From: Lachnospiraceae bacterium
Lineage (GTDB): Bacteria > Bacillota > Clostridia > Lachnospirales > Lachnospiraceae
Assembly: GCA_022776445.1 (NCBI GenBank)
Contig: JALFHZ010000199.1
Location: forward strand, 1 to 44,112
Direction of reading: 5' to 3'
DNA length: 44,112 bases
Part shown: positions 1 to 44,112 of the stretch, one piece after another
How positions within the stretch are numbered: the first letter of the stretch is position 1
Layout of the letters: each line of letters starts with the position of its first letter
Translations under genes and position numbers: made by a program
The notes under the pieces: model-generated
Databases searched by the model: none
Seen by the model: only the letters and a program-made list of their open reading frames with translations
What the model was told of the DNA's origin: nothing

Positions 1-257
1 GCAAGGATTATCTTCTGGAGACATTGCAGAAGCATGGCTATGAGACCATGAAGCAGGAAGGAAACTTTATTTTTGTGCGGCCGCGATGCAGGGAGGCTCA
101 TGAACTGGCCCGCGAACTGGAGACAGAGAAACGGATTCTGGTCAAAACCTACGGCAATCCGCTTCTGAAAGATTATCTGCGGATTTCTACGGGAGCACGG
201 GAGTATATGCAGCCGTTTCTGAATGCGCTGTTTGAGCTGGACTGCGAAAGGAGCTGA
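1..257 (+). CDS. PLP-dependent aminotransferase, class I/II (3' fragment)
   Basis: Only the last 84 or so residues are present; the reading frame is open from base 3 to the TGA at 255-257 and runs off the left edge. The visible part has the look of the small domain of histidinol-phosphate-aminotransferase-like enzymes: GNFIFVRP, then a helix, KRILVKTYGNP, and DYLRISTGAREYMQPFL, which matches the family's closing R-I-[ST]-x-G segment whose arginine binds the substrate acid group. The next gene starts four bases later and is a LicC-like nucleotidyltransferase. Such aminotransferase/nucleotidyltransferase pairs, sometimes fused, occur in loci that put aminoethylphosphonate or choline-like groups on surface glycans. 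Whether this enzyme makes an amino-alcohol phosphonate, histidine or another amine cannot be told from the tail alone. Confidence 0.7.
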   Translation, partial: KDYLLETLQKHGYETMKQEGNFIFVRPRCREAHELARELETEKRILVKTYGNPLLKDYLRISTGAREYMQPFLNALFELDCERS

Positions 258-260
258 GCG

Positions 261-1019
261 ATGAAGGCGTTTTTACTTGCTGCCGGTAAGGGCAGCAGAA
301 TCAGCAAAAATATTCCCAATATTCCGAAGTGTACCCTGGATGTAGGCGGCAAGCCGCTGATCCGGAAAACGGTGGAGATGCTTCTGGAAAATGGCATTGA
401 CGTAACCGTGATTGTAGGATATCGTTATCGGGAGATTATCCGTGTTCTGGAAGGCTGTCCGGTTCATATTGTGCACAATCCGTTTTATGATGTGACCAAC
501 AGCATCGGTTCGCTGTGGATGGCAGAGAATCTGGGGCTGTTTTCCGAAGAGGATACGATCATTGCCAATGGGGATGTCTTCTGGTCTCAGGAAATTCTGG
601 ACTTTATGAAACGAAAGGTTCCTGAGGGGGATGTTTACATGCTGGGAGATTCCAACCGGGTCCTGGACGGAGATTATTTTTTCGGAACGGAGAACGGATA
701 TCTGAAACGATACGGCAAAGAACTGACCGTGGAAGAACGGGACTGTGAATATGTAGGAATTGCCTATGTGAGTGCGGCATTTATCCCGGTTTTTTTGAAG
801 CGGCTGAATGAAATGATTGATGAGCAGTGCCACGGGAAATGGTGGGAAGACGCCATTTATTCCCTGAGCGATGTGCATCCGATTCCGGTCAAGGATATCG
901 CCGGGATGTTCTGGGCGGAAGTGGATTTTATTGAAGATTACAGGAGAATTCTGGACTATGTCCGGGAGAAAACAGGAATAGAAACCAATGGAAGTATTAC
1001 GACGTTTGATCATAAATGA
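261..1019 (+). CDS. LicC-like sugar/choline/aminoalkyl-phosphate nucleotidyltransferase
   Basis: This 252-residue protein is a single nucleotidyltransferase domain. It opens with the pyrophosphorylase signature LAAGKGSRI (residues 6-14), followed by PKCTLDVGGKPLI, where the lysine normally contacts the phosphate. NPFYDVTNSIGSLWMA (about residues 74-89) resembles the N-x-x-Y-x-x-T-N-x-x-S-L stretch of phosphocholine cytidylyltransferases (LicC), and NGDVFW (about 103-108) carries the metal-binding aspartate. The C-terminal WAEVDFIEDYR fits the second metal site. The expected reaction is CTP plus a phospho- or phosphono-alcohol giving a CDP- or CMP-activated group for a surface polymer. The ATG at 261 has AGGAG at 247-251. 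The 3' end overlaps the flippase gene by 32 bases, so the two are probably translationally coupled. The substrate (choline, aminoethylphosphonate or a sugar phosphate) is inferred, not shown. Confidence 0.8.
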   Translation: MKAFLLAAGKGSRISKNIPNIPKCTLDVGGKPLIRKTVEMLLENGIDVTVIVGYRYREIIRVLEGCPVHIVHNPFYDVTNSIGSLWMAENLGLFSEEDTIIANGDVFWSQEILDFMKRKVPEGDVYMLGDSNRVLDGDYFFGTENGYLKRYGKELTVEERDCEYVGIAYVSAAFIPVFLKRLNEMIDEQCHGKWWEDAIYSLSDVHPIPVKDIAGMFWAEVDFIEDYRRILDYVREKTGIETNGSITTFDHK

Positions 1020-2265
1020 CAATCCGGATACGCTGGAAAAGCGAAATATGATCTGGAACATGATAGGCAGTTTTCTCTATGCGTTTGCGTCCATGGTGCT
1101 GACCATGGCCGTGGTACAGATCGTGGGAGATGAACAGGGAGGGATCTTCACCTTTGCATTTACGACGTTTGGACAGCAGATGTTCATGGTGGCGTATTTC
1201 GGGATCCGCCCATATCAGATTACAGATGTGGAGAACCGGTATACCTTTGGCGATTATCTGGGGCTGCGTATGCTGACCAGTGCGTGTGCGCTGGCAATCG
1301 GTATCGGGTATATTCTGATGCAGGGTTACACACCGCAGAAGGCATGGGTAGTATTTCTGATGGTTTGTTATAAGGTGATTGACGGCTTTGCCGATACCTA
1401 CGAGGCGGAGTTTCAGAGAAGCGGGCGGCTCTATCTGACGGGGAAATCCAATGCGTTCCGGACTGTGTTGTCTGTGGGATGTTTTATTACGGCGCTTCTG
1501 ATGACGAAAAGTCTGGTATTTGCCAGCGCAGCTGCAGTGGGGGCGCAGGTACTTGGTGTATTGCTGTTTGATGTTGCTGTGATCGGCGGACTGGATAATA
1601 TTGACTGGTCCTGGAACCCGGCCGGATGCAGGGGACTGCTGCAGAGCTGCCTGTTGCTGTTTTTATCGGTATTCCTGGATTTTTATATCTTTTCTGCGGC
1701 AAAATATGCCATAGAAGGAAATATGAATGATGCGGCGATGGCGGTTTACGGTGCGATTTTCATGCCCACTTCCGTGATTAATCTGGTTGCCGGATTCGTG
1801 ATCCGGCCGTTTCTGACGAAGCTTTCCTATTACTGGGAAGTGAAGGAGATGAAAGCGTTTGGCGGCGTGATCGGTAAAATTTTTGTTGTGATTCTGGGGC
1901 TGACTGTGCTGGCTGTCGGCGGAGCGGCGGTGCTGGGAATTCCGGTTCTGAGCCTTCTTTACTCCAATCTGAGAGATGCACTTTCAGAGTGCCGTCTGGC
2001 GCTGGTGATGATTGTTCTGGGCGGAGGTTTTAATGCCTGGATGAATCTGTTTTATTATACGCTGGTGATTATGAAACGGCAGAGGCATATCTTTGGCGGA
2101 TATGTTCTGGTGTGTGTGACTGCGGCAGTGATTTCGCCGCAGGCGGTACGCGCAGGAGGGATCCTGGGAGGTGCGGCTTCCTATCTGCTGCTGATGATTT
2201 TGCTGGCGTTATGTTTCGGTCTGATGACGGCATGGGGGTTTGCCGCTGCCAGACATAAGGGGTAA
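988..2265 (+). CDS. Wzx-like polysaccharide flippase (MOP/PST superfamily)
   Basis: This 425-residue integral membrane protein has about 12 predicted hydrophobic segments and the arrangement of oligosaccharide flippases, which move lipid-linked repeat units across the cytoplasmic membrane. The opening NMIGSFLYAFASMVLTMAVV is the usual first helix of the family, and the middle has GFADTYEAEFQRSGRL, a family-like loop with charged residues. The ATG at 988 lies inside the upstream nucleotidyltransferase gene (32-base overlap); a later in-frame ATG at 1048 is possible but would cut off the charged N-terminal cap. Its place between a nucleotidyltransferase and glycosyltransferases supports export of a decorated glycan. 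The locus also encodes an ABC-type polysaccharide permease, so two export routes may coexist. Confidence 0.8.
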   Translation: MEVLRRLIINDNPDTLEKRNMIWNMIGSFLYAFASMVLTMAVVQIVGDEQGGIFTFAFTTFGQQMFMVAYFGIRPYQITDVENRYTFGDYLGLRMLTSACALAIGIGYILMQGYTPQKAWVVFLMVCYKVIDGFADTYEAEFQRSGRLYLTGKSNAFRTVLSVGCFITALLMTKSLVFASAAAVGAQVLGVLLFDVAVIGGLDNIDWSWNPAGCRGLLQSCLLLFLSVFLDFYIFSAAKYAIEGNMNDAAMAVYGAIFMPTSVINLVAGFVIRPFLTKLSYYWEVKEMKAFGGVIGKIFVVILGLTVLAVGGAAVLGIPVLSLLYSNLRDALSECRLALVMIVLGGGFNAWMNLFYYTLVIMKRQRHIFGGYVLVCVTAAVISPQAVRAGGILGGAASYLLLMILLALCFGLMTAWGFAAARHKG

Positions 2266-2310
2266 ATGACGGGATGGTGCAGAACTGGGAAGCATAAAGG
2301 AGTATGAGAA

Positions 2311-3255
2311 ATGGAAGAGAACAGAAAGACGGTCGCGGTACTGGTGCCGACTTACCGGCCGGATAAAAAGTTTTCGAGACTGCTGCAGATGCTGCAGCAC
2401 CAGACTTATCCGGTAAAGCAGATCATTATTATGAATACAGAGCAGTCACTCTGGAATGAAAACGGATATCAGGGGATCCCGGGACTGGAGGTTCACCATG
2501 TGGCGAAAACGGAATTTGATCACGGCGGGACACGAAAGAAGGGTATGGAATATGTGAAGACAGATGTTTGTATCTGTATGACGCAGGATGCTGTCCCGGC
2601 GGATGCATATCTGGTGGAAAATCTGGTGAAGGCGCTGTATCAGAAGACGCAGGAGGAGCCGATTGCTTCTGCCTATGCAAGACAACTGCCGGACAAAGAC
2701 TGCCGTCTGATTGAACGTTATACCCGGTCATTTAATTATCCGGAGGAAAGCCGGGTGAAAACAGAAGCGGATCTTCCGAATCTGGGAATTAAAACGTATT
2801 TCTGTTCCAATGTCTGCGCTGCATACCGGATGGATATCTATGACCGTCTGGATGGATTTGTGGATCAGGCAATTTTCAATGAAGATATGCTGTATGCAGC
2901 GCAGGTGATTGATGCCGGATACGGGATTGCGTATGCGGCGGACGCAAAAGTGATTCATTCGCATAATTACAGCGGCCTTCAGCAGCTGCACCGTAATTTT
3001 GACCTGGCTGTGTCGCAGGCACAGCATCCGGAGGTGTTTGCTTCTGTTCCATCAGAAGGTGAGGGAATCCGCATGGTAAAACAGACGGCAAACTATCTGA
3101 AAGAGCAGAAGAAGTGGCATCTGCTTCCGGAATTGGTGTATCAGAGCGGATGCAAATATCTTGGTTACCGGCTGGGAAAGCGTTACCGCCTGCTGCCGAT
3201 GCCGCTGGTGCGGAAACTGACGATGAATCCGACATACTGGAATCGTCAGGAATGA
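2311..3255 (+). CDS. Family 2 glycosyltransferase, rhamnosyltransferase-like
   Basis: This 314-residue cytoplasmic protein has a GT-A fold layout. VAVLVPTYRPDK starts the first strand, EFDHGGTRKKG (about residues 68-78) is the motif seen in rhamnosyltransferases of the RfbF/RgpB type, and MTQDAVP (about 90-96) is the metal-binding region. FNEDMLYAAQV (about 190-200) holds the acidic pair that supplies the catalytic base. Family knowledge suggests transfer of a deoxyhexose, probably L-rhamnose, from dTDP-rhamnose to a growing lipid-linked glycan. The downstream rfbC gene, which makes the rhamnose precursor, supports this. GGAG lies 11 bases before the ATG. Acceptor and linkage are unknown. Confidence 0.8.
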   Translation: MEENRKTVAVLVPTYRPDKKFSRLLQMLQHQTYPVKQIIIMNTEQSLWNENGYQGIPGLEVHHVAKTEFDHGGTRKKGMEYVKTDVCICMTQDAVPADAYLVENLVKALYQKTQEEPIASAYARQLPDKDCRLIERYTRSFNYPEESRVKTEADLPNLGIKTYFCSNVCAAYRMDIYDRLDGFVDQAIFNEDMLYAAQVIDAGYGIAYAADAKVIHSHNYSGLQQLHRNFDLAVSQAQHPEVFASVPSEGEGIRMVKQTANYLKEQKKWHLLPELVYQSGCKYLGYRLGKRYRLLPMPLVRKLTMNPTYWNRQE

Positions 3256-3274
3256 AGGATACTGGAGAAAAGCA

Positions 3275-3967
3275 ATGTCTAATTTACTGATTGTTATACC
3301 GGCTTATAATGAAGAAAAGAATATCGTGCGGGTGGTGGAGCGTCTTCAGACGGAGTATCCGCAGTTTGATTATGTAGTGGTCAACGATGGTTCCAGAGAC
3401 AGTACACCGGAATTGTGCCGCCGCCATGGTTTTCACATGATTGATCTCCCGGTCAATCTGGGGCTGGCCGGAGCCTTTCAGACAGGGCTGAAATATGCGT
3501 ACCGCAGGGGATACGATTATGCTATTCAGTATGATGGTGATGGTCAGCATCGGCCGGAATACATTCAGCCGATGCTGGAGAAAATGCAGGAAGGCTATGA
3601 CATCGTGGTCGGTTCCCGGTTTTTGTCTGAGAAAAAGCCGCGGTCCATGCGGATGCTGGGCAGCAATCTGATCGAACTGGCTTTGCGTCTGACTACAGGC
3701 GCCGTGATTCATGATCCGACTTCCGGAATGCGGATGTTTAACCGCAGTATGATTGAAGAGTTTGCGTGCGGCATGAATTATGGACCCGAACCGGATACAC
3801 TTTCCTATCTGATCAAGAATGGTGCAAACGTAGCGGAGGTTCAGGTGAAAATGGATGAGCGGATGGCAGGGGTCAGTTATCTGACCCCGGTCAATGCAGC
3901 CAAATACATGGTGCGGATGCTGCTTTCCATCCTGCTGATTCAGAATTTCCGAAGGAGGAATCCGTGA
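3275..3967 (+). CDS. Family 2 glycosyltransferase, polyprenyl-phosphate sugar synthase-like
   Basis: The 230-residue protein resembles dolichol-phosphate mannosyltransferase-type enzymes. It shows VIPAYNEEKNIVRVV at the N-terminus, VVVNDGSRDST (about residues 35-45), NLGLAGAFQTGLKYA, and YDGDGQH (about 88-94), the DxD metal/nucleotide site. DPTSGMRMFNR (about 148-158) is the conserved acceptor-loop motif. It lacks C-terminal transmembrane helices of its own. The next gene, one base later, is a small DUF2304 membrane protein, which commonly accompanies such enzymes and may anchor it. A DUF2142 membrane protein of GT-C appearance follows. The likely role is to load a sugar on undecaprenyl phosphate for use outside the membrane by that protein. 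The sugar is not identifiable. Confidence 0.82.
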   Translation: MSNLLIVIPAYNEEKNIVRVVERLQTEYPQFDYVVVNDGSRDSTPELCRRHGFHMIDLPVNLGLAGAFQTGLKYAYRRGYDYAIQYDGDGQHRPEYIQPMLEKMQEGYDIVVGSRFLSEKKPRSMRMLGSNLIELALRLTTGAVIHDPTSGMRMFNRSMIEEFACGMNYGPEPDTLSYLIKNGANVAEVQVKMDERMAGVSYLTPVNAAKYMVRMLLSILLIQNFRRRNP

Positions 3968-3968
3968 T

Positions 3969-4334
3969 ATGACGATGATGCTGAGAATCAGTCTGATTGC
4001 TGCGTCGCTGATTACGACGGCAATTATTATGAATAAGATCCGTAAATCCAAGGTGCAGATCGAGGATTCTATTTTCTGGGTGCTGTTTTCCGGAATCCTG
4101 CTTCTCTTCAGTGTATTCCCGCAGGTGGCCTACGTTTTGTCGGATCTGGTGGGGACACAGGCACCGTCGAATTTTATTTTCATGCTGGTGATATTCCTGC
4201 TTCTGATCAAGGTGTTTTCCATGACGGTACGTATTTCCCAGCTGGAAGCAAAGCTGCGGGAACTGGTGCAGCGCATGGCGCTGGAAGAACTGGAAACACA
4301 GGAAAAAAAGAACACAGAGGATAAGAGCGAATGA
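3969..4334 (+). CDS. DUF2304 family membrane protein
   Basis: This small protein (121 residues) has three hydrophobic stretches at about residues 4-21, 37-58 and 67-86, followed by a charged C-terminal helix rich in Glu, Leu and Arg (SQLEAKLRELVQRMALEEL) that could form a coiled coil in the cytoplasm. The fold and gene position match DUF2304. That family has no proven biochemical function but is regularly found directly after polyprenyl-phosphate glycosyltransferases. The start lies one base after the preceding stop codon, and the end overlaps the next gene through ATGATG/TGA, so the three genes are translationally coupled. A membrane anchor or partner role for the glycosyltransferase is my inference. 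Confidence 0.75.
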   Translation: MTMMLRISLIAASLITTAIIMNKIRKSKVQIEDSIFWVLFSGILLLFSVFPQVAYVLSDLVGTQAPSNFIFMLVIFLLLIKVFSMTVRISQLEAKLRELVQRMALEELETQEKKNTEDKSE

Positions 4335-6001
4335 TGCAAACGAGAAAACTGTGGAAACATGGAACAGGGCTTCTGCTTCTGATGACGGGGGTTCTGGCGC
4401 TTCTGGCGGCGGTACATTTTCTGGATGTCCGTGCAGGTGTGTGGGAGAGCGGAGATTCCTGGCAGATCAGCCGTTATCTGGTGCTGGCGGCTGTTGGAAC
4501 GATGTCTGCGGCTGCGGCCGGTGTGCTTCTGCTGCGGAACAGATGCCGTCTGGAGACGGTGTTTATTATCTCGGCGCTGGCATTTGGAAGTCTTTATCTG
4601 TATATTCTGCCTCCGCTTTCGGCGCCGGATGAGGCGCGGCATTATATCAGTGCCTATCAGTTGTCCAACCGGCTGATGGGGTTGCCCGCAGTCGGAGAGG
4701 ACGGGAAGGTTCCGGTTCGGGAGGAGGACTGGTTCGCCGAAGATTCCTGCCGGGATTTTGACGCGTATGTGACTGCAGACGGAGCACTGGCGACCGACGA
4801 GGAAGGTGCAGACGGCGCGAAGGTACTCGGTCAGGTCCTGACGGCAGAAACGTATCGGCTGCTTCATGAGAAGGGGACGGCGTGGGAGGAACCGCGCAGG
4901 GCAGCGGACGGCAGCTATGGCAACGGAACGGCACTTTCCAATCATCACCCGGTAGTGACCACCCCGCTCGCCTATCTGATGCCGGCGCTGGGAATTACTC
5001 TGGCGCGGCTGATCGGGCTCAACTGCACCGGACTGTTGTACTTTGGATGTCTGTTTAATCTGATACTGTTCACTGCAGCAACGTATCTGTCGCTGCGCCG
5101 GCTGCCCTTTGGAAGGGAAGTACTGTTTGGCGTGACACTGCTTCCGATGGTGATTCAGCTTTCGGCATCCTTTTCCTATGATACCTTTATCATGGCCGGT
5201 ATTTTTTACTTTACAGCTCACTGCCTGTATCTGGCGTATGAGGCAGAGCGTGTGCGGCCGCTGGATATTCTGATTCTGGCGCTGGTGATGGCGGCTGTGG
5301 GGCCATGCAAGATGGTCTATACCGTGTTTATGGGACTCTGTCTGCTGATTCCGGCACGCAAATTCGGAACATGGGGCAAATGGCTGCTTTCGGCAGTCTG
5401 TGTCCTGGGTGCGTGGGGAGCGGCGATGGCTCTGATTAATGGGCAGACGGTTGCGTCCTATGCGGCGGAGACAGAGAATTACATTGACTGGGCGGGCGAG
5501 GCCGGATATAGTTTTGCGATGCTGGTACATCAGCCGGTGCGCTGCCTGCAGCTGTTTTTTAACACCGTGATCTGGCAGGCGGAGTATTGGCATATGACGG
5601 TGATCGGCGCTTATCTGGGCAATATTGATACGGTGCTGGATGTACCGTATGTTCTGGTAGTTTTCTTCACAGTCGGACTTCTGGGGCTTGCGCTGCGCAA
5701 ACCGGGGGACAGTCTGGTGCTTGTAGGCGGAAGAAGGTTATGGATCTGGTTTCTGTGCCTGCTGTGCGCGGGGGCCGTGATGTTTTCCATGCTGCTTGCC
5801 TGGACACCGGTCAGTTCGCGGATTATCTGCGGTGTGCAGGGACGGTATTTTCTGCCGTTTCTTCCAATTCTGCTGATGACGTGGAAAAATGACATGGTTG
5901 TTCTGACAGACAATCACGATCGCAGTCTTCTGTACCTGATGTGCTGCGCCAATGTTTATATCGTATTTCGGATATTCAGTATTGTGTGTATGAGGCTGTG
6001 A
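4331..6001 (+). CDS. DUF2142 family multi-pass membrane protein (putative GT-C glycosyltransferase)
   Basis: The 556-residue protein has roughly 12 membrane segments. LPPLSAPDEARHY (about residues 96-108) sits in the first extracytoplasmic loop and carries the Pro-Asp-Glu-x-x-His pattern typical of DUF2142 and similar to the acidic catalytic motif of GT-C glycosyltransferases. A long soluble loop of about 90 residues, rich in acidic residues, separates this motif from the next helices (SNHHPVVTTPLAYLMP). Members of this family lie in surface polysaccharide and rhamnan loci and probably transfer a sugar from a polyprenyl-phosphate donor outside the membrane. The donor would be made by the coupled glycosyltransferase two genes upstream. 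The start overlaps the DUF2304 stop by four bases. The enzymatic role is family-level inference. Confidence 0.75.
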   Translation: MMQTRKLWKHGTGLLLLMTGVLALLAAVHFLDVRAGVWESGDSWQISRYLVLAAVGTMSAAAAGVLLLRNRCRLETVFIISALAFGSLYLYILPPLSAPDEARHYISAYQLSNRLMGLPAVGEDGKVPVREEDWFAEDSCRDFDAYVTADGALATDEEGADGAKVLGQVLTAETYRLLHEKGTAWEEPRRAADGSYGNGTALSNHHPVVTTPLAYLMPALGITLARLIGLNCTGLLYFGCLFNLILFTAATYLSLRRLPFGREVLFGVTLLPMVIQLSASFSYDTFIMAGIFYFTAHCLYLAYEAERVRPLDILILALVMAAVGPCKMVYTVFMGLCLLIPARKFGTWGKWLLSAVCVLGAWGAAMALINGQTVASYAAETENYIDWAGEAGYSFAMLVHQPVRCLQLFFNTVIWQAEYWHMTVIGAYLGNIDTVLDVPYVLVVFFTVGLLGLALRKPGDSLVLVGGRRLWIWFLCLLCAGAVMFSMLLAWTPVSSRIICGVQGRYFLPFLPILLMTWKNDMVVLTDNHDRSLLYLMCCANVYIVFRIFSIVCMRL

Positions 6002-6009
6002 CCTTTCTT

Positions 6010-6038
6010 TTGACAAAGAGAACAGAACGTAGTATATT
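6010..6038 (+). promoter_or_regulatory. Sigma-A type promoter upstream of rfbC
   Basis: A consensus -35 box TTGACA (6010-6015) is separated by 17 bases from TATATT (6033-6038), five of six matches to the consensus -10. It begins nine bases after the stop codon of the DUF2142 gene and 53 bases before the rfbC start. The rfbC-permease-acyltransferase group can therefore be transcribed separately from the glycosyltransferase genes upstream. I see no terminator between the two groups, so read-through is also expected. Confidence 0.75.
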
Positions 6039-6090
6039 GTAAATGTATTTTTCTGCGCCTTTGACGCAAAGAGGAAAGGAACGAGAAAAA

Positions 6091-6645
6091 ATGGGAAAAA
6101 TTAAAGTAACTCCGTGTGAGATAGAAGGCTTGTATGTGATCGAGCCGACGGTATTTAAGGATGAGAGAGGCTATTTTGTAGAGACTTATAATCAGAATGA
6201 TTTCAAAGAAGCAGGTCTGAATATGGTATTTGTCCAGGACAATCAGTCCATGTCTGTGAGAGGCGTGCTGCGCGGTCTGCATTTTCAGAAACAGTTCCCG
6301 CAGGGCAAGCTGGTTCGTGCAATCCGTGGTGCGGTATTTGATGTGGCTGTGGATCTGCGTGCCGATTCCAAAACCTACGGTAAGTGGTTTGGCGTGGAGC
6401 TGACCGCAGAGAATAAGAAGCAGTTCTATATTCCGGAAGGATTTGCGCATGGTTTCCTGGTACTGTCGGATGAGGCGGAGTTTGCTTACAAATGCACGGA
6501 TTTCTATCATCCGGGTGATGAGGGCGGTCTGGCATGGAATGATCCGGAGATCGGCATTGACTGGCCGCTGCAGGAAGGCGTGGAACTGATCATTTCCGAG
6601 AAGGATCAGAAGTGGAGCGGGCTCAAGGATACGTTCAAATTCTGA
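6091..6645 (+). CDS. rfbC: dTDP-4-dehydrorhamnose 3,5-epimerase
   Basis: This 184-residue cupin enzyme converts dTDP-4-keto-6-deoxy-glucose to dTDP-4-keto-L-rhamnose, the third step of dTDP-L-rhamnose synthesis. Diagnostic segments are FKDERGYFVETY near the N-terminus, VLRGLHFQ with the catalytic histidine (about residue 66), FDVAVDLR, and YIPEGFAHGFLVLSDEAEF with the conserved tyrosine/histidine region, ending in DPEIGIDWP. Length is typical. An upstream in-frame ATG at 6043 would add 16 unrelated residues; I chose 6091 because AGGAAAGGA lies just upstream. The partners rfbA, rfbB and rfbD are not in the window, so the other steps must be encoded elsewhere or left of it. Confidence 0.95.
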   Translation: MGKIKVTPCEIEGLYVIEPTVFKDERGYFVETYNQNDFKEAGLNMVFVQDNQSMSVRGVLRGLHFQKQFPQGKLVRAIRGAVFDVAVDLRADSKTYGKWFGVELTAENKKQFYIPEGFAHGFLVLSDEAEFAYKCTDFYHPGDEGGLAWNDPEIGIDWPLQEGVELIISEKDQKWSGLKDTFKF

Positions 6646-6672
6646 GATGAAACTGGAAAGGAATAAAAGGAT

Positions 6673-7485
6673 ATGACCTATCTGATTTCACTTCTGAAGG
6701 AAATCGTAAAGAAGAGAAAGCTGATCTGGGATTTGTCGAAGGCGGATTTTAAGAAACGGTTTGTGGGATCGTATTTTGGAATCGTCTGGATGTTTGTGCA
6801 GCCGATGGTGACCGTGCTGATCTACTTCTTCATTTTTCAGGTCGGTTTCAAGAGTGTTCCGCCGGTGCCTGGTGTGCCGTATGTGCTGTGGCTGATTCCA
6901 GGTATTGTACCATGGTTCTTTTTCAGTGAGGCACTCAACTGTGTGACGAACTGTCTGCAGGAGTACAGTTATCTGGTGAAAAAAGTGGTGTTTCAGGTGG
7001 AGATTCTGCCGATCATCAAATTGATCTCCTGTCTGATGGTACATGGATTTTTTGTGATGATTATGCTGATTGCCTTTGGTCTGTATGGACGGATTCCTAT
7101 GCTGACCTGGCTGCAGATTGTGTACTATTCGTTTGCCGCATCCATGCTGGCGCTGGCGTTTGGCTATCTGTCTGCCGCAATCCATGTGTTTTTTAAGGAT
7201 ATGGCGCAGATTGTCAGCATCTGCCTGCAGTTTGGCATGTGGCTGACGCCGATCATGTATCATGAGAGTATGTTTGAGAGTCGGGCACCGTGGGCCGTCT
7301 CGCTTCTGAAACTGAATCCGTTTTATTATGTGGTAGCCGGATATCGTGACAGTATGCTGACGGGGAACTGGTTCTGGGAGAGACCAAAGCTGGGCCTTTA
7401 TTTCTGGCTGGTGACGGCGGTGATCGGGCTGGTCGGGCTTAAAGTATTTAAACGGTTGCGTCCGCATTTTTCGGATGTGCTGTAA
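6673..7485 (+). CDS. ABC-2 type polysaccharide/teichoic acid export permease
   Basis: This 270-residue membrane protein of the TagG/Wzm/RfbD type has six hydrophobic segments. It begins with LIWDLSKADFKKRFVGSYFG, the cytoplasmic interface helix typical of the family, followed by IVWMFVQPMVTVLIYFFIF, and ends with the family-like KRLRPHFSDVL. Such permeases form dimers and need a cognate ATPase (TagH/Wzt), which is normally the very next gene. Here the next gene is an acyltransferase, 46 bases away, and no ATPase is present in the window. The partner must be supplied from elsewhere or has been lost. The RBS and ATG at 6673 follow rfbC by 27 bases. Confidence 0.88.
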   Translation: MTYLISLLKEIVKKRKLIWDLSKADFKKRFVGSYFGIVWMFVQPMVTVLIYFFIFQVGFKSVPPVPGVPYVLWLIPGIVPWFFFSEALNCVTNCLQEYSYLVKKVVFQVEILPIIKLISCLMVHGFFVMIMLIAFGLYGRIPMLTWLQIVYYSFAASMLALAFGYLSAAIHVFFKDMAQIVSICLQFGMWLTPIMYHESMFESRAPWAVSLLKLNPFYYVVAGYRDSMLTGNWFWERPKLGLYFWLVTAVIGLVGLKVFKRLRPHFSDVL

Positions 7486-7531
7486 ACTGAATATCGCAGC
7501 GGTGAAACCGCGCAGGAAGGAAGGCCATAGG

Positions 7532-8644
7532 ATGAAAGAATCGGTATTTCATAATAAGATCATATGGTTTTCCTTCTTTTTTTCGCTGCTGGTGATCTGG
7601 ATACATGCTTACAATGCAGAGCTGTATCTGGGGGCGACGGAGTGGATGGAACCGGTGTATCGGTTTGAACACTGGATTGGAGATGGGATCGCGCAGATTG
7701 CGGTACCGGGATTTTTTATGATTTCCGGCTATCTGTTCTACCGGAATTTTGACTGGAGCAGATTGCTGGAAAAATGGAACCGGCGGATTCGGAGTGTGCT
7801 GGTGCCGTATATCCTGTGGAATTTTCTGTACTATCTGGGATACGTGATTGGCAGCAGGCTTCCGTGGGTTCGGGACGTAGTAGGCAAAGGGACGATACCG
7901 TTCCGGCTGGACGTCATTGTAGATGCAGTGATCAACTATCGCTATAATTACGTGTTCTGGTATCTCTTTCAGCTGATTTTTCTGATTCTTCTGGCTCCGC
8001 TTTTGTATCCGGTGCTGAAATATTTCCAGAGCCGGATCCTGTTTTTTGCAGCTCTTCTGGTTGTGCTGTGGCTGGATATCTCTCTGCCGCTTCTGAATGC
8101 AGATGCACTTTTCTATTATGCGGCGGCTGCAGCCTTGGCTCTGGACGGAAAGTCATGGGTGGAAGGCAGGATCCCGCACAAAGCAGGAATTTCGGAAGCA
8201 GCGGTGATCGGCGGCTGGCTGATTGCAGCGGCGGTGATCGTTTACAGGCTGGGACTGAGGTATGCGATGCCGGTGGGATTTGTTCTGTGCCGTCTGCTGG
8301 CGGTGGCTGGATTGTGGGTGCTGGTGCCGGGGGAGTGTCTGCCGGATGCGAAGCCTTTTATGAAGAATAATTTTTTCCTTTATGCAACACATTTCGGGCT
8401 GGTGCGTTTTATCAACAAGGCAGTGGCGGAGCAGCTGGAGGTGGTTGCCGTGGCAAGGTACCTGCCTCTGCCTGCTGAGAGGGGACTGTCCCTGCCCGGT
8501 GCGGCACATCTGCCTCTGCAGGTGGTGCCGATGGCGCTGTATCTTCTGATGCCGGGCATTATCCTGGTGATCAGCTCAGCTGCGGCATATCTGCTGCGAA
8601 GATATGCGCCGGGAGTCTGGACGCTGCTGAACGGAGACCGTTGA
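7532..8644 (+). CDS. Membrane acyltransferase of the acyltransferase-3 family
   Basis: The 370-residue protein is very hydrophobic with about ten membrane segments. It has the acyltransferase-3 (OafA/YrrM-like) layout: KIIWFSFFFSLLVIWIHAYN, where the histidine is the usual catalytic residue, VPGFFMISGYLFYR, and RSVLVPYILWNFLYY. These enzymes O-acetylate or otherwise acylate glycans, using an acyl donor from the cytoplasm. Its position at the end of the polysaccharide genes suggests modification of the same polymer. An upstream in-frame start at 7475 lies inside the permease gene; I prefer ATG 7532, preceded by a long AGGAAGGAAGG purine tract at 7513-7523. The acyl group and acceptor are unknown. 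Confidence 0.82.
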   Translation: MKESVFHNKIIWFSFFFSLLVIWIHAYNAELYLGATEWMEPVYRFEHWIGDGIAQIAVPGFFMISGYLFYRNFDWSRLLEKWNRRIRSVLVPYILWNFLYYLGYVIGSRLPWVRDVVGKGTIPFRLDVIVDAVINYRYNYVFWYLFQLIFLILLAPLLYPVLKYFQSRILFFAALLVVLWLDISLPLLNADALFYYAAAAALALDGKSWVEGRIPHKAGISEAAVIGGWLIAAAVIVYRLGLRYAMPVGFVLCRLLAVAGLWVLVPGECLPDAKPFMKNNFFLYATHFGLVRFINKAVAEQLEVVAVARYLPLPAERGLSLPGAAHLPLQVVPMALYLLMPGIILVISSAAAYLLRRYAPGVWTLLNGDR

Positions 8645-8649
8645 GATCA

Positions 8650-8678
8650 TTCCATTTTCCGGGGAAATGTGCTACAAT
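8650..8678 (+). promoter_or_regulatory. Candidate extended -10 promoter for the HAD phosphatase-MATE operon
   Basis: TACAAT at 8673-8678 is preceded by TGC, giving an extended -10 element. A poor -35 (TTCCAT, 8650-8655) lies 17 bases upstream. The element starts five bases after the acyltransferase stop codon and 44 bases before the HAD start codon. It would separate the polysaccharide locus from the following genes. Confidence 0.5.
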
Positions 8679-8721
8679 GTGGACAGCTATGCAGGAAGAT
8701 AACAGGAAGAGGTTCGATAAA

Positions 8722-9351
8722 ATGATCAGGAATATTGTGTTTGATATGGGGAAAGTACTGGTGGAATACGATGCGATGCGCGTCTGCCGCCATCATATTG
8801 CGGATGAAGCAGATCGGCAGCAGGTCTGTACGGCGGTATTTGTTTCACCGGAGTGGGTGCTGCTGGATATGGGTGTGATTTCGGAGAAACAGGCGCTCAG
8901 ACAGATGTGCGGGCGTCTGCCGGAGCGCCTTCATGAGGCAGCGGCGCTTTGCATGCGTGACTGGCATAAATATTGTATGGAAACCGTGCCAGAGATGGAT
9001 CCGCTGATCCGGGAGCTGAAGGCACAGGGATTTGGCATTTATCTCTGTTCCAATGCAGGTGTTCGTCTGCTGGAGTGCTATCGGGAGGTGATTCCGGCGG
9101 TGGAATGCTTTGACGGAATCCTGTTTTCGGCTGCTGAGAAGTGTATCAAACCGCAGAAGGAGATTTTTGAACATTTCTTTCAGAAATTTGATCTGAAACC
9201 GGAAGAGTGTTTCTTTGTCGATGATCTGCAGCTGAATATTGACGGTGCAAAGGCATGCGGTATGGACGGATATTGTTTCGCTGACCGGAATCTGGAACGT
9301 CTGAAGGTGAGACTGGCCGGGCTGGCAGCGGATATGAGGAACGGGAAATGA
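8722..9351 (+). CDS. HAD-superfamily hydrolase (YihX-like phosphatase)
   Basis: This 209-residue cytoplasmic protein contains all four HAD motifs: NIVFDMGKVLVEYD (nucleophile Asp7 by this start), LCSNAG (motif II), KPQKEIFEHFF with the motif III lysine, and FFVDDLQLNIDGAKACGM (motif IV). The second motif I aspartate is replaced by glycine (D-x-G), as in YihX-type sugar phosphatases and haloacid dehalogenases. A helical cap lies between motifs I and II. The substrate may be a small sugar phosphate. In-frame start codons exist further upstream (from 8641), but AGGAAGAGG just before ATG 8722 and the family's usual N-terminus favour 8722. The stop overlaps the MATE start (ATGA). Confidence 0.82.
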   Translation: MIRNIVFDMGKVLVEYDAMRVCRHHIADEADRQQVCTAVFVSPEWVLLDMGVISEKQALRQMCGRLPERLHEAAALCMRDWHKYCMETVPEMDPLIRELKAQGFGIYLCSNAGVRLLECYREVIPAVECFDGILFSAAEKCIKPQKEIFEHFFQKFDLKPEECFFVDDLQLNIDGAKACGMDGYCFADRNLERLKVRLAGLAADMRNGK

Positions 9352-10682
9352 GGACTTATATCAGAGAAGCTATTCAGATGGCATGGCCTTCGGTGCTGGA
9401 ATCATTTTTTGTAGCTTTTGCGGGACTGGTGGACTCACTGATGGTCAGCCGGCTTGGTTCCTATGCTGTGGCGGCGGTTGGTCTGACAACACAGCCGAAG
9501 TTCATTTCGCTGGCGACGTTTCTTGCAATTAATGTGTCGGTATCGGCAATTGTTGCCCGGAGAAGAGGACAGAATGACCAGTATGGTGCCAATCAGACGC
9601 TGATGCTGGCGTTGATGATGGTACTGGTTCTGGGAACGCTGATCAGCGTGGCAGCAGTGACGCTTGCGGAGCCGATTCTGCATCTCTGTGGCTCGGAAGC
9701 AGATACGCATGACAGTGCAGCAGCGTATTTTCGGATTATCGAAGGCGGCATGATATTTAACATTGTGTCACTGGTGATCAATGCGGCACAGCGTGGGGCC
9801 GGGCGTACCAGAATTGCCATGAAGACCAATGTGACGGCGAATGTGGTGAATATCATCGGCAATTATCTGCTGATCGGAGGAAATCTGGGCTTTCCGGCTC
9901 TGGGAATTCGCGGCGCGGCGTATGCAACCGTATTCGGAACGATGATTGCGTGCGGCATGAGTATTGCTTCGATTTTGTCTCCGGACAGTTTTGTAAATAT
10001 CCCTTACATGATCAGGAATCATGTAAGACCGGCACTGGAGACGGCACGTTCGATTGTTCGGATCGGCAGCACGATTCTTCTGGAGCAGCTGATGCTGCGT
10101 ATCGGGTTTCTGTCCACGGCACTGATGGTTGCCAATCTGGGAACGGATGCATTTGCGGCACATCAGGTGGGAATGAATATTATGAGCCTGACGTTTTCTT
10201 TTGGAGACGGCATGCAGGCAGCGGCTGTGGCGCTGATCGGCAGGAGTCTCGGTCAGAAGAATCCGCAGCTTGCCAAAACCTATGGAGGGATCTGTCAGCG
10301 AATCGGCAATTGTATTTCCATTGTGCTGGCGGTGACGTATCTGACCGGCGGAAGATTTCTGTATCAGCTGTTTTTCCGGGAGGAGCATATTGTTGCCATG
10401 GGCGTGATCATTATGCGCATGATCGTTCTGATTGCGATGCTTCAGATTGCTCAGGTGATTTATATGGGATGTCTGCGCGGAGCGGGCGACGTGCTGTTTA
10501 CGACGCTGACATCCATGTTCAGCGTTACGATTGTCAGAACAGCGGCATCTTATTTCTTCTGTTATGTTGTGGGAATGGGGCTTACCGGTATCTGGATGGG
10601 AATTCTGGCGGATCAGCTGAGCCGTGTGACGCTGACCAGTTGGCGTTTCCGGTCCGGTGTGTGGACCAAAGTGGAGATTTAG
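9348..10682 (+). CDS. MATE family multidrug/metabolite efflux transporter
   Basis: This 444-residue protein has twelve membrane segments in two homologous halves. MAWPSVLESFFVAFAGLVDS opens it, with the family's early asparagine/aspartate-type helix region (AGLVDSLMVSRLG). The second half begins near IVRIGSTILLEQLMLRIGFL. MATE transporters exchange sodium ions or protons for cationic compounds. It overlaps the HAD gene by four bases and is followed 12 bases later by the M18 peptidase gene, so all three may be co-transcribed. No substrate can be assigned. Confidence 0.9.
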   Translation: MRTYIREAIQMAWPSVLESFFVAFAGLVDSLMVSRLGSYAVAAVGLTTQPKFISLATFLAINVSVSAIVARRRGQNDQYGANQTLMLALMMVLVLGTLISVAAVTLAEPILHLCGSEADTHDSAAAYFRIIEGGMIFNIVSLVINAAQRGAGRTRIAMKTNVTANVVNIIGNYLLIGGNLGFPALGIRGAAYATVFGTMIACGMSIASILSPDSFVNIPYMIRNHVRPALETARSIVRIGSTILLEQLMLRIGFLSTALMVANLGTDAFAAHQVGMNIMSLTFSFGDGMQAAAVALIGRSLGQKNPQLAKTYGGICQRIGNCISIVLAVTYLTGGRFLYQLFFREEHIVAMGVIIMRMIVLIAMLQIAQVIYMGCLRGAGDVLFTTLTSMFSVTIVRTAASYFFCYVVGMGLTGIWMGILADQLSRVTLTSWRFRSGVWTKVEI

Positions 10683-10694
10683 GAGGAATTTATT

Positions 10695-12011
10695 ATGATA
10701 CCATTTGAAAAGATCAATCAGGAGCTTCTGAGTTTTTTGGATAACAGTCCGACGAGCTTTCATGCAGTTGCCAATATGCAGGCAGAGCTGGAAGCGGCCG
10801 GCTTGATCAGACTGTATGAGGGACAGGCATGGAATCTGGAAGCAGGAAAGGGATACTATGTGACGCGTAATGATTCCGCATTGATTGCATTTCGGATTCC
10901 GAAGAAGGATTTTCTGGGCTTTCAGATTATGGCAAGCCACAGCGACTATCCGGCTTTGAAGGTGAAGACCAATGCAGAGATTGTGGTAGATCAGAAGTAT
11001 GTAAAACTGAATGTGGAGAAATATGGTGGTATGATTTTCTCACCGTGGCTGGATCGTCCGCTTTCTGTGGCAGGCCGTGTGGTGGTGCGCACCCCGGATG
11101 GCGTGGCGACAAAGCTGGTCAACGTGGATCGGAACCTGCTGATGATTCCAAATCTGGCGATTCATATGAACCGCAGTGTAAACGATGGATATGCGTTCAA
11201 TGCGCAGAAGGATATGCTTCCGCTGTTCGGCGGCAGTGATGCGAAGGATGGCTACCGGAAGCTTGTGGCCGAGGCGGCAGGCGTGGAGGAGGAAGACGTG
11301 CTGGATACGGATCTGTTTCTGTACAACCGTACAAAGGGAACCGTATTTGGCCTGAATCAGGAATTCATCGCGGCACCGCATCTGGATGATATGCAGTGTG
11401 CATTTGCTTCCATGAAAGCACTGCTGGCGTCAGAGCCGGAAGAGAGCGTGGCGGTACACTGTGTTCTCGATAACGAAGAGGTGGGAAGCGGAAGCAAGCA
11501 GGGAGCGGCTTCCACGTTCCTGAAGGACATTCTGCACCGGATCAATGCCGGAATGGGCCGCAGCGAGGAGGAGTATCTGACTGCACTGGCTTCCAGTTTC
11601 ATGGTTTCCGCGGATAACGCACACAGTGTCCATCCAAATCAGCCGGACAAGGCGGATCCGACCAACCGCCCGTATATGAACGGCGGCATCGTGATCAAAT
11701 ACAGTGCGAATCAGAAATATACCACAGATGCGGTTTCCGGAGCGATTTTCAAATCCATCTGTGCACGTGCAGATGTGCCGTATCAGATTTTTACCAATCG
11801 CTCGGATATGCTGGGCGGCTCTACGCTGGGCAATATTTCCAATACGCAGGTGGCTCTGAATACGGTAGACATCGGTCTGCCGCAGCTGGCAATGCACTCC
11901 AGCTATGAAACTGCGGGAAGCAGGGATACCGGCTATCTGATTGAGGCGGCGCGGGTTTTCTTTTCCTCTGCGGTAGCAGGCATGGGAGACGGAACCTATC
12001 GGATTCTGTAA
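10695..12011 (+). CDS. apeB: M18 family metallo-aminopeptidase
   Basis: This 438-residue cytoplasmic enzyme removes N-terminal residues, often acidic or neutral ones, from peptides. Zinc-site motifs are clear: ASHSDYPALKV (about residues 79-89), NEEVGSGSKQGA with the catalytic glutamate and a zinc ligand (about 259-270), DNAHSVHPNQPDKADPTN (about 307-324), and the last zinc histidine in AMHSSYETAGSRDTGYL (about 398-414). Length is as expected for the family, which forms large dodecameric complexes. AGGAGGAA lies just before the ATG. It ends about 100 bases before gltX, with a weak hairpin at 12019-12033. Confidence 0.94.
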   Translation: MIPFEKINQELLSFLDNSPTSFHAVANMQAELEAAGLIRLYEGQAWNLEAGKGYYVTRNDSALIAFRIPKKDFLGFQIMASHSDYPALKVKTNAEIVVDQKYVKLNVEKYGGMIFSPWLDRPLSVAGRVVVRTPDGVATKLVNVDRNLLMIPNLAIHMNRSVNDGYAFNAQKDMLPLFGGSDAKDGYRKLVAEAAGVEEEDVLDTDLFLYNRTKGTVFGLNQEFIAAPHLDDMQCAFASMKALLASEPEESVAVHCVLDNEEVGSGSKQGAASTFLKDILHRINAGMGRSEEEYLTALASSFMVSADNAHSVHPNQPDKADPTNRPYMNGGIVIKYSANQKYTTDAVSGAIFKSICARADVPYQIFTNRSDMLGGSTLGNISNTQVALNTVDIGLPQLAMHSSYETAGSRDTGYLIEAARVFFSSAVAGMGDGTYRIL

Positions 12012-12027
12012 AAGTTTCAGGAAAAGC

Positions 12028-12056
12028 TTTCCTTTTTCAGGGCAATCGGTTATAAT
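12028..12056 (+). promoter_or_regulatory. Candidate promoter of gltX
   Basis: A perfect -10 box TATAAT lies at 12051-12056. The sequence 17 bases upstream (TTTCCT, 12028-12033) is a poor -35 and overlaps a small AGGAAA/TTTCCT inverted repeat. The leader before gltX is about 50 bases and contains no visible riboswitch. Confidence 0.5.
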
Positions 12057-12113
12057 CGAAGTTCAGAGTAAGCACTGTCAAAGTTAACAGAACCATTAAG
12101 GAGAATATAAATT

Positions 12114-13565
12114 ATGAGCAAGATCAGAACAAGATACGCACCAAGCCCGACCGGCCGCATGCACGTGGGCAATTTGAGAACAGCATTGTACGCATACCTG
12201 ATCGCCAAGCATGAGGGCGGCGATTTCCTGCTTCGTATTGAAGATACGGATCAGGAGCGTTATGTGGAAGGTGCAACCGAGATCATTTACCGCACTCTGG
12301 AGAAGACCGGTCTGATTCACGACGAAGGTCCGGACAAGGACGGCGGATGCGGTCCGTACGTGCAGAGTGAGCGCCAGAAAGCCGGTATTTATCTGGATTA
12401 CGCGAAGCAGCTGATCGAAAAGGGTGAGGCCTATTACTGCTTCTGCACTCCGGAGCGTCTGGAGACTCTGCGCACCACGGTTAACGGCGAAGAGATCATG
12501 ACCTATGACAAGCACTGTCTGCATCTGTCCAAGGAAGAGATTGAGGCAAATCTGGCAGCAGGTATGCCGTATGTTATCCGTCAGAACAACCCGACGGAAG
12601 GAACGACTACGTTTCACGATGAGATTTACGGCGATATCACGGTAGACAATTCCGAACTGGATGATATGGTGCTGATCAAGTCCGATGGTTATCCGACCTA
12701 CAATTTTGCCAACGTGGTGGATGATCATCTGATGGGCATTACCCATGTGGTAAGAGGCAATGAATATCTTTCTTCTTCACCGAAGTACAACCGCCTGTAT
12801 GACGCATTCGGATGGGAAGTTCCGGTATATGTACACTGTCCGCTGATTACCGATGAGAATCACAAGAAGCTGAGCAAGAGAAGCGGTCACTCTTCGTTTG
12901 AGGATCTGATTGAGCAGGGCTTTGTGGCTGAGGCAGTTGTGAACTATGTGGCGCTTCTGGGCTGGTCTCCGGAAGACAATCGGGAGATCTTCTCTCTGGA
13001 AGAGCTGGTTGAGGCATTCAATTACCGCAATATCAGCAAATCTCCGGCTGTATTTGATATGACCAAGCTGAAATGGATGAATGGTGAGTACCTGAAGGCC
13101 ATGGACTTTGATCGTTTCTACGAGCTGGCAGAGCCATATATCCAGGCAGTGATTAAGAAACCGCTGGATCTGAAGAAGATTGCCAATATGGTCAAGACCC
13201 GTATTGAGGTATTTCCGGATATTGCGGGACATATCGATTTCTTCGAGGAACTGCCGGAATATGATGCGGCGATGTACACCCACAAGAAGATGAAGACAAA
13301 TTCTGAGAATTCACTGGAGCTTCTGAAGGATGTGCTTCCGCTTCTGGAGACGCAGGAGGATTTCAGCAACGATGCGCTTTATGAGACCCTGTCAAAGTAT
13401 GTGGCAGAGAAGGGTGTGAAGACCGGATTTGTGATGTGGCCGATTCGTACCGCAGTGTCCGGCAAACAGATGACGCCGGCCGGTGCAACCGAGATTATGG
13501 AGGTGCTGGGCAAGGAAGAGTCTCTGACACGTATCCGCAAGGGTATTGAGATGCTGAGCAAATAA
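12114..13565 (+). CDS. gltX: Glutamate-tRNA ligase
   Basis: The 483-residue class I aminoacyl-tRNA synthetase charges tRNA-Glu with glutamate and, in bacteria without GlnRS, also tRNA-Gln for later amidation. It shows [19 protein letters not shown] with the HIGH-type motif HVGN (about residues 16-19), [13 protein letters not shown], and [12 protein letters not shown], the KMSKS-type loop (about 252-256). The C-terminal helical anticodon-binding half is complete. AAGGAG precedes the ATG. It has its own promoter and a strong terminator directly after the stop, so it is probably a single-gene transcript. Confidence 0.97.
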
Positions 13566-13573
13566 ATAGCATG

Positions 13574-13605
13574 AAAGGGCTGCAGGTGATGCAGTCCTTT
13601 TTATT
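13574..13605 (+). terminator. Intrinsic terminator of gltX
   Basis: An 11-bp stem (13574-13584 with 13590-13600, one G-U pair) closes a five-base loop GGTGA and is followed by TTTTTATT. It begins nine bases after the gltX stop codon. Confidence 0.88.
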
Positions 13606-13624
13606 CAACAGGAGGGAGATTGGA

Positions 13625-14749
13625 ATGGAGATGAAAAAATTAGGTTTTGGTACCATGCGTATGCCGCTTCACAATCCGGAAGACCCGACCAGTGTAGAGA
13701 TCGAGCAGGTTTGCCGTATGGTGGATGTGTTTATGGAACAGGGATTTACCTATTTTGATACCGCATACATGTATCATAAGTACGAGAGTGAGCGTGTGGT
13801 GAAAAAGGCGCTGGTGGAACGTTATCCGAGAGAAAGTTATCTGCTGGCAGACAAGCTGCCGCTCAGCCACCTGAAAGCAGCGGAGGATATGCCGCGGTTT
13901 TTCAACGAGCAGCTGGAAAAATGCGGGGTGGAATATTTTGATTATTACCTGCTTCACAATGTCTCCCGTACGTATTATGCAGTGGCAGAGAAGTTCGATG
14001 CGTTCGCGTTTGCAAGAGAGAAGAAAGCAGAAGGAAAGATTCGGAAGCTGGGCTTTTCCTTCCATGCGGATGCAGAGCTTCTGGAGGAGATTCTGGAGAA
14101 GCATCCGGAGGTGGAGTTTGTGCAGCTCCAGCTGAATTACATAGACTGGGAGAGTGAATACATCCAGTCCCGCAAGTGCTATGAGTTGTGCCGCAGGTAC
14201 GGCAAGGAAGTCATCGTGATGGAACCGGTCAAGGGCGGTACGCTTGCCAATGTGCCGGAGAAAGCGGAAAAGCTGATGAAATCGGTTCGTCCGGAGCTTT
14301 CCGCAGCATCCTGGGCAATCCGCTTTGCAGCCGGTCTGGACGGTGTGATCATGGTATTGTCCGGTATGTCCAATATGGAACAGATGCTGGATAATCTGTC
14401 GTATATGAAAGCATTTAAGCCGCTCAATGCACAGGAGCTGGATGTGGTGCGTCAGGCGAGTGAGATCATTCAGTCCAGTATCGCCGTAGCATGTACCGCC
14501 TGCCGCTATTGCGTGGAGGGATGCCCGAAGCAGCTCGCGATTCCGGAATATTTTTCCCTGTATAACCAGCAGAAGCTGTTTGGGGCAAAGTCCAATGCGG
14601 GCGGTTACTATGGTAATTATCTGGGAAGACACGGCAGGGCCGGTGACTGCATCGGATGCCGCAGATGCGAGAAGATCTGTCCGCAGCACCTGCCGATTGC
14701 AGAGCTGATGAAGGAAGTTTCTGCGACATTTGACAAGCAGGAAGGCTAA
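13625..14749 (+). CDS. Aldo/keto reductase with C-terminal 4Fe-4S ferredoxin domain
   Basis: The 374-residue protein joins an NADPH-type aldo/keto reductase barrel with a dicluster ferredoxin tail. KKLGFGTMRMPL opens it, with FDTAYMYHKYESE carrying the catalytic Asp/Tyr pair, then DKLPLSHLK and LHNVS (the histidine region). The tail has CTACRYCVEGCP (about residues 290-301) and CIGCRRCEKICP (about 342-353), two typical 4Fe-4S sites. This arrangement is common in anaerobic Clostridia; its physiological substrate is unknown. Translation from 13571 is excluded because that stretch is the gltX terminator. ATG 13625 has CAGGAGGGAG upstream. Confidence 0.9.
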   Translation: MEMKKLGFGTMRMPLHNPEDPTSVEIEQVCRMVDVFMEQGFTYFDTAYMYHKYESERVVKKALVERYPRESYLLADKLPLSHLKAAEDMPRFFNEQLEKCGVEYFDYYLLHNVSRTYYAVAEKFDAFAFAREKKAEGKIRKLGFSFHADAELLEEILEKHPEVEFVQLQLNYIDWESEYIQSRKCYELCRRYGKEVIVMEPVKGGTLANVPEKAEKLMKSVRPELSAASWAIRFAAGLDGVIMVLSGMSNMEQMLDNLSYMKAFKPLNAQELDVVRQASEIIQSSIAVACTACRYCVEGCPKQLAIPEYFSLYNQQKLFGAKSNAGGYYGNYLGRHGRAGDCIGCRRCEKICPQHLPIAELMKEVSATFDKQEG

Positions 14750-14766
14750 GAGGAAGCTTAACATTT

Positions 14767-16620
14767 ATGGCATTTCATGAATCACAATTGCGGGCGATCC
14801 GTCATAAGGATGGTCCGATGATGGTACTGGCGGGTCCCGGCTCCGGCAAAACGACGGTGATTACCCATCGGGTGAAATATCTGGTGGAGCATCACGGTGT
14901 GGAGCCGGGGGGGATTCTGGTCATTACCTTTACCAAGGCTGCGGCACAGGAGATGAAGCAGCGGTTCCAGAACCTGATGGATGGGCGGCAGCTTCCGGTG
15001 AGTTTCGGCACATTCCATGCGGTATTTTTCAGTATATTAAAGCATGCGTACCGCTATAACGCGTCCAATATCGTTCGGGAAGAGCAGCGTATCCAGATCA
15101 TAAGGGAACTGATGGAGCGGCTGAGGCTGGATGTGGAGGATGAGGCGGAGTTCACGACTTCTGTACTGTCTGAGATCAGTTCTGTCAAGGGTGAGAGGAT
15201 CAGCCTGGAACATTATTATTCCAGGAACTGCTCCGAGGAGATTTTTAAAAAGCTGTATCAGGGATACGAGGATGCACTGGTGAAGAAAAATCTGCTGGAT
15301 TTTGATGACATGCTGGTGATGTGCTATGAGTTGTTTACGCAGAGAAAGGATATCCTGCAGGCATGGCAGAAAAAGTATCGTTATATTCTGGTTGATGAAT
15401 TTCAGGACATCAACCGGGTACAATATGAGATTGTAAGGATGCTGGCTCTTCCTGAAAACAATCTATTTATCGTGGGAGATGATGACCAGTCCATCTATCG
15501 GTTCCGCGGGGCGAAGCCGGAGATCATGCTGGGCTTTCAGAAGGACTATCCACAGGCAAAGCGAACGCTTCTGGGGATTAATTACCGTTCTACAGCAAAT
15601 ATTGTGGATACTGCCGGACGCCTGATTGCACATAACCGGACCCGTTTCCCCAAAGAGATTCATGCGGCGCGCCCGGCCGGGCGCCCGGTGATTACGGCTG
15701 TCTGGGAGGATGCGCAGGCAGAGACGCGCGGCATGGTGGAAGAAATTCAGGATTATGTGCATATGGGGTATCATTTGTCGGATATTGCAGTCCTGTACCG
15801 GACGAATATGGAGCCGCGGCTTTTGATGGAGCGGCTGATGGAGTTCAATATTCCTTTTCAGATGCGGGATGCGCTTCCCAATCTCTATGACCATTGGATC
15901 ACACAGGATATGATTGCCTATATCCGGATTGCCCGGGATGAACTTGCGGCTCACCGCAGAGCGAAGCGGGCGGAGGTGCTCCGCATTATTAACCGACCGA
16001 AGCGTTTTGTGAACCGGGAGTCTCTGGAGGGGCAGGAAATCTCCTGGGATGCGGTAAAATCCTGGTATCAGGACCGGGACTGGATGGTGGAGCGGATTGA
16101 GCAGTTGGAGTATGATCTGAAGATGATCGGAAAGCTGGCGCCTGTGGCGGCAGTCAATTATATCCGGAAAGCGGTGGGATATGATGAGTATCTGCGGGAA
16201 TACGCGGAATACCGCCGGATGAAACCGGAGGAACTGCTGGAGGTGGCGGATCAGCTTCAGGAGAGTGCTGCGGGGTATCGGACGGTGGATGCCTGGTTTG
16301 CTCATATGAAGGAATATGGAGATCAGCTGAAGGAGCAGGCTGCGTTTCGGGAGACGGAGGTGGACTGTGTGACTCTGATGACGATGCACAGCTCCAAAGG
16401 TCTGGAATTCCCGATTGTCTACATTCTGGATGCCAATGAGCGGGTGACGCCGCACCACAAGGCGGTGCTGGATGCGGATCTGGAAGAAGAGCGCCGTATG
16501 TTTTATGTGGCGATGACCCGGGCGAAGGATCGTCTGCATGTCTGTTATACGAAAGAACGATATGGAAAGAAGCAGGAACGGTCACGTTTTATTGATGAAT
16601 ATCTGGAGGAAAGACGATGA
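14767..16620 (+). CDS. UvrD/PcrA-type ATP-dependent 3'-5' DNA helicase (superfamily 1)
   Basis: This 617-residue helicase has the ordered SF1 motifs: GPGSGKTTVITHR (Walker A, about residues 23-35), ITFTKAAAQEM (Ia), LVDEFQDINRVQ (Walker B, about 207-218), GDDDQSIYRFRGA (III, about 236-248), NYRST (IV), TMHSSKGLEFP (V) and FYVAMTRAKDRL (VI, about 578-589). It is clearly shorter than PcrA/UvrD (usually 700-750), lacking part of the 2B insertion and the C-terminal tail. It is probably a DNA repair or recombination helicase. It starts 17 bases after the aldo/keto reductase and overlaps cobO by four bases. Confidence 0.9.
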   Translation: MAFHESQLRAIRHKDGPMMVLAGPGSGKTTVITHRVKYLVEHHGVEPGGILVITFTKAAAQEMKQRFQNLMDGRQLPVSFGTFHAVFFSILKHAYRYNASNIVREEQRIQIIRELMERLRLDVEDEAEFTTSVLSEISSVKGERISLEHYYSRNCSEEIFKKLYQGYEDALVKKNLLDFDDMLVMCYELFTQRKDILQAWQKKYRYILVDEFQDINRVQYEIVRMLALPENNLFIVGDDDQSIYRFRGAKPEIMLGFQKDYPQAKRTLLGINYRSTANIVDTAGRLIAHNRTRFPKEIHAARPAGRPVITAVWEDAQAETRGMVEEIQDYVHMGYHLSDIAVLYRTNMEPRLLMERLMEFNIPFQMRDALPNLYDHWITQDMIAYIRIARDELAAHRRAKRAEVLRIINRPKRFVNRESLEGQEISWDAVKSWYQDRDWMVERIEQLEYDLKMIGKLAPVAAVNYIRKAVGYDEYLREYAEYRRMKPEELLEVADQLQESAAGYRTVDAWFAHMKEYGDQLKEQAAFRETEVDCVTLMTMHSSKGLEFPIVYILDANERVTPHHKAVLDADLEEERRMFYVAMTRAKDRLHVCYTKERYGKKQERSRFIDEYLEERR

Positions 16621-17141
16621 AAGGCTGCGTTCATATTTATTGCGGTGACGGAAAGGGCAAAACCTCGGCGGCGGTCGGACTGGCGGTCCGCGCTGCCGGA
16701 CGTGGGAAAAAGGTGCTGGTGGTGCGTTTCCTGAAGACGGATGATTCCGGTGAGGTGCAGGTACTGGAGCATATTCCGGGGATTACGGTGGTTCCCTGCG
16801 ACCGCACCTTCGGTTTTGTATTCCGGATGACGAACGAACAGAGACAGGAAGCTTCTGTTTATTTTACGAAGCGGTTTCGCAGCGCGAGGGAAACGGTGCT
16901 GCAGGAAGCTTATGACGTGCTGATTCTGGATGAAATCATGGCATCCTGTAATTATGGCATGGTTCCGGAATCGGAAGTTGTGGAATTTCTGCAGAGTCGG
17001 CCGGAGCAGCTGGAGGTGGTGATGACGGGACGTGATCCGTCAGAAGCACTGCTGGAACTGGCGGACTATGTGTCGGAGATCTGCATGAGAAAGCATCCGT
17101 TTACCCGGGGAATTCCGGCGCGGGAGGGCATCGAATATTAG
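16617..17141 (+). CDS. cobO: Cob(I)yrinic acid a,c-diamide adenosyltransferase
   Basis: This 174-residue P-loop enzyme transfers the adenosyl group of ATP to corrinoid cobalt (CobO/BtuR/CobA type). The signature YCGDGKGKTSAAVGLAVRA (about residues 6-24) contains the reversed-orientation P-loop of this family. VLILDEIMASCNYGMV is the Walker B region with its asparagine, and VMTGRDPSEALLELADYVSE followed by KHPFTRGIPAREGIEY is the conserved end. Length is typical. No other cobalamin genes are in the window, so it probably serves salvage or adenosylation of imported corrinoids. The start overlaps the helicase stop (ATGA), suggesting coupled translation without obvious functional linkage. Confidence 0.93.
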   Translation: MKGCVHIYCGDGKGKTSAAVGLAVRAAGRGKKVLVVRFLKTDDSGEVQVLEHIPGITVVPCDRTFGFVFRMTNEQRQEASVYFTKRFRSARETVLQEAYDVLILDEIMASCNYGMVPESEVVEFLQSRPEQLEVVMTGRDPSEALLELADYVSEICMRKHPFTRGIPAREGIEY

Positions 17142-17173
17142 GTGTCCGGACTGCAGAAGCTGTGATATAGTTC

Positions 17174-17202
17174 TTGATTTATCAGTCATATTCTGCTAAA
17201 GT
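17174..17202 (+). promoter_or_regulatory. Candidate promoter of the DUF1292 gene
   Basis: TTGATT (17174-17179) and TAAAGT (17197-17202) are spaced by 17 bases, and TGC directly precedes the -10 box. An AATATG-CAACA-CATATT inverted repeat (17206-17222) covers the expected transcription start, which may be fortuitous. The DUF1292 start codon is 40 bases downstream. Confidence 0.5.
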
Positions 17203-17242
17203 GGTAATATGCAACACATATTGAAAAGAGAGAGGTACCGAT

Positions 17243-17572
17243 ATGGGACAGAATCCAAATGTAGATGACAATATGCCGCAGGAGGAGATGACCGTTACCC
17301 TGACACTGGATGATGGCAGTCTGCTGGAGTGTGTGGTTCTGACGATTTTCGATGCAGGCGAGAGAGAATATATCGCCCTGCTTCCGATGGAAGGGGAAGA
17401 GGCCGAGGAAGGAGAGGTATATCTGTATCGCTATTCCGAGGACGAAGAGGGGAATCCGAGTCTGGCAAATATTGAAGACGATGATGAGTATGAAATCGTA
17501 GCTGATGCTTTTGATATGCTTCTGGATGATCAGGAGTATGATGAACTGGTTGGAGAAGACGAACTGGACTAA
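17243..17572 (+). CDS. DUF1292 family protein
   Basis: The protein has 109 residues and is strongly acidic. It matches DUF1292 in VTLTLDDGSLLECVVLTIFD, REYIALLPM and EVYLYRYSEDEEGNPSLANI, which would form a small beta-rich domain. The C-terminus (residues 80-109) is mostly Asp and Glu. DUF1292 is widespread in Firmicutes, often near fur or ruvX-like genes, and has no assigned biochemical role. The RBS AGAGAGG lies before the ATG. The next gene starts 49 bases after the stop. Confidence 0.85.
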   Translation: MGQNPNVDDNMPQEEMTVTLTLDDGSLLECVVLTIFDAGEREYIALLPMEGEEAEEGEVYLYRYSEDEEGNPSLANIEDDDEYEIVADAFDMLLDDQEYDELVGEDELD

Positions 17573-17621
17573 GCTCATCTTTGCGGCCGGTTCCGATTTA
17601 AGGAAAAGGAGACGAGACGCT

Positions 17622-18137
17622 ATGAAGAGAAGATTTCTGGCAGTGACAGCAGTCGCTGCGGCATTGTCAATCCTTTCCAGCACCGCTGCATTTGCACAGG
17701 GCTGGAGCAAAGTAGGAAGTGACTGGTATTATTATGAAGAGGACGGCAGTGTGGCGAAGAACTGCTGGATTACTTCCGAGAGCGGTACTTACTGGGTGAA
17801 CGTGGATGGCCGCATGGCATCCAACCAGTGGGTATGCGCGGATGATTCCTGGTATTATGTGGATGGCAGCGGTCTGTGCCTGACCAACCAGCTGCTCACC
17901 CTGAACAATGATATCTACTGGCTGGGTGAGGACGGAAAGATGGCTGCTTCCGAATGGGTGACTACTGAGGAAGGCAAGACCTACTATTTCCAGGAGAATG
18001 GCCTGGCGATCAAGAACGGCTGGAAGATGATTGACGGCTATTACTATTACTTTCTGAAGAGTGGTGTGATGGCAGTGGATGCTCTGGTTCCGGGCGGATA
18101 TCGCGTGGGCGCAGACGGCAGATGGATTGAGCGATAA
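17622..18137 (+). CDS. Secreted protein made of choline/cell-wall-binding repeats
   Basis: This 171-residue protein has a signal peptide (MKRRFLAVTAVAAAL..., cleavage probably after AFA at residue 25). The rest is six to seven aromatic repeats of about 20 residues, such as GWSKVGSDWYYYEEDGSVAKN, QWVCADDSWYYVDGSG and GWKMIDGYYYYFLKSGVM. These are the CW-binding type 1 repeats that bind choline on teichoic acids or glycans. There is no catalytic domain, so it may be an adaptor or a surface decoration. The ATG at 17622 has AAGGAAAAGGAG upstream; an overlapping longer frame from 17505 is unlikely. The nearby LicC-like gene makes a choline-type ligand on surface polymers conceivable, but that link is inference. 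Confidence 0.85.
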   Translation: MKRRFLAVTAVAAALSILSSTAAFAQGWSKVGSDWYYYEEDGSVAKNCWITSESGTYWVNVDGRMASNQWVCADDSWYYVDGSGLCLTNQLLTLNNDIYWLGEDGKMAASEWVTTEEGKTYYFQENGLAIKNGWKMIDGYYYYFLKSGVMAVDALVPGGYRVGADGRWIER

Positions 18138-18149
18138 GATGTACAGAAG

Positions 18150-18176
18150 GCGGAGTGGTGATTCACTCCGCTTTTT
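18150..18176 (+). terminator. Intrinsic terminator shared by convergent genes
   Basis: An 8-bp GC-rich stem (GCGGAGTG, 18150-18157, with CACTCCGC, 18164-18171) and a six-base loop are followed by TTTTTC. It ends the repeat-protein transcript. Its right arm (18164-18171) overlaps the last codons and stop of the convergent tetR gene, so the two ORF ends are packed around one hairpin. Flanking ACAGAA/TTCTGT could extend the stem. Confidence 0.85.
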
Positions 18177-18792
18177 CTGTCTGATGGAGAAGAAACTGAA
18201 GCGTCCCTGCCGGAATTCCCATGGCTGATTCCTGAATATTCTCCAGGACGAGCATCGTATTGATTCGTTCTTCCTGGGACAGGCAGACCGGGTGGTTGTC
18301 CAGGATATGGGTGAGCAGTGTCAGAATGATATGGGCAGTTTCTTCCGGATGTGTGCACTGCAGAACTCCTTCCTCTCTTCCCTGCCGCAGGATATCGGTC
18401 AGAATAGGCTTCAGTTCTGTGATGATAATACAGGCGAATTTCTGATGAATCAGTGCATTCTGCTGCTGTTCGGAGAAAGAACTGTTCGCCTCCTGACGCT
18501 TCAGCTCCTGTGCGGCATCCAGGCAGGAATAGTGTATAATCTTCATTTTTTCAAACACGGAGATACCGGGAGCTTCCGCCAGGTGTCTGCCTTTTTCCAG
18601 AACCCGGGAGTATGATCGTTCGATGACTTCTCCGATGATATCATTCTTTGATGAAAAATAATAATAGATGGTTCCTTTGCCGATTCCGGCCTGTCTGGCG
18701 ATGTCACTGACGGTGGTGCTGCTGGCTTTTCCTTCCGCCATGAGTTTCTGCATGGAATCCAGAATGAGTTCCCGTTTTTTTGTCATTTTCAT
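18163..18792 (-). CDS. TetR family transcriptional regulator
   Basis: This 209-residue regulator has an N-terminal helix-turn-helix in TVSDIARQAGIGKGTIYYYF (about residues 29-48), followed by SSKNDIIGEVI, the standard TetR start of the ligand-binding helices. The C-terminal part is all helical and gives no ligand clue. It reads away from the SCP2-hydrolase-acyltransferase-ACP-ligase group, with a 217-bp gap that holds a perfect palindrome, so it is probably the repressor of that group, responding to an acyl or lipid ligand. The start at 18792 is supported by GAGGAA upstream on this strand; the ATG two codons later is also possible. Confidence 0.9.
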   Translation of the reverse strand: MKMTKKRELILDSMQKLMAEGKASSTTVSDIARQAGIGKGTIYYYFSSKNDIIGEVIERSYSRVLEKGRHLAEAPGISVFEKMKIIHYSCLDAAQELKRQEANSSFSEQQQNALIHQKFACIIITELKPILTDILRQGREEGVLQCTHPEETAHIILTLLTHILDNHPVCLSQEERINTMLVLENIQESAMGIPAGTLQFLLHQTEKAE

Positions 18793-18902
18793 ATAAATTC
18801 CTCAAAAATCAGTTCAATTGGAGCATTTTCGGCATTTTTCCATGTACAAGTATATCAGAATCGAGATGGGGAAACCAGAGCTTTTTTGGGTAATTGTAAG
18901 TA

Positions 18903-18931
18903 TTGACGGAAGAAAAGAAACATGATAAGTT
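18903..18931 (+). promoter_or_regulatory. Promoter of the SCP2-acyltransferase-ACP-ligase operon
   Basis: TTGACG (18903-18908, five of six) and TAAGTT (18926-18931) are spaced by 17 bases, and TGA immediately before the -10 makes it an extended -10. Transcription would begin near 18938, just before the palindromic operator candidate at 18946-18962. On the other strand, a TATACT box (18854-18849) could drive tetR. Confidence 0.6.
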
Positions 18932-18945
18932 AATTTTAACAGAGC

Positions 18946-18962
18946 TTCGACCGGTGGTCGAA
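18946..18962 (+). promoter_or_regulatory. Palindromic operator, probably for the adjacent TetR regulator
   Basis: TTCGACC-GGT-GGTCGAA is a perfect 7-bp inverted repeat with a three-base centre, much more GC-rich than its AT-rich surroundings. It lies about eight bases after the expected transcription start and 47 bases before the SCP2 start codon. Size and symmetry fit a TetR-family dimer site that would block transcription. Confidence 0.7.
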
Positions 18963-19009
18963 AATCTGATACTATGAGAAAAGATAAGTATTTCAGGAGG
19001 GTTGAAGGT

Positions 19010-19333
19010 ATGTCTTTTGAAGAGATGTTTGCCAGGGCAAAGGAGTTGTTTATGAAATCAGACGTGAGCGGTGTGCAGGAGCATCTGGCATATCAGTTCA
19101 ATATTACCGGCGAGTGCGGCGGTATCTTCTATGCGGAAGTGAAGGACAGCAAGCTGAGTGTGGAGCCATACGAGTATTTTGACCGCGACGCGATTTTCAT
19201 TTGTTCAGCAGATACGCTGTTTAAGCTGGCAGAAGGAAAGCTGGATCCGGTACTGGCGTTTACCCTTGGAAAACTGAGAGTGGAGGGAAGCATAGAGCAG
19301 GCATTAAAACTGAAAGACTTCCTGGCAAAATAA
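19010..19333 (+). CDS. SCP2 sterol-carrier-like lipid-binding protein
   Basis: This 107-residue protein is a single SCP2-type domain. AYQFNITGECGGIFYAEVKD forms the beta-sheet start, and CSADTLFKLAEGKLDPVLAFTLGKLRVEG is the typical helix-helix-strand ending that lines a lipid tunnel. SCP2 domains bind fatty acyl chains, acyl-CoA or other lipids without catalysis. An in-frame ATG at 18974 lies upstream, but AGGAGG (18995-19000) is correctly placed only for ATG 19010. It is the first gene of the acyl-transfer cluster and may hold or present the lipid substrate or product. Confidence 0.88.
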   Translation: MSFEEMFARAKELFMKSDVSGVQEHLAYQFNITGECGGIFYAEVKDSKLSVEPYEYFDRDAIFICSADTLFKLAEGKLDPVLAFTLGKLRVEGSIEQALKLKDFLAK

Positions 19334-19364
19334 GTAAAAAAAGAACAGAAAGAAGGGGATTGTC

Positions 19365-20306
19365 ATGAACATTGGCAAATGGCTGATTGGAACAGCTGCA
19401 GTGGGGGCGGCGGGTGAGTATGCACTGGCACGGTATTTCCTGCGTCGGACTCTGATTCGAGGCAACGCGAAGCAGGAGCGGACTGTGGATATGGCCGGGA
19501 CAGATTGGGATCTGTACATACCGATGATTCATGCGAGCAAGGAGCGCCGGGACGCCTGGCCGAAGGAAGATGTATATATTACATCCGATGACGGACTGAA
19601 GCTGCACGGTACCTGGTTCCCGCAGGAAAGCTCTGAGAAAACGGCAATCTGTTTTCACGGGTATACCAGCGAGGGGCTGAATGACTATTCCACCATTGCG
19701 GAGTTTTACCACAACCATGGATTCAATCTGCTCCTGGTGGATGAGCGGGCACATGGTAAGAGTGAAGGAAAGTACATTGGATTTGGCTGTCTGGATCGTT
19801 ATGATGCAGTGTGCTGGATCCGCTATGTGATTGAGCGTGTGGGCGAGGACAGTCAGATTATGCTGCATGGTGATTCCATGGGCGGAGCGACGGTTCTGAT
19901 GACCTCCGGTCTGGAACTGCCGCCTCAGGTGAAAGGAATTATTTCTGACTGCGCTTTCACCTCCGCCTGGGAGGTATTTACCTCCGTTTTGAAGAACATG
20001 TATCATCTGCCGGCGTTTCCTCTGATGCAGATTGCAGACAGGATGGCGAAGAAAGAAGCCGGATACGGACTGAATGAGTGCAACGCCCGCGAGGAAGTAA
20101 AGAAATCCAAAACACCAACCGTATTTATTCACGGAGATGCGGACACCTTCGTGCCATTTCGCATGGTGCACGAATTGTATGATGCCTGCGCGGCTCCCAA
20201 GAAGCTGGTAGTGATAAAAGGAGCCGGACACGCGGAAGCATGTTACAAAGAACCTGAGACCTATGAGCATGCGATGAAGGACTGGATTGACCGGTACTTT
20301 GAGTAA
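19365..20306 (+). CDS. Alpha/beta hydrolase with N-terminal membrane segment
   Basis: The 313-residue protein has a hydrophobic N-terminus (about residues 5-25) that may anchor it, then a serine hydrolase domain. CFHGYTSEGLNDY is the oxyanion strand, LVDERAHGKSEG the conserved loop, and LHGDSMGGATVL the nucleophile elbow (Ser about 170). FIHGDADTFVP holds the acid and GAGHAEA the histidine. It looks like a BAAT/YqkD-type esterase or thioesterase. Position between SCP2 and the HxxxD acyltransferase suggests release or remodelling of acylated products, which is inference. Confidence 0.88.
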   Translation: MNIGKWLIGTAAVGAAGEYALARYFLRRTLIRGNAKQERTVDMAGTDWDLYIPMIHASKERRDAWPKEDVYITSDDGLKLHGTWFPQESSEKTAICFHGYTSEGLNDYSTIAEFYHNHGFNLLLVDERAHGKSEGKYIGFGCLDRYDAVCWIRYVIERVGEDSQIMLHGDSMGGATVLMTSGLELPPQVKGIISDCAFTSAWEVFTSVLKNMYHLPAFPLMQIADRMAKKEAGYGLNECNAREEVKKSKTPTVFIHGDADTFVPFRMVHELYDACAAPKKLVVIKGAGHAEACYKEPETYEHAMKDWIDRYFE

Positions 20307-20329
20307 ACGATATAGGGAGAGATTAAGAT

Positions 20330-21739
20330 ATGAAGACAAGGAAAGGCAATAAAACGTACCCATTGACTGCTGCGCAGTATCTGCATTATTACTGCCTTGC
20401 AACCTGTCCGATGGAACAGGTGCTGAACATCGGTTCCAGCCTGACGATTCAGGTTGAGCTGGACTGGGATCTGATGCGGGAATCCATTCAGGAGGCGATT
20501 GCTAGATGCGAGGCTGCGCGGATTCATCTGGCATTTGATAAAAAGGAAAACAAGGTTTATCAGTATGTGGTGAAGGAGTACGACCGTCCGATTGAGCATT
20601 TTGATTTCAGCGGATGGACCATGGAGGCGGCACGTGACAAGATGACTGAGTGGACGCATATGCCGTTTGCCCGTTATGATGCTCCGCTGAACCGGATTGT
20701 GATGATCAAAACACCGGATGGTTATCAGGGCATTTATATGTGTGTGGATCACCTGACGATGGACGCGCAGTCGCTGATCATGTTTTTCCGGGATATCATC
20801 GAGATCTACAGCCATAAGAAATACAATGCTGTGGATTACCCGAAGGAGATGGCTTCCTATCTGAAACAGCTGCAGAAGGATCTGGAATACGAGGCTGGTT
20901 CCAAGAGCAGCCAGAGAGACCGGGAGTTCTTCCATAAGCTGATTGCTTCTTCCGAACCGATCTACACGGATGTGTACGGCGGTGTAAAGCTGGCAGAAGA
21001 ACGTAAAAAATACAACAATCCGAACCTGCGTGCAGCGACTGTGATTCCGGAAACCATGGAAGCCAATCTGAAGAATTTCCATCTGGAGGCAGAGCCGACG
21101 GCGCGTATGATGAAATTCTGTGAGGATCATCATATTTCCATGACCTGTCTTCTGATGATGGGACTGCGTACCTATCTGCAGAAGGTGAACAATCAGGATG
21201 ATGTCTCCATCACCTCCACGGTCGCACGACGCGCGACTCTGACCGAGAAACGCTGCGGCGGCACCCGGATTCACTGCTTCCCGTTCCGCACGATTGTACC
21301 GCGGGAGGATACCTTTATTGAAGGTATCTGTAAGATCCGTGATGGTCAGAACATGCTGTTCCGCCATGCGAATTTCAGTTCTCCGGAATATTTTTATTAT
21401 CGTTCCCAGTATTATAAGCTGCAGCATGGCCAGACCTATGAGGCGATGGCTCTGACCTACCAGCCGCTGGGCATGAAATACACCGGTCCGGGACATGAGA
21501 AGATGAAGGACATCAAATACCGCGCGGCCCGCTATGGCAACGGCGTGGCAGGTCAGCCGCTGTATCTGACGGTCAGCCATCATCCGGAAGATGACGGTCT
21601 GGACTTCTGTTTTGAATATCAGACCGGAGCTGTGGATGATGCCAAGCTGCAGGATGTATATTATTATGTGTGCCGCATTATTTTCCGCGGAATCGAGGAC
21701 TGCAACCGTACCGTGGGCGAAATTATTGACTGGATATAG
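20330..21739 (+). CDS. HxxxD-type acyltransferase related to NRPS condensation domains
   Basis: This stand-alone 469-residue protein has the two-lobed organisation of the condensation/WES/PapA superfamily. MCVDHLTMDAQSLIMFFRD contains the catalytic H-x-x-x-D as His141 to Asp145; the first histidine of the canonical HH pair is Asp140. The second lobe carries SITSTVARRATLTEKRCGG and IHCFPFRTIV, comparable to the floor-loop and bridging strands of the family. No carrier or adenylation domain is fused. These enzymes join an acyl group on a carrier or CoA to an amine or alcohol. The ACP gene follows 37 bases later and an acyl ligase after that, so the acyl donor is probably acyl-ACP. The acceptor is unknown. 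Confidence 0.8.
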   Translation: MKTRKGNKTYPLTAAQYLHYYCLATCPMEQVLNIGSSLTIQVELDWDLMRESIQEAIARCEAARIHLAFDKKENKVYQYVVKEYDRPIEHFDFSGWTMEAARDKMTEWTHMPFARYDAPLNRIVMIKTPDGYQGIYMCVDHLTMDAQSLIMFFRDIIEIYSHKKYNAVDYPKEMASYLKQLQKDLEYEAGSKSSQRDREFFHKLIASSEPIYTDVYGGVKLAEERKKYNNPNLRAATVIPETMEANLKNFHLEAEPTARMMKFCEDHHISMTCLLMMGLRTYLQKVNNQDDVSITSTVARRATLTEKRCGGTRIHCFPFRTIVPREDTFIEGICKIRDGQNMLFRHANFSSPEYFYYRSQYYKLQHGQTYEAMALTYQPLGMKYTGPGHEKMKDIKYRAARYGNGVAGQPLYLTVSHHPEDDGLDFCFEYQTGAVDDAKLQDVYYYVCRIIFRGIEDCNRTVGEIIDWI

Positions 21740-21776
21740 GGGATATAAAATAGAAAGATAGAGGAGAACAAAAAAG

Positions 21777-22004
21777 ATGCTGGACGAGTTAAAAGAGATT
21801 ATCTGTAACTATGTGGATGTGAATCCGGAAGACGTGAATGAGGATTCCCGCTTTGTGGAAGATCTTGGGTTTACCTCCTATGACTTTATGAGCATGGTTG
21901 GAGAACTGGAAGAACAGTATGATATTGAAGTGGAAGAGCGTGAGGTCGTGAGAATCATGACTGTGGGCGACGCAATTCAGTATCTGGAGAAGCTGATTGG
22001 TTAA
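21777..22004 (+). CDS. Acyl carrier protein
   Basis: This 75-residue acidic four-helix protein carries a phosphopantetheine attachment serine in EDLGFTSYDFMSMVGELEE (Ser34); the usual D-S-L becomes T-S-Y. DVNPEDVNEDSRF before and MTVGDAIQYLEKLI after match helices I and IV of carrier proteins. It is distinct from the housekeeping fatty acid AcpP (normally with GADSLD) and is likely the dedicated carrier of this cluster. GAGGAG precedes the ATG. No phosphopantetheinyl transferase is nearby, so activation must come from elsewhere in the genome. Confidence 0.92.
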   Translation: MLDELKEIICNYVDVNPEDVNEDSRFVEDLGFTSYDFMSMVGELEEQYDIEVEEREVVRIMTVGDAIQYLEKLIG

Positions 22005-22029
22005 GAGCGTGGAAAGCCAGGAGGAAAAC

Positions 22030-23541
22030 ATGGCAGCAGAAACATTGAGAGACATTGTCCGCTATGCGGCGGAACAGTACGGCACGCAGGCGGCATATCG
22101 TTACAAAGTGAACAAGGAAATTGAGGAACGCACCTATGATGAACTGAACCGGGATTCCATGGCAGTCAGCCGTATGGTGGAACAGCTTGGGATGAAGGGC
22201 AGACACATTGCCCTGATCGGTGTGACCAGTTATTCCTGGATCATCGGATTTTTCGGTGTGACCGGCAGCGGCAGCGTGGCGGTGCCGATTGATATACAGC
22301 TTCCGGCGGCAGCAGTCTGTGACCAGCTTAACCGGGCAGATGTGGAGATGCTGATTCTGGACGAGCTCCGTGCGGATCTGATTGCAGCTGTGCAGGAACA
22401 GTGCCCGAAGGTGAAGGTGATCGTATCCATGCAGGGTACGCTGGCATCGGAAGGCGGCGTTCTGTCCCTGCCGATGCTTCTGGAAGAAAGTCAGGGCATC
22501 AGCACGTATGAGCCGGAACCGGATCAGCTCTGCACCATCCTGTTTACCTCCGGAACAACCGGAAGAAGCAAGGGTGTGATGTTGTCACACCGCAATCTGG
22601 CAGACAATGCAACGTCTCTTGACCTGAGAATCCCGGTCGGTACTGTGACAATGACGCTGCTTCCGATCAATCATGTATATTGCCTGACCATGGATATCAT
22701 CAAGGGCGTGTACATCGGTGTTATCTCCTGCATCAACGATTCCATCATGCGCGTGGCACGCAATATGAAGCTGTTCCAGCCGGAACTGGTCCTGATGGTT
22801 CCGATGGTCATCGAGTCCATTTACAAAAAGCTGCGGGATGTGGATCCGAATATTCCGAAGGCATTGGTTGCAAAAGAGGTGTTTGGCGGCAGACTTCATA
22901 CGATCTGCAGCGGCGGCGCTTATCTGGATCCGGAATATGTGGACAAATTCGCGGAATACGGAATCACCATTCTGCAGGGCTACGGTATGAGTGAATGCTC
23001 CCCGGTGATCAGTACCAATCTGCCGTGGGACAACCGCAGAGGATCTGTCGGCAAGCTGCTTCCGAACTGCGAAGCGAAGGTTGTGGACGGGGAACTGTGG
23101 GTGAAGGGCAGCAGTGTTATGATGGGCTACTACCATATGCCGGAGGAGACGAAGGAAGCATTGGAAGACGGATGGCTGAAGACCGGGGATCTGGGACATC
23201 TGGATGAGGATGGATATGTATATCTGACCGGACGCAAGAAGAACCTGATTATTCTGGCCAATGGTGAAAATGTGTCTCCGGAAGAACTGGAGAATGAGCT
23301 GAACCGCAGTGACCTGGTGAAGGAGATTCTGGTACGCGAGAAGGAGCGGGTGATTGAAGCGGAGATCTTTCCGGATCTGGAATATGCCCAGAAGTGCGGC
23401 ATTACAGATATGAAGGCGGCGCTTCAGAAGCTGATTGACGATTTTAACAAAAATATGCCGGTTTACAAGCGCATCTACAGCCTGATTGTCAGGGATGTGG
23501 AGTTCGAAAAGACGGCGGCAAAGAAGATCAAGCGGTTTTGA
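22030..23541 (+). CDS. AMP-dependent acyl ligase (acyl-ACP/acyl-CoA synthetase type)
   Basis: The 503-residue enzyme belongs to the ANL superfamily. FTSGTTGRSKGVMLSHRNL (about residues 170-188) is the ATP loop, LQGYGMSECSPVIS (about 315-328) is motif A5, LKTGDLGHLDEDGYVYLTGR (about 382-401) is the hinge and A8 region, and KKNLIILANGENVSPEELE follows. The terminal KKIKRF holds the catalytic lysine of the C-domain. Similarity is to fatty-acid ligases rather than amino-acid adenylation domains, so it probably activates a carboxylic acid and loads it on the neighbouring ACP. The start at 22030 is set by CAGGAGG at 22017-22023. It closes the operon, followed by a strong terminator. Confidence 0.9.
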   Translation: MAAETLRDIVRYAAEQYGTQAAYRYKVNKEIEERTYDELNRDSMAVSRMVEQLGMKGRHIALIGVTSYSWIIGFFGVTGSGSVAVPIDIQLPAAAVCDQLNRADVEMLILDELRADLIAAVQEQCPKVKVIVSMQGTLASEGGVLSLPMLLEESQGISTYEPEPDQLCTILFTSGTTGRSKGVMLSHRNLADNATSLDLRIPVGTVTMTLLPINHVYCLTMDIIKGVYIGVISCINDSIMRVARNMKLFQPELVLMVPMVIESIYKKLRDVDPNIPKALVAKEVFGGRLHTICSGGAYLDPEYVDKFAEYGITILQGYGMSECSPVISTNLPWDNRRGSVGKLLPNCEAKVVDGELWVKGSSVMMGYYHMPEETKEALEDGWLKTGDLGHLDEDGYVYLTGRKKNLIILANGENVSPEELENELNRSDLVKEILVREKERVIEAEIFPDLEYAQKCGITDMKAALQKLIDDFNKNMPVYKRIYSLIVRDVEFEKTAAKKIKRF

Positions 23542-23562
23542 AAATAAAGTTCAGATAACAAA

Positions 23563-23595
23563 AACCCCGGAGCAGTGAGTGCTTCGGGGTTTTTT
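23563..23595 (+). terminator. Intrinsic terminator of the acyl-transfer operon
   Basis: A 12-bp stem (23563-23574 with 23580-23591, one G-U pair, four consecutive C-G pairs) with loop GTGAG is followed by TTTTT. It lies 21 bases after the ligase stop codon and separates the cluster from leuB. Confidence 0.93.
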
Positions 23596-23663
23596 AATAA
23601 CTCAAGGTTATAGAATTAATTCCAATCTCGTATACTTTTTCAAAATAAATTCCCCCACCCTAG

Positions 23664-23692
23664 TTGAAAAAACGCCGCAAATGCGTTAAGAT
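23664..23692 (+). promoter_or_regulatory. Promoter of the leuB-ilvD-ilvB-serC-serA operon
   Basis: TTGAAA (23664-23669) and TAAGAT (23687-23692) are separated by 17 bases. The leader to the leuB ATG is about 75 bases and holds one imperfect hairpin (23705-23711 with 23734-23741, a bulged T, 22-base loop). There is no T-box specifier, no branched-chain-codon leader peptide and no terminator, so any control is more likely by a repressor than by attenuation. Confidence 0.62.
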
Positions 23693-23773
23693 GAGAAGAA
23701 ACACCCCCCGAAGCGTATTTTATGTGACAATTATCGTGGGGTATGAGAGAAGACGTGACAAGGAGACTGGACG

Positions 23774-24859
23774 ATGAACTGTAAGATTGTAACCATTCCG
23801 GGTGATGGAATCGGTCCGGAGATCGTGCGCGAAGCATGCAAGGTACTGGACCGGGTAGGTGAAGTATATGGACATACTTTTGAATATCAAGAGATTCTGA
23901 TGGGCGGCTGTTCCATCGACGCTTACGGCGTGCCGCTGACTGACGAGGCACTGGAGACCGCAAGACAGAGCGACGCAGTTCTTCTGGGAGCTGTAGGCGG
24001 CAACGTGGGCAACTCCAGATGGTACGATGTGGCTCCGAACCTGAGACCGGAGGCAGGTCTCCTGGCGATTCGCAAGGGTTTGAACCTGTTTGCCAACATT
24101 CGCCCGGCTTATCTGTACAGCGAGCTGGCTGAGGCATGTCCGCTGAAGAAAGAGATCATCGGCAATGGTTTTGATATGGTGATTATGCGTGAACTGACCG
24201 GCGGTCTGTATTTCGGCGAACGCCATACGGAGGAAGTGGACGGTGTGCTTCAGGCAACCGATACCCTTACATACAATGAGAATGAGATCCGCCGGATTGC
24301 GATCAAGGCATTTGACATTGCCATGAAGAGAAGAAAACATGTGATCAGCGTGGATAAGGCCAACGTGCTGGATTCCTCCAGATTGTGGAGAAAGGTTGTA
24401 GAGGAAGTGGCGAAGGACTATCCGGAGGTGAAGCTGGAGCATATGCTGGTGGACAACTGCGCGATGCCGTTGGTGATGAATCCGGGACAGTTCGATGTGG
24501 TTCTGACGGAGAATATGTTTGGTGATATTCTTTCCGACGAGGCAAGCATGATTACCGGCTCCATTGGTATGCTGTCTTCTGCCAGCCTGAATGAGAGTAA
24601 GTTCGGCATGTATGAGCCGAGCCACGGTTCTGCACCGGATATCGCGGGCCTTGGCATTGCGAACCCGATTGCGACGATTCTCTCTGCCGCGATGATGCTG
24701 CGCTACTCCTTTGATCTGGATCGGGAGGCAGATGCAGTAGAGGCTGCGGTACAGGCAGTGCTGACGGAAGGATACCGTACCGTCGATATTATGGCAGAAG
24801 GATGCAGGAAGGTCGGCACTGCCCAGATGGGCGATCTGATTGTGAAGCATATTCAGTAA
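23774..24859 (+). CDS. leuB: 3-isopropylmalate dehydrogenase
   Basis: This 361-residue NAD-dependent enzyme oxidises and decarboxylates 3-isopropylmalate in leucine synthesis. It opens with [18 protein letters not shown], continues with [34 protein letters not shown] (catalytic lysine), [31 protein letters not shown], and [14 protein letters not shown] for cofactor binding. Length is standard. AAGGAG is placed nine bases before the ATG. leuA, leuC and leuD are not nearby, so the leucine pathway is split. It heads a long operon for branched-chain amino acids and serine. Confidence 0.96.
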
Positions 24860-24873
24860 GGAGGAGAAATACG

Positions 24874-26535
24874 ATGAGAAGCGATAATGCAAAAGCAGGC
24901 ATGCAGCAGGCACCGGCCCGCTCCCTGTTCCGTGCACTGGGACTGACTGATGAAGAGATGGCGAGACCGCTGGTTGGTATTGTAAGCTCTTATAACGAAA
25001 TTGTACCGGGGCATATGCACCTGGATAAGATTGTGGAAGCTGTCAAACAGGGCGTAGCCATGGCAGGCGGTACCCCGATTGTATTCCCGGCCATTGCAGT
25101 GTGCGACGGCATTGCCATGGGGCATGTTGGTATGAAATATTCTCTGGTGACCAGAGATCTGATTGCTGACTCCACGGAGTGCATGGCGCTGGCACATCAG
25201 TTTGATGCACTGGTTATGGTTCCGAACTGTGACAAGAACGTACCGGGCCTTCTGATGGCAGCGGCACGACTGAATATTCCGACTGTGTTTGTAAGCGGCG
25301 GCCCGATGCTGGCAGGCCATGTAAAAGGACAGAAGAGAAGCCTTTCCAGCATGTTTGAGGCAGTCGGTTCCTATGCTGCAGGCACCATGACGGAAGAGGA
25401 TGTGTATGAGTTCGAGTGTAAGGTATGCCCGACCTGCGGTTCCTGTTCCGGTATGTATACTGCCAACAGCATGAACTGCCTGACGGAAGTGCTTGGTATG
25501 GGACTGAAAGGCAACGGCACGATCCCGGCTGTATTCTCTGAGAGAATCGTTCTGGCAAAGCATGCCGGCATGGCTGTCATGGATATGCTGAAGAAAAACA
25601 TCTGCCCGAGAGATATCATGACCGAGGCTGCATTCCGCAATGCACTGACCATGGACATGGCACTTGGCTGCAGCACTAACAGCATGCTGCATCTTCCGGC
25701 AATTGCGCATGAGGCAGGTGTGGAGCTGAATGTGGACATTGCCAATGAGATCAGTGCGAAGACCCCGAACCTGTGTCATCTGGCACCAGCAGGCCCGCAC
25801 TATATGGAGGAACTGAATGAAGCAGGCGGTATCTATGCGGTAATGAATGAGATCAGCAAGCTTGGTCTTCTGAATCTGGACTGCATGACCGTCACCGGCA
25901 AGACTGTGGGTGAAAACATTCAGAACTGCGTCAACAGGAATCCGGAGATTATCCGTCCGGTTGACAATCCATACTCCGCTACCGGCGGCATCGCAGTGCT
26001 GCGCGGCAATCTGGCACCGGATTCCTGTGTGGTAAAACGTTCCGCAGTTGTTCCGGAGATGCTGAAGCATGAAGGTCCGGCAAGAGTCTTCGACAGCGAG
26101 GAGGATGCGATTGCAGCGATCAAGGGCGGAAAGATTGTAGCCGGTGATGTGGTTGTCATCCGTTACGAAGGACCGAAGGGCGGTCCGGGCATGAGAGAGA
26201 TGCTGAACCCGACTTCCGCGATTGCCGGTATGGGACTCGGCGCATCCGTAGCGCTGATCACCGACGGACGTTTCAGCGGTGCATCCCGCGGTGCATCCAT
26301 CGGACATGTTTGTCCGGAGGCAGCGGCAGGCGGCCCGATCGGACTGGTGGAAGAAGGCGACATCATCGAGATCGATATCAATGCCAATACCATCAATATG
26401 AGAGTGTCTGAGGAAGAGCTGGCAAGACGCCGTGCAAACTGGACACCGAAGAAGAAGGAAGTAACCGGTTATCTGAAGCGCTATGCGCAGCTGGTAACCA
26501 GTGCAGATAAAGGTGCGATCCTGGCCGGCAACTAG
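24874..26535 (+). CDS. ilvD: Dihydroxy-acid dehydratase
   Basis: This 553-residue Fe-S dehydratase makes the 2-keto acids for valine and isoleucine. Cluster cysteines lie in [18 protein letters not shown] (about residues 119-136) and [18 protein letters not shown] (about 185-202), the strict family signatures. Later segments [30 protein letters not shown] and [13 protein letters not shown] are also conserved. ATG 24874 has AAGGAGGAG upstream, 14 bases after the leuB stop; a longer frame from inside leuB is rejected. Confidence 0.97.
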
Positions 26536-26591
26536 GATCGTCCGGACAGAGCAGAAACAGTTTTAGTTTATATAGATAAGGAGTTTACAAT

Positions 26592-28328
26592 ATGGCAGAG
26601 ATGAATACGCCGGCAATGCAGAACCCGGAGACCAGAGTACTGAATGGTTCCGAGATCGTTGTCGAATGTTTGAAAGAACAGGGCGTTAAGACGGTATTCG
26701 GTTATCCGGGCGGCGCGATTTTGAATATTTATGATGCACTTTACAAGCATCAGGACGAGATTACCCATATCCTGACCTCCCACGAACAGGGAGCAGCACA
26801 TGCGGCTGACGGATATGCCAGAGCTACCGGCAAGGTCGGTGTCTGTCTGGCAACCTCCGGCCCTGGTGCAACCAACCTGGTAACCGGTATTGCTACTGCA
26901 TATATGGATTCCATTCCGGTGGTTGCGATTACCTGCAACGTGGGCGTCAGTCTGTTAGGCCGAGACAGTTTCCAGGAGATTGATATTGCAGGCGTGACCA
27001 TGCCGATCACGAAATATAATTTTATCGTAAAAGACATCAACAAGCTGGCGAAAGTGATCCGCCGCGCGTTTGCGATTGCGCAGAGCGGCAGACCAGGTCC
27101 GGTTCTGATTGATATTACCAAGGATGTAACGGCGGCAACCTGTGAATACACTCCGGTGGTACCGGAGCCGGTGAAGCGGCAGATCGATACGATCCGTGAA
27201 GAGGATATTGAGACTGCGCTGGAGCTGATTCGCAAGTCTCAGAAACCGTTCATCTTTGTGGGCGGCGGTGCTGTTCTGGCCAATGCTTCCGAGGAACTGC
27301 GCACACTGGCACACCGCATTCAGGCACCGGTGGCGGATTCTCTGATGGGTAAGGGTGCCTTTGACGGTACCGACGAGATGTATACCGGTATGGTTGGCAT
27401 GCATGGAACCAAGACATCCAACTATGGAATCACCGAATGCGATCTGCTGATCGTGGCAGGTGCGCGTTTCAGTGACCGTGTGACCGGCAATGCGTCCAAG
27501 TTTGCTCCGAATGCGAAGATCCTGCAGTTTGACGTGGACTCTGCCGAGATCAACAAGAACATCCGCACCCATGCAAGCGTGGTTGGGGATCTGAAGGTGA
27601 TCCTGAGAAAGCTGAATGCGAGACTGGATCCGATCAACCACGATGAGTGGGTGGCACATGTGGAACGGATGAAAGATATGTATCCGCTGCGCTATGACAA
27701 GAACCAGCTGACCGGACCGTTTATCATCGAGACCATCGACGAGCTGACCAAAGGCGATGCAATCATCTGTACCGAGGTTGGTCAGCATCAGATGTGGGCA
27801 GCACAGTATTACAAATACAGAAAACCGAGAACATTCCTGACCTCCGGCGGACTGGGAACCATGGGCTATGGTCTCGGCGCGTCTCTGGGTGCCAAGATGG
27901 GCTGCGGGGATGAAGGACATCCGGACACTCCGGTATTCAATATCGCAGGAGACGGCTGCTTCCGTATGAACATGAACGAGATCGCAACGGCGACCCGTTA
28001 CAATATTCCGATTATCGAAGTGATTATCAATAACCATGTGCTTGGCATGGTGCGCCAGTGGCAGACACTGTTCTATGGCAAGCGGTATTCGCATACGATA
28101 TTGAATGACGCGGTAGATTATGTCAAACTGGCAGAAGCGATGGGAGCAAAGGCTTATCGCGTATCCTCAAAGGATGAGCTTCGTCCGGTGCTGGAAGAGG
28201 CCATGAAGCTCGGCAGCCCGGTTGTGATCGACTGCCAGATCAACTGTGATGATAAAGTATATCCAATGGTATCCCCGGGTGCACCGATTCAGGATGCATT
28301 CGATGAGATTGATCTGAAGATCAATTGA
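26592..28328 (+). CDS. ilvB: Acetolactate synthase large (catalytic) subunit
   Basis: This 578-residue ThDP-dependent enzyme condenses two pyruvates, or pyruvate and 2-ketobutyrate. VFGYPGGAILNIYDAL and SHEQGAAHAADGYARATGK contain the catalytic glutamate region (about residues 63-81), followed by TSGPGATNLVTGIATA. The ThDP-Mg site is GDGCFRMNMNEIATATRYN (about 454-472) with NNHVLGMVRQWQ. Length fits the biosynthetic form. No small regulatory subunit gene (ilvN/ilvH) follows; serC comes next after 42 bases. The regulatory subunit must be encoded elsewhere or be absent. Confidence 0.96.
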   Translation: MAEMNTPAMQNPETRVLNGSEIVVECLKEQGVKTVFGYPGGAILNIYDALYKHQDEITHILTSHEQGAAHAADGYARATGKVGVCLATSGPGATNLVTGIATAYMDSIPVVAITCNVGVSLLGRDSFQEIDIAGVTMPITKYNFIVKDINKLAKVIRRAFAIAQSGRPGPVLIDITKDVTAATCEYTPVVPEPVKRQIDTIREEDIETALELIRKSQKPFIFVGGGAVLANASEELRTLAHRIQAPVADSLMGKGAFDGTDEMYTGMVGMHGTKTSNYGITECDLLIVAGARFSDRVTGNASKFAPNAKILQFDVDSAEINKNIRTHASVVGDLKVILRKLNARLDPINHDEWVAHVERMKDMYPLRYDKNQLTGPFIIETIDELTKGDAIICTEVGQHQMWAAQYYKYRKPRTFLTSGGLGTMGYGLGASLGAKMGCGDEGHPDTPVFNIAGDGCFRMNMNEIATATRYNIPIIEVIINNHVLGMVRQWQTLFYGKRYSHTILNDAVDYVKLAEAMGAKAYRVSSKDELRPVLEEAMKLGSPVVIDCQINCDDKVYPMVSPGAPIQDAFDEIDLKIN

Positions 28329-28370
28329 TATAGATACAAAGTATAAAAATAAAAAAGGGAGGAAAAAACA

Positions 28371-29456
28371 ATGGGAAGAGTGTATAACTTTTCAGCAGGT
28401 CCGGCCGTTTTGCCGGAAGAAGTGCTGAAGGAAGCCGCAGACGAGATGCTGGACTACAGAGGTACCGGTATGTCAGTTATGGAGATGAGCCATCGATCTA
28501 AAGCATTCGAGACCATTATCCAGGAAGCAGAAGCAGATCTGCGTGAACTGATGAATATTCCGGATAATTACAAAGTCCTGTTTCTGCAGGGCGGTGCCCA
28601 TTTACAGTTCTCCATGATTCCGCAGAACCTGATGAAAAACGGTGTGGCAGATTATATCATTACCGGACAGTGGGCGAAGAAGGCATTCAAGGAGGCGCAG
28701 AAATACGGAAAGGCAGTAGCTGTGGCATCCAGTGAAGATAAGACATTCAGCTACATTCCGGATTGTTCTGATCTGCCGATCGATGAGGATGCGGATTACG
28801 TATATATCTGTGAAAATAATACCATTTACGGAACCAAGTACAAACAGCTGCCGAACACCAAGGGCAAGACCCTGGTAGCGGATGTTTCTTCCTGCTTCCT
28901 GTCTGAGCCGGTGGATGTAACCAAATACGGCGTGATCTACGGCGGTGTTCAGAAGAACATCGGTCCGGCTGGTGTTGTTATTGTCATTATCCGTGAAGAT
29001 TTGATTACCGAGGATGTGCTGCCGGGTACTCCTACCATGTGCCAGTACAAGATTCATGCAGATGCGAAGTCCCTGTACAACACTCCGCCTGCATATGGCA
29101 TTTATATCTGCGGCAAGGTTTTCAAATGGCTGAAGAAGCGCGGCGGTCTGCAGGCGATGAAAGAGTACAATGAGAAAAAGGCAAAGATCCTTTATGATTT
29201 CCTCGACGAGAGCAAGCTTTTCAAGGGAACCGTTGTGAAAGAGGATCGTTCCCTGATGAACGTACCGTTCGTGACCGGTGATCCGGATCTGGATGCAGAG
29301 TTCATCAAAGAAGCAACCGCAGCAGGCTTTGTAAACCTGAAAGGTCACAGAACCGTGGGCGGTATGCGTGCCAGCATTTACAATGCAATGCCGATGGAAG
29401 GCGTTGAGAAGCTGGTTGAGTTCATGAAGAAATTCGAGGAGGCACACCAGGCATGA
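28371..29456 (+). CDS. serC: 3-phosphoserine aminotransferase
   Basis: The 361-residue PLP enzyme makes O-phosphoserine from 3-phosphohydroxypyruvate, and may also serve pyridoxal phosphate synthesis. RVYNFSAGPAVLPEEVL is the family N-terminus, MSVMEMSHRSKAFETII and FLQGGAHLQFSMIPQNL follow, and the PLP lysine is in YGGVQKNIGPAGVV (about residue 195). The phosphate-binding end GFVNLKGHRTVGGMRASIYN is intact. GGGAGG precedes the ATG. The stop overlaps serA by four bases, coupling the two serine pathway enzymes. Confidence 0.97.
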   Translation: MGRVYNFSAGPAVLPEEVLKEAADEMLDYRGTGMSVMEMSHRSKAFETIIQEAEADLRELMNIPDNYKVLFLQGGAHLQFSMIPQNLMKNGVADYIITGQWAKKAFKEAQKYGKAVAVASSEDKTFSYIPDCSDLPIDEDADYVYICENNTIYGTKYKQLPNTKGKTLVADVSSCFLSEPVDVTKYGVIYGGVQKNIGPAGVVIVIIREDLITEDVLPGTPTMCQYKIHADAKSLYNTPPAYGIYICGKVFKWLKKRGGLQAMKEYNEKKAKILYDFLDESKLFKGTVVKEDRSLMNVPFVTGDPDLDAEFIKEATAAGFVNLKGHRTVGGMRASIYNAMPMEGVEKLVEFMKKFEEAHQA

Positions 29457-30616
29457 GAAAAATCCATTGCATAAACGCTATTTCCAAATACGGTACCAAT
29501 TTACTGACAGAAGACTATGCTCTGACCGATGATGTGAATGAGGCAGAGGGTATTCTGGTGAGAAGCGCGTCTCTGCATGAGATGCAGTTCCCGGCTTCCC
29601 TGCTTGCAATCGCACGTGCCGGTGCCGGTGTTAACAATATTCCGCTTGATGCATGCGCACAGGAAGGCATCGTGGTATTCAATACTCCTGGAGCGAATGC
29701 CAACGGCGTAAAAGAGCTGGTAATCGCAGGCATGATGCTGGCTTCCCGTGATATCATCGGAGGTATTGAGTGGTGTAAGGCAAACAAAGAGGATGCGAAC
29801 ATTTCCAAATCCGTGGAGAAGAGCAAGAAGGCATTTGCCGGAACCGAGATCAAGGGCAAAAAGCTGGGTGTGATCGGTCTGGGTGCCATCGGTGCTGAGG
29901 TTGCCAATGTGGCAGTATCCCTTGGCATGGAAGTTTACGGCTATGACCCGTTTATCTCTGTCAATGCAGCATGGATGCTTTCCCGCTCGGTAAAGCATAT
30001 CGGCAATCTGGATACCATTTTCCAGGAGTGTGATTTCATCACCGTACATGTACCTGCTATGGAAAGCACCAAGGGCATGATCAATAAAGCTGCGCTGGAT
30101 CAGATGAAGGATGGTGTGGTTGTCATGAACTTTGCAAGAGACACGCTGGTAAATGACGACGATATGGCAGAAGCTCTGAAATCCGGCAAGGTAAAGAAAT
30201 ATGTAACAGATTTCCCGAATCCGAAGTCATCCAATATGGAAGGCGCGATTGTGATTCCGCATCTGGGTGCTTCCACCGAGGAGTCCGAGGATAACTGTGC
30301 GAAGATGGCCGTACTGGAGATCATGGATTACCTGGAGAACGGTAATATTAAGAATTCCGTCAACTATCCGGCATGTGATATGGGCGTATGCAAGACTGCA
30401 AGCCGTGTCGCTGTCATGCATCTGAATGTACCGAATATGATCGGTCAGATCACCGGTACGCTGGCAGCAGGCGGAATCAATATTTCCGATATGACCAACA
30501 AGAGCCGTGATAAATATGCATATACTCTGATGGATCTGGAAAATATCCCGGATGAGATGACCGTTCAGAAACTGAATGCAATCCAGGGCGTTCTGAGAGT
30601 CAGAGTGATTCAGTAA
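29453..30616 (+). CDS. serA: D-3-phosphoglycerate dehydrogenase with C-terminal ACT domain
   Basis: The 387-residue NAD-dependent enzyme starts serine synthesis. The nucleotide-binding motif is LGVIGLGAIGAEVANVAVSL (about residues 138-157), the catalytic arginine is in MNFARDTLVND, and the histidine is in IPHLGASTEESEDNC (about 268-282). The glutamate normally found in D-V-F-x-x-E-P is not seen; the corresponding stretch reads VTDFPNPKSSN. The C-terminal 70 residues (HLNVPNMIGQITGTLAAGGI and on) are an ACT domain, which usually binds serine for feedback control. The start overlaps serC (ATGA). Confidence 0.95.
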   Translation: MRKIHCINAISKYGTNLLTEDYALTDDVNEAEGILVRSASLHEMQFPASLLAIARAGAGVNNIPLDACAQEGIVVFNTPGANANGVKELVIAGMMLASRDIIGGIEWCKANKEDANISKSVEKSKKAFAGTEIKGKKLGVIGLGAIGAEVANVAVSLGMEVYGYDPFISVNAAWMLSRSVKHIGNLDTIFQECDFITVHVPAMESTKGMINKAALDQMKDGVVVMNFARDTLVNDDDMAEALKSGKVKKYVTDFPNPKSSNMEGAIVIPHLGASTEESEDNCAKMAVLEIMDYLENGNIKNSVNYPACDMGVCKTASRVAVMHLNVPNMIGQITGTLAAGGINISDMTNKSRDKYAYTLMDLENIPDEMTVQKLNAIQGVLRVRVIQ

Positions 30617-30652
30617 AAATACATAAACTATTCGGAACAGGAGATTACCTAT

Positions 30653-31927
30653 ATGGCAGATATCAGACCGTTCCGGTGTATTCGTCCGAATAAGGAAGTG
30701 GCGTCTGTAGTGGCGGCACTTCCTTATGACGTTTATGACCGGAAAGAGGCAAAGGAAGTAGTAAAAGCAAACCCCAGATCGTTTCTGGCCATCGACCGGG
30801 CGGAGACACAGTTCCCGGATGATTTTGATATGTATGATCAGCGCGTATACGAAAAGGCACGGGATATGCTGAAGGACTGGCAGGATCAGGGCATTCTGGT
30901 GTCAGATCAGGCAGAGTGTTATTATATCTATGAGCTGACCATGGACGGCAGGGCTCAGACCGGCATCGTAGCCTGCGCTTCCATCGATGACTACCTGAAC
31001 GGAGTGATTGCAAAGCATGAGAACACCCGTGAAGAGAAGGAGTTGGATCGTATCCGTCACGTGGATGTGACAGGCGCGCATACCGGGCCGATTTTCCTCG
31101 CATATCGTTCTGAAAATGAATTGAATAAGCTTGTGGAGCTGAAGAAGGGGACACCGCCGCTGTACAGCTTTGTGGCAGAAGACGGTATCACGCATCGGGT
31201 ATGGCGGGTCGAGGAAGCCGGAAAGATCGGGCGGATCCAGGAGCTGTTTGCAAAGATCCCGAAGGTTTATATTGCAGACGGTCATCATCGGGCAGCTTCC
31301 GCTGTAAAGGTTGGCCTGAAACGCAGGGCGGAACATCCGGACTACACCGGTCAGGAGCCGTTCAATTATTTCCTGTCCGTGCTGTTCCCGGATGATCAGC
31401 TGATGATCATGCCGTATAATCGCGTTGTGAAAGATTTAAATGGCCTGACTAAGGCAGAATTCATGAACCGCGTACAGGAAATCTTTCGGGTGGAGAAGCG
31501 GGGCAGAAATGCATTCCAGCCGGAGAAACTTCATCATGTGGCAATGTATCTGGATGAATGCTGGTATGAGCTGACTGTAAAACCGGAGTATCAGAGTGCT
31601 GATCCGGTGAAGGGGCTGGATGTGTCCATCCTGCAGGATACTCTGCTGGGACCGGTGCTGGGAATCGATGACCCGCGCACAAACAACCGGATTCAGTTCG
31701 TCGGAGGTATCCGCGGGCTGGGAGAACTGGAGCGTCTGGTGAAAGGAGCGGAAGCGGTGAATGGGGAGAAATGCTCCGAAGACCGTGCGCATGCCGTGGC
31801 ATTTGCCATGTATCCGACCTCTATTCAGGAGCTGTTTGCCGTGGCGGATGCAGGACTGCTGATGCCTCCGAAGTCCACGTGGTTTGAGCCCAAGCTGAGA
31901 AGCGGATTGTTTATTCACAAATTATAA
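30653..31927 (+). CDS. DUF1015 family protein with ParB-like DGHHR motif
   Basis: This 424-residue cytoplasmic protein matches DUF1015: ADIRPFRCIRPNKE at the start, LPYDVYDRKEA (about residues 24-34), IAKHENTREEKELDRIRH (about 119-136), and VYIADGHHRAASAVKVGL (about 204-221). The D-G-H-H-R motif is shared with the ParB/sulfiredoxin fold, in which the amino acid kinases SerK and SbnI phosphorylate free serine. In many Firmicutes the gene follows serC-serA, as here 36 bases after serA, so a role in serine or phosphoserine metabolism is reasonable. No activity has been proven for the family to my knowledge, and kinase activity is inference. AGGAG is upstream of the ATG. Confidence 0.82.
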   Translation: MADIRPFRCIRPNKEVASVVAALPYDVYDRKEAKEVVKANPRSFLAIDRAETQFPDDFDMYDQRVYEKARDMLKDWQDQGILVSDQAECYYIYELTMDGRAQTGIVACASIDDYLNGVIAKHENTREEKELDRIRHVDVTGAHTGPIFLAYRSENELNKLVELKKGTPPLYSFVAEDGITHRVWRVEEAGKIGRIQELFAKIPKVYIADGHHRAASAVKVGLKRRAEHPDYTGQEPFNYFLSVLFPDDQLMIMPYNRVVKDLNGLTKAEFMNRVQEIFRVEKRGRNAFQPEKLHHVAMYLDECWYELTVKPEYQSADPVKGLDVSILQDTLLGPVLGIDDPRTNNRIQFVGGIRGLGELERLVKGAEAVNGEKCSEDRAHAVAFAMYPTSIQELFAVADAGLLMPPKSTWFEPKLRSGLFIHKL

Positions 31928-31964
31928 GGAAAGTTCCGGGCTTTCCTGACAGGAGAAAGGGATT

Positions 31965-32397
31965 ATGTTCATAATAAGAAGAATCTGGTGCCGTGTATTT
32001 CAGCAGGTGTTTCATGCAGCTATTCCGCTGCTTCCATATCGCAGTCCGAAACGGGTGCAGACGGTGGGGGCGATTCCTGAGATATGCAGGCAGCATAACG
32101 TCGCGTCGGTCATGATTGTGACGGATGCGGGAGACACGCAGGAAAGGCAGAGCCGGCCGAAGCTGCGACCGGGAAGCGGCGGAGCGTTTTATTGCATGGA
32201 TCCAGGAGATGAATGATTCCATGGGAATTCCGCGCTGCCTTCCGGAGATCCACACAGAGGACATTCCGAAGCTGGCAAAACATGCGGATCAGGAAGCCAA
32301 TCCGCTGTATCCGGTGCCGAAGCTGATGAATCGGAGAGAACTGGAACGAATTTATTACCGTGTGAAAGGAGACGAGGAATGCAGATCGAAGAATTGA
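31965..32397 (+). pseudogene. Iron-containing alcohol dehydrogenase remnant with internal deletion and frameshift
   Basis: Two fragments in different frames look like the two ends of one Fe-ADH. From 31965 (with an AGGAG RBS) to about 32125, RVFQQVFHAAIPLLPYRSPK and then VASVMIVTDAG match the family N-terminus, including the first nucleotide-binding strand. From about 32140 the +1 frame gives EAAERFIAWIQEMNDSMGIP and then KHADQEANPLYPVPKLMNRR, the family C-terminus. The roughly 280 residues in between, with the iron-binding histidines, are missing. The remaining DNA is only about 430 bases, against about 1200 for an intact gene. The 3' end overlaps the aldehyde dehydrogenase start, showing that the two once formed an alcohol/aldehyde pair. 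Confidence 0.82.
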
Positions 32398-33749
32398 TGA
32401 AGGCGCAGCGGAAGTTTTTTGCTTCCGGAAAGACCCTGGATGTGAATTTTCGGATCCGGATGCTGACACGGCTGGAAAAGGCGATTCTGCAGTATGAGCA
32501 GGAGCTGAATGAAGCCGTGCGGGCAGATCTGGGTAAGTCCAGAGCGGAAACCTATATGTGTGAGATCGGACTGACACTGTCAGAACTGCGCTATGTCAGA
32601 AAGCATGTGCGTGCCTGGAGCCGTGACCGTCTGGTTGTGACTCCTCTGGCACAGTTTCATGCCAGAAGCTTTACGGTTCAGGAGCCGTACGGCGTGGTAC
32701 TGGTGATGTCGCCGTGGAATTATCCGGTTCTCCTGACGCTGGAGCCGCTCATCGGGGCCATCGCGGCGGGCAATTGCTGTGTGGTCAAGCCGTCTGCTTA
32801 TTCACCGGAGACTTCCCGTGTGCTGGCACACCTGATCCGCGAAGTATTTCCGGAGAAGTATGTGGGTGTGGTAGAAGGCGGCCGAAAGGAAAACCAGAGC
32901 CTTCTGGAACAGAAGTTTGACTATATCTTTTTCACCGGCGGAGTGAACGTGGGAAAATATGTGATGGAAAAAGCATCTGCACACCTGACACCGGTGACGT
33001 TGGAGCTGGGCGGCAAGAGCCCCTGTATCATCGACCGGACTGCCAATCTGAAGCTGGCAGCCAGGCGGGTGGTGTTTGGCAAGTATCTGAACTGCGGCCA
33101 GACCTGTGTGGCTCCGGATTATGTGCTGGTGGAGCGCAGCGTTCATGAAGAATTTTTACAGTATGTGAAAAAAGAGATTGTCCGTATGTATGGCGAAGAG
33201 CCGCTTTCCAATCCGAATTACGGAAGAATTGTAAACCGCAGGCATTTTGACCGGATTCTCGGACTGCTGGATCCGGAAAAGCTGGTACATGGGGGAACGG
33301 GCAATGTGGAAACTCTGCAGATTGCCCCGACTGTTCTGGACGGTGTGACCGGGCAGGATGCGGTTATGCAGGAGGAAATCTTCGGACCGGTACTTCCGAT
33401 TCTGATTGTGGATTCCATGGAAGAGGCCTGCAAATTTGTCAAAAGCAGACCGCAGCCGCTGGCACTTTATCTGTTCACCAGCGACCGGCGTCTGGAAAAA
33501 CGTTTTCTGCGGGAAGTGCCGTTTGGAGGCGGCTGTATCAATGATACGATCATTCATCTGGCAACTTCTCAAATGGGATTTGGCGGGGTAGGCAACAGCG
33601 GTATGGGATCTTATCATGGAAGAAAGAGCTTTGAGACGTTCAGCCATGAAAAGAGCATCGTGAAGAAATATACCTGGCTGGATCTGCCGATGCGGTATCA
33701 GCCTTATACAAAGCTGAAAGAAAAGATGGTGCGGATGTTCCTGCGGTAA
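32379..33749 (+). CDS. NAD(P)-dependent aldehyde dehydrogenase (class 3-like)
   Basis: The 456-residue enzyme oxidises aldehydes to acids. VLVMSPWNYPVLLTLEPL (about residues 107-124), CCVVKPSAYSPETS, FFTGGVNVGKYVMEKAS, VTLELGGKSPCIID with the general-base glutamate (about 209), and NCGQTCVAPDYVLV with the nucleophilic cysteine (about 243) are all present. The length and C-terminus (SHEKSIVKK..., basic and hydrophobic) fit the short class 3/fatty aldehyde type. GGAG lies before the ATG at 32379. Upstream is the ruined alcohol dehydrogenase that would have produced or consumed the same aldehyde. It ends 25 bases from a convergent protease gene with no obvious terminator between. Confidence 0.93.
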   Translation: MQIEELMKAQRKFFASGKTLDVNFRIRMLTRLEKAILQYEQELNEAVRADLGKSRAETYMCEIGLTLSELRYVRKHVRAWSRDRLVVTPLAQFHARSFTVQEPYGVVLVMSPWNYPVLLTLEPLIGAIAAGNCCVVKPSAYSPETSRVLAHLIREVFPEKYVGVVEGGRKENQSLLEQKFDYIFFTGGVNVGKYVMEKASAHLTPVTLELGGKSPCIIDRTANLKLAARRVVFGKYLNCGQTCVAPDYVLVERSVHEEFLQYVKKEIVRMYGEEPLSNPNYGRIVNRRHFDRILGLLDPEKLVHGGTGNVETLQIAPTVLDGVTGQDAVMQEEIFGPVLPILIVDSMEEACKFVKSRPQPLALYLFTSDRRLEKRFLREVPFGGGCINDTIIHLATSQMGFGGVGNSGMGSYHGRKSFETFSHEKSIVKKYTWLDLPMRYQPYTKLKEKMVRMFLR

Positions 33750-33774
33750 TGGAGAAATGCCTGCGCTTTCGTGT

Positions 33775-34752
33775 TTATGCGAGGAGCCTGGCTATATGCA
33801 GCATCCCATGTCCCTGCTGGTTTTTCGGAAGCCCGATATCTACAGCCCGTTCCCAGAGGCGCAGCTTTACGTCCCGGTTGCTCATCTCCGGATATTTTTC
33901 CAGAAGGAGCGCCAGGGCACCGGAGACGAGCGGCGTTGCCATGCTGGTGCCGCTTTTGGCAGTATACTGACCTGTACGGTTGGAGCAGCTGGTGATGGAT
34001 GCGCCCGGTGCCACGATGTCAGGCTTGCAGATGCAGGATCCGGTGGGACCGCGTCCGGAGTAATCAATCATCCGGCTGCCCATGACATTAACCTCTTTGT
34101 GATCGTCGGAGCATCCTACGGTGATTACCTTGCGGCTGATGCCAGGCGTTGTGATGGTGCCGCTTTTGGGCCCCATATTTCCTGCCGCGACCACAACTAC
34201 CAGCCCGTCATCCCATGCTTCGTTGACGCCCCGGACCAGAATGGAATCTTCACTCATATTTTTGCGGGAAAAGGATCCCACGGAGATATTGACGATTCGG
34301 ATATTGTACTGTACCTGATGTTCCCGGATCCAGCGCAGTCCGGCGAGGACATCTGAGGCATAGCCGTTGCCCCGGCGGTCCAGGACTTTGACCGGAATCA
34401 GGTGGCAGCCGGGTGCCACGCCGCAGAAGCGTCCGTCGCTGGCATGCCCGCTGCCGCCGATGATTCCGCAGACATGGGTGCCGTGCCCGTTGTCATCATA
34501 GGGGGAGGAACGTTTCCGGATCATATCTGAGAAAACGGCAATTCTTCCCTCCAGATCTTCATGAAGAAAACAGCCGGTATCCAGGACAGCGACGCCGATC
34601 CCTTTGCCGGTGAAGCCGCATGGATCCGTGCCGTGAATTGCGAGTCTTGCATCAAACAAAGCGATATCCAGGACTTTCTTCTGTTTTACTATCAGGATAT
34701 GCTGCGGAAAAGGGAAGCGTTCAGGGCAGCGGGAAATTAAGAATTTCTTCAT
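33775..34752 (-). CDS. S8 (subtilisin-like) serine protease, intracellular type
   Basis: This 325-residue protease has a complete triad: Asp58 in GVAVLDTGC, His90 in DDNGHGTHVCG and Ser270 in SGTSMATPLVSGA. Asn192 in VVVAAGNMGP forms the oxyanion hole. There is no signal peptide; the first 45 residues (MKKFLISRCPERFPFPQHIL and on) resemble a short propeptide, so it probably acts in the cytoplasm like intracellular subtilisins. The ATG has no Shine-Dalgarno sequence. A TATAAT box on this strand (34771-34766) lies only 14 bases before the start, so the mRNA may be nearly leaderless. No downstream in-frame start would keep the domain whole. Confidence 0.92.
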   Translation of the reverse strand: MKKFLISRCPERFPFPQHILIVKQKKVLDIALFDARLAIHGTDPCGFTGKGIGVAVLDTGCFLHEDLEGRIAVFSDMIRKRSSPYDDNGHGTHVCGIIGGSGHASDGRFCGVAPGCHLIPVKVLDRRGNGYASDVLAGLRWIREHQVQYNIRIVNISVGSFSRKNMSEDSILVRGVNEAWDDGLVVVVAAGNMGPKSGTITTPGISRKVITVGCSDDHKEVNVMGSRMIDYSGRGPTGSCICKPDIVAPGASITSCSNRTGQYTAKSGTSMATPLVSGALALLLEKYPEMSNRDVKLRLWERAVDIGLPKNQQGHGMLHIARLLA

Positions 34753-34806
34753 AATCTATTTAAACATTATACAAACTTTTTTGGGGGCAGTGTGCTATAC
34801 TCTAAC

Positions 34807-34904
34807 CATAAGAAATGCACGAGAAATAAATCCTTTATCCTTTTTGAAATCCGAAATCCTAAAGAAAAATGAACCCCGCGTCCCATCACAACGCGGGGCT
34901 TTTT
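34807..34904 (+). ncRNA. Candidate small RNA between the protease gene and aroE
   Basis: An extended -10 element TGC-TATACT (34793-34801) points into the interval, and a strong intrinsic terminator ends about 100 bases later. No gene lies on this strand between them or immediately upstream, because the S8 gene is on the opposite strand. The enclosed sequence is AT-rich and has no open frame with a ribosome binding site. The simplest reading is an independently transcribed RNA of about 95-100 nt. No -35 box is visible and I recognise no known family. The rest of the 300-base gap from 34753 to 35052 holds the aroE promoter. Confidence 0.4.
34874..34904 (+). terminator. Orphan intrinsic terminator
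   Basis: CCCCGCGT (34874-34881) pairs with ACGCGGGG (34891-34898) around a nine-base loop, followed by CTTTTTC. No plus-strand gene ends nearby; it therefore supports the small RNA at 34807. On the minus strand it is followed by TTCATTTTTC and might also work in that direction. Confidence 0.85.
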
Positions 34905-34979
34905 CTGTTATCCGAAAGCACAATGATAGCCGGGGACTATGGAGATCGGAAGATTTTGGGCAAATGATTTTATCGAATA

Positions 34980-35008
34980 TTGACAGAAAAAATTAAAAAT
35001 GATAACTT
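34980..35008 (+). promoter_or_regulatory. Promoter of aroE
   Basis: A consensus TTGACA (34980-34985) is followed after 17 bases by TAACTT (35003-35008), with TGA just before it as an extended -10. The leader to the ATG at 35053 is about 38 bases. Confidence 0.65.
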
Positions 35009-35052
35009 ATTGTTAATGTATTTTACGATGCAGCAGAATGGAGGAAATGAAC

Positions 35053-35886
35053 ATGAGTTTGAAATCTTACGCAGTAATCGGTGAAAAACTGGGTCATTCC
35101 ATGTCTCCGGCGATTCATCGCCAGATGCTGGATATGATCGATGTGGACGGTGTGTATGGAATTCTGGAGATTGCCAGAGAAGATGTTCCGAAGATCGTGG
35201 ATTCCCTGAAAGTACTGGGCTATGCCGGTGTCAATGTGACGGTTCCTTATAAACAGATGATCATGCCGTATCTGGATGATATTGATGCAGACGCGAAGGC
35301 AATCGGTGCGATCAACACCATCGATTTCAAGGATGGCAAGGCGATCGGCTACAATACGGACTGCTACGGATTTACCACCATGCTGAAGGTGGCTGATATC
35401 GACGTGAAGGATAAGGACTGCGTGCTGGTAGGCGGCGGCGGAGCCGGTTTTGCAATCATTGCTGCATTCAGAAACTGTGGTGCAAAGAGTGTCAGGGTAT
35501 TTGATATCAATGATGAGCAGCTGGCTAAGGCGAAAGAGCAGTTCCCATTCATAGAGACTTACAACTTCCTGACGCAGAAGGAGCTGTGCAAAGGTGATAT
35601 TCTGGCCAATGCAACGCCGATCGGCATGTATCCGAAGTGTGACGCAAGCATCCTGACCAAAGAAGAACTCGCGGCGGGCGGATTCGAGGCCGTTGCAGAT
35701 GTCGTTTACAATCCGCTGGAGACCCGGCTGGTTTCCTATGCAAAGGAATTGGGACTGAAGTCCTGCGCAGGTCTGTGGATGCTGGTGTATCAGGCAATGC
35801 GCTCTGAAGAAATCTGGCAGGGAATGGAGATTCCGACTCAGTATGCCGTGCCGATTCATACAAAACTGAAAAAGAATTTTGTGTAA
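35053..35886 (+). CDS. aroE: Shikimate dehydrogenase
   Basis: The 277-residue NADPH-dependent enzyme reduces 3-dehydroshikimate to shikimate. EKLGHSMSPAIHRQML has the substrate serines, NVTVPYKQMIMPYLD the catalytic lysine, AIGAINTI and YNTDCYGF the aspartate region, and LVGGGGAGFAIIAA the nucleotide loop. LANATPIGMYP and DVVYNPLETRLV are also conserved. The end reads GLWMLVYQAMRSEEIW, slightly different from the usual G-x-x-M-L-x-x-Q but functional-looking. ATG 35053 is chosen because TGGAGGAA sits seven bases upstream; the ATG at 35038 lacks an RBS. It has its own promoter and terminator, so it is monocistronic. Confidence 0.94.
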   Translation: MSLKSYAVIGEKLGHSMSPAIHRQMLDMIDVDGVYGILEIAREDVPKIVDSLKVLGYAGVNVTVPYKQMIMPYLDDIDADAKAIGAINTIDFKDGKAIGYNTDCYGFTTMLKVADIDVKDKDCVLVGGGGAGFAIIAAFRNCGAKSVRVFDINDEQLAKAKEQFPFIETYNFLTQKELCKGDILANATPIGMYPKCDASILTKEELAAGGFEAVADVVYNPLETRLVSYAKELGLKSCAGLWMLVYQAMRSEEIWQGMEIPTQYAVPIHTKLKKNFV

Positions 35887-35904
35887 TGGTCATGGATTGA
35901 CCGC

Positions 35905-35950
35905 AGCAGTGTTCTTTCCCGCAGAGGGAAGGGGTGCTGCTTTTATTTTT
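35905..35950 (+). terminator. Intrinsic terminator of aroE
   Basis: A long stem of about 16 pairs including several G-U pairs (35905-35920 with 35926-35941), with loop GCAGA, is followed by TTTTATTTTT. It starts 18 bases after the aroE stop codon. Confidence 0.85.
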
Positions 35951-35987
35951 ATGAAGAAATTCTTTTTTTTATACAATGGAAAAGGAT

Positions 35988-36016
35988 TTGCTTTGTTCGA
36001 AAATATGTAGTAAGAT
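35988..36016 (+). promoter_or_regulatory. Candidate promoter of the surface-locus regulatory genes
   Basis: TTGCTT (35988-35993) and TAAGAT (36011-36016) are spaced by 17 bases. The -10 is identical to that of the leuB promoter. The following gene starts 70 bases downstream. Confidence 0.5.
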
Positions 36017-36085
36017 AATGAAAAGCGTTGTTAAAGCAGCGTTTCCTGGAGAACTGGAATGCGTAAAAAGGGGAGATAAAGAAGT

Positions 36086-36592
36086 ATGAATATGGATGGG
36101 AAAGCCAATACATCTGCATTTAATCGGGTTGGGACTATGCTTGTGTTCTTGCAGGGACAGGATCAGCGCGGTCTGCATGGCAGTATTGTGAATGGTTTTT
36201 TGAAAGAATCAGTCGCATTCCATGGGATTGACGATCTGATCCTTTCTCTGGATGAGATCTGTGACTGGATCAATTGTCCGAGGCGTGTGTCTGAGCCTAG
36301 ATTTCTGAATCGGCAGATGAAGAAGAGTTTCGAAGAGAGTCCGGTTCAGAAGCCGGAGATAAATAACGAGAACAGACTGCTCGGGATGGACCTGGAGTCC
36401 TATATCCAGACGTTCCGTGCGAAGGATGTCCTGATGATTACCATTGAATATCGTCAGAATGCCAGTCTGCAGGGAAGCGTGTGCGGCAAAATTACCGGAG
36501 AGCAGCGGGTATCTTTCCGGAGTGCACTGGAGCTGATGCGTCTGTTCAGCCAGATTTCCCTGACAGAACCGGAAGACGGGCAGGAGGAATAG
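36086..36592 (+). CDS. Uncharacterised protein with an internal duplication
   Basis: I do not recognise a named family for this 168-residue protein. It has no signal peptide or membrane segment. Two segments look like copies of one alpha/beta unit: MLVFLQGQDQRGLHGSIVNG (about residues 18-37) followed by SVAFHGIDDLILSLDEI, and VLMITIEYRQNASLQGSVCG (about 115-134) followed by RVSFRSALELMRLFSQI. Both have strand, [RQ]-x-x-x-L-x-G-x-[IV], strand and an acidic or hydrophobic helix. A linker rich in Lys, Glu and Pro (about 70-100) separates them. It lies 35 bases before the SARP-like regulator, probably in one operon, so a regulatory or sensing partnership is plausible but unproven. GGGGAG lies 11 bases before the ATG. 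Confidence 0.75.
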   Translation: MNMDGKANTSAFNRVGTMLVFLQGQDQRGLHGSIVNGFLKESVAFHGIDDLILSLDEICDWINCPRRVSEPRFLNRQMKKSFEESPVQKPEINNENRLLGMDLESYIQTFRAKDVLMITIEYRQNASLQGSVCGKITGEQRVSFRSALELMRLFSQISLTEPEDGQEE

Positions 36593-36627
36593 GAATACCG
36601 GGATAGAATGAGGTGTGTGATATCAGG

Positions 36628-37851
36628 ATGAAAGAAGACGATCAGGCATTTTTCTACGTTCGGATGCTGGGCGAATTTTCGATTTCCTGCGGTGGCAGGG
36701 AAATTATACTTGGCAGAAAAAGCACGTCCAAGTTCATACAGCTGCTGCAGTTTGTCTGGCTTCGCGGAAAAAAGGGCGTGACAAAGGAACAATTGACGCA
36801 GGCGCTGTATGACCGCAGCGATCTTTCCGATTCCAATAACAGCGTGAATAATCTTCTGTATCAGTTGAGAAAGCAGATGGTGAAGATTGGCCTGCCTAAG
36901 GGAGAGTATATTTCCCGGGTCAATGGGGTGTACTTTCCGGATGATCAGTTTCCGGTGAGAATGGATGTGCATGAATTTGAGAAGCTGATGGACCGGGCGG
37001 AGCAGAGTGTGGATGAACGGGAGAAATGTTCCTGTTACGAGGAAGCTTTTGAACTGTATCGGGGAGAATTGCTTCCGACGATCTGTACGGAAATCTGGGT
37101 CATGGCAGAAAATCTGCGCCTGAAGACTTTATTCGAACTGTGTGTGCAGTGGCTGGGGAATTATTATAAGAAGCAAAGCGATTACAATGCGCTGGAATTT
37201 CTGTTTGAACGGGCCGTGCATCTGTATCCCTATGACAACTGGCAGATCTGTCAGATCGAGGTATTGCTGGACAAGGGGGAATACAAGCAGGCGATGATGC
37301 TTTACAATAAGATGGTTCGCCGTTATTCCGATGAGATGGGATTGCCGCCGACACCGGAGATGCTGGAGTGCTATGAACGGATCAGTCAGATGACACTGCA
37401 TTTCGATGGCGAGATGGATGAGATCCGTCAGAAGATCTGGGAATATCCGGGCAATTTGGCGAACAGCCGCGGTGCCTATTACTGTTCTTTCTCTGGTTTT
37501 GTAGACATCTGCCATATGGTCAGCCGTAACATGGAGCGGTCGGGAAAATCGGTTTTCCTGATGCTCTGTACGCTGGTGGATTACGAGGGCAAGCTGATCA
37601 GCAATCAGGAGAAGCTGAAAGCACGTTCCGCCCTTTTGAAAAAGGCGATCAATAAAAGTCTCCGGAAAGGAGACGCATATACCCAATACAGCAACTCTCA
37701 GTTTCTGATTCTTCTGGTCGGGACGGACCGGGAAGACTGTGTACTGGTACACCGAAGAATCTGCCGCAAGCTGAAGGAGATGGCCGGAAACCGTGCGGAG
37801 ATTGAATATGTGGTTTCCTCCCTGGAAGAGCTGCAGCCGGTGGCGATGTGA
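36628..37851 (+). CDS. SARP/BTAD-type transcriptional regulator with degenerate GGDEF-like domain
   Basis: The 407-residue protein has three parts. Residues about 8-100 are a winged-helix OmpR-type DNA-binding domain (VRMLGEFSISCGGREI, then NNSVNNLLYQLRKQM). Residues about 115-255 are a bacterial transcriptional activation domain of helical hairpins (AFELYRGELLP, LFERAVHLYPYDNWQI, YNKMVRRYSDEMGLPPTPEM). Residues about 285-400 resemble a nucleotide-cyclase/GGDEF fold, LKKAINKSLRKGDAYTQYSN followed by SQFLILL, where the signature G-G-D-E-F is replaced by S-N-S-Q-F. It should therefore lack diguanylate cyclase activity. The ATG at 36628 has GAGGTG 12 bases upstream; GTG 36613 is an alternative. 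It probably controls the adjacent giant surface protein gene. Confidence 0.82.
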   Translation: MKEDDQAFFYVRMLGEFSISCGGREIILGRKSTSKFIQLLQFVWLRGKKGVTKEQLTQALYDRSDLSDSNNSVNNLLYQLRKQMVKIGLPKGEYISRVNGVYFPDDQFPVRMDVHEFEKLMDRAEQSVDEREKCSCYEEAFELYRGELLPTICTEIWVMAENLRLKTLFELCVQWLGNYYKKQSDYNALEFLFERAVHLYPYDNWQICQIEVLLDKGEYKQAMMLYNKMVRRYSDEMGLPPTPEMLECYERISQMTLHFDGEMDEIRQKIWEYPGNLANSRGAYYCSFSGFVDICHMVSRNMERSGKSVFLMLCTLVDYEGKLISNQEKLKARSALLKKAINKSLRKGDAYTQYSNSQFLILLVGTDREDCVLVHRRICRKLKEMAGNRAEIEYVVSSLEELQPVAM

Positions 37852-37894
37852 ACATTTGGGGATGAAAGAAATGAAAATATATGAACGCGTGCAG

Positions 37895-37960
37895 CACCAC
37901 CGCACAGGATACAGCCGAGAACAGGCGGTTTGATTCTGTGTGATGGTGTTATTTTGTTTT
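37895..37960 (+). terminator. Probable terminator after the SARP-like regulator gene
   Basis: CACCACCGCACAG (37895-37907) pairs with CTGTGTGATGGTG (37936-37948) with one mismatch and one G-U pair, enclosing a smaller GCC/GGC hairpin. TTATTTTGTTTT follows. It separates the regulator from the surface protein gene. Confidence 0.65.
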
Positions 37961-37971
37961 ACAATTTGTAA
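37959..37971 (+). promoter_or_regulatory. Short palindrome upstream of the giant surface protein gene
   Basis: TTACAA-T-TTGTAA is a perfect 6-bp inverted repeat around one base. It directly follows the terminator T-run and lies about 200 bases before the surface gene start. It may be a regulator site, but short AT-rich palindromes are common. Confidence 0.3.
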
Positions 37972-38050
37972 CCATTCTGTTTATCTTGGAGAAAAATGTC
38001 TGAATAAATCTATAAGAAATAATAAGAAAAATCAAAAATAATCCCTTTTA

Positions 38051-38080
38051 TGATAGGTTCTATGATAGCTGTTTTGATAA
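38051..38080 (+). promoter_or_regulatory. Three TGATAR direct repeats at exact 12-bp intervals, candidate SARP operator
   Basis: TGATAG (38051), TGATAG (38063) and TGATAA (38075) begin exactly 12 bases apart. The first two copies share two more bases (TATGATAG). They lie about 95-125 bases before the start codon of the giant surface protein and 200 bases after the SARP-like gene. SARP regulators typically bind short direct repeats at about one helical turn near the -35 region, so these are candidate sites for that regulator. A possible -10 (TAGCAT, 38084-38089) follows closely. Nothing else recognisable lies in the 322-base gap from 37852 to 38173 apart from the terminator and the 13-bp palindrome. 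Confidence 0.5.
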
Positions 38081-38173
38081 AGTTAGCATAAGAGATGGAA
38101 GTACCGCATGTACAGTTTCGATGTGCAACGGATATATTACAGAAAAAAACGGAGAGGGAGGATAGAGTGGGCT

Positions 38174-41100
38174 ATGAGCATGGAAAACTTGAAAACAGGG
38201 AAACGCGGAAGCAAAGCTTCACAGCTCGCAAGGTTCTTGCATCGTGAAGGGAAAAAATACTGTGCAATTGCACTGTGCGCCAGTTTGATTGCCGGCAATA
38301 TCGGTAATATGGCAGTCGCGGCAGATGACGGAAGAAGCAATGATTATGAATTTGAACTGGATCGTGTTTCGCTGTATGAGGCATTGCAGGAAGCAGTTTT
38401 AACGGATCAGACCGTTGACAGGAGTTTCGAGTTCGTCGGAGAGGCGGCAGATACTTATGATTCGCTGATGGAGGCAAACGGAACTCTGTACGAACTGACA
38501 CCGGAGATCAAAGATAATGACGGCGCATTGAACCTGCGCATTTTTGCACGTCTGGATGGTGAAATTGAGCTGGACAGTGCGTATGAGATCGACGGTTCCG
38601 AAGAAATGATTTTCCTTTTGACCAATACGTCTGATGTAGAGAAGACGGCAGTCATTCATGTGGATGATAAGGGTACGGAGGAGATCAAAGTAGCACCGAG
38701 AAGTGCAGTCCAGTCAGACGATCAGGCCAATCCGTACAAGTCGGCAGCTGAGATAACGGGAAGTCCGGGAGCAGTCGGTGATATTACAACAAATAGCGGA
38801 GAAGGCATTGTGATCAGTGGCGGTTCCGGCAGCTCCAGCAGCGGCGGCAGTTCCAGCAGCGGCGGCAGCGGCGGCGGAGGAAATACCGGCGGCGGAAAAG
38901 GTGGCTTCAGCGGTGTGGCTGATGTAGTGGTGATTGAGACCGAGAAAGGAACCGAGGCGAAGGAAGTCAGTCAGGAACAGGAGTCTGATGAGGGAAGCGA
39001 AAAGGCTGAGGAAGACGAGAAGACGCAGGAGAACGACCATACTCAGAAGACAGAAACAGAGGATGCCCCAAAAGAAGAAAATAAGGCAGATGAGGATGTA
39101 ATAGATTCATCGGATGCAGAAATCACGATTGATACGGATACTGACACAAATCAGGGTCAGGAAGAGGTCCGGGAAGATACTGAAGTGTCAGTAGATGAGC
39201 CGGAACAGGAAGCTGCAGATCACAGTCCGGTGGCAGCGATTTCCTGGCATGAGACTTCCCGCGTAGCAGCAACCCCATCGAATACGGATAAAGCGACCCC
39301 ATCGGATGCTACCGATTCCAATGCAGATCCGAATGCGCTGGATGGCATGGTGTATGAGGTTGTGGGGCTGGAGAAGGACACGGCGGTAGCGTTTGTGACG
39401 ACTGCCGGAGATCTTGCGATGGATGAAGAGACATTTTTTGAGTGGGCAGCTTCATCAAAAACAATGAAGCATTATAATGCAGAACTTGAAAATATAACCG
39501 TTACAGTCAATGCACGAAGCGGAGATCTTCCGGAAGATGCGGAATTGTTTGTAACGGAGCTGAAGGAGGATGATGCTGACACAGCAGAACAGTTTCAGAC
39601 CGCGAAAAATGCATTAGATGCAAAAGGCGTAGAGTATGATGGAATGATGGCTTTGGACATCCGTTTTATGGATTCGGAAGAAAATGAAATCGAGCCGAAG
39701 CATGGCGTACAGGTATCAATTCAGATGCATCAAGAAGCGATGTCAGGGCAAGCAGATCCAGATTCTTTAGTGGTGCATCATCTGGATGAGAGCAATACGG
39801 AAGTCTCACTTGAGAATGTTGCAGGTGAGGCGAATGGAGAAACAGCACTAACTGGAACGGTCGAAGTGAACGAAGGCACCGCAATAGCAGAATTCTGTAT
39901 AGACAGCTTTTCAACCTTTGCAATCAGTTGGAGAGCAGCGGCCCTTGCAGTTTCCTATACCTCTTATAAAGTTACATTTGATATCGGTTCAGAGGCAGCA
40001 GCAGCAGGTGTAGAAGTACCGGAAGCGGTTATGACCAGTACAGAAACGAGCTGCGTAGATAGTTTGCCTACACCGGTTTGGAATGATGCGAATGGGACAT
40101 CCATAAAGTCATTTGGCGGCTGGTATTCTGATGAAGAACTGGATACGGAATTTGACACAGATACAATGGTATCACAAGATATTACCGTTTATGCAAAATG
40201 GGTTGAGGTGACTGATTCCAGTTATCATGTAAACTTTTATAGTCAGGATGGTGGAACGGTTCTTCTGACGGTGGCAGTGGAAGCGGGAAGGACGGTATCG
40301 TCTGCGAAGGCACAATTATTAGAGAAAAAGATTTTCAAAGGCTGGTCGACAGTGAAGCAGGGAGATCAGCCGGTAACGGAGCTTGTAGCGTTTGATTTTA
40401 CCGAAACGATCAGTGAAGTCATTACAGATGGAAGTTATACGTTAAATCTTTATGCGTGGTATGGAGACGAGGTGAGTGTCAGCTTCATTTCAAACGGAGG
40501 TATCGCTGTTCCGACGAAGTATATTGCTGCAGGCGAGACAGTTGCAAAACCAATTACAACCCGCGAGGGCTATACATTTCGTGGATGGTCAACCAGTAAT
40601 ACGGAATATGCAGAATTCGATTTTACGACTGTGATTTATACAGACAGGACACTCTATGCATTCTGGAACGCAAATTATGTGCCGGTTACACTGGTTTATA
40701 TGAATGAGAATGCGGATGATGATGGTTATACTCCTGCCGGAATCAGCCAGACAGTATATGCACCTTCTGGTTCATATGTTTCGGTTGTAAAAAGTACGAT
40801 TACAAACAAGGGTCAAACACATGCACTCAAGTATTCGGAAACACCTGATGGGGAATTAACAGGAACTGTGTATAATTCTGTAAATAGCACGGGGGCAGCG
40901 AATATTCCGGATATCAGTCAAACGTATTATCAGTATCATACAGCCAGCAATAAGCGACAGGTAATGCCGGATGGATCAACGGTAATGTTGGTTTATTATA
41001 ACCGTGCGAGAATTACTTTGACATTCCGATATGAGACTACCGGCAGCAGAAATGATAGTTATCCCAATGGAGATCGGGCGTCATTGTCTGGTTATTCGGA

Positions 41101-43222
41101 AACAGATAAGTATCAGGTACAATACAATCATTATGATACGGACAAATTAAAATTTACTTATTCGTTTGTAGCAAAGTACGGCGAGAATATTACTCCGGTT
41201 TGGCCTCAAATTGGATGGGTGAGCAATAATAGTAAGGATAATCGTACATTTTTTACATGGCGTTGTCCAGATGAGCATATTCAGTCTTCCAATATGTTTA
41301 CATTAGAGTCATCGCTGTTTGCAACAACAAGAGATGATGGAGTAAAGATTGAAAACGGTATTCTGGTTGGCAGTGGAAAACTAACAGCGGAAGCAACAGA
41401 TGTGTCAGTTGACTGGCTGATTTATGCAAGAACGACATTATCTGGAGAAACAGCAGATTTTAAATATAATAATACATATTATACAATTTATGCAGAGGCT
41501 TGCCAAAAAGCATATTCAAGTAGCGGATATAAATATAAAAGTTTAGATGGATGTTTGGCAGTGACTGGAAAGCCGCAATGGAGAGAAACATACGGGAATC
41601 TTGGAAATTCAACATCTTTAAAAGCTAGTAATGTAACAGTTTATACTGCACAAACTTCAAAAACAATAAAAAGCATTTTTAATGATGTTTTTGGAGCAAG
41701 TAATATAGGTTCCAATGATCGCTGTCAGATACTTCTTTACAACCGAAATAGTTTAAGCCTATCTTTGCATGTATATGATGATGTATATGGTGAGAATACA
41801 AAGAAAGATACGTATTATTATGGTGATTTGATATACAACGATAATACTGATTTGCTTAAGACGGTTGAGTCCGGGATGAAAAAAGAAGGTCATATTTTTG
41901 CGGGTTGGTATACGGATCCAAACTATATTGATGGTACGCTGTATGTACCAGATGAAAATTCCAGAATTAACAGCAATATGGAACTATATGCTAAGTGGGA
42001 GCCGGATCAGTTTAAAGCGGAGTATTATCTTTATGTAGATGATGCATTACCATATCGAACACAAGGTTTTGCGGAAGGAGGAAAGTTAGAAGATTTCACC
42101 GTTCCTGTAGGAGTACAGGACAGTTTCAAGGGCTGGTATTGGTATCAGGATGGAAAGCTTCAACCGTTTGATTTCACATCTGCGGTGGGAGCAAATCATG
42201 TGGATAAGGATGGTGTGATTAAACTGTACGGTGTTTGGGAAGGTGATAAGGGAAAGGTTTGTTATTTGCCTGGTATTGGTGGAGATAATAACACACAGAC
42301 AGTTTATGACAATAGAGATTTTGCCGTGAATGACGCAAGCGTACAACTACCTGATCCTAAGGATGTTTGGAAAAATGGATCTGTTCCATCGGATCCGAGT
42401 CTTTCCTTTGTTGGTTGGAAAGCACCCAACGGTGCAATTTACCAGCCGGGAAGATATGTGCTGGTTACCCGTATCCTGATGCAGTTTGAAGCCCAATGGT
42501 CCAAAGATGCTGTTACGTTGATTTATGATGGCAATGAAGGTAGTGGTCAACGGGTAACAGAGCAATGGGAAAGAAATAGTAATGTTGATATCTGGGATAA
42601 CATGGATGCGAATACCCCGCATTTCGTCCGTGATGGTTATGAACTAGTCGGATGGGATGAGGACAAAGATGCGGTTGAGCCAACATATGCATTGGGTGAA
42701 GGTAGCATTGCACTAACAAAAGATACCACCACGTTATATGCGATTTGGAAGAAACAGACGGTTGATGTGGTGATTACCAAACAAGTTACCGGCATTCTGG
42801 GTGATCGAAGCAAGGCATTCTCGTTTATTGTGACTTGTGACAGCGCTATGGAAGCAGATGCGGCTAATTATACACTTACGGAAGAAGGAAAGAAAGCGGA
42901 ATTTTCACTTGGTCATGGAAACAATATAACACTAAAAGGGATCAGGATCGGTTCGACACTGACTATTGCAGAATCGAATATAGAAGGTTACACAATGACA
43001 TTAAGTAGCGATGATGTAACATTTGACAAAGATAGCTGCACGATACCGGAGCATATTACCGATCAGATCCATATTACAGTGACCAATGATAAGACAGGAA
43101 ATGTGGATGCCGGTGTTCTTCTTGATTCCTTACCATATGCTCTGATTCTTGGCGCAGTAGCAGCAGGCATTGCATTCTATGTCATCCGTAAACGGAAAGA
43201 AGATGAAAACGATCTTGATTAA
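38174..43222 (+). CDS. Giant cell-surface protein: InlB-type repeats and C-terminal pilin-like domain
   Basis: The 1682-residue secreted protein has a signal peptide with hydrophobic core YCAIALCASLIAGNIG (about residues 29-44), cleaved near AVA-AD (about 50). A short folded N-domain is followed by a Gly/Ser-rich linker (about 215-248) and a highly acidic Glu/Asp linker (about 256-353). Residues about 596-1530 contain roughly seven InlB B-type/Listeria-Bacteroides repeats ending in G-W-Y/S...L-Y-A-x-W (FGGWYSDEEL, FRGWSTSNTEYAEF, FAGWYTDPNYIDG, LVGWDEDKDA), interrupted by an unfamiliar central part (about 835-1200). Residues about 1531-1640 (VVITKQVTGILGDRSKAFSF to IHITVTNDKTG) resemble FctA/Spy0128-type pilin domains that form Lys-Asn isopeptide bonds. 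A membrane helix and RKRKE tail close it; no LPxTG is seen. ATG 38174 has GAGGGAGG upstream; ATG 38108 is less likely. Confidence 0.85.
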   Translation: MSMENLKTGKRGSKASQLARFLHREGKKYCAIALCASLIAGNIGNMAVAADDGRSNDYEFELDRVSLYEALQEAVLTDQTVDRSFEFVGEAADTYDSLMEANGTLYELTPEIKDNDGALNLRIFARLDGEIELDSAYEIDGSEEMIFLLTNTSDVEKTAVIHVDDKGTEEIKVAPRSAVQSDDQANPYKSAAEITGSPGAVGDITTNSGEGIVISGGSGSSSSGGSSSSGGSGGGGNTGGGKGGFSGVADVVVIETEKGTEAKEVSQEQESDEGSEKAEEDEKTQENDHTQKTETEDAPKEENKADEDVIDSSDAEITIDTDTDTNQGQEEVREDTEVSVDEPEQEAADHSPVAAISWHETSRVAATPSNTDKATPSDATDSNADPNALDGMVYEVVGLEKDTAVAFVTTAGDLAMDEETFFEWAASSKTMKHYNAELENITVTVNARSGDLPEDAELFVTELKEDDADTAEQFQTAKNALDAKGVEYDGMMALDIRFMDSEENEIEPKHGVQVSIQMHQEAMSGQADPDSLVVHHLDESNTEVSLENVAGEANGETALTGTVEVNEGTAIAEFCIDSFSTFAISWRAAALAVSYTSYKVTFDIGSEAAAAGVEVPEAVMTSTETSCVDSLPTPVWNDANGTSIKSFGGWYSDEELDTEFDTDTMVSQDITVYAKWVEVTDSSYHVNFYSQDGGTVLLTVAVEAGRTVSSAKAQLLEKKIFKGWSTVKQGDQPVTELVAFDFTETISEVITDGSYTLNLYAWYGDEVSVSFISNGGIAVPTKYIAAGETVAKPITTREGYTFRGWSTSNTEYAEFDFTTVIYTDRTLYAFWNANYVPVTLVYMNENADDDGYTPAGISQTVYAPSGSYVSVVKSTITNKGQTHALKYSETPDGELTGTVYNSVNSTGAANIPDISQTYYQYHTASNKRQVMPDGSTVMLVYYNRARITLTFRYETTGSRNDSYPNGDRASLSGYSETDKYQVQYNHYDTDKLKFTYSFVAKYGENITPVWPQIGWVSNNSKDNRTFFTWRCPDEHIQSSNMFTLESSLFATTRDDGVKIENGILVGSGKLTAEATDVSVDWLIYARTTLSGETADFKYNNTYYTIYAEACQKAYSSSGYKYKSLDGCLAVTGKPQWRETYGNLGNSTSLKASNVTVYTAQTSKTIKSIFNDVFGASNIGSNDRCQILLYNRNSLSLSLHVYDDVYGENTKKDTYYYGDLIYNDNTDLLKTVESGMKKEGHIFAGWYTDPNYIDGTLYVPDENSRINSNMELYAKWEPDQFKAEYYLYVDDALPYRTQGFAEGGKLEDFTVPVGVQDSFKGWYWYQDGKLQPFDFTSAVGANHVDKDGVIKLYGVWEGDKGKVCYLPGIGGDNNTQTVYDNRDFAVNDASVQLPDPKDVWKNGSVPSDPSLSFVGWKAPNGAIYQPGRYVLVTRILMQFEAQWSKDAVTLIYDGNEGSGQRVTEQWERNSNVDIWDNMDANTPHFVRDGYELVGWDEDKDAVEPTYALGEGSIALTKDTTTLYAIWKKQTVDVVITKQVTGILGDRSKAFSFIVTCDSAMEADAANYTLTEEGKKAEFSLGHGNNITLKGIRIGSTLTIAESNIEGYTMTLSSDDVTFDKDSCTIPEHITDQIHITVTNDKTGNVDAGVLLDSLPYALILGAVAAGIAFYVIRKRKEDENDLD

Positions 43223-43236
43223 CGGAGGACATGAGG

Positions 43237-43512
43237 ATGGGAAAAGAAAAAGCTCAAAATCAGTCTCTTCCCAGTACGGAAAAAGCACCAATCAATTCTG
43301 AACAACAGAAAATCGTCGAATGGCTGAAGAAAGTCCGCTTTCGAAAACAGCTGTTTGGCGGTGTCAGCGAAGCAGATGTCTGGAAGAAGATTGATGAGTT
43401 AAATAAGCTGTATGATGCTGCGTTAACTGCGGAGAGAATCCGGTACGAAACATTATTGGCTGAAAACAAGACAGGGATTCTCTCGCCGGAAGAGAGGCAG
43501 GGTGATGGGTAA
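43237..43512 (+). CDS. Small uncharacterised helical protein next to the signal-peptidase-like gene
   Basis: This 91-residue protein has no signal peptide or membrane segment. The core FRKQLFGGVSEADVWKKIDE, followed by LNKLYDAALTAERIRYETLL, looks like a short loop and a long charged helix that could form a coiled coil; the G-G-V-x-E-x-D-V-W pattern recalls the G-Y-x-x-x-x-V motif of DivIVA-like N-termini. Residues 1-25 are polar and probably disordered. ATG 43237 lies eight bases after GGAGG; ATG 43231 would be too close. It begins 14 bases after the surface protein stop and overlaps the next gene by eight bases, so the three are co-expressed. Function unknown. Confidence 0.75.
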   Translation: MGKEKAQNQSLPSTEKAPINSEQQKIVEWLKKVRFRKQLFGGVSEADVWKKIDELNKLYDAALTAERIRYETLLAENKTGILSPEERQGDG

Positions 43513-44053
43513 GCAGAAGAAAGAAAAAACAGCTACGGAAGTGATCAGAGCACGAAGAATCGCACTGAATACGAAACAGGAATATATTCAATTATTTACA
43601 CGTATTGTGGTGCTGGCGCTTGCGGGATACCTGATTTTCACTCAGGTATTTCTGATTACGCAGAATAAGGGGCAGGATATGTTTCCTGCGATGAAAGACG
43701 GAGACCTGATTGTTGCGTTCCGGATGCAGAAGGAATATGCAAAGAACGATGTTGTGGTTTATACCGTCGATGGTAAGCAGAAGGTGGGACGGATCGCTGC
43801 CAGGGAAACGGATGTGGTGACAATAGATGAAAGCGGAAAGCTTTTAGTCAACGGAACCGTGCAGTCAGGAGAAATCCTGTATCCGACTTATCAGAAAGGC
43901 GAACTGGAGTATCCGTATAAGGTACCGGAAAACCATGTATTCATACTGGGAGATTACCGGACGAACGCGGAAGACAGCCGGGATTATGGGCCGGTTCCGA
44001 TGAACCAGGTGAAGGGAAAAGTGATCACCATTCTGCGAAGACGGGGCTTGTAG
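43505..44053 (+). CDS. Signal peptidase I-like protein lacking both catalytic residues (SipA-like)
   Basis: The 182-residue protein has one N-terminal membrane helix (about residues 31-52) and the S26 peptidase fold. GQDMFPAMKDGDLIVAFR (about 56-73) corresponds to the family's G-x-S-M-x-P-T box, with Asp58 in place of the nucleophilic serine. KVGRIAARETDVV (about 93-105) aligns with the K-R-I-I-G-L-P-G-D-x-V box so that Gly95 takes the place of the catalytic lysine. The last motif GDYRTNAEDSRDYGPVP is kept. Streptococcal SipA, required for pilus polymerisation, is known to have the same Asp and Gly replacements and is not an active signal peptidase. It lies directly after a pilin-domain surface protein. 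ATG 43505 is preferred over GTG 43502 (GAGAGG upstream). Confidence 0.85.
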   Translation: MGKQKKEKTATEVIRARRIALNTKQEYIQLFTRIVVLALAGYLIFTQVFLITQNKGQDMFPAMKDGDLIVAFRMQKEYAKNDVVVYTVDGKQKVGRIAARETDVVTIDESGKLLVNGTVQSGEILYPTYQKGELEYPYKVPENHVFILGDYRTNAEDSRDYGPVPMNQVKGKVITILRRRGL

Positions 44054-44112
44054 AGCCCAGGTAATCTGAATAACTTGCCTGAGGGTGGTTAGAAAATAGA
44101 AAATAAAAAGCC
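44054..44112 (+). other. Right-edge intergenic tail with a small hairpin
   Basis: CAGGTAA (44058-44064) pairs with TTGCCTG (44075-44081) with one G-U pair and a ten-base loop. No T-run follows, so it is not a clear terminator, and the operon may continue past the window. Confidence 0.3.

Follow-up and report, generated by a model that had tools for sequence, protein, structure and literature searches.

A probable FAA ('CTA') operon of a Lachnospiraceae bacterium accompanied by hydrolase, SCP2 and TetR genes

A six-gene cluster of a Lachnospiraceae bacterium, lying in the 44,112-nucleotide stretch of contig JALFHZ010000199.1 analysed here (the window), is very probably, taken as a whole, a fatty acid amide (FAA, 'CTA') operon, and its host (Lachnospiraceae, Clostridia) is of the kind expected for such operons. 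The three-gene FAA core, namely a stand-alone condensation domain (C), an acyl carrier protein (ACP; T) and an acyl ligase (A), is known from gut Clostridia as a pathway that couples fatty acids to small amines, and comparison with relatives shows that it is often accompanied by a hydrolase, a lipid-binding protein and a switch of its own. Bacterial FAAs are active on receptors of the human gut, and Chang et al. (2021) is reportedly the founding paper of FAA/CTA operons. The initial annotation of this DNA had described five tightly spaced genes together with a TetR gene, and these are real: every gene is backed by Pfam, and the gaps between the five plus-strand genes are 31, 23, 37 and 25 bp. 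The features are as follows.

18163-18792, minus strand: TetR-family repressor gene, divergent from the operon (PF00440, 8.7e-13; PF21303, 1.8e-12)
18937-18971, no strand: candidate operator, core TTCGACC-N3-GGTCGAA at 18946-18962 in a longer imperfect dyad
19010-19333, plus strand: SCP2-fold lipid-binding protein, 107 aa (PF02036, 4.7e-12)
19365-20306, plus strand: alpha/beta (S33-like) serine hydrolase (PF12146, 2.6e-17)
20330-21739, plus strand: C, stand-alone condensation domain of FAA type, motif DHLTMDA (PF00668, 3.9e-34, residues 8-464 of 469)
21777-22004, plus strand: T, acyl carrier protein (ACP), presumed attachment site Ser34 (PF00550, 5.3e-12)
22030-23541, plus strand: A, stand-alone acyl ligase of the ANL superfamily (PF00501, 1.5e-62)
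23560-23594, plus strand: rho-independent terminator hairpin (fold -24 kcal/mol, z -6.32)

The SCP2 start was moved from 18974 to the ATG at 19010, which is preceded by AGGAGG and supported by several SCP2 homologues that start at a matching MTYEE or MNYAE, and the ligase start was reassigned to the ATG at 22030. The terminator named in the initial annotation is upheld by the fold of the hairpin, which none of 200 shuffles equalled, although a consensus terminator scan did not list it. The single promoter was not borne out: a consensus scan gave nothing above 9 of 12, and its 10 matches at that level (5.8, sd 2.4, in shuffles) are scattered across the whole region on both strands.

The best PDB match of C is 12KH, the OaaC of Coprococcus eutactus (E 3.2e-100, 38% identity), and the second best reaches only 3.7e-5. 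ACP-dependent amide synthesis by OaaC has been reconstituted in the paper that names PDB 12KH (PMC13142362). The motif DHLTMDA (residues 140-146) falls within the range published for FAA C domains, (D/H)HxxxD followed by Ser (42%), Ala (36%) or Gly (17%) (PMC13142362), the residue here being Ala. Ala-Gln follows the motif Asp in all 91 SCP2-bearing C sequences, and mostly Ser in OaaC-like ones; a tree of C sequences (duplicates removed, starter-C domains not included) places the window's C and OaaC in different clades. A separate ACP gene with the attachment serine sits between C and A; the ACP matches TIGR00517 at 9.3e-17, under the model's cut-off, and Ser34 is kept in 140 of 140 rows. The same operon holds a separate adenylating ligase gene, whose top-scoring NCBIfam model, for a long-chain fatty acid-CoA ligase, is again matched under the cut-off; its P-loop residues are kept in 133-135 of 135 rows and its C-terminal Lys in 131 of 135 (numbering from TTG 21997). 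All these residue-conservation rows retain duplicates. At another place the same genome codes for a member of the phosphopantetheinyl transferase family. Within the window's genus only two of 24 genomes have C; in the family draw C is spread over 52 genera.

By analogy with the reconstituted OaaC, the ligase would use ATP to activate a free fatty acid and attach it to the phosphopantetheine of the ACP, and C would move the acyl group from the ACP to a free small amine, so that an N-acyl amine is released. As first annotated, the best reading is that an acid is activated, loaded on a dedicated ACP and passed to an acceptor, and one of the three products guessed then was the N-acyl amide favoured here. 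Since C is only 38% identical to OaaC and belongs to another clade, the acceptor, and even the bond type, could differ from those of OaaC. The serine hydrolase, of an operon-tied subfamily, most likely acts on the acyl side, either liberating lipid-bound fatty acids or removing acyl-ACP that has stalled, and the SCP2 protein most likely binds free fatty acid or product. The divergent TetR protein would bind TTCGACC-N3-GGTCGAA and repress the operon; the inducer that releases it would most likely be a fatty acid or an acyl thioester, and the genes would then be expressed in the presence of fatty acids. The operon probably benefits its host cell by fatty acid detoxification, a role suggested by analogy with that reported for Blautia.

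The initial annotation had asked whether the genes are co-conserved, and they are. Among the 62 loci with sufficient flank in the best 80 of at least 531 confirmed relatives (18 of the 80 were excluded for short flanks), the hydrolase lies upstream of C-T-A in all 62, homologues of SCP2 and of the divergent TetR gene occur in 54 each, and all six genes stand together in 48, counts that lean to close relatives because the loci are the best 80. In clade I, TetR, SCP2, hydrolase and ligase lie beside C in 33 of the 39 loci of the family draw with 3 kb upstream available. Neither SCP2 nor a close TetR occurs in any of 16 loci of clade II (OaaC-like); there the hydrolase is absent from nine, two of these with less than 2 kb upstream, and lies near C in seven (directly upstream in five, upstream behind a TetR gene in one and downstream in one). 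Some loci are shared by the named set of relatives and the family draw (L071 and L011, for example, are the same contig), and duplicates were removed for the operator count, the C tree and the TetR-operator comparison. A search of viral contigs found no relatives.

The hydrolase triad, S171, D260 and H289, is kept at each position in 131 of 131 rows (not de-duplicated). Its sequence matches in the PDB are a mix of esterases and other hydrolases that does not point to any one substrate. The N-terminal stretch is rich in Ala and Gly, and membrane association is uncertain: hydropathy over the first 70 residues exceeds 1.6 in just 54 of 131 copies, and the window's copy lies below this at 1.15. 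Across 396 genomes the best 50 matches to a hydrolase profile are all near C, a linkage favoured by the building of the profile from operon copies. In the PDB, the SCP2 protein matches sterol carrier protein 2 (1e-4), and its AlphaFold2 model has a mean pLDDT of 91.5. It is not operon-specific: 21 of its 61 close matches have no C nearby, with a profile that was likewise seeded from the operon and favours operon-linked matches. Its relatives outside the operon have no constant partner, save TetR in some. C-T-A is missing at five loci (L162, L168, L169, L171 and L179) that do carry TetR, SCP2 and, at 1 to 3 mismatches, an operator-like site; at L179 a 158-aa piece of the ligase gene follows SCP2.

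The palindrome at 18946-18962 reads TTCGACC-GGT-GGTCGAA, and the imperfect dyad around it (18937-18971) has 16-nt arms that are 81% complementary. This operator-like element, already remarked in the initial annotation, is conserved: of 89 distinct intergenic regions, the window's included, 82 carry TTCGACC-N3-GGTCGAA with no more than two mismatches, where 0.15 are expected. It is present at 80 of 85 loci with TetR versus one of 12 without (duplicates removed; Fisher p 5e-10, which is overstated because the loci are related) and at none of 18 loci outside clade I. The palindrome is thus, judged by sequence, a conserved putative operator tied to the TetR gene, and TetR presumably binds it. Among 28 operon-bearing genomes chosen from 65, the exact form was found in 18, with all 20 sites at the operon, and no site in 10; a control pattern read backwards gave chance matches in six of the same 28. 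The window's own genome holds one exact site and three further sites at two mismatches, and the reversed control pattern gives 28 matches per strand. A wide TetR regulon is rejected, the exact form lying only at the operon in those 18 of 28 genomes. The best PDB match of TetR is 3b81 (2.9e-17); it matches 3whb ('Fatty acid metabolism regulator') at 1.5e-7 and the FadR-type model NF053878 at 2.4e-12, with 47 bits where the curated cut-off is 200, and because the matches to FadR models are weak the fatty acyl inducer is a guess.

Activation and loading could proceed in the same way with C acylating a hydroxyl or an envelope component, in which case the product would be an ester lipid or an acylated component of the wall and not a free N-acyl amine. 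HxxxD enzymes can form esters, we only infer the acceptor for C of the window's clade, and the invariant Ala-Gln of the SCP2-bearing sequences departs from the Ser of most OaaC-like ones; C is nevertheless clearly of the OaaC family, and Ala after the motif Asp lies within the published FAA set, so that such a product seems improbable. An ordinary NRPS fragment condensing amino acids deserves hardly any weight: PF00668 matches C and three NCBIfam NRPS models match it weakly, but the proteins are separate and single-domain, the ligase is closest to fatty acyl ligase models, and the OaaC match is far above that of any assembly-line C domain. A canonical NRPS module with C, A and PCP in one protein was likewise rejected, the ligase scoring far below the cut-off of TIGR01733 (amino acid adenylation). 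The earlier statement that the cluster is neither a standard PKS nor an NRPS needs qualifying, since the HxxxD protein belongs to the NRPS-type condensation domains, here at work without an assembly line.

The neighbours of C-T-A raise two further possibilities. That hydrolase, SCP2 and TetR are chance companions carried with C-T-A might be suggested by clade II, where C-T-A lacks the hydrolase in nine of 16 loci (two with less than 2 kb upstream) and SCP2 and a close TetR in all 16. We regard this as very unlikely, given the hydrolase linkage in 62 of 62 loci (best 80 of at least 531), the spread of C over 52 genera and the hydrolase near C in seven of the 16 clade II loci as well; for the hydrolase, chance neighbourhood is rejected on that linkage and on the best 50 profile matches, all near C with an operon-seeded profile that favours them. 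Alternatively, TetR, operator and SCP2 may be a separate fatty-acid-handling (sequestration) module that turned into the upstream part, with C-T-A and the hydrolase as a disposal add-on, which is possible but rather unlikely. The five loci without C-T-A and the 21 of 61 SCP2 places away from C speak for it, and the full six-gene set at 48 of the 62 loci (best 80 of at least 531) against it, as does the ligase piece at L179, which indicates loss of C-T-A rather than later gain. Such a module is compatible with the FAA operon reading and not exclusive of it.

Within the FAA operon reading, we propose tentatively, and with somewhat less than even confidence, that in one large clade of carriers the operon serves as a self-contained unit of six genes for fatty acid disposal, switched by a ligand, in which TetR would sense a fatty acid or thioester through one genomic operator, SCP2 would capture it, the operon-specific hydrolase would feed or police the acyl supply and C-T-A would cap it with an amine; TetR, operator and SCP2 would form a sensing and capture half that can outlive the amide half. 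If this is true, luminal fat would induce production of host-active amides. That FAA synthesis follows fatty acid supply is so far only a proposal of a 2026 structural paper (PMC13142362). With its conserved operator, single repressor gene and two extra genes beyond C-T-A, the operon would offer a concrete and widely shared handle on the timing of amide production, hydrolase and SCP2 are candidate missing parts for reconstitutions limited to A, T and C, and operator plus hydrolase could serve as a search signature for the six-gene form. Because the core often appears to travel with its own on/off switch, regulation of FAA operons becomes testable.

The initial annotation was aware of no described pathway that has precisely these genes. 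This is wrong for the core, since C matches OaaC (PDB 12KH) and C-T-A is the published FAA/CTA operon (PMC13142362; PMC13060934), and holds for the accessory parts to the extent that a word search of the available text of these two papers gave no mention of hydrolase, SCP2, TetR or operator, and that, among the titles and abstracts listed by literature searches, none describes the accessory genes in an FAA operon. With FadR-type fatty acid regulators the window's TetR shares the fold but little similarity (47 bits), and its exact operator sites, where found, lie at one operon only. The OAA cluster (OaaA, OaaACP and OaaC; PMC13142362) likewise consists of a stand-alone condensation domain, ACP and ligase, with a C of the same family and the same (D/H)HxxxD motif class; at 38% identity, the window's C differs in having Ala-Gln rather than Ser after the motif Asp, and the 16 OaaC-like loci, which do not include that of C. 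eutactus itself, lack the SCP2 and close TetR that the window has. For Blautia wexlerae and other Lachnospiraceae, the available text of PMC13060934 describes a CTA operon of three genes in the order C-T-A, catalogued where C and A are at least 70% identical to catalogued proteins, with a possible part in fatty acid detoxification. Gene order, host family and the possible detoxification role are common to that operon and the window's; the Blautia operon is termed three-gene in that text, whereas the window's adds the hydrolase, SCP2, TetR and the operator.

The window carries five closely packed genes encoding, in order, SCP2, an alpha/beta hydrolase, a condensation domain (C), an acyl carrier protein (ACP; T) and an acyl ligase (A), with a TetR gene divergent from them and a strong hairpin and U tract 3' of the set. 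The genes, their spacing and the terminator are those described in the initial annotation; the single promoter it also assigned to the five genes was not established.

17619–18137, just upstream of the TetR–SCP2 set: small protein made of choline-binding repeats
18163–23541: divergent TetR gene and the five genes, the latter on the + strand
18946–18962: palindrome with arms TTCGACC and GGTCGAA
19010, + strand: start of SCP2, better set here than at 18974
22030, + strand: start of the acyl ligase
38108–43222: protein of 1704 aa carrying Listeria-Bacteroides repeats plus a DUF7601 domain
43502–44053: signal peptidase gene

The last two features probably form a surface protein unit. A relative of the same genus (L010) has two choline-binding-repeat matches in tandem at the position equivalent to 17619–18137.

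PF00668 identifies the protein initially annotated as an HxxxD acyltransferase as a full-length condensation domain; its residues 7–468 match 12kh_A at 3.2e-100 in a PDB search, the runner-up reaching only 3.7e-5. According to sections of PMC13142362, 12KH is OaaC of Coprococcus eutactus, a stand-alone condensation domain that couples acyl-ACP with aminovaleric acid. Sections of PMC13060934 name the three-gene set the CTA operon, place it in 36 species, every one in the Lachnospiraceae, and connect it with detoxification of fatty acids and with GLP-1 release. The gene order C-T-A is identical in the window, and the core therefore belongs to an already known operon type; the claim that no described pathway has such a set falls for the core, which corresponds to the CTA operon of these two papers as far as their sections describe it. 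The C motif in the window, DHLTMDA, lies inside the range published in sections of PMC13142362. Among 91 SCP2-bearing C sequences, His141, Asp145, Ala146 and Gln147 are each present in 91, whereas position 140 is D in 73, N in 12, H in 5 and S in 1. In rows that were not de-duplicated, ACP Ser34 is found in 140/140, an intact hydrolase triad in 131/131 and the ligase P-loop residues in 133–135 of 135. A single phosphopantetheinyl transferase family match is present in the window's genome. The hydrolase N-terminus is rich in Ala and Gly, and a membrane helix there lacks hydropathy support (54 of 131 copies pass the 1.6 mark, against 1.15 for the window's own).

Co-conservation of the genes, set beforehand as a test in the initial annotation, was upheld. 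Of 531 relatives in a genome scan the best 80 were taken; in the 62 of these with flanks of >= 3 kb upstream and >= 2 kb downstream, hydrolase, ACP and ligase are each present in 62, SCP2 in 54, a divergent TetR in 54 and all six genes in 48. In a draw of 396 genomes from the same family, overlapping partly with the scanned relatives, C (E <= 1e-60) occurs in 65 genomes and 52/280 genera, at 66 places including the window. The other 65 places, fetched for comparison of gene order, take two main forms. Clade I, resembling the window, comprises 43 loci, 39 of them with 3 kb upstream; all 39 have the hydrolase and 33 have TetR, SCP2, hydrolase and ligase together, the rest being without TetR (three), SCP2 (two) or either (one). 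Clade II, resembling OaaC, numbers 16 C-T-A loci. SCP2 and a close TetR are absent from all 16; in nine a TetR match of low significance (1e-5 to 1e-7) lies somewhere in the stretch, and seven have the hydrolase near C, two of the nine without it having less than 2 kb upstream. Among the remaining six loci, C stands alone in L149–L151, with no ACP or ligase detected nearby, is shortened to 299 aa in L152, and lies in the orders C-A-T in L153 and T-A-C in L154. In a FastTree phylogeny of 131 sequences, an ancestral node of 107 tips unites the SCP2-bearing C sequences and leaves OaaC outside; its support is modest (0.766). The operon is patchy, since C occurs in 2/24 genomes of the window's own genus.

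The hydrolase matches at E <= 1e-60 in 139/396 family genomes, but a C gene sits no more than 6 kb away from each of the top 50 matches and from 52 of the best 64, though not from the 51st. Clade I copies listed in the first 43 rows score 1e-142 or better, and the strongest hit from any genome lacking C is 5e-108 (G210), on a profile built from operon copies and biased toward them. Linkage of SCP2 is looser (40/61 matches at E <= 1e-46 near C).

The operator-like palindrome also recurs. A pattern derived from the window was tried on 102 regions between TetR and SCP2 (or hydrolase) with 60 bp padding, 89 of them distinct with the window included, and occurs at <= 2 mismatches in 82 of the 89, where dinucleotide shuffles predict 0.15. 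Its presence in the 3.2 kb upstream of C tracks the TetR gene: 80/85 clade I loci with TetR have it versus 1/12 without (L048; Fisher p 5e-10, kinship of loci ignored), and 0/18 other loci do. In 28 operon-bearing genomes picked from the 65, the exact form NTYGACC-N3-GGTCGAA was found in 18 and had zero matches in 10; by coordinate comparison, 20/20 sites lie upstream of C on the same contig. A reversed control pattern gave chance matches in 6/28. The window's genome has its sole exact site at the palindrome and three more at two mismatches. These distributions support a putative repressor serving mainly one operon.

SCP2 also has 21 close matches away from C, of which 19, in 18 loci, were inspected. 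In five (L162, L168, L169, L171 and L179) SCP2 adjoins an operator-like site (one to three mismatches) and is accompanied by a same-family TetR gene in divergent orientation, with no C-T-A at the locus and no C match (E <= 1e-60) in the genome. Directly after SCP2, L179 carries a 158-aa ligase-profile match (5873–6349; 3.7e-63), which reads as an apparent remnant whose amide half was lost. A sixth case, L177, ends at a contig edge, and its genome's operon begins on another. At L166 (1520–2294), an SCP2 of the same subfamily lies with an operator-like site (one mismatch) and a gene resembling those for ACPs, with TetR, C and ligase not detected nearby; it is perhaps a different acyl pathway with a related switch. 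No constant neighbour was found at the remaining inspected loci. Because TetR, operator and SCP2 occur together without C-T-A, SCP2 and TetR probably deal with fatty acids independently of the amide genes.

The initially proposed scheme of activation, loading and transfer is kept as the best reading, though not as an undescribed core. By analogy with the reconstituted relative, A and T would activate and then load a fatty acid, and C would cap the loaded acyl group with an amine. SCP2, whose predicted model is confident (mean pLDDT 91.5), may capture the fatty acid, the hydrolase may supply or edit acyl groups, and TetR, only weakly similar to FadR-type regulators, would turn the operon on in the presence of fatty acid.

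The founding paper for the CTA operon is reportedly that of Chang et al. from 2021. A word search of sections of PMC13142362 and PMC13060934 found no mention of hydrolase, TetR, SCP2 or operator, and the titles and abstracts listed by literature searches describe neither accessory genes nor operator in any fatty acid amide operon; both may already appear in Chang et al. 2021. The C-T-A core is already known, and to it the present locus adds a testable regulatory extension.
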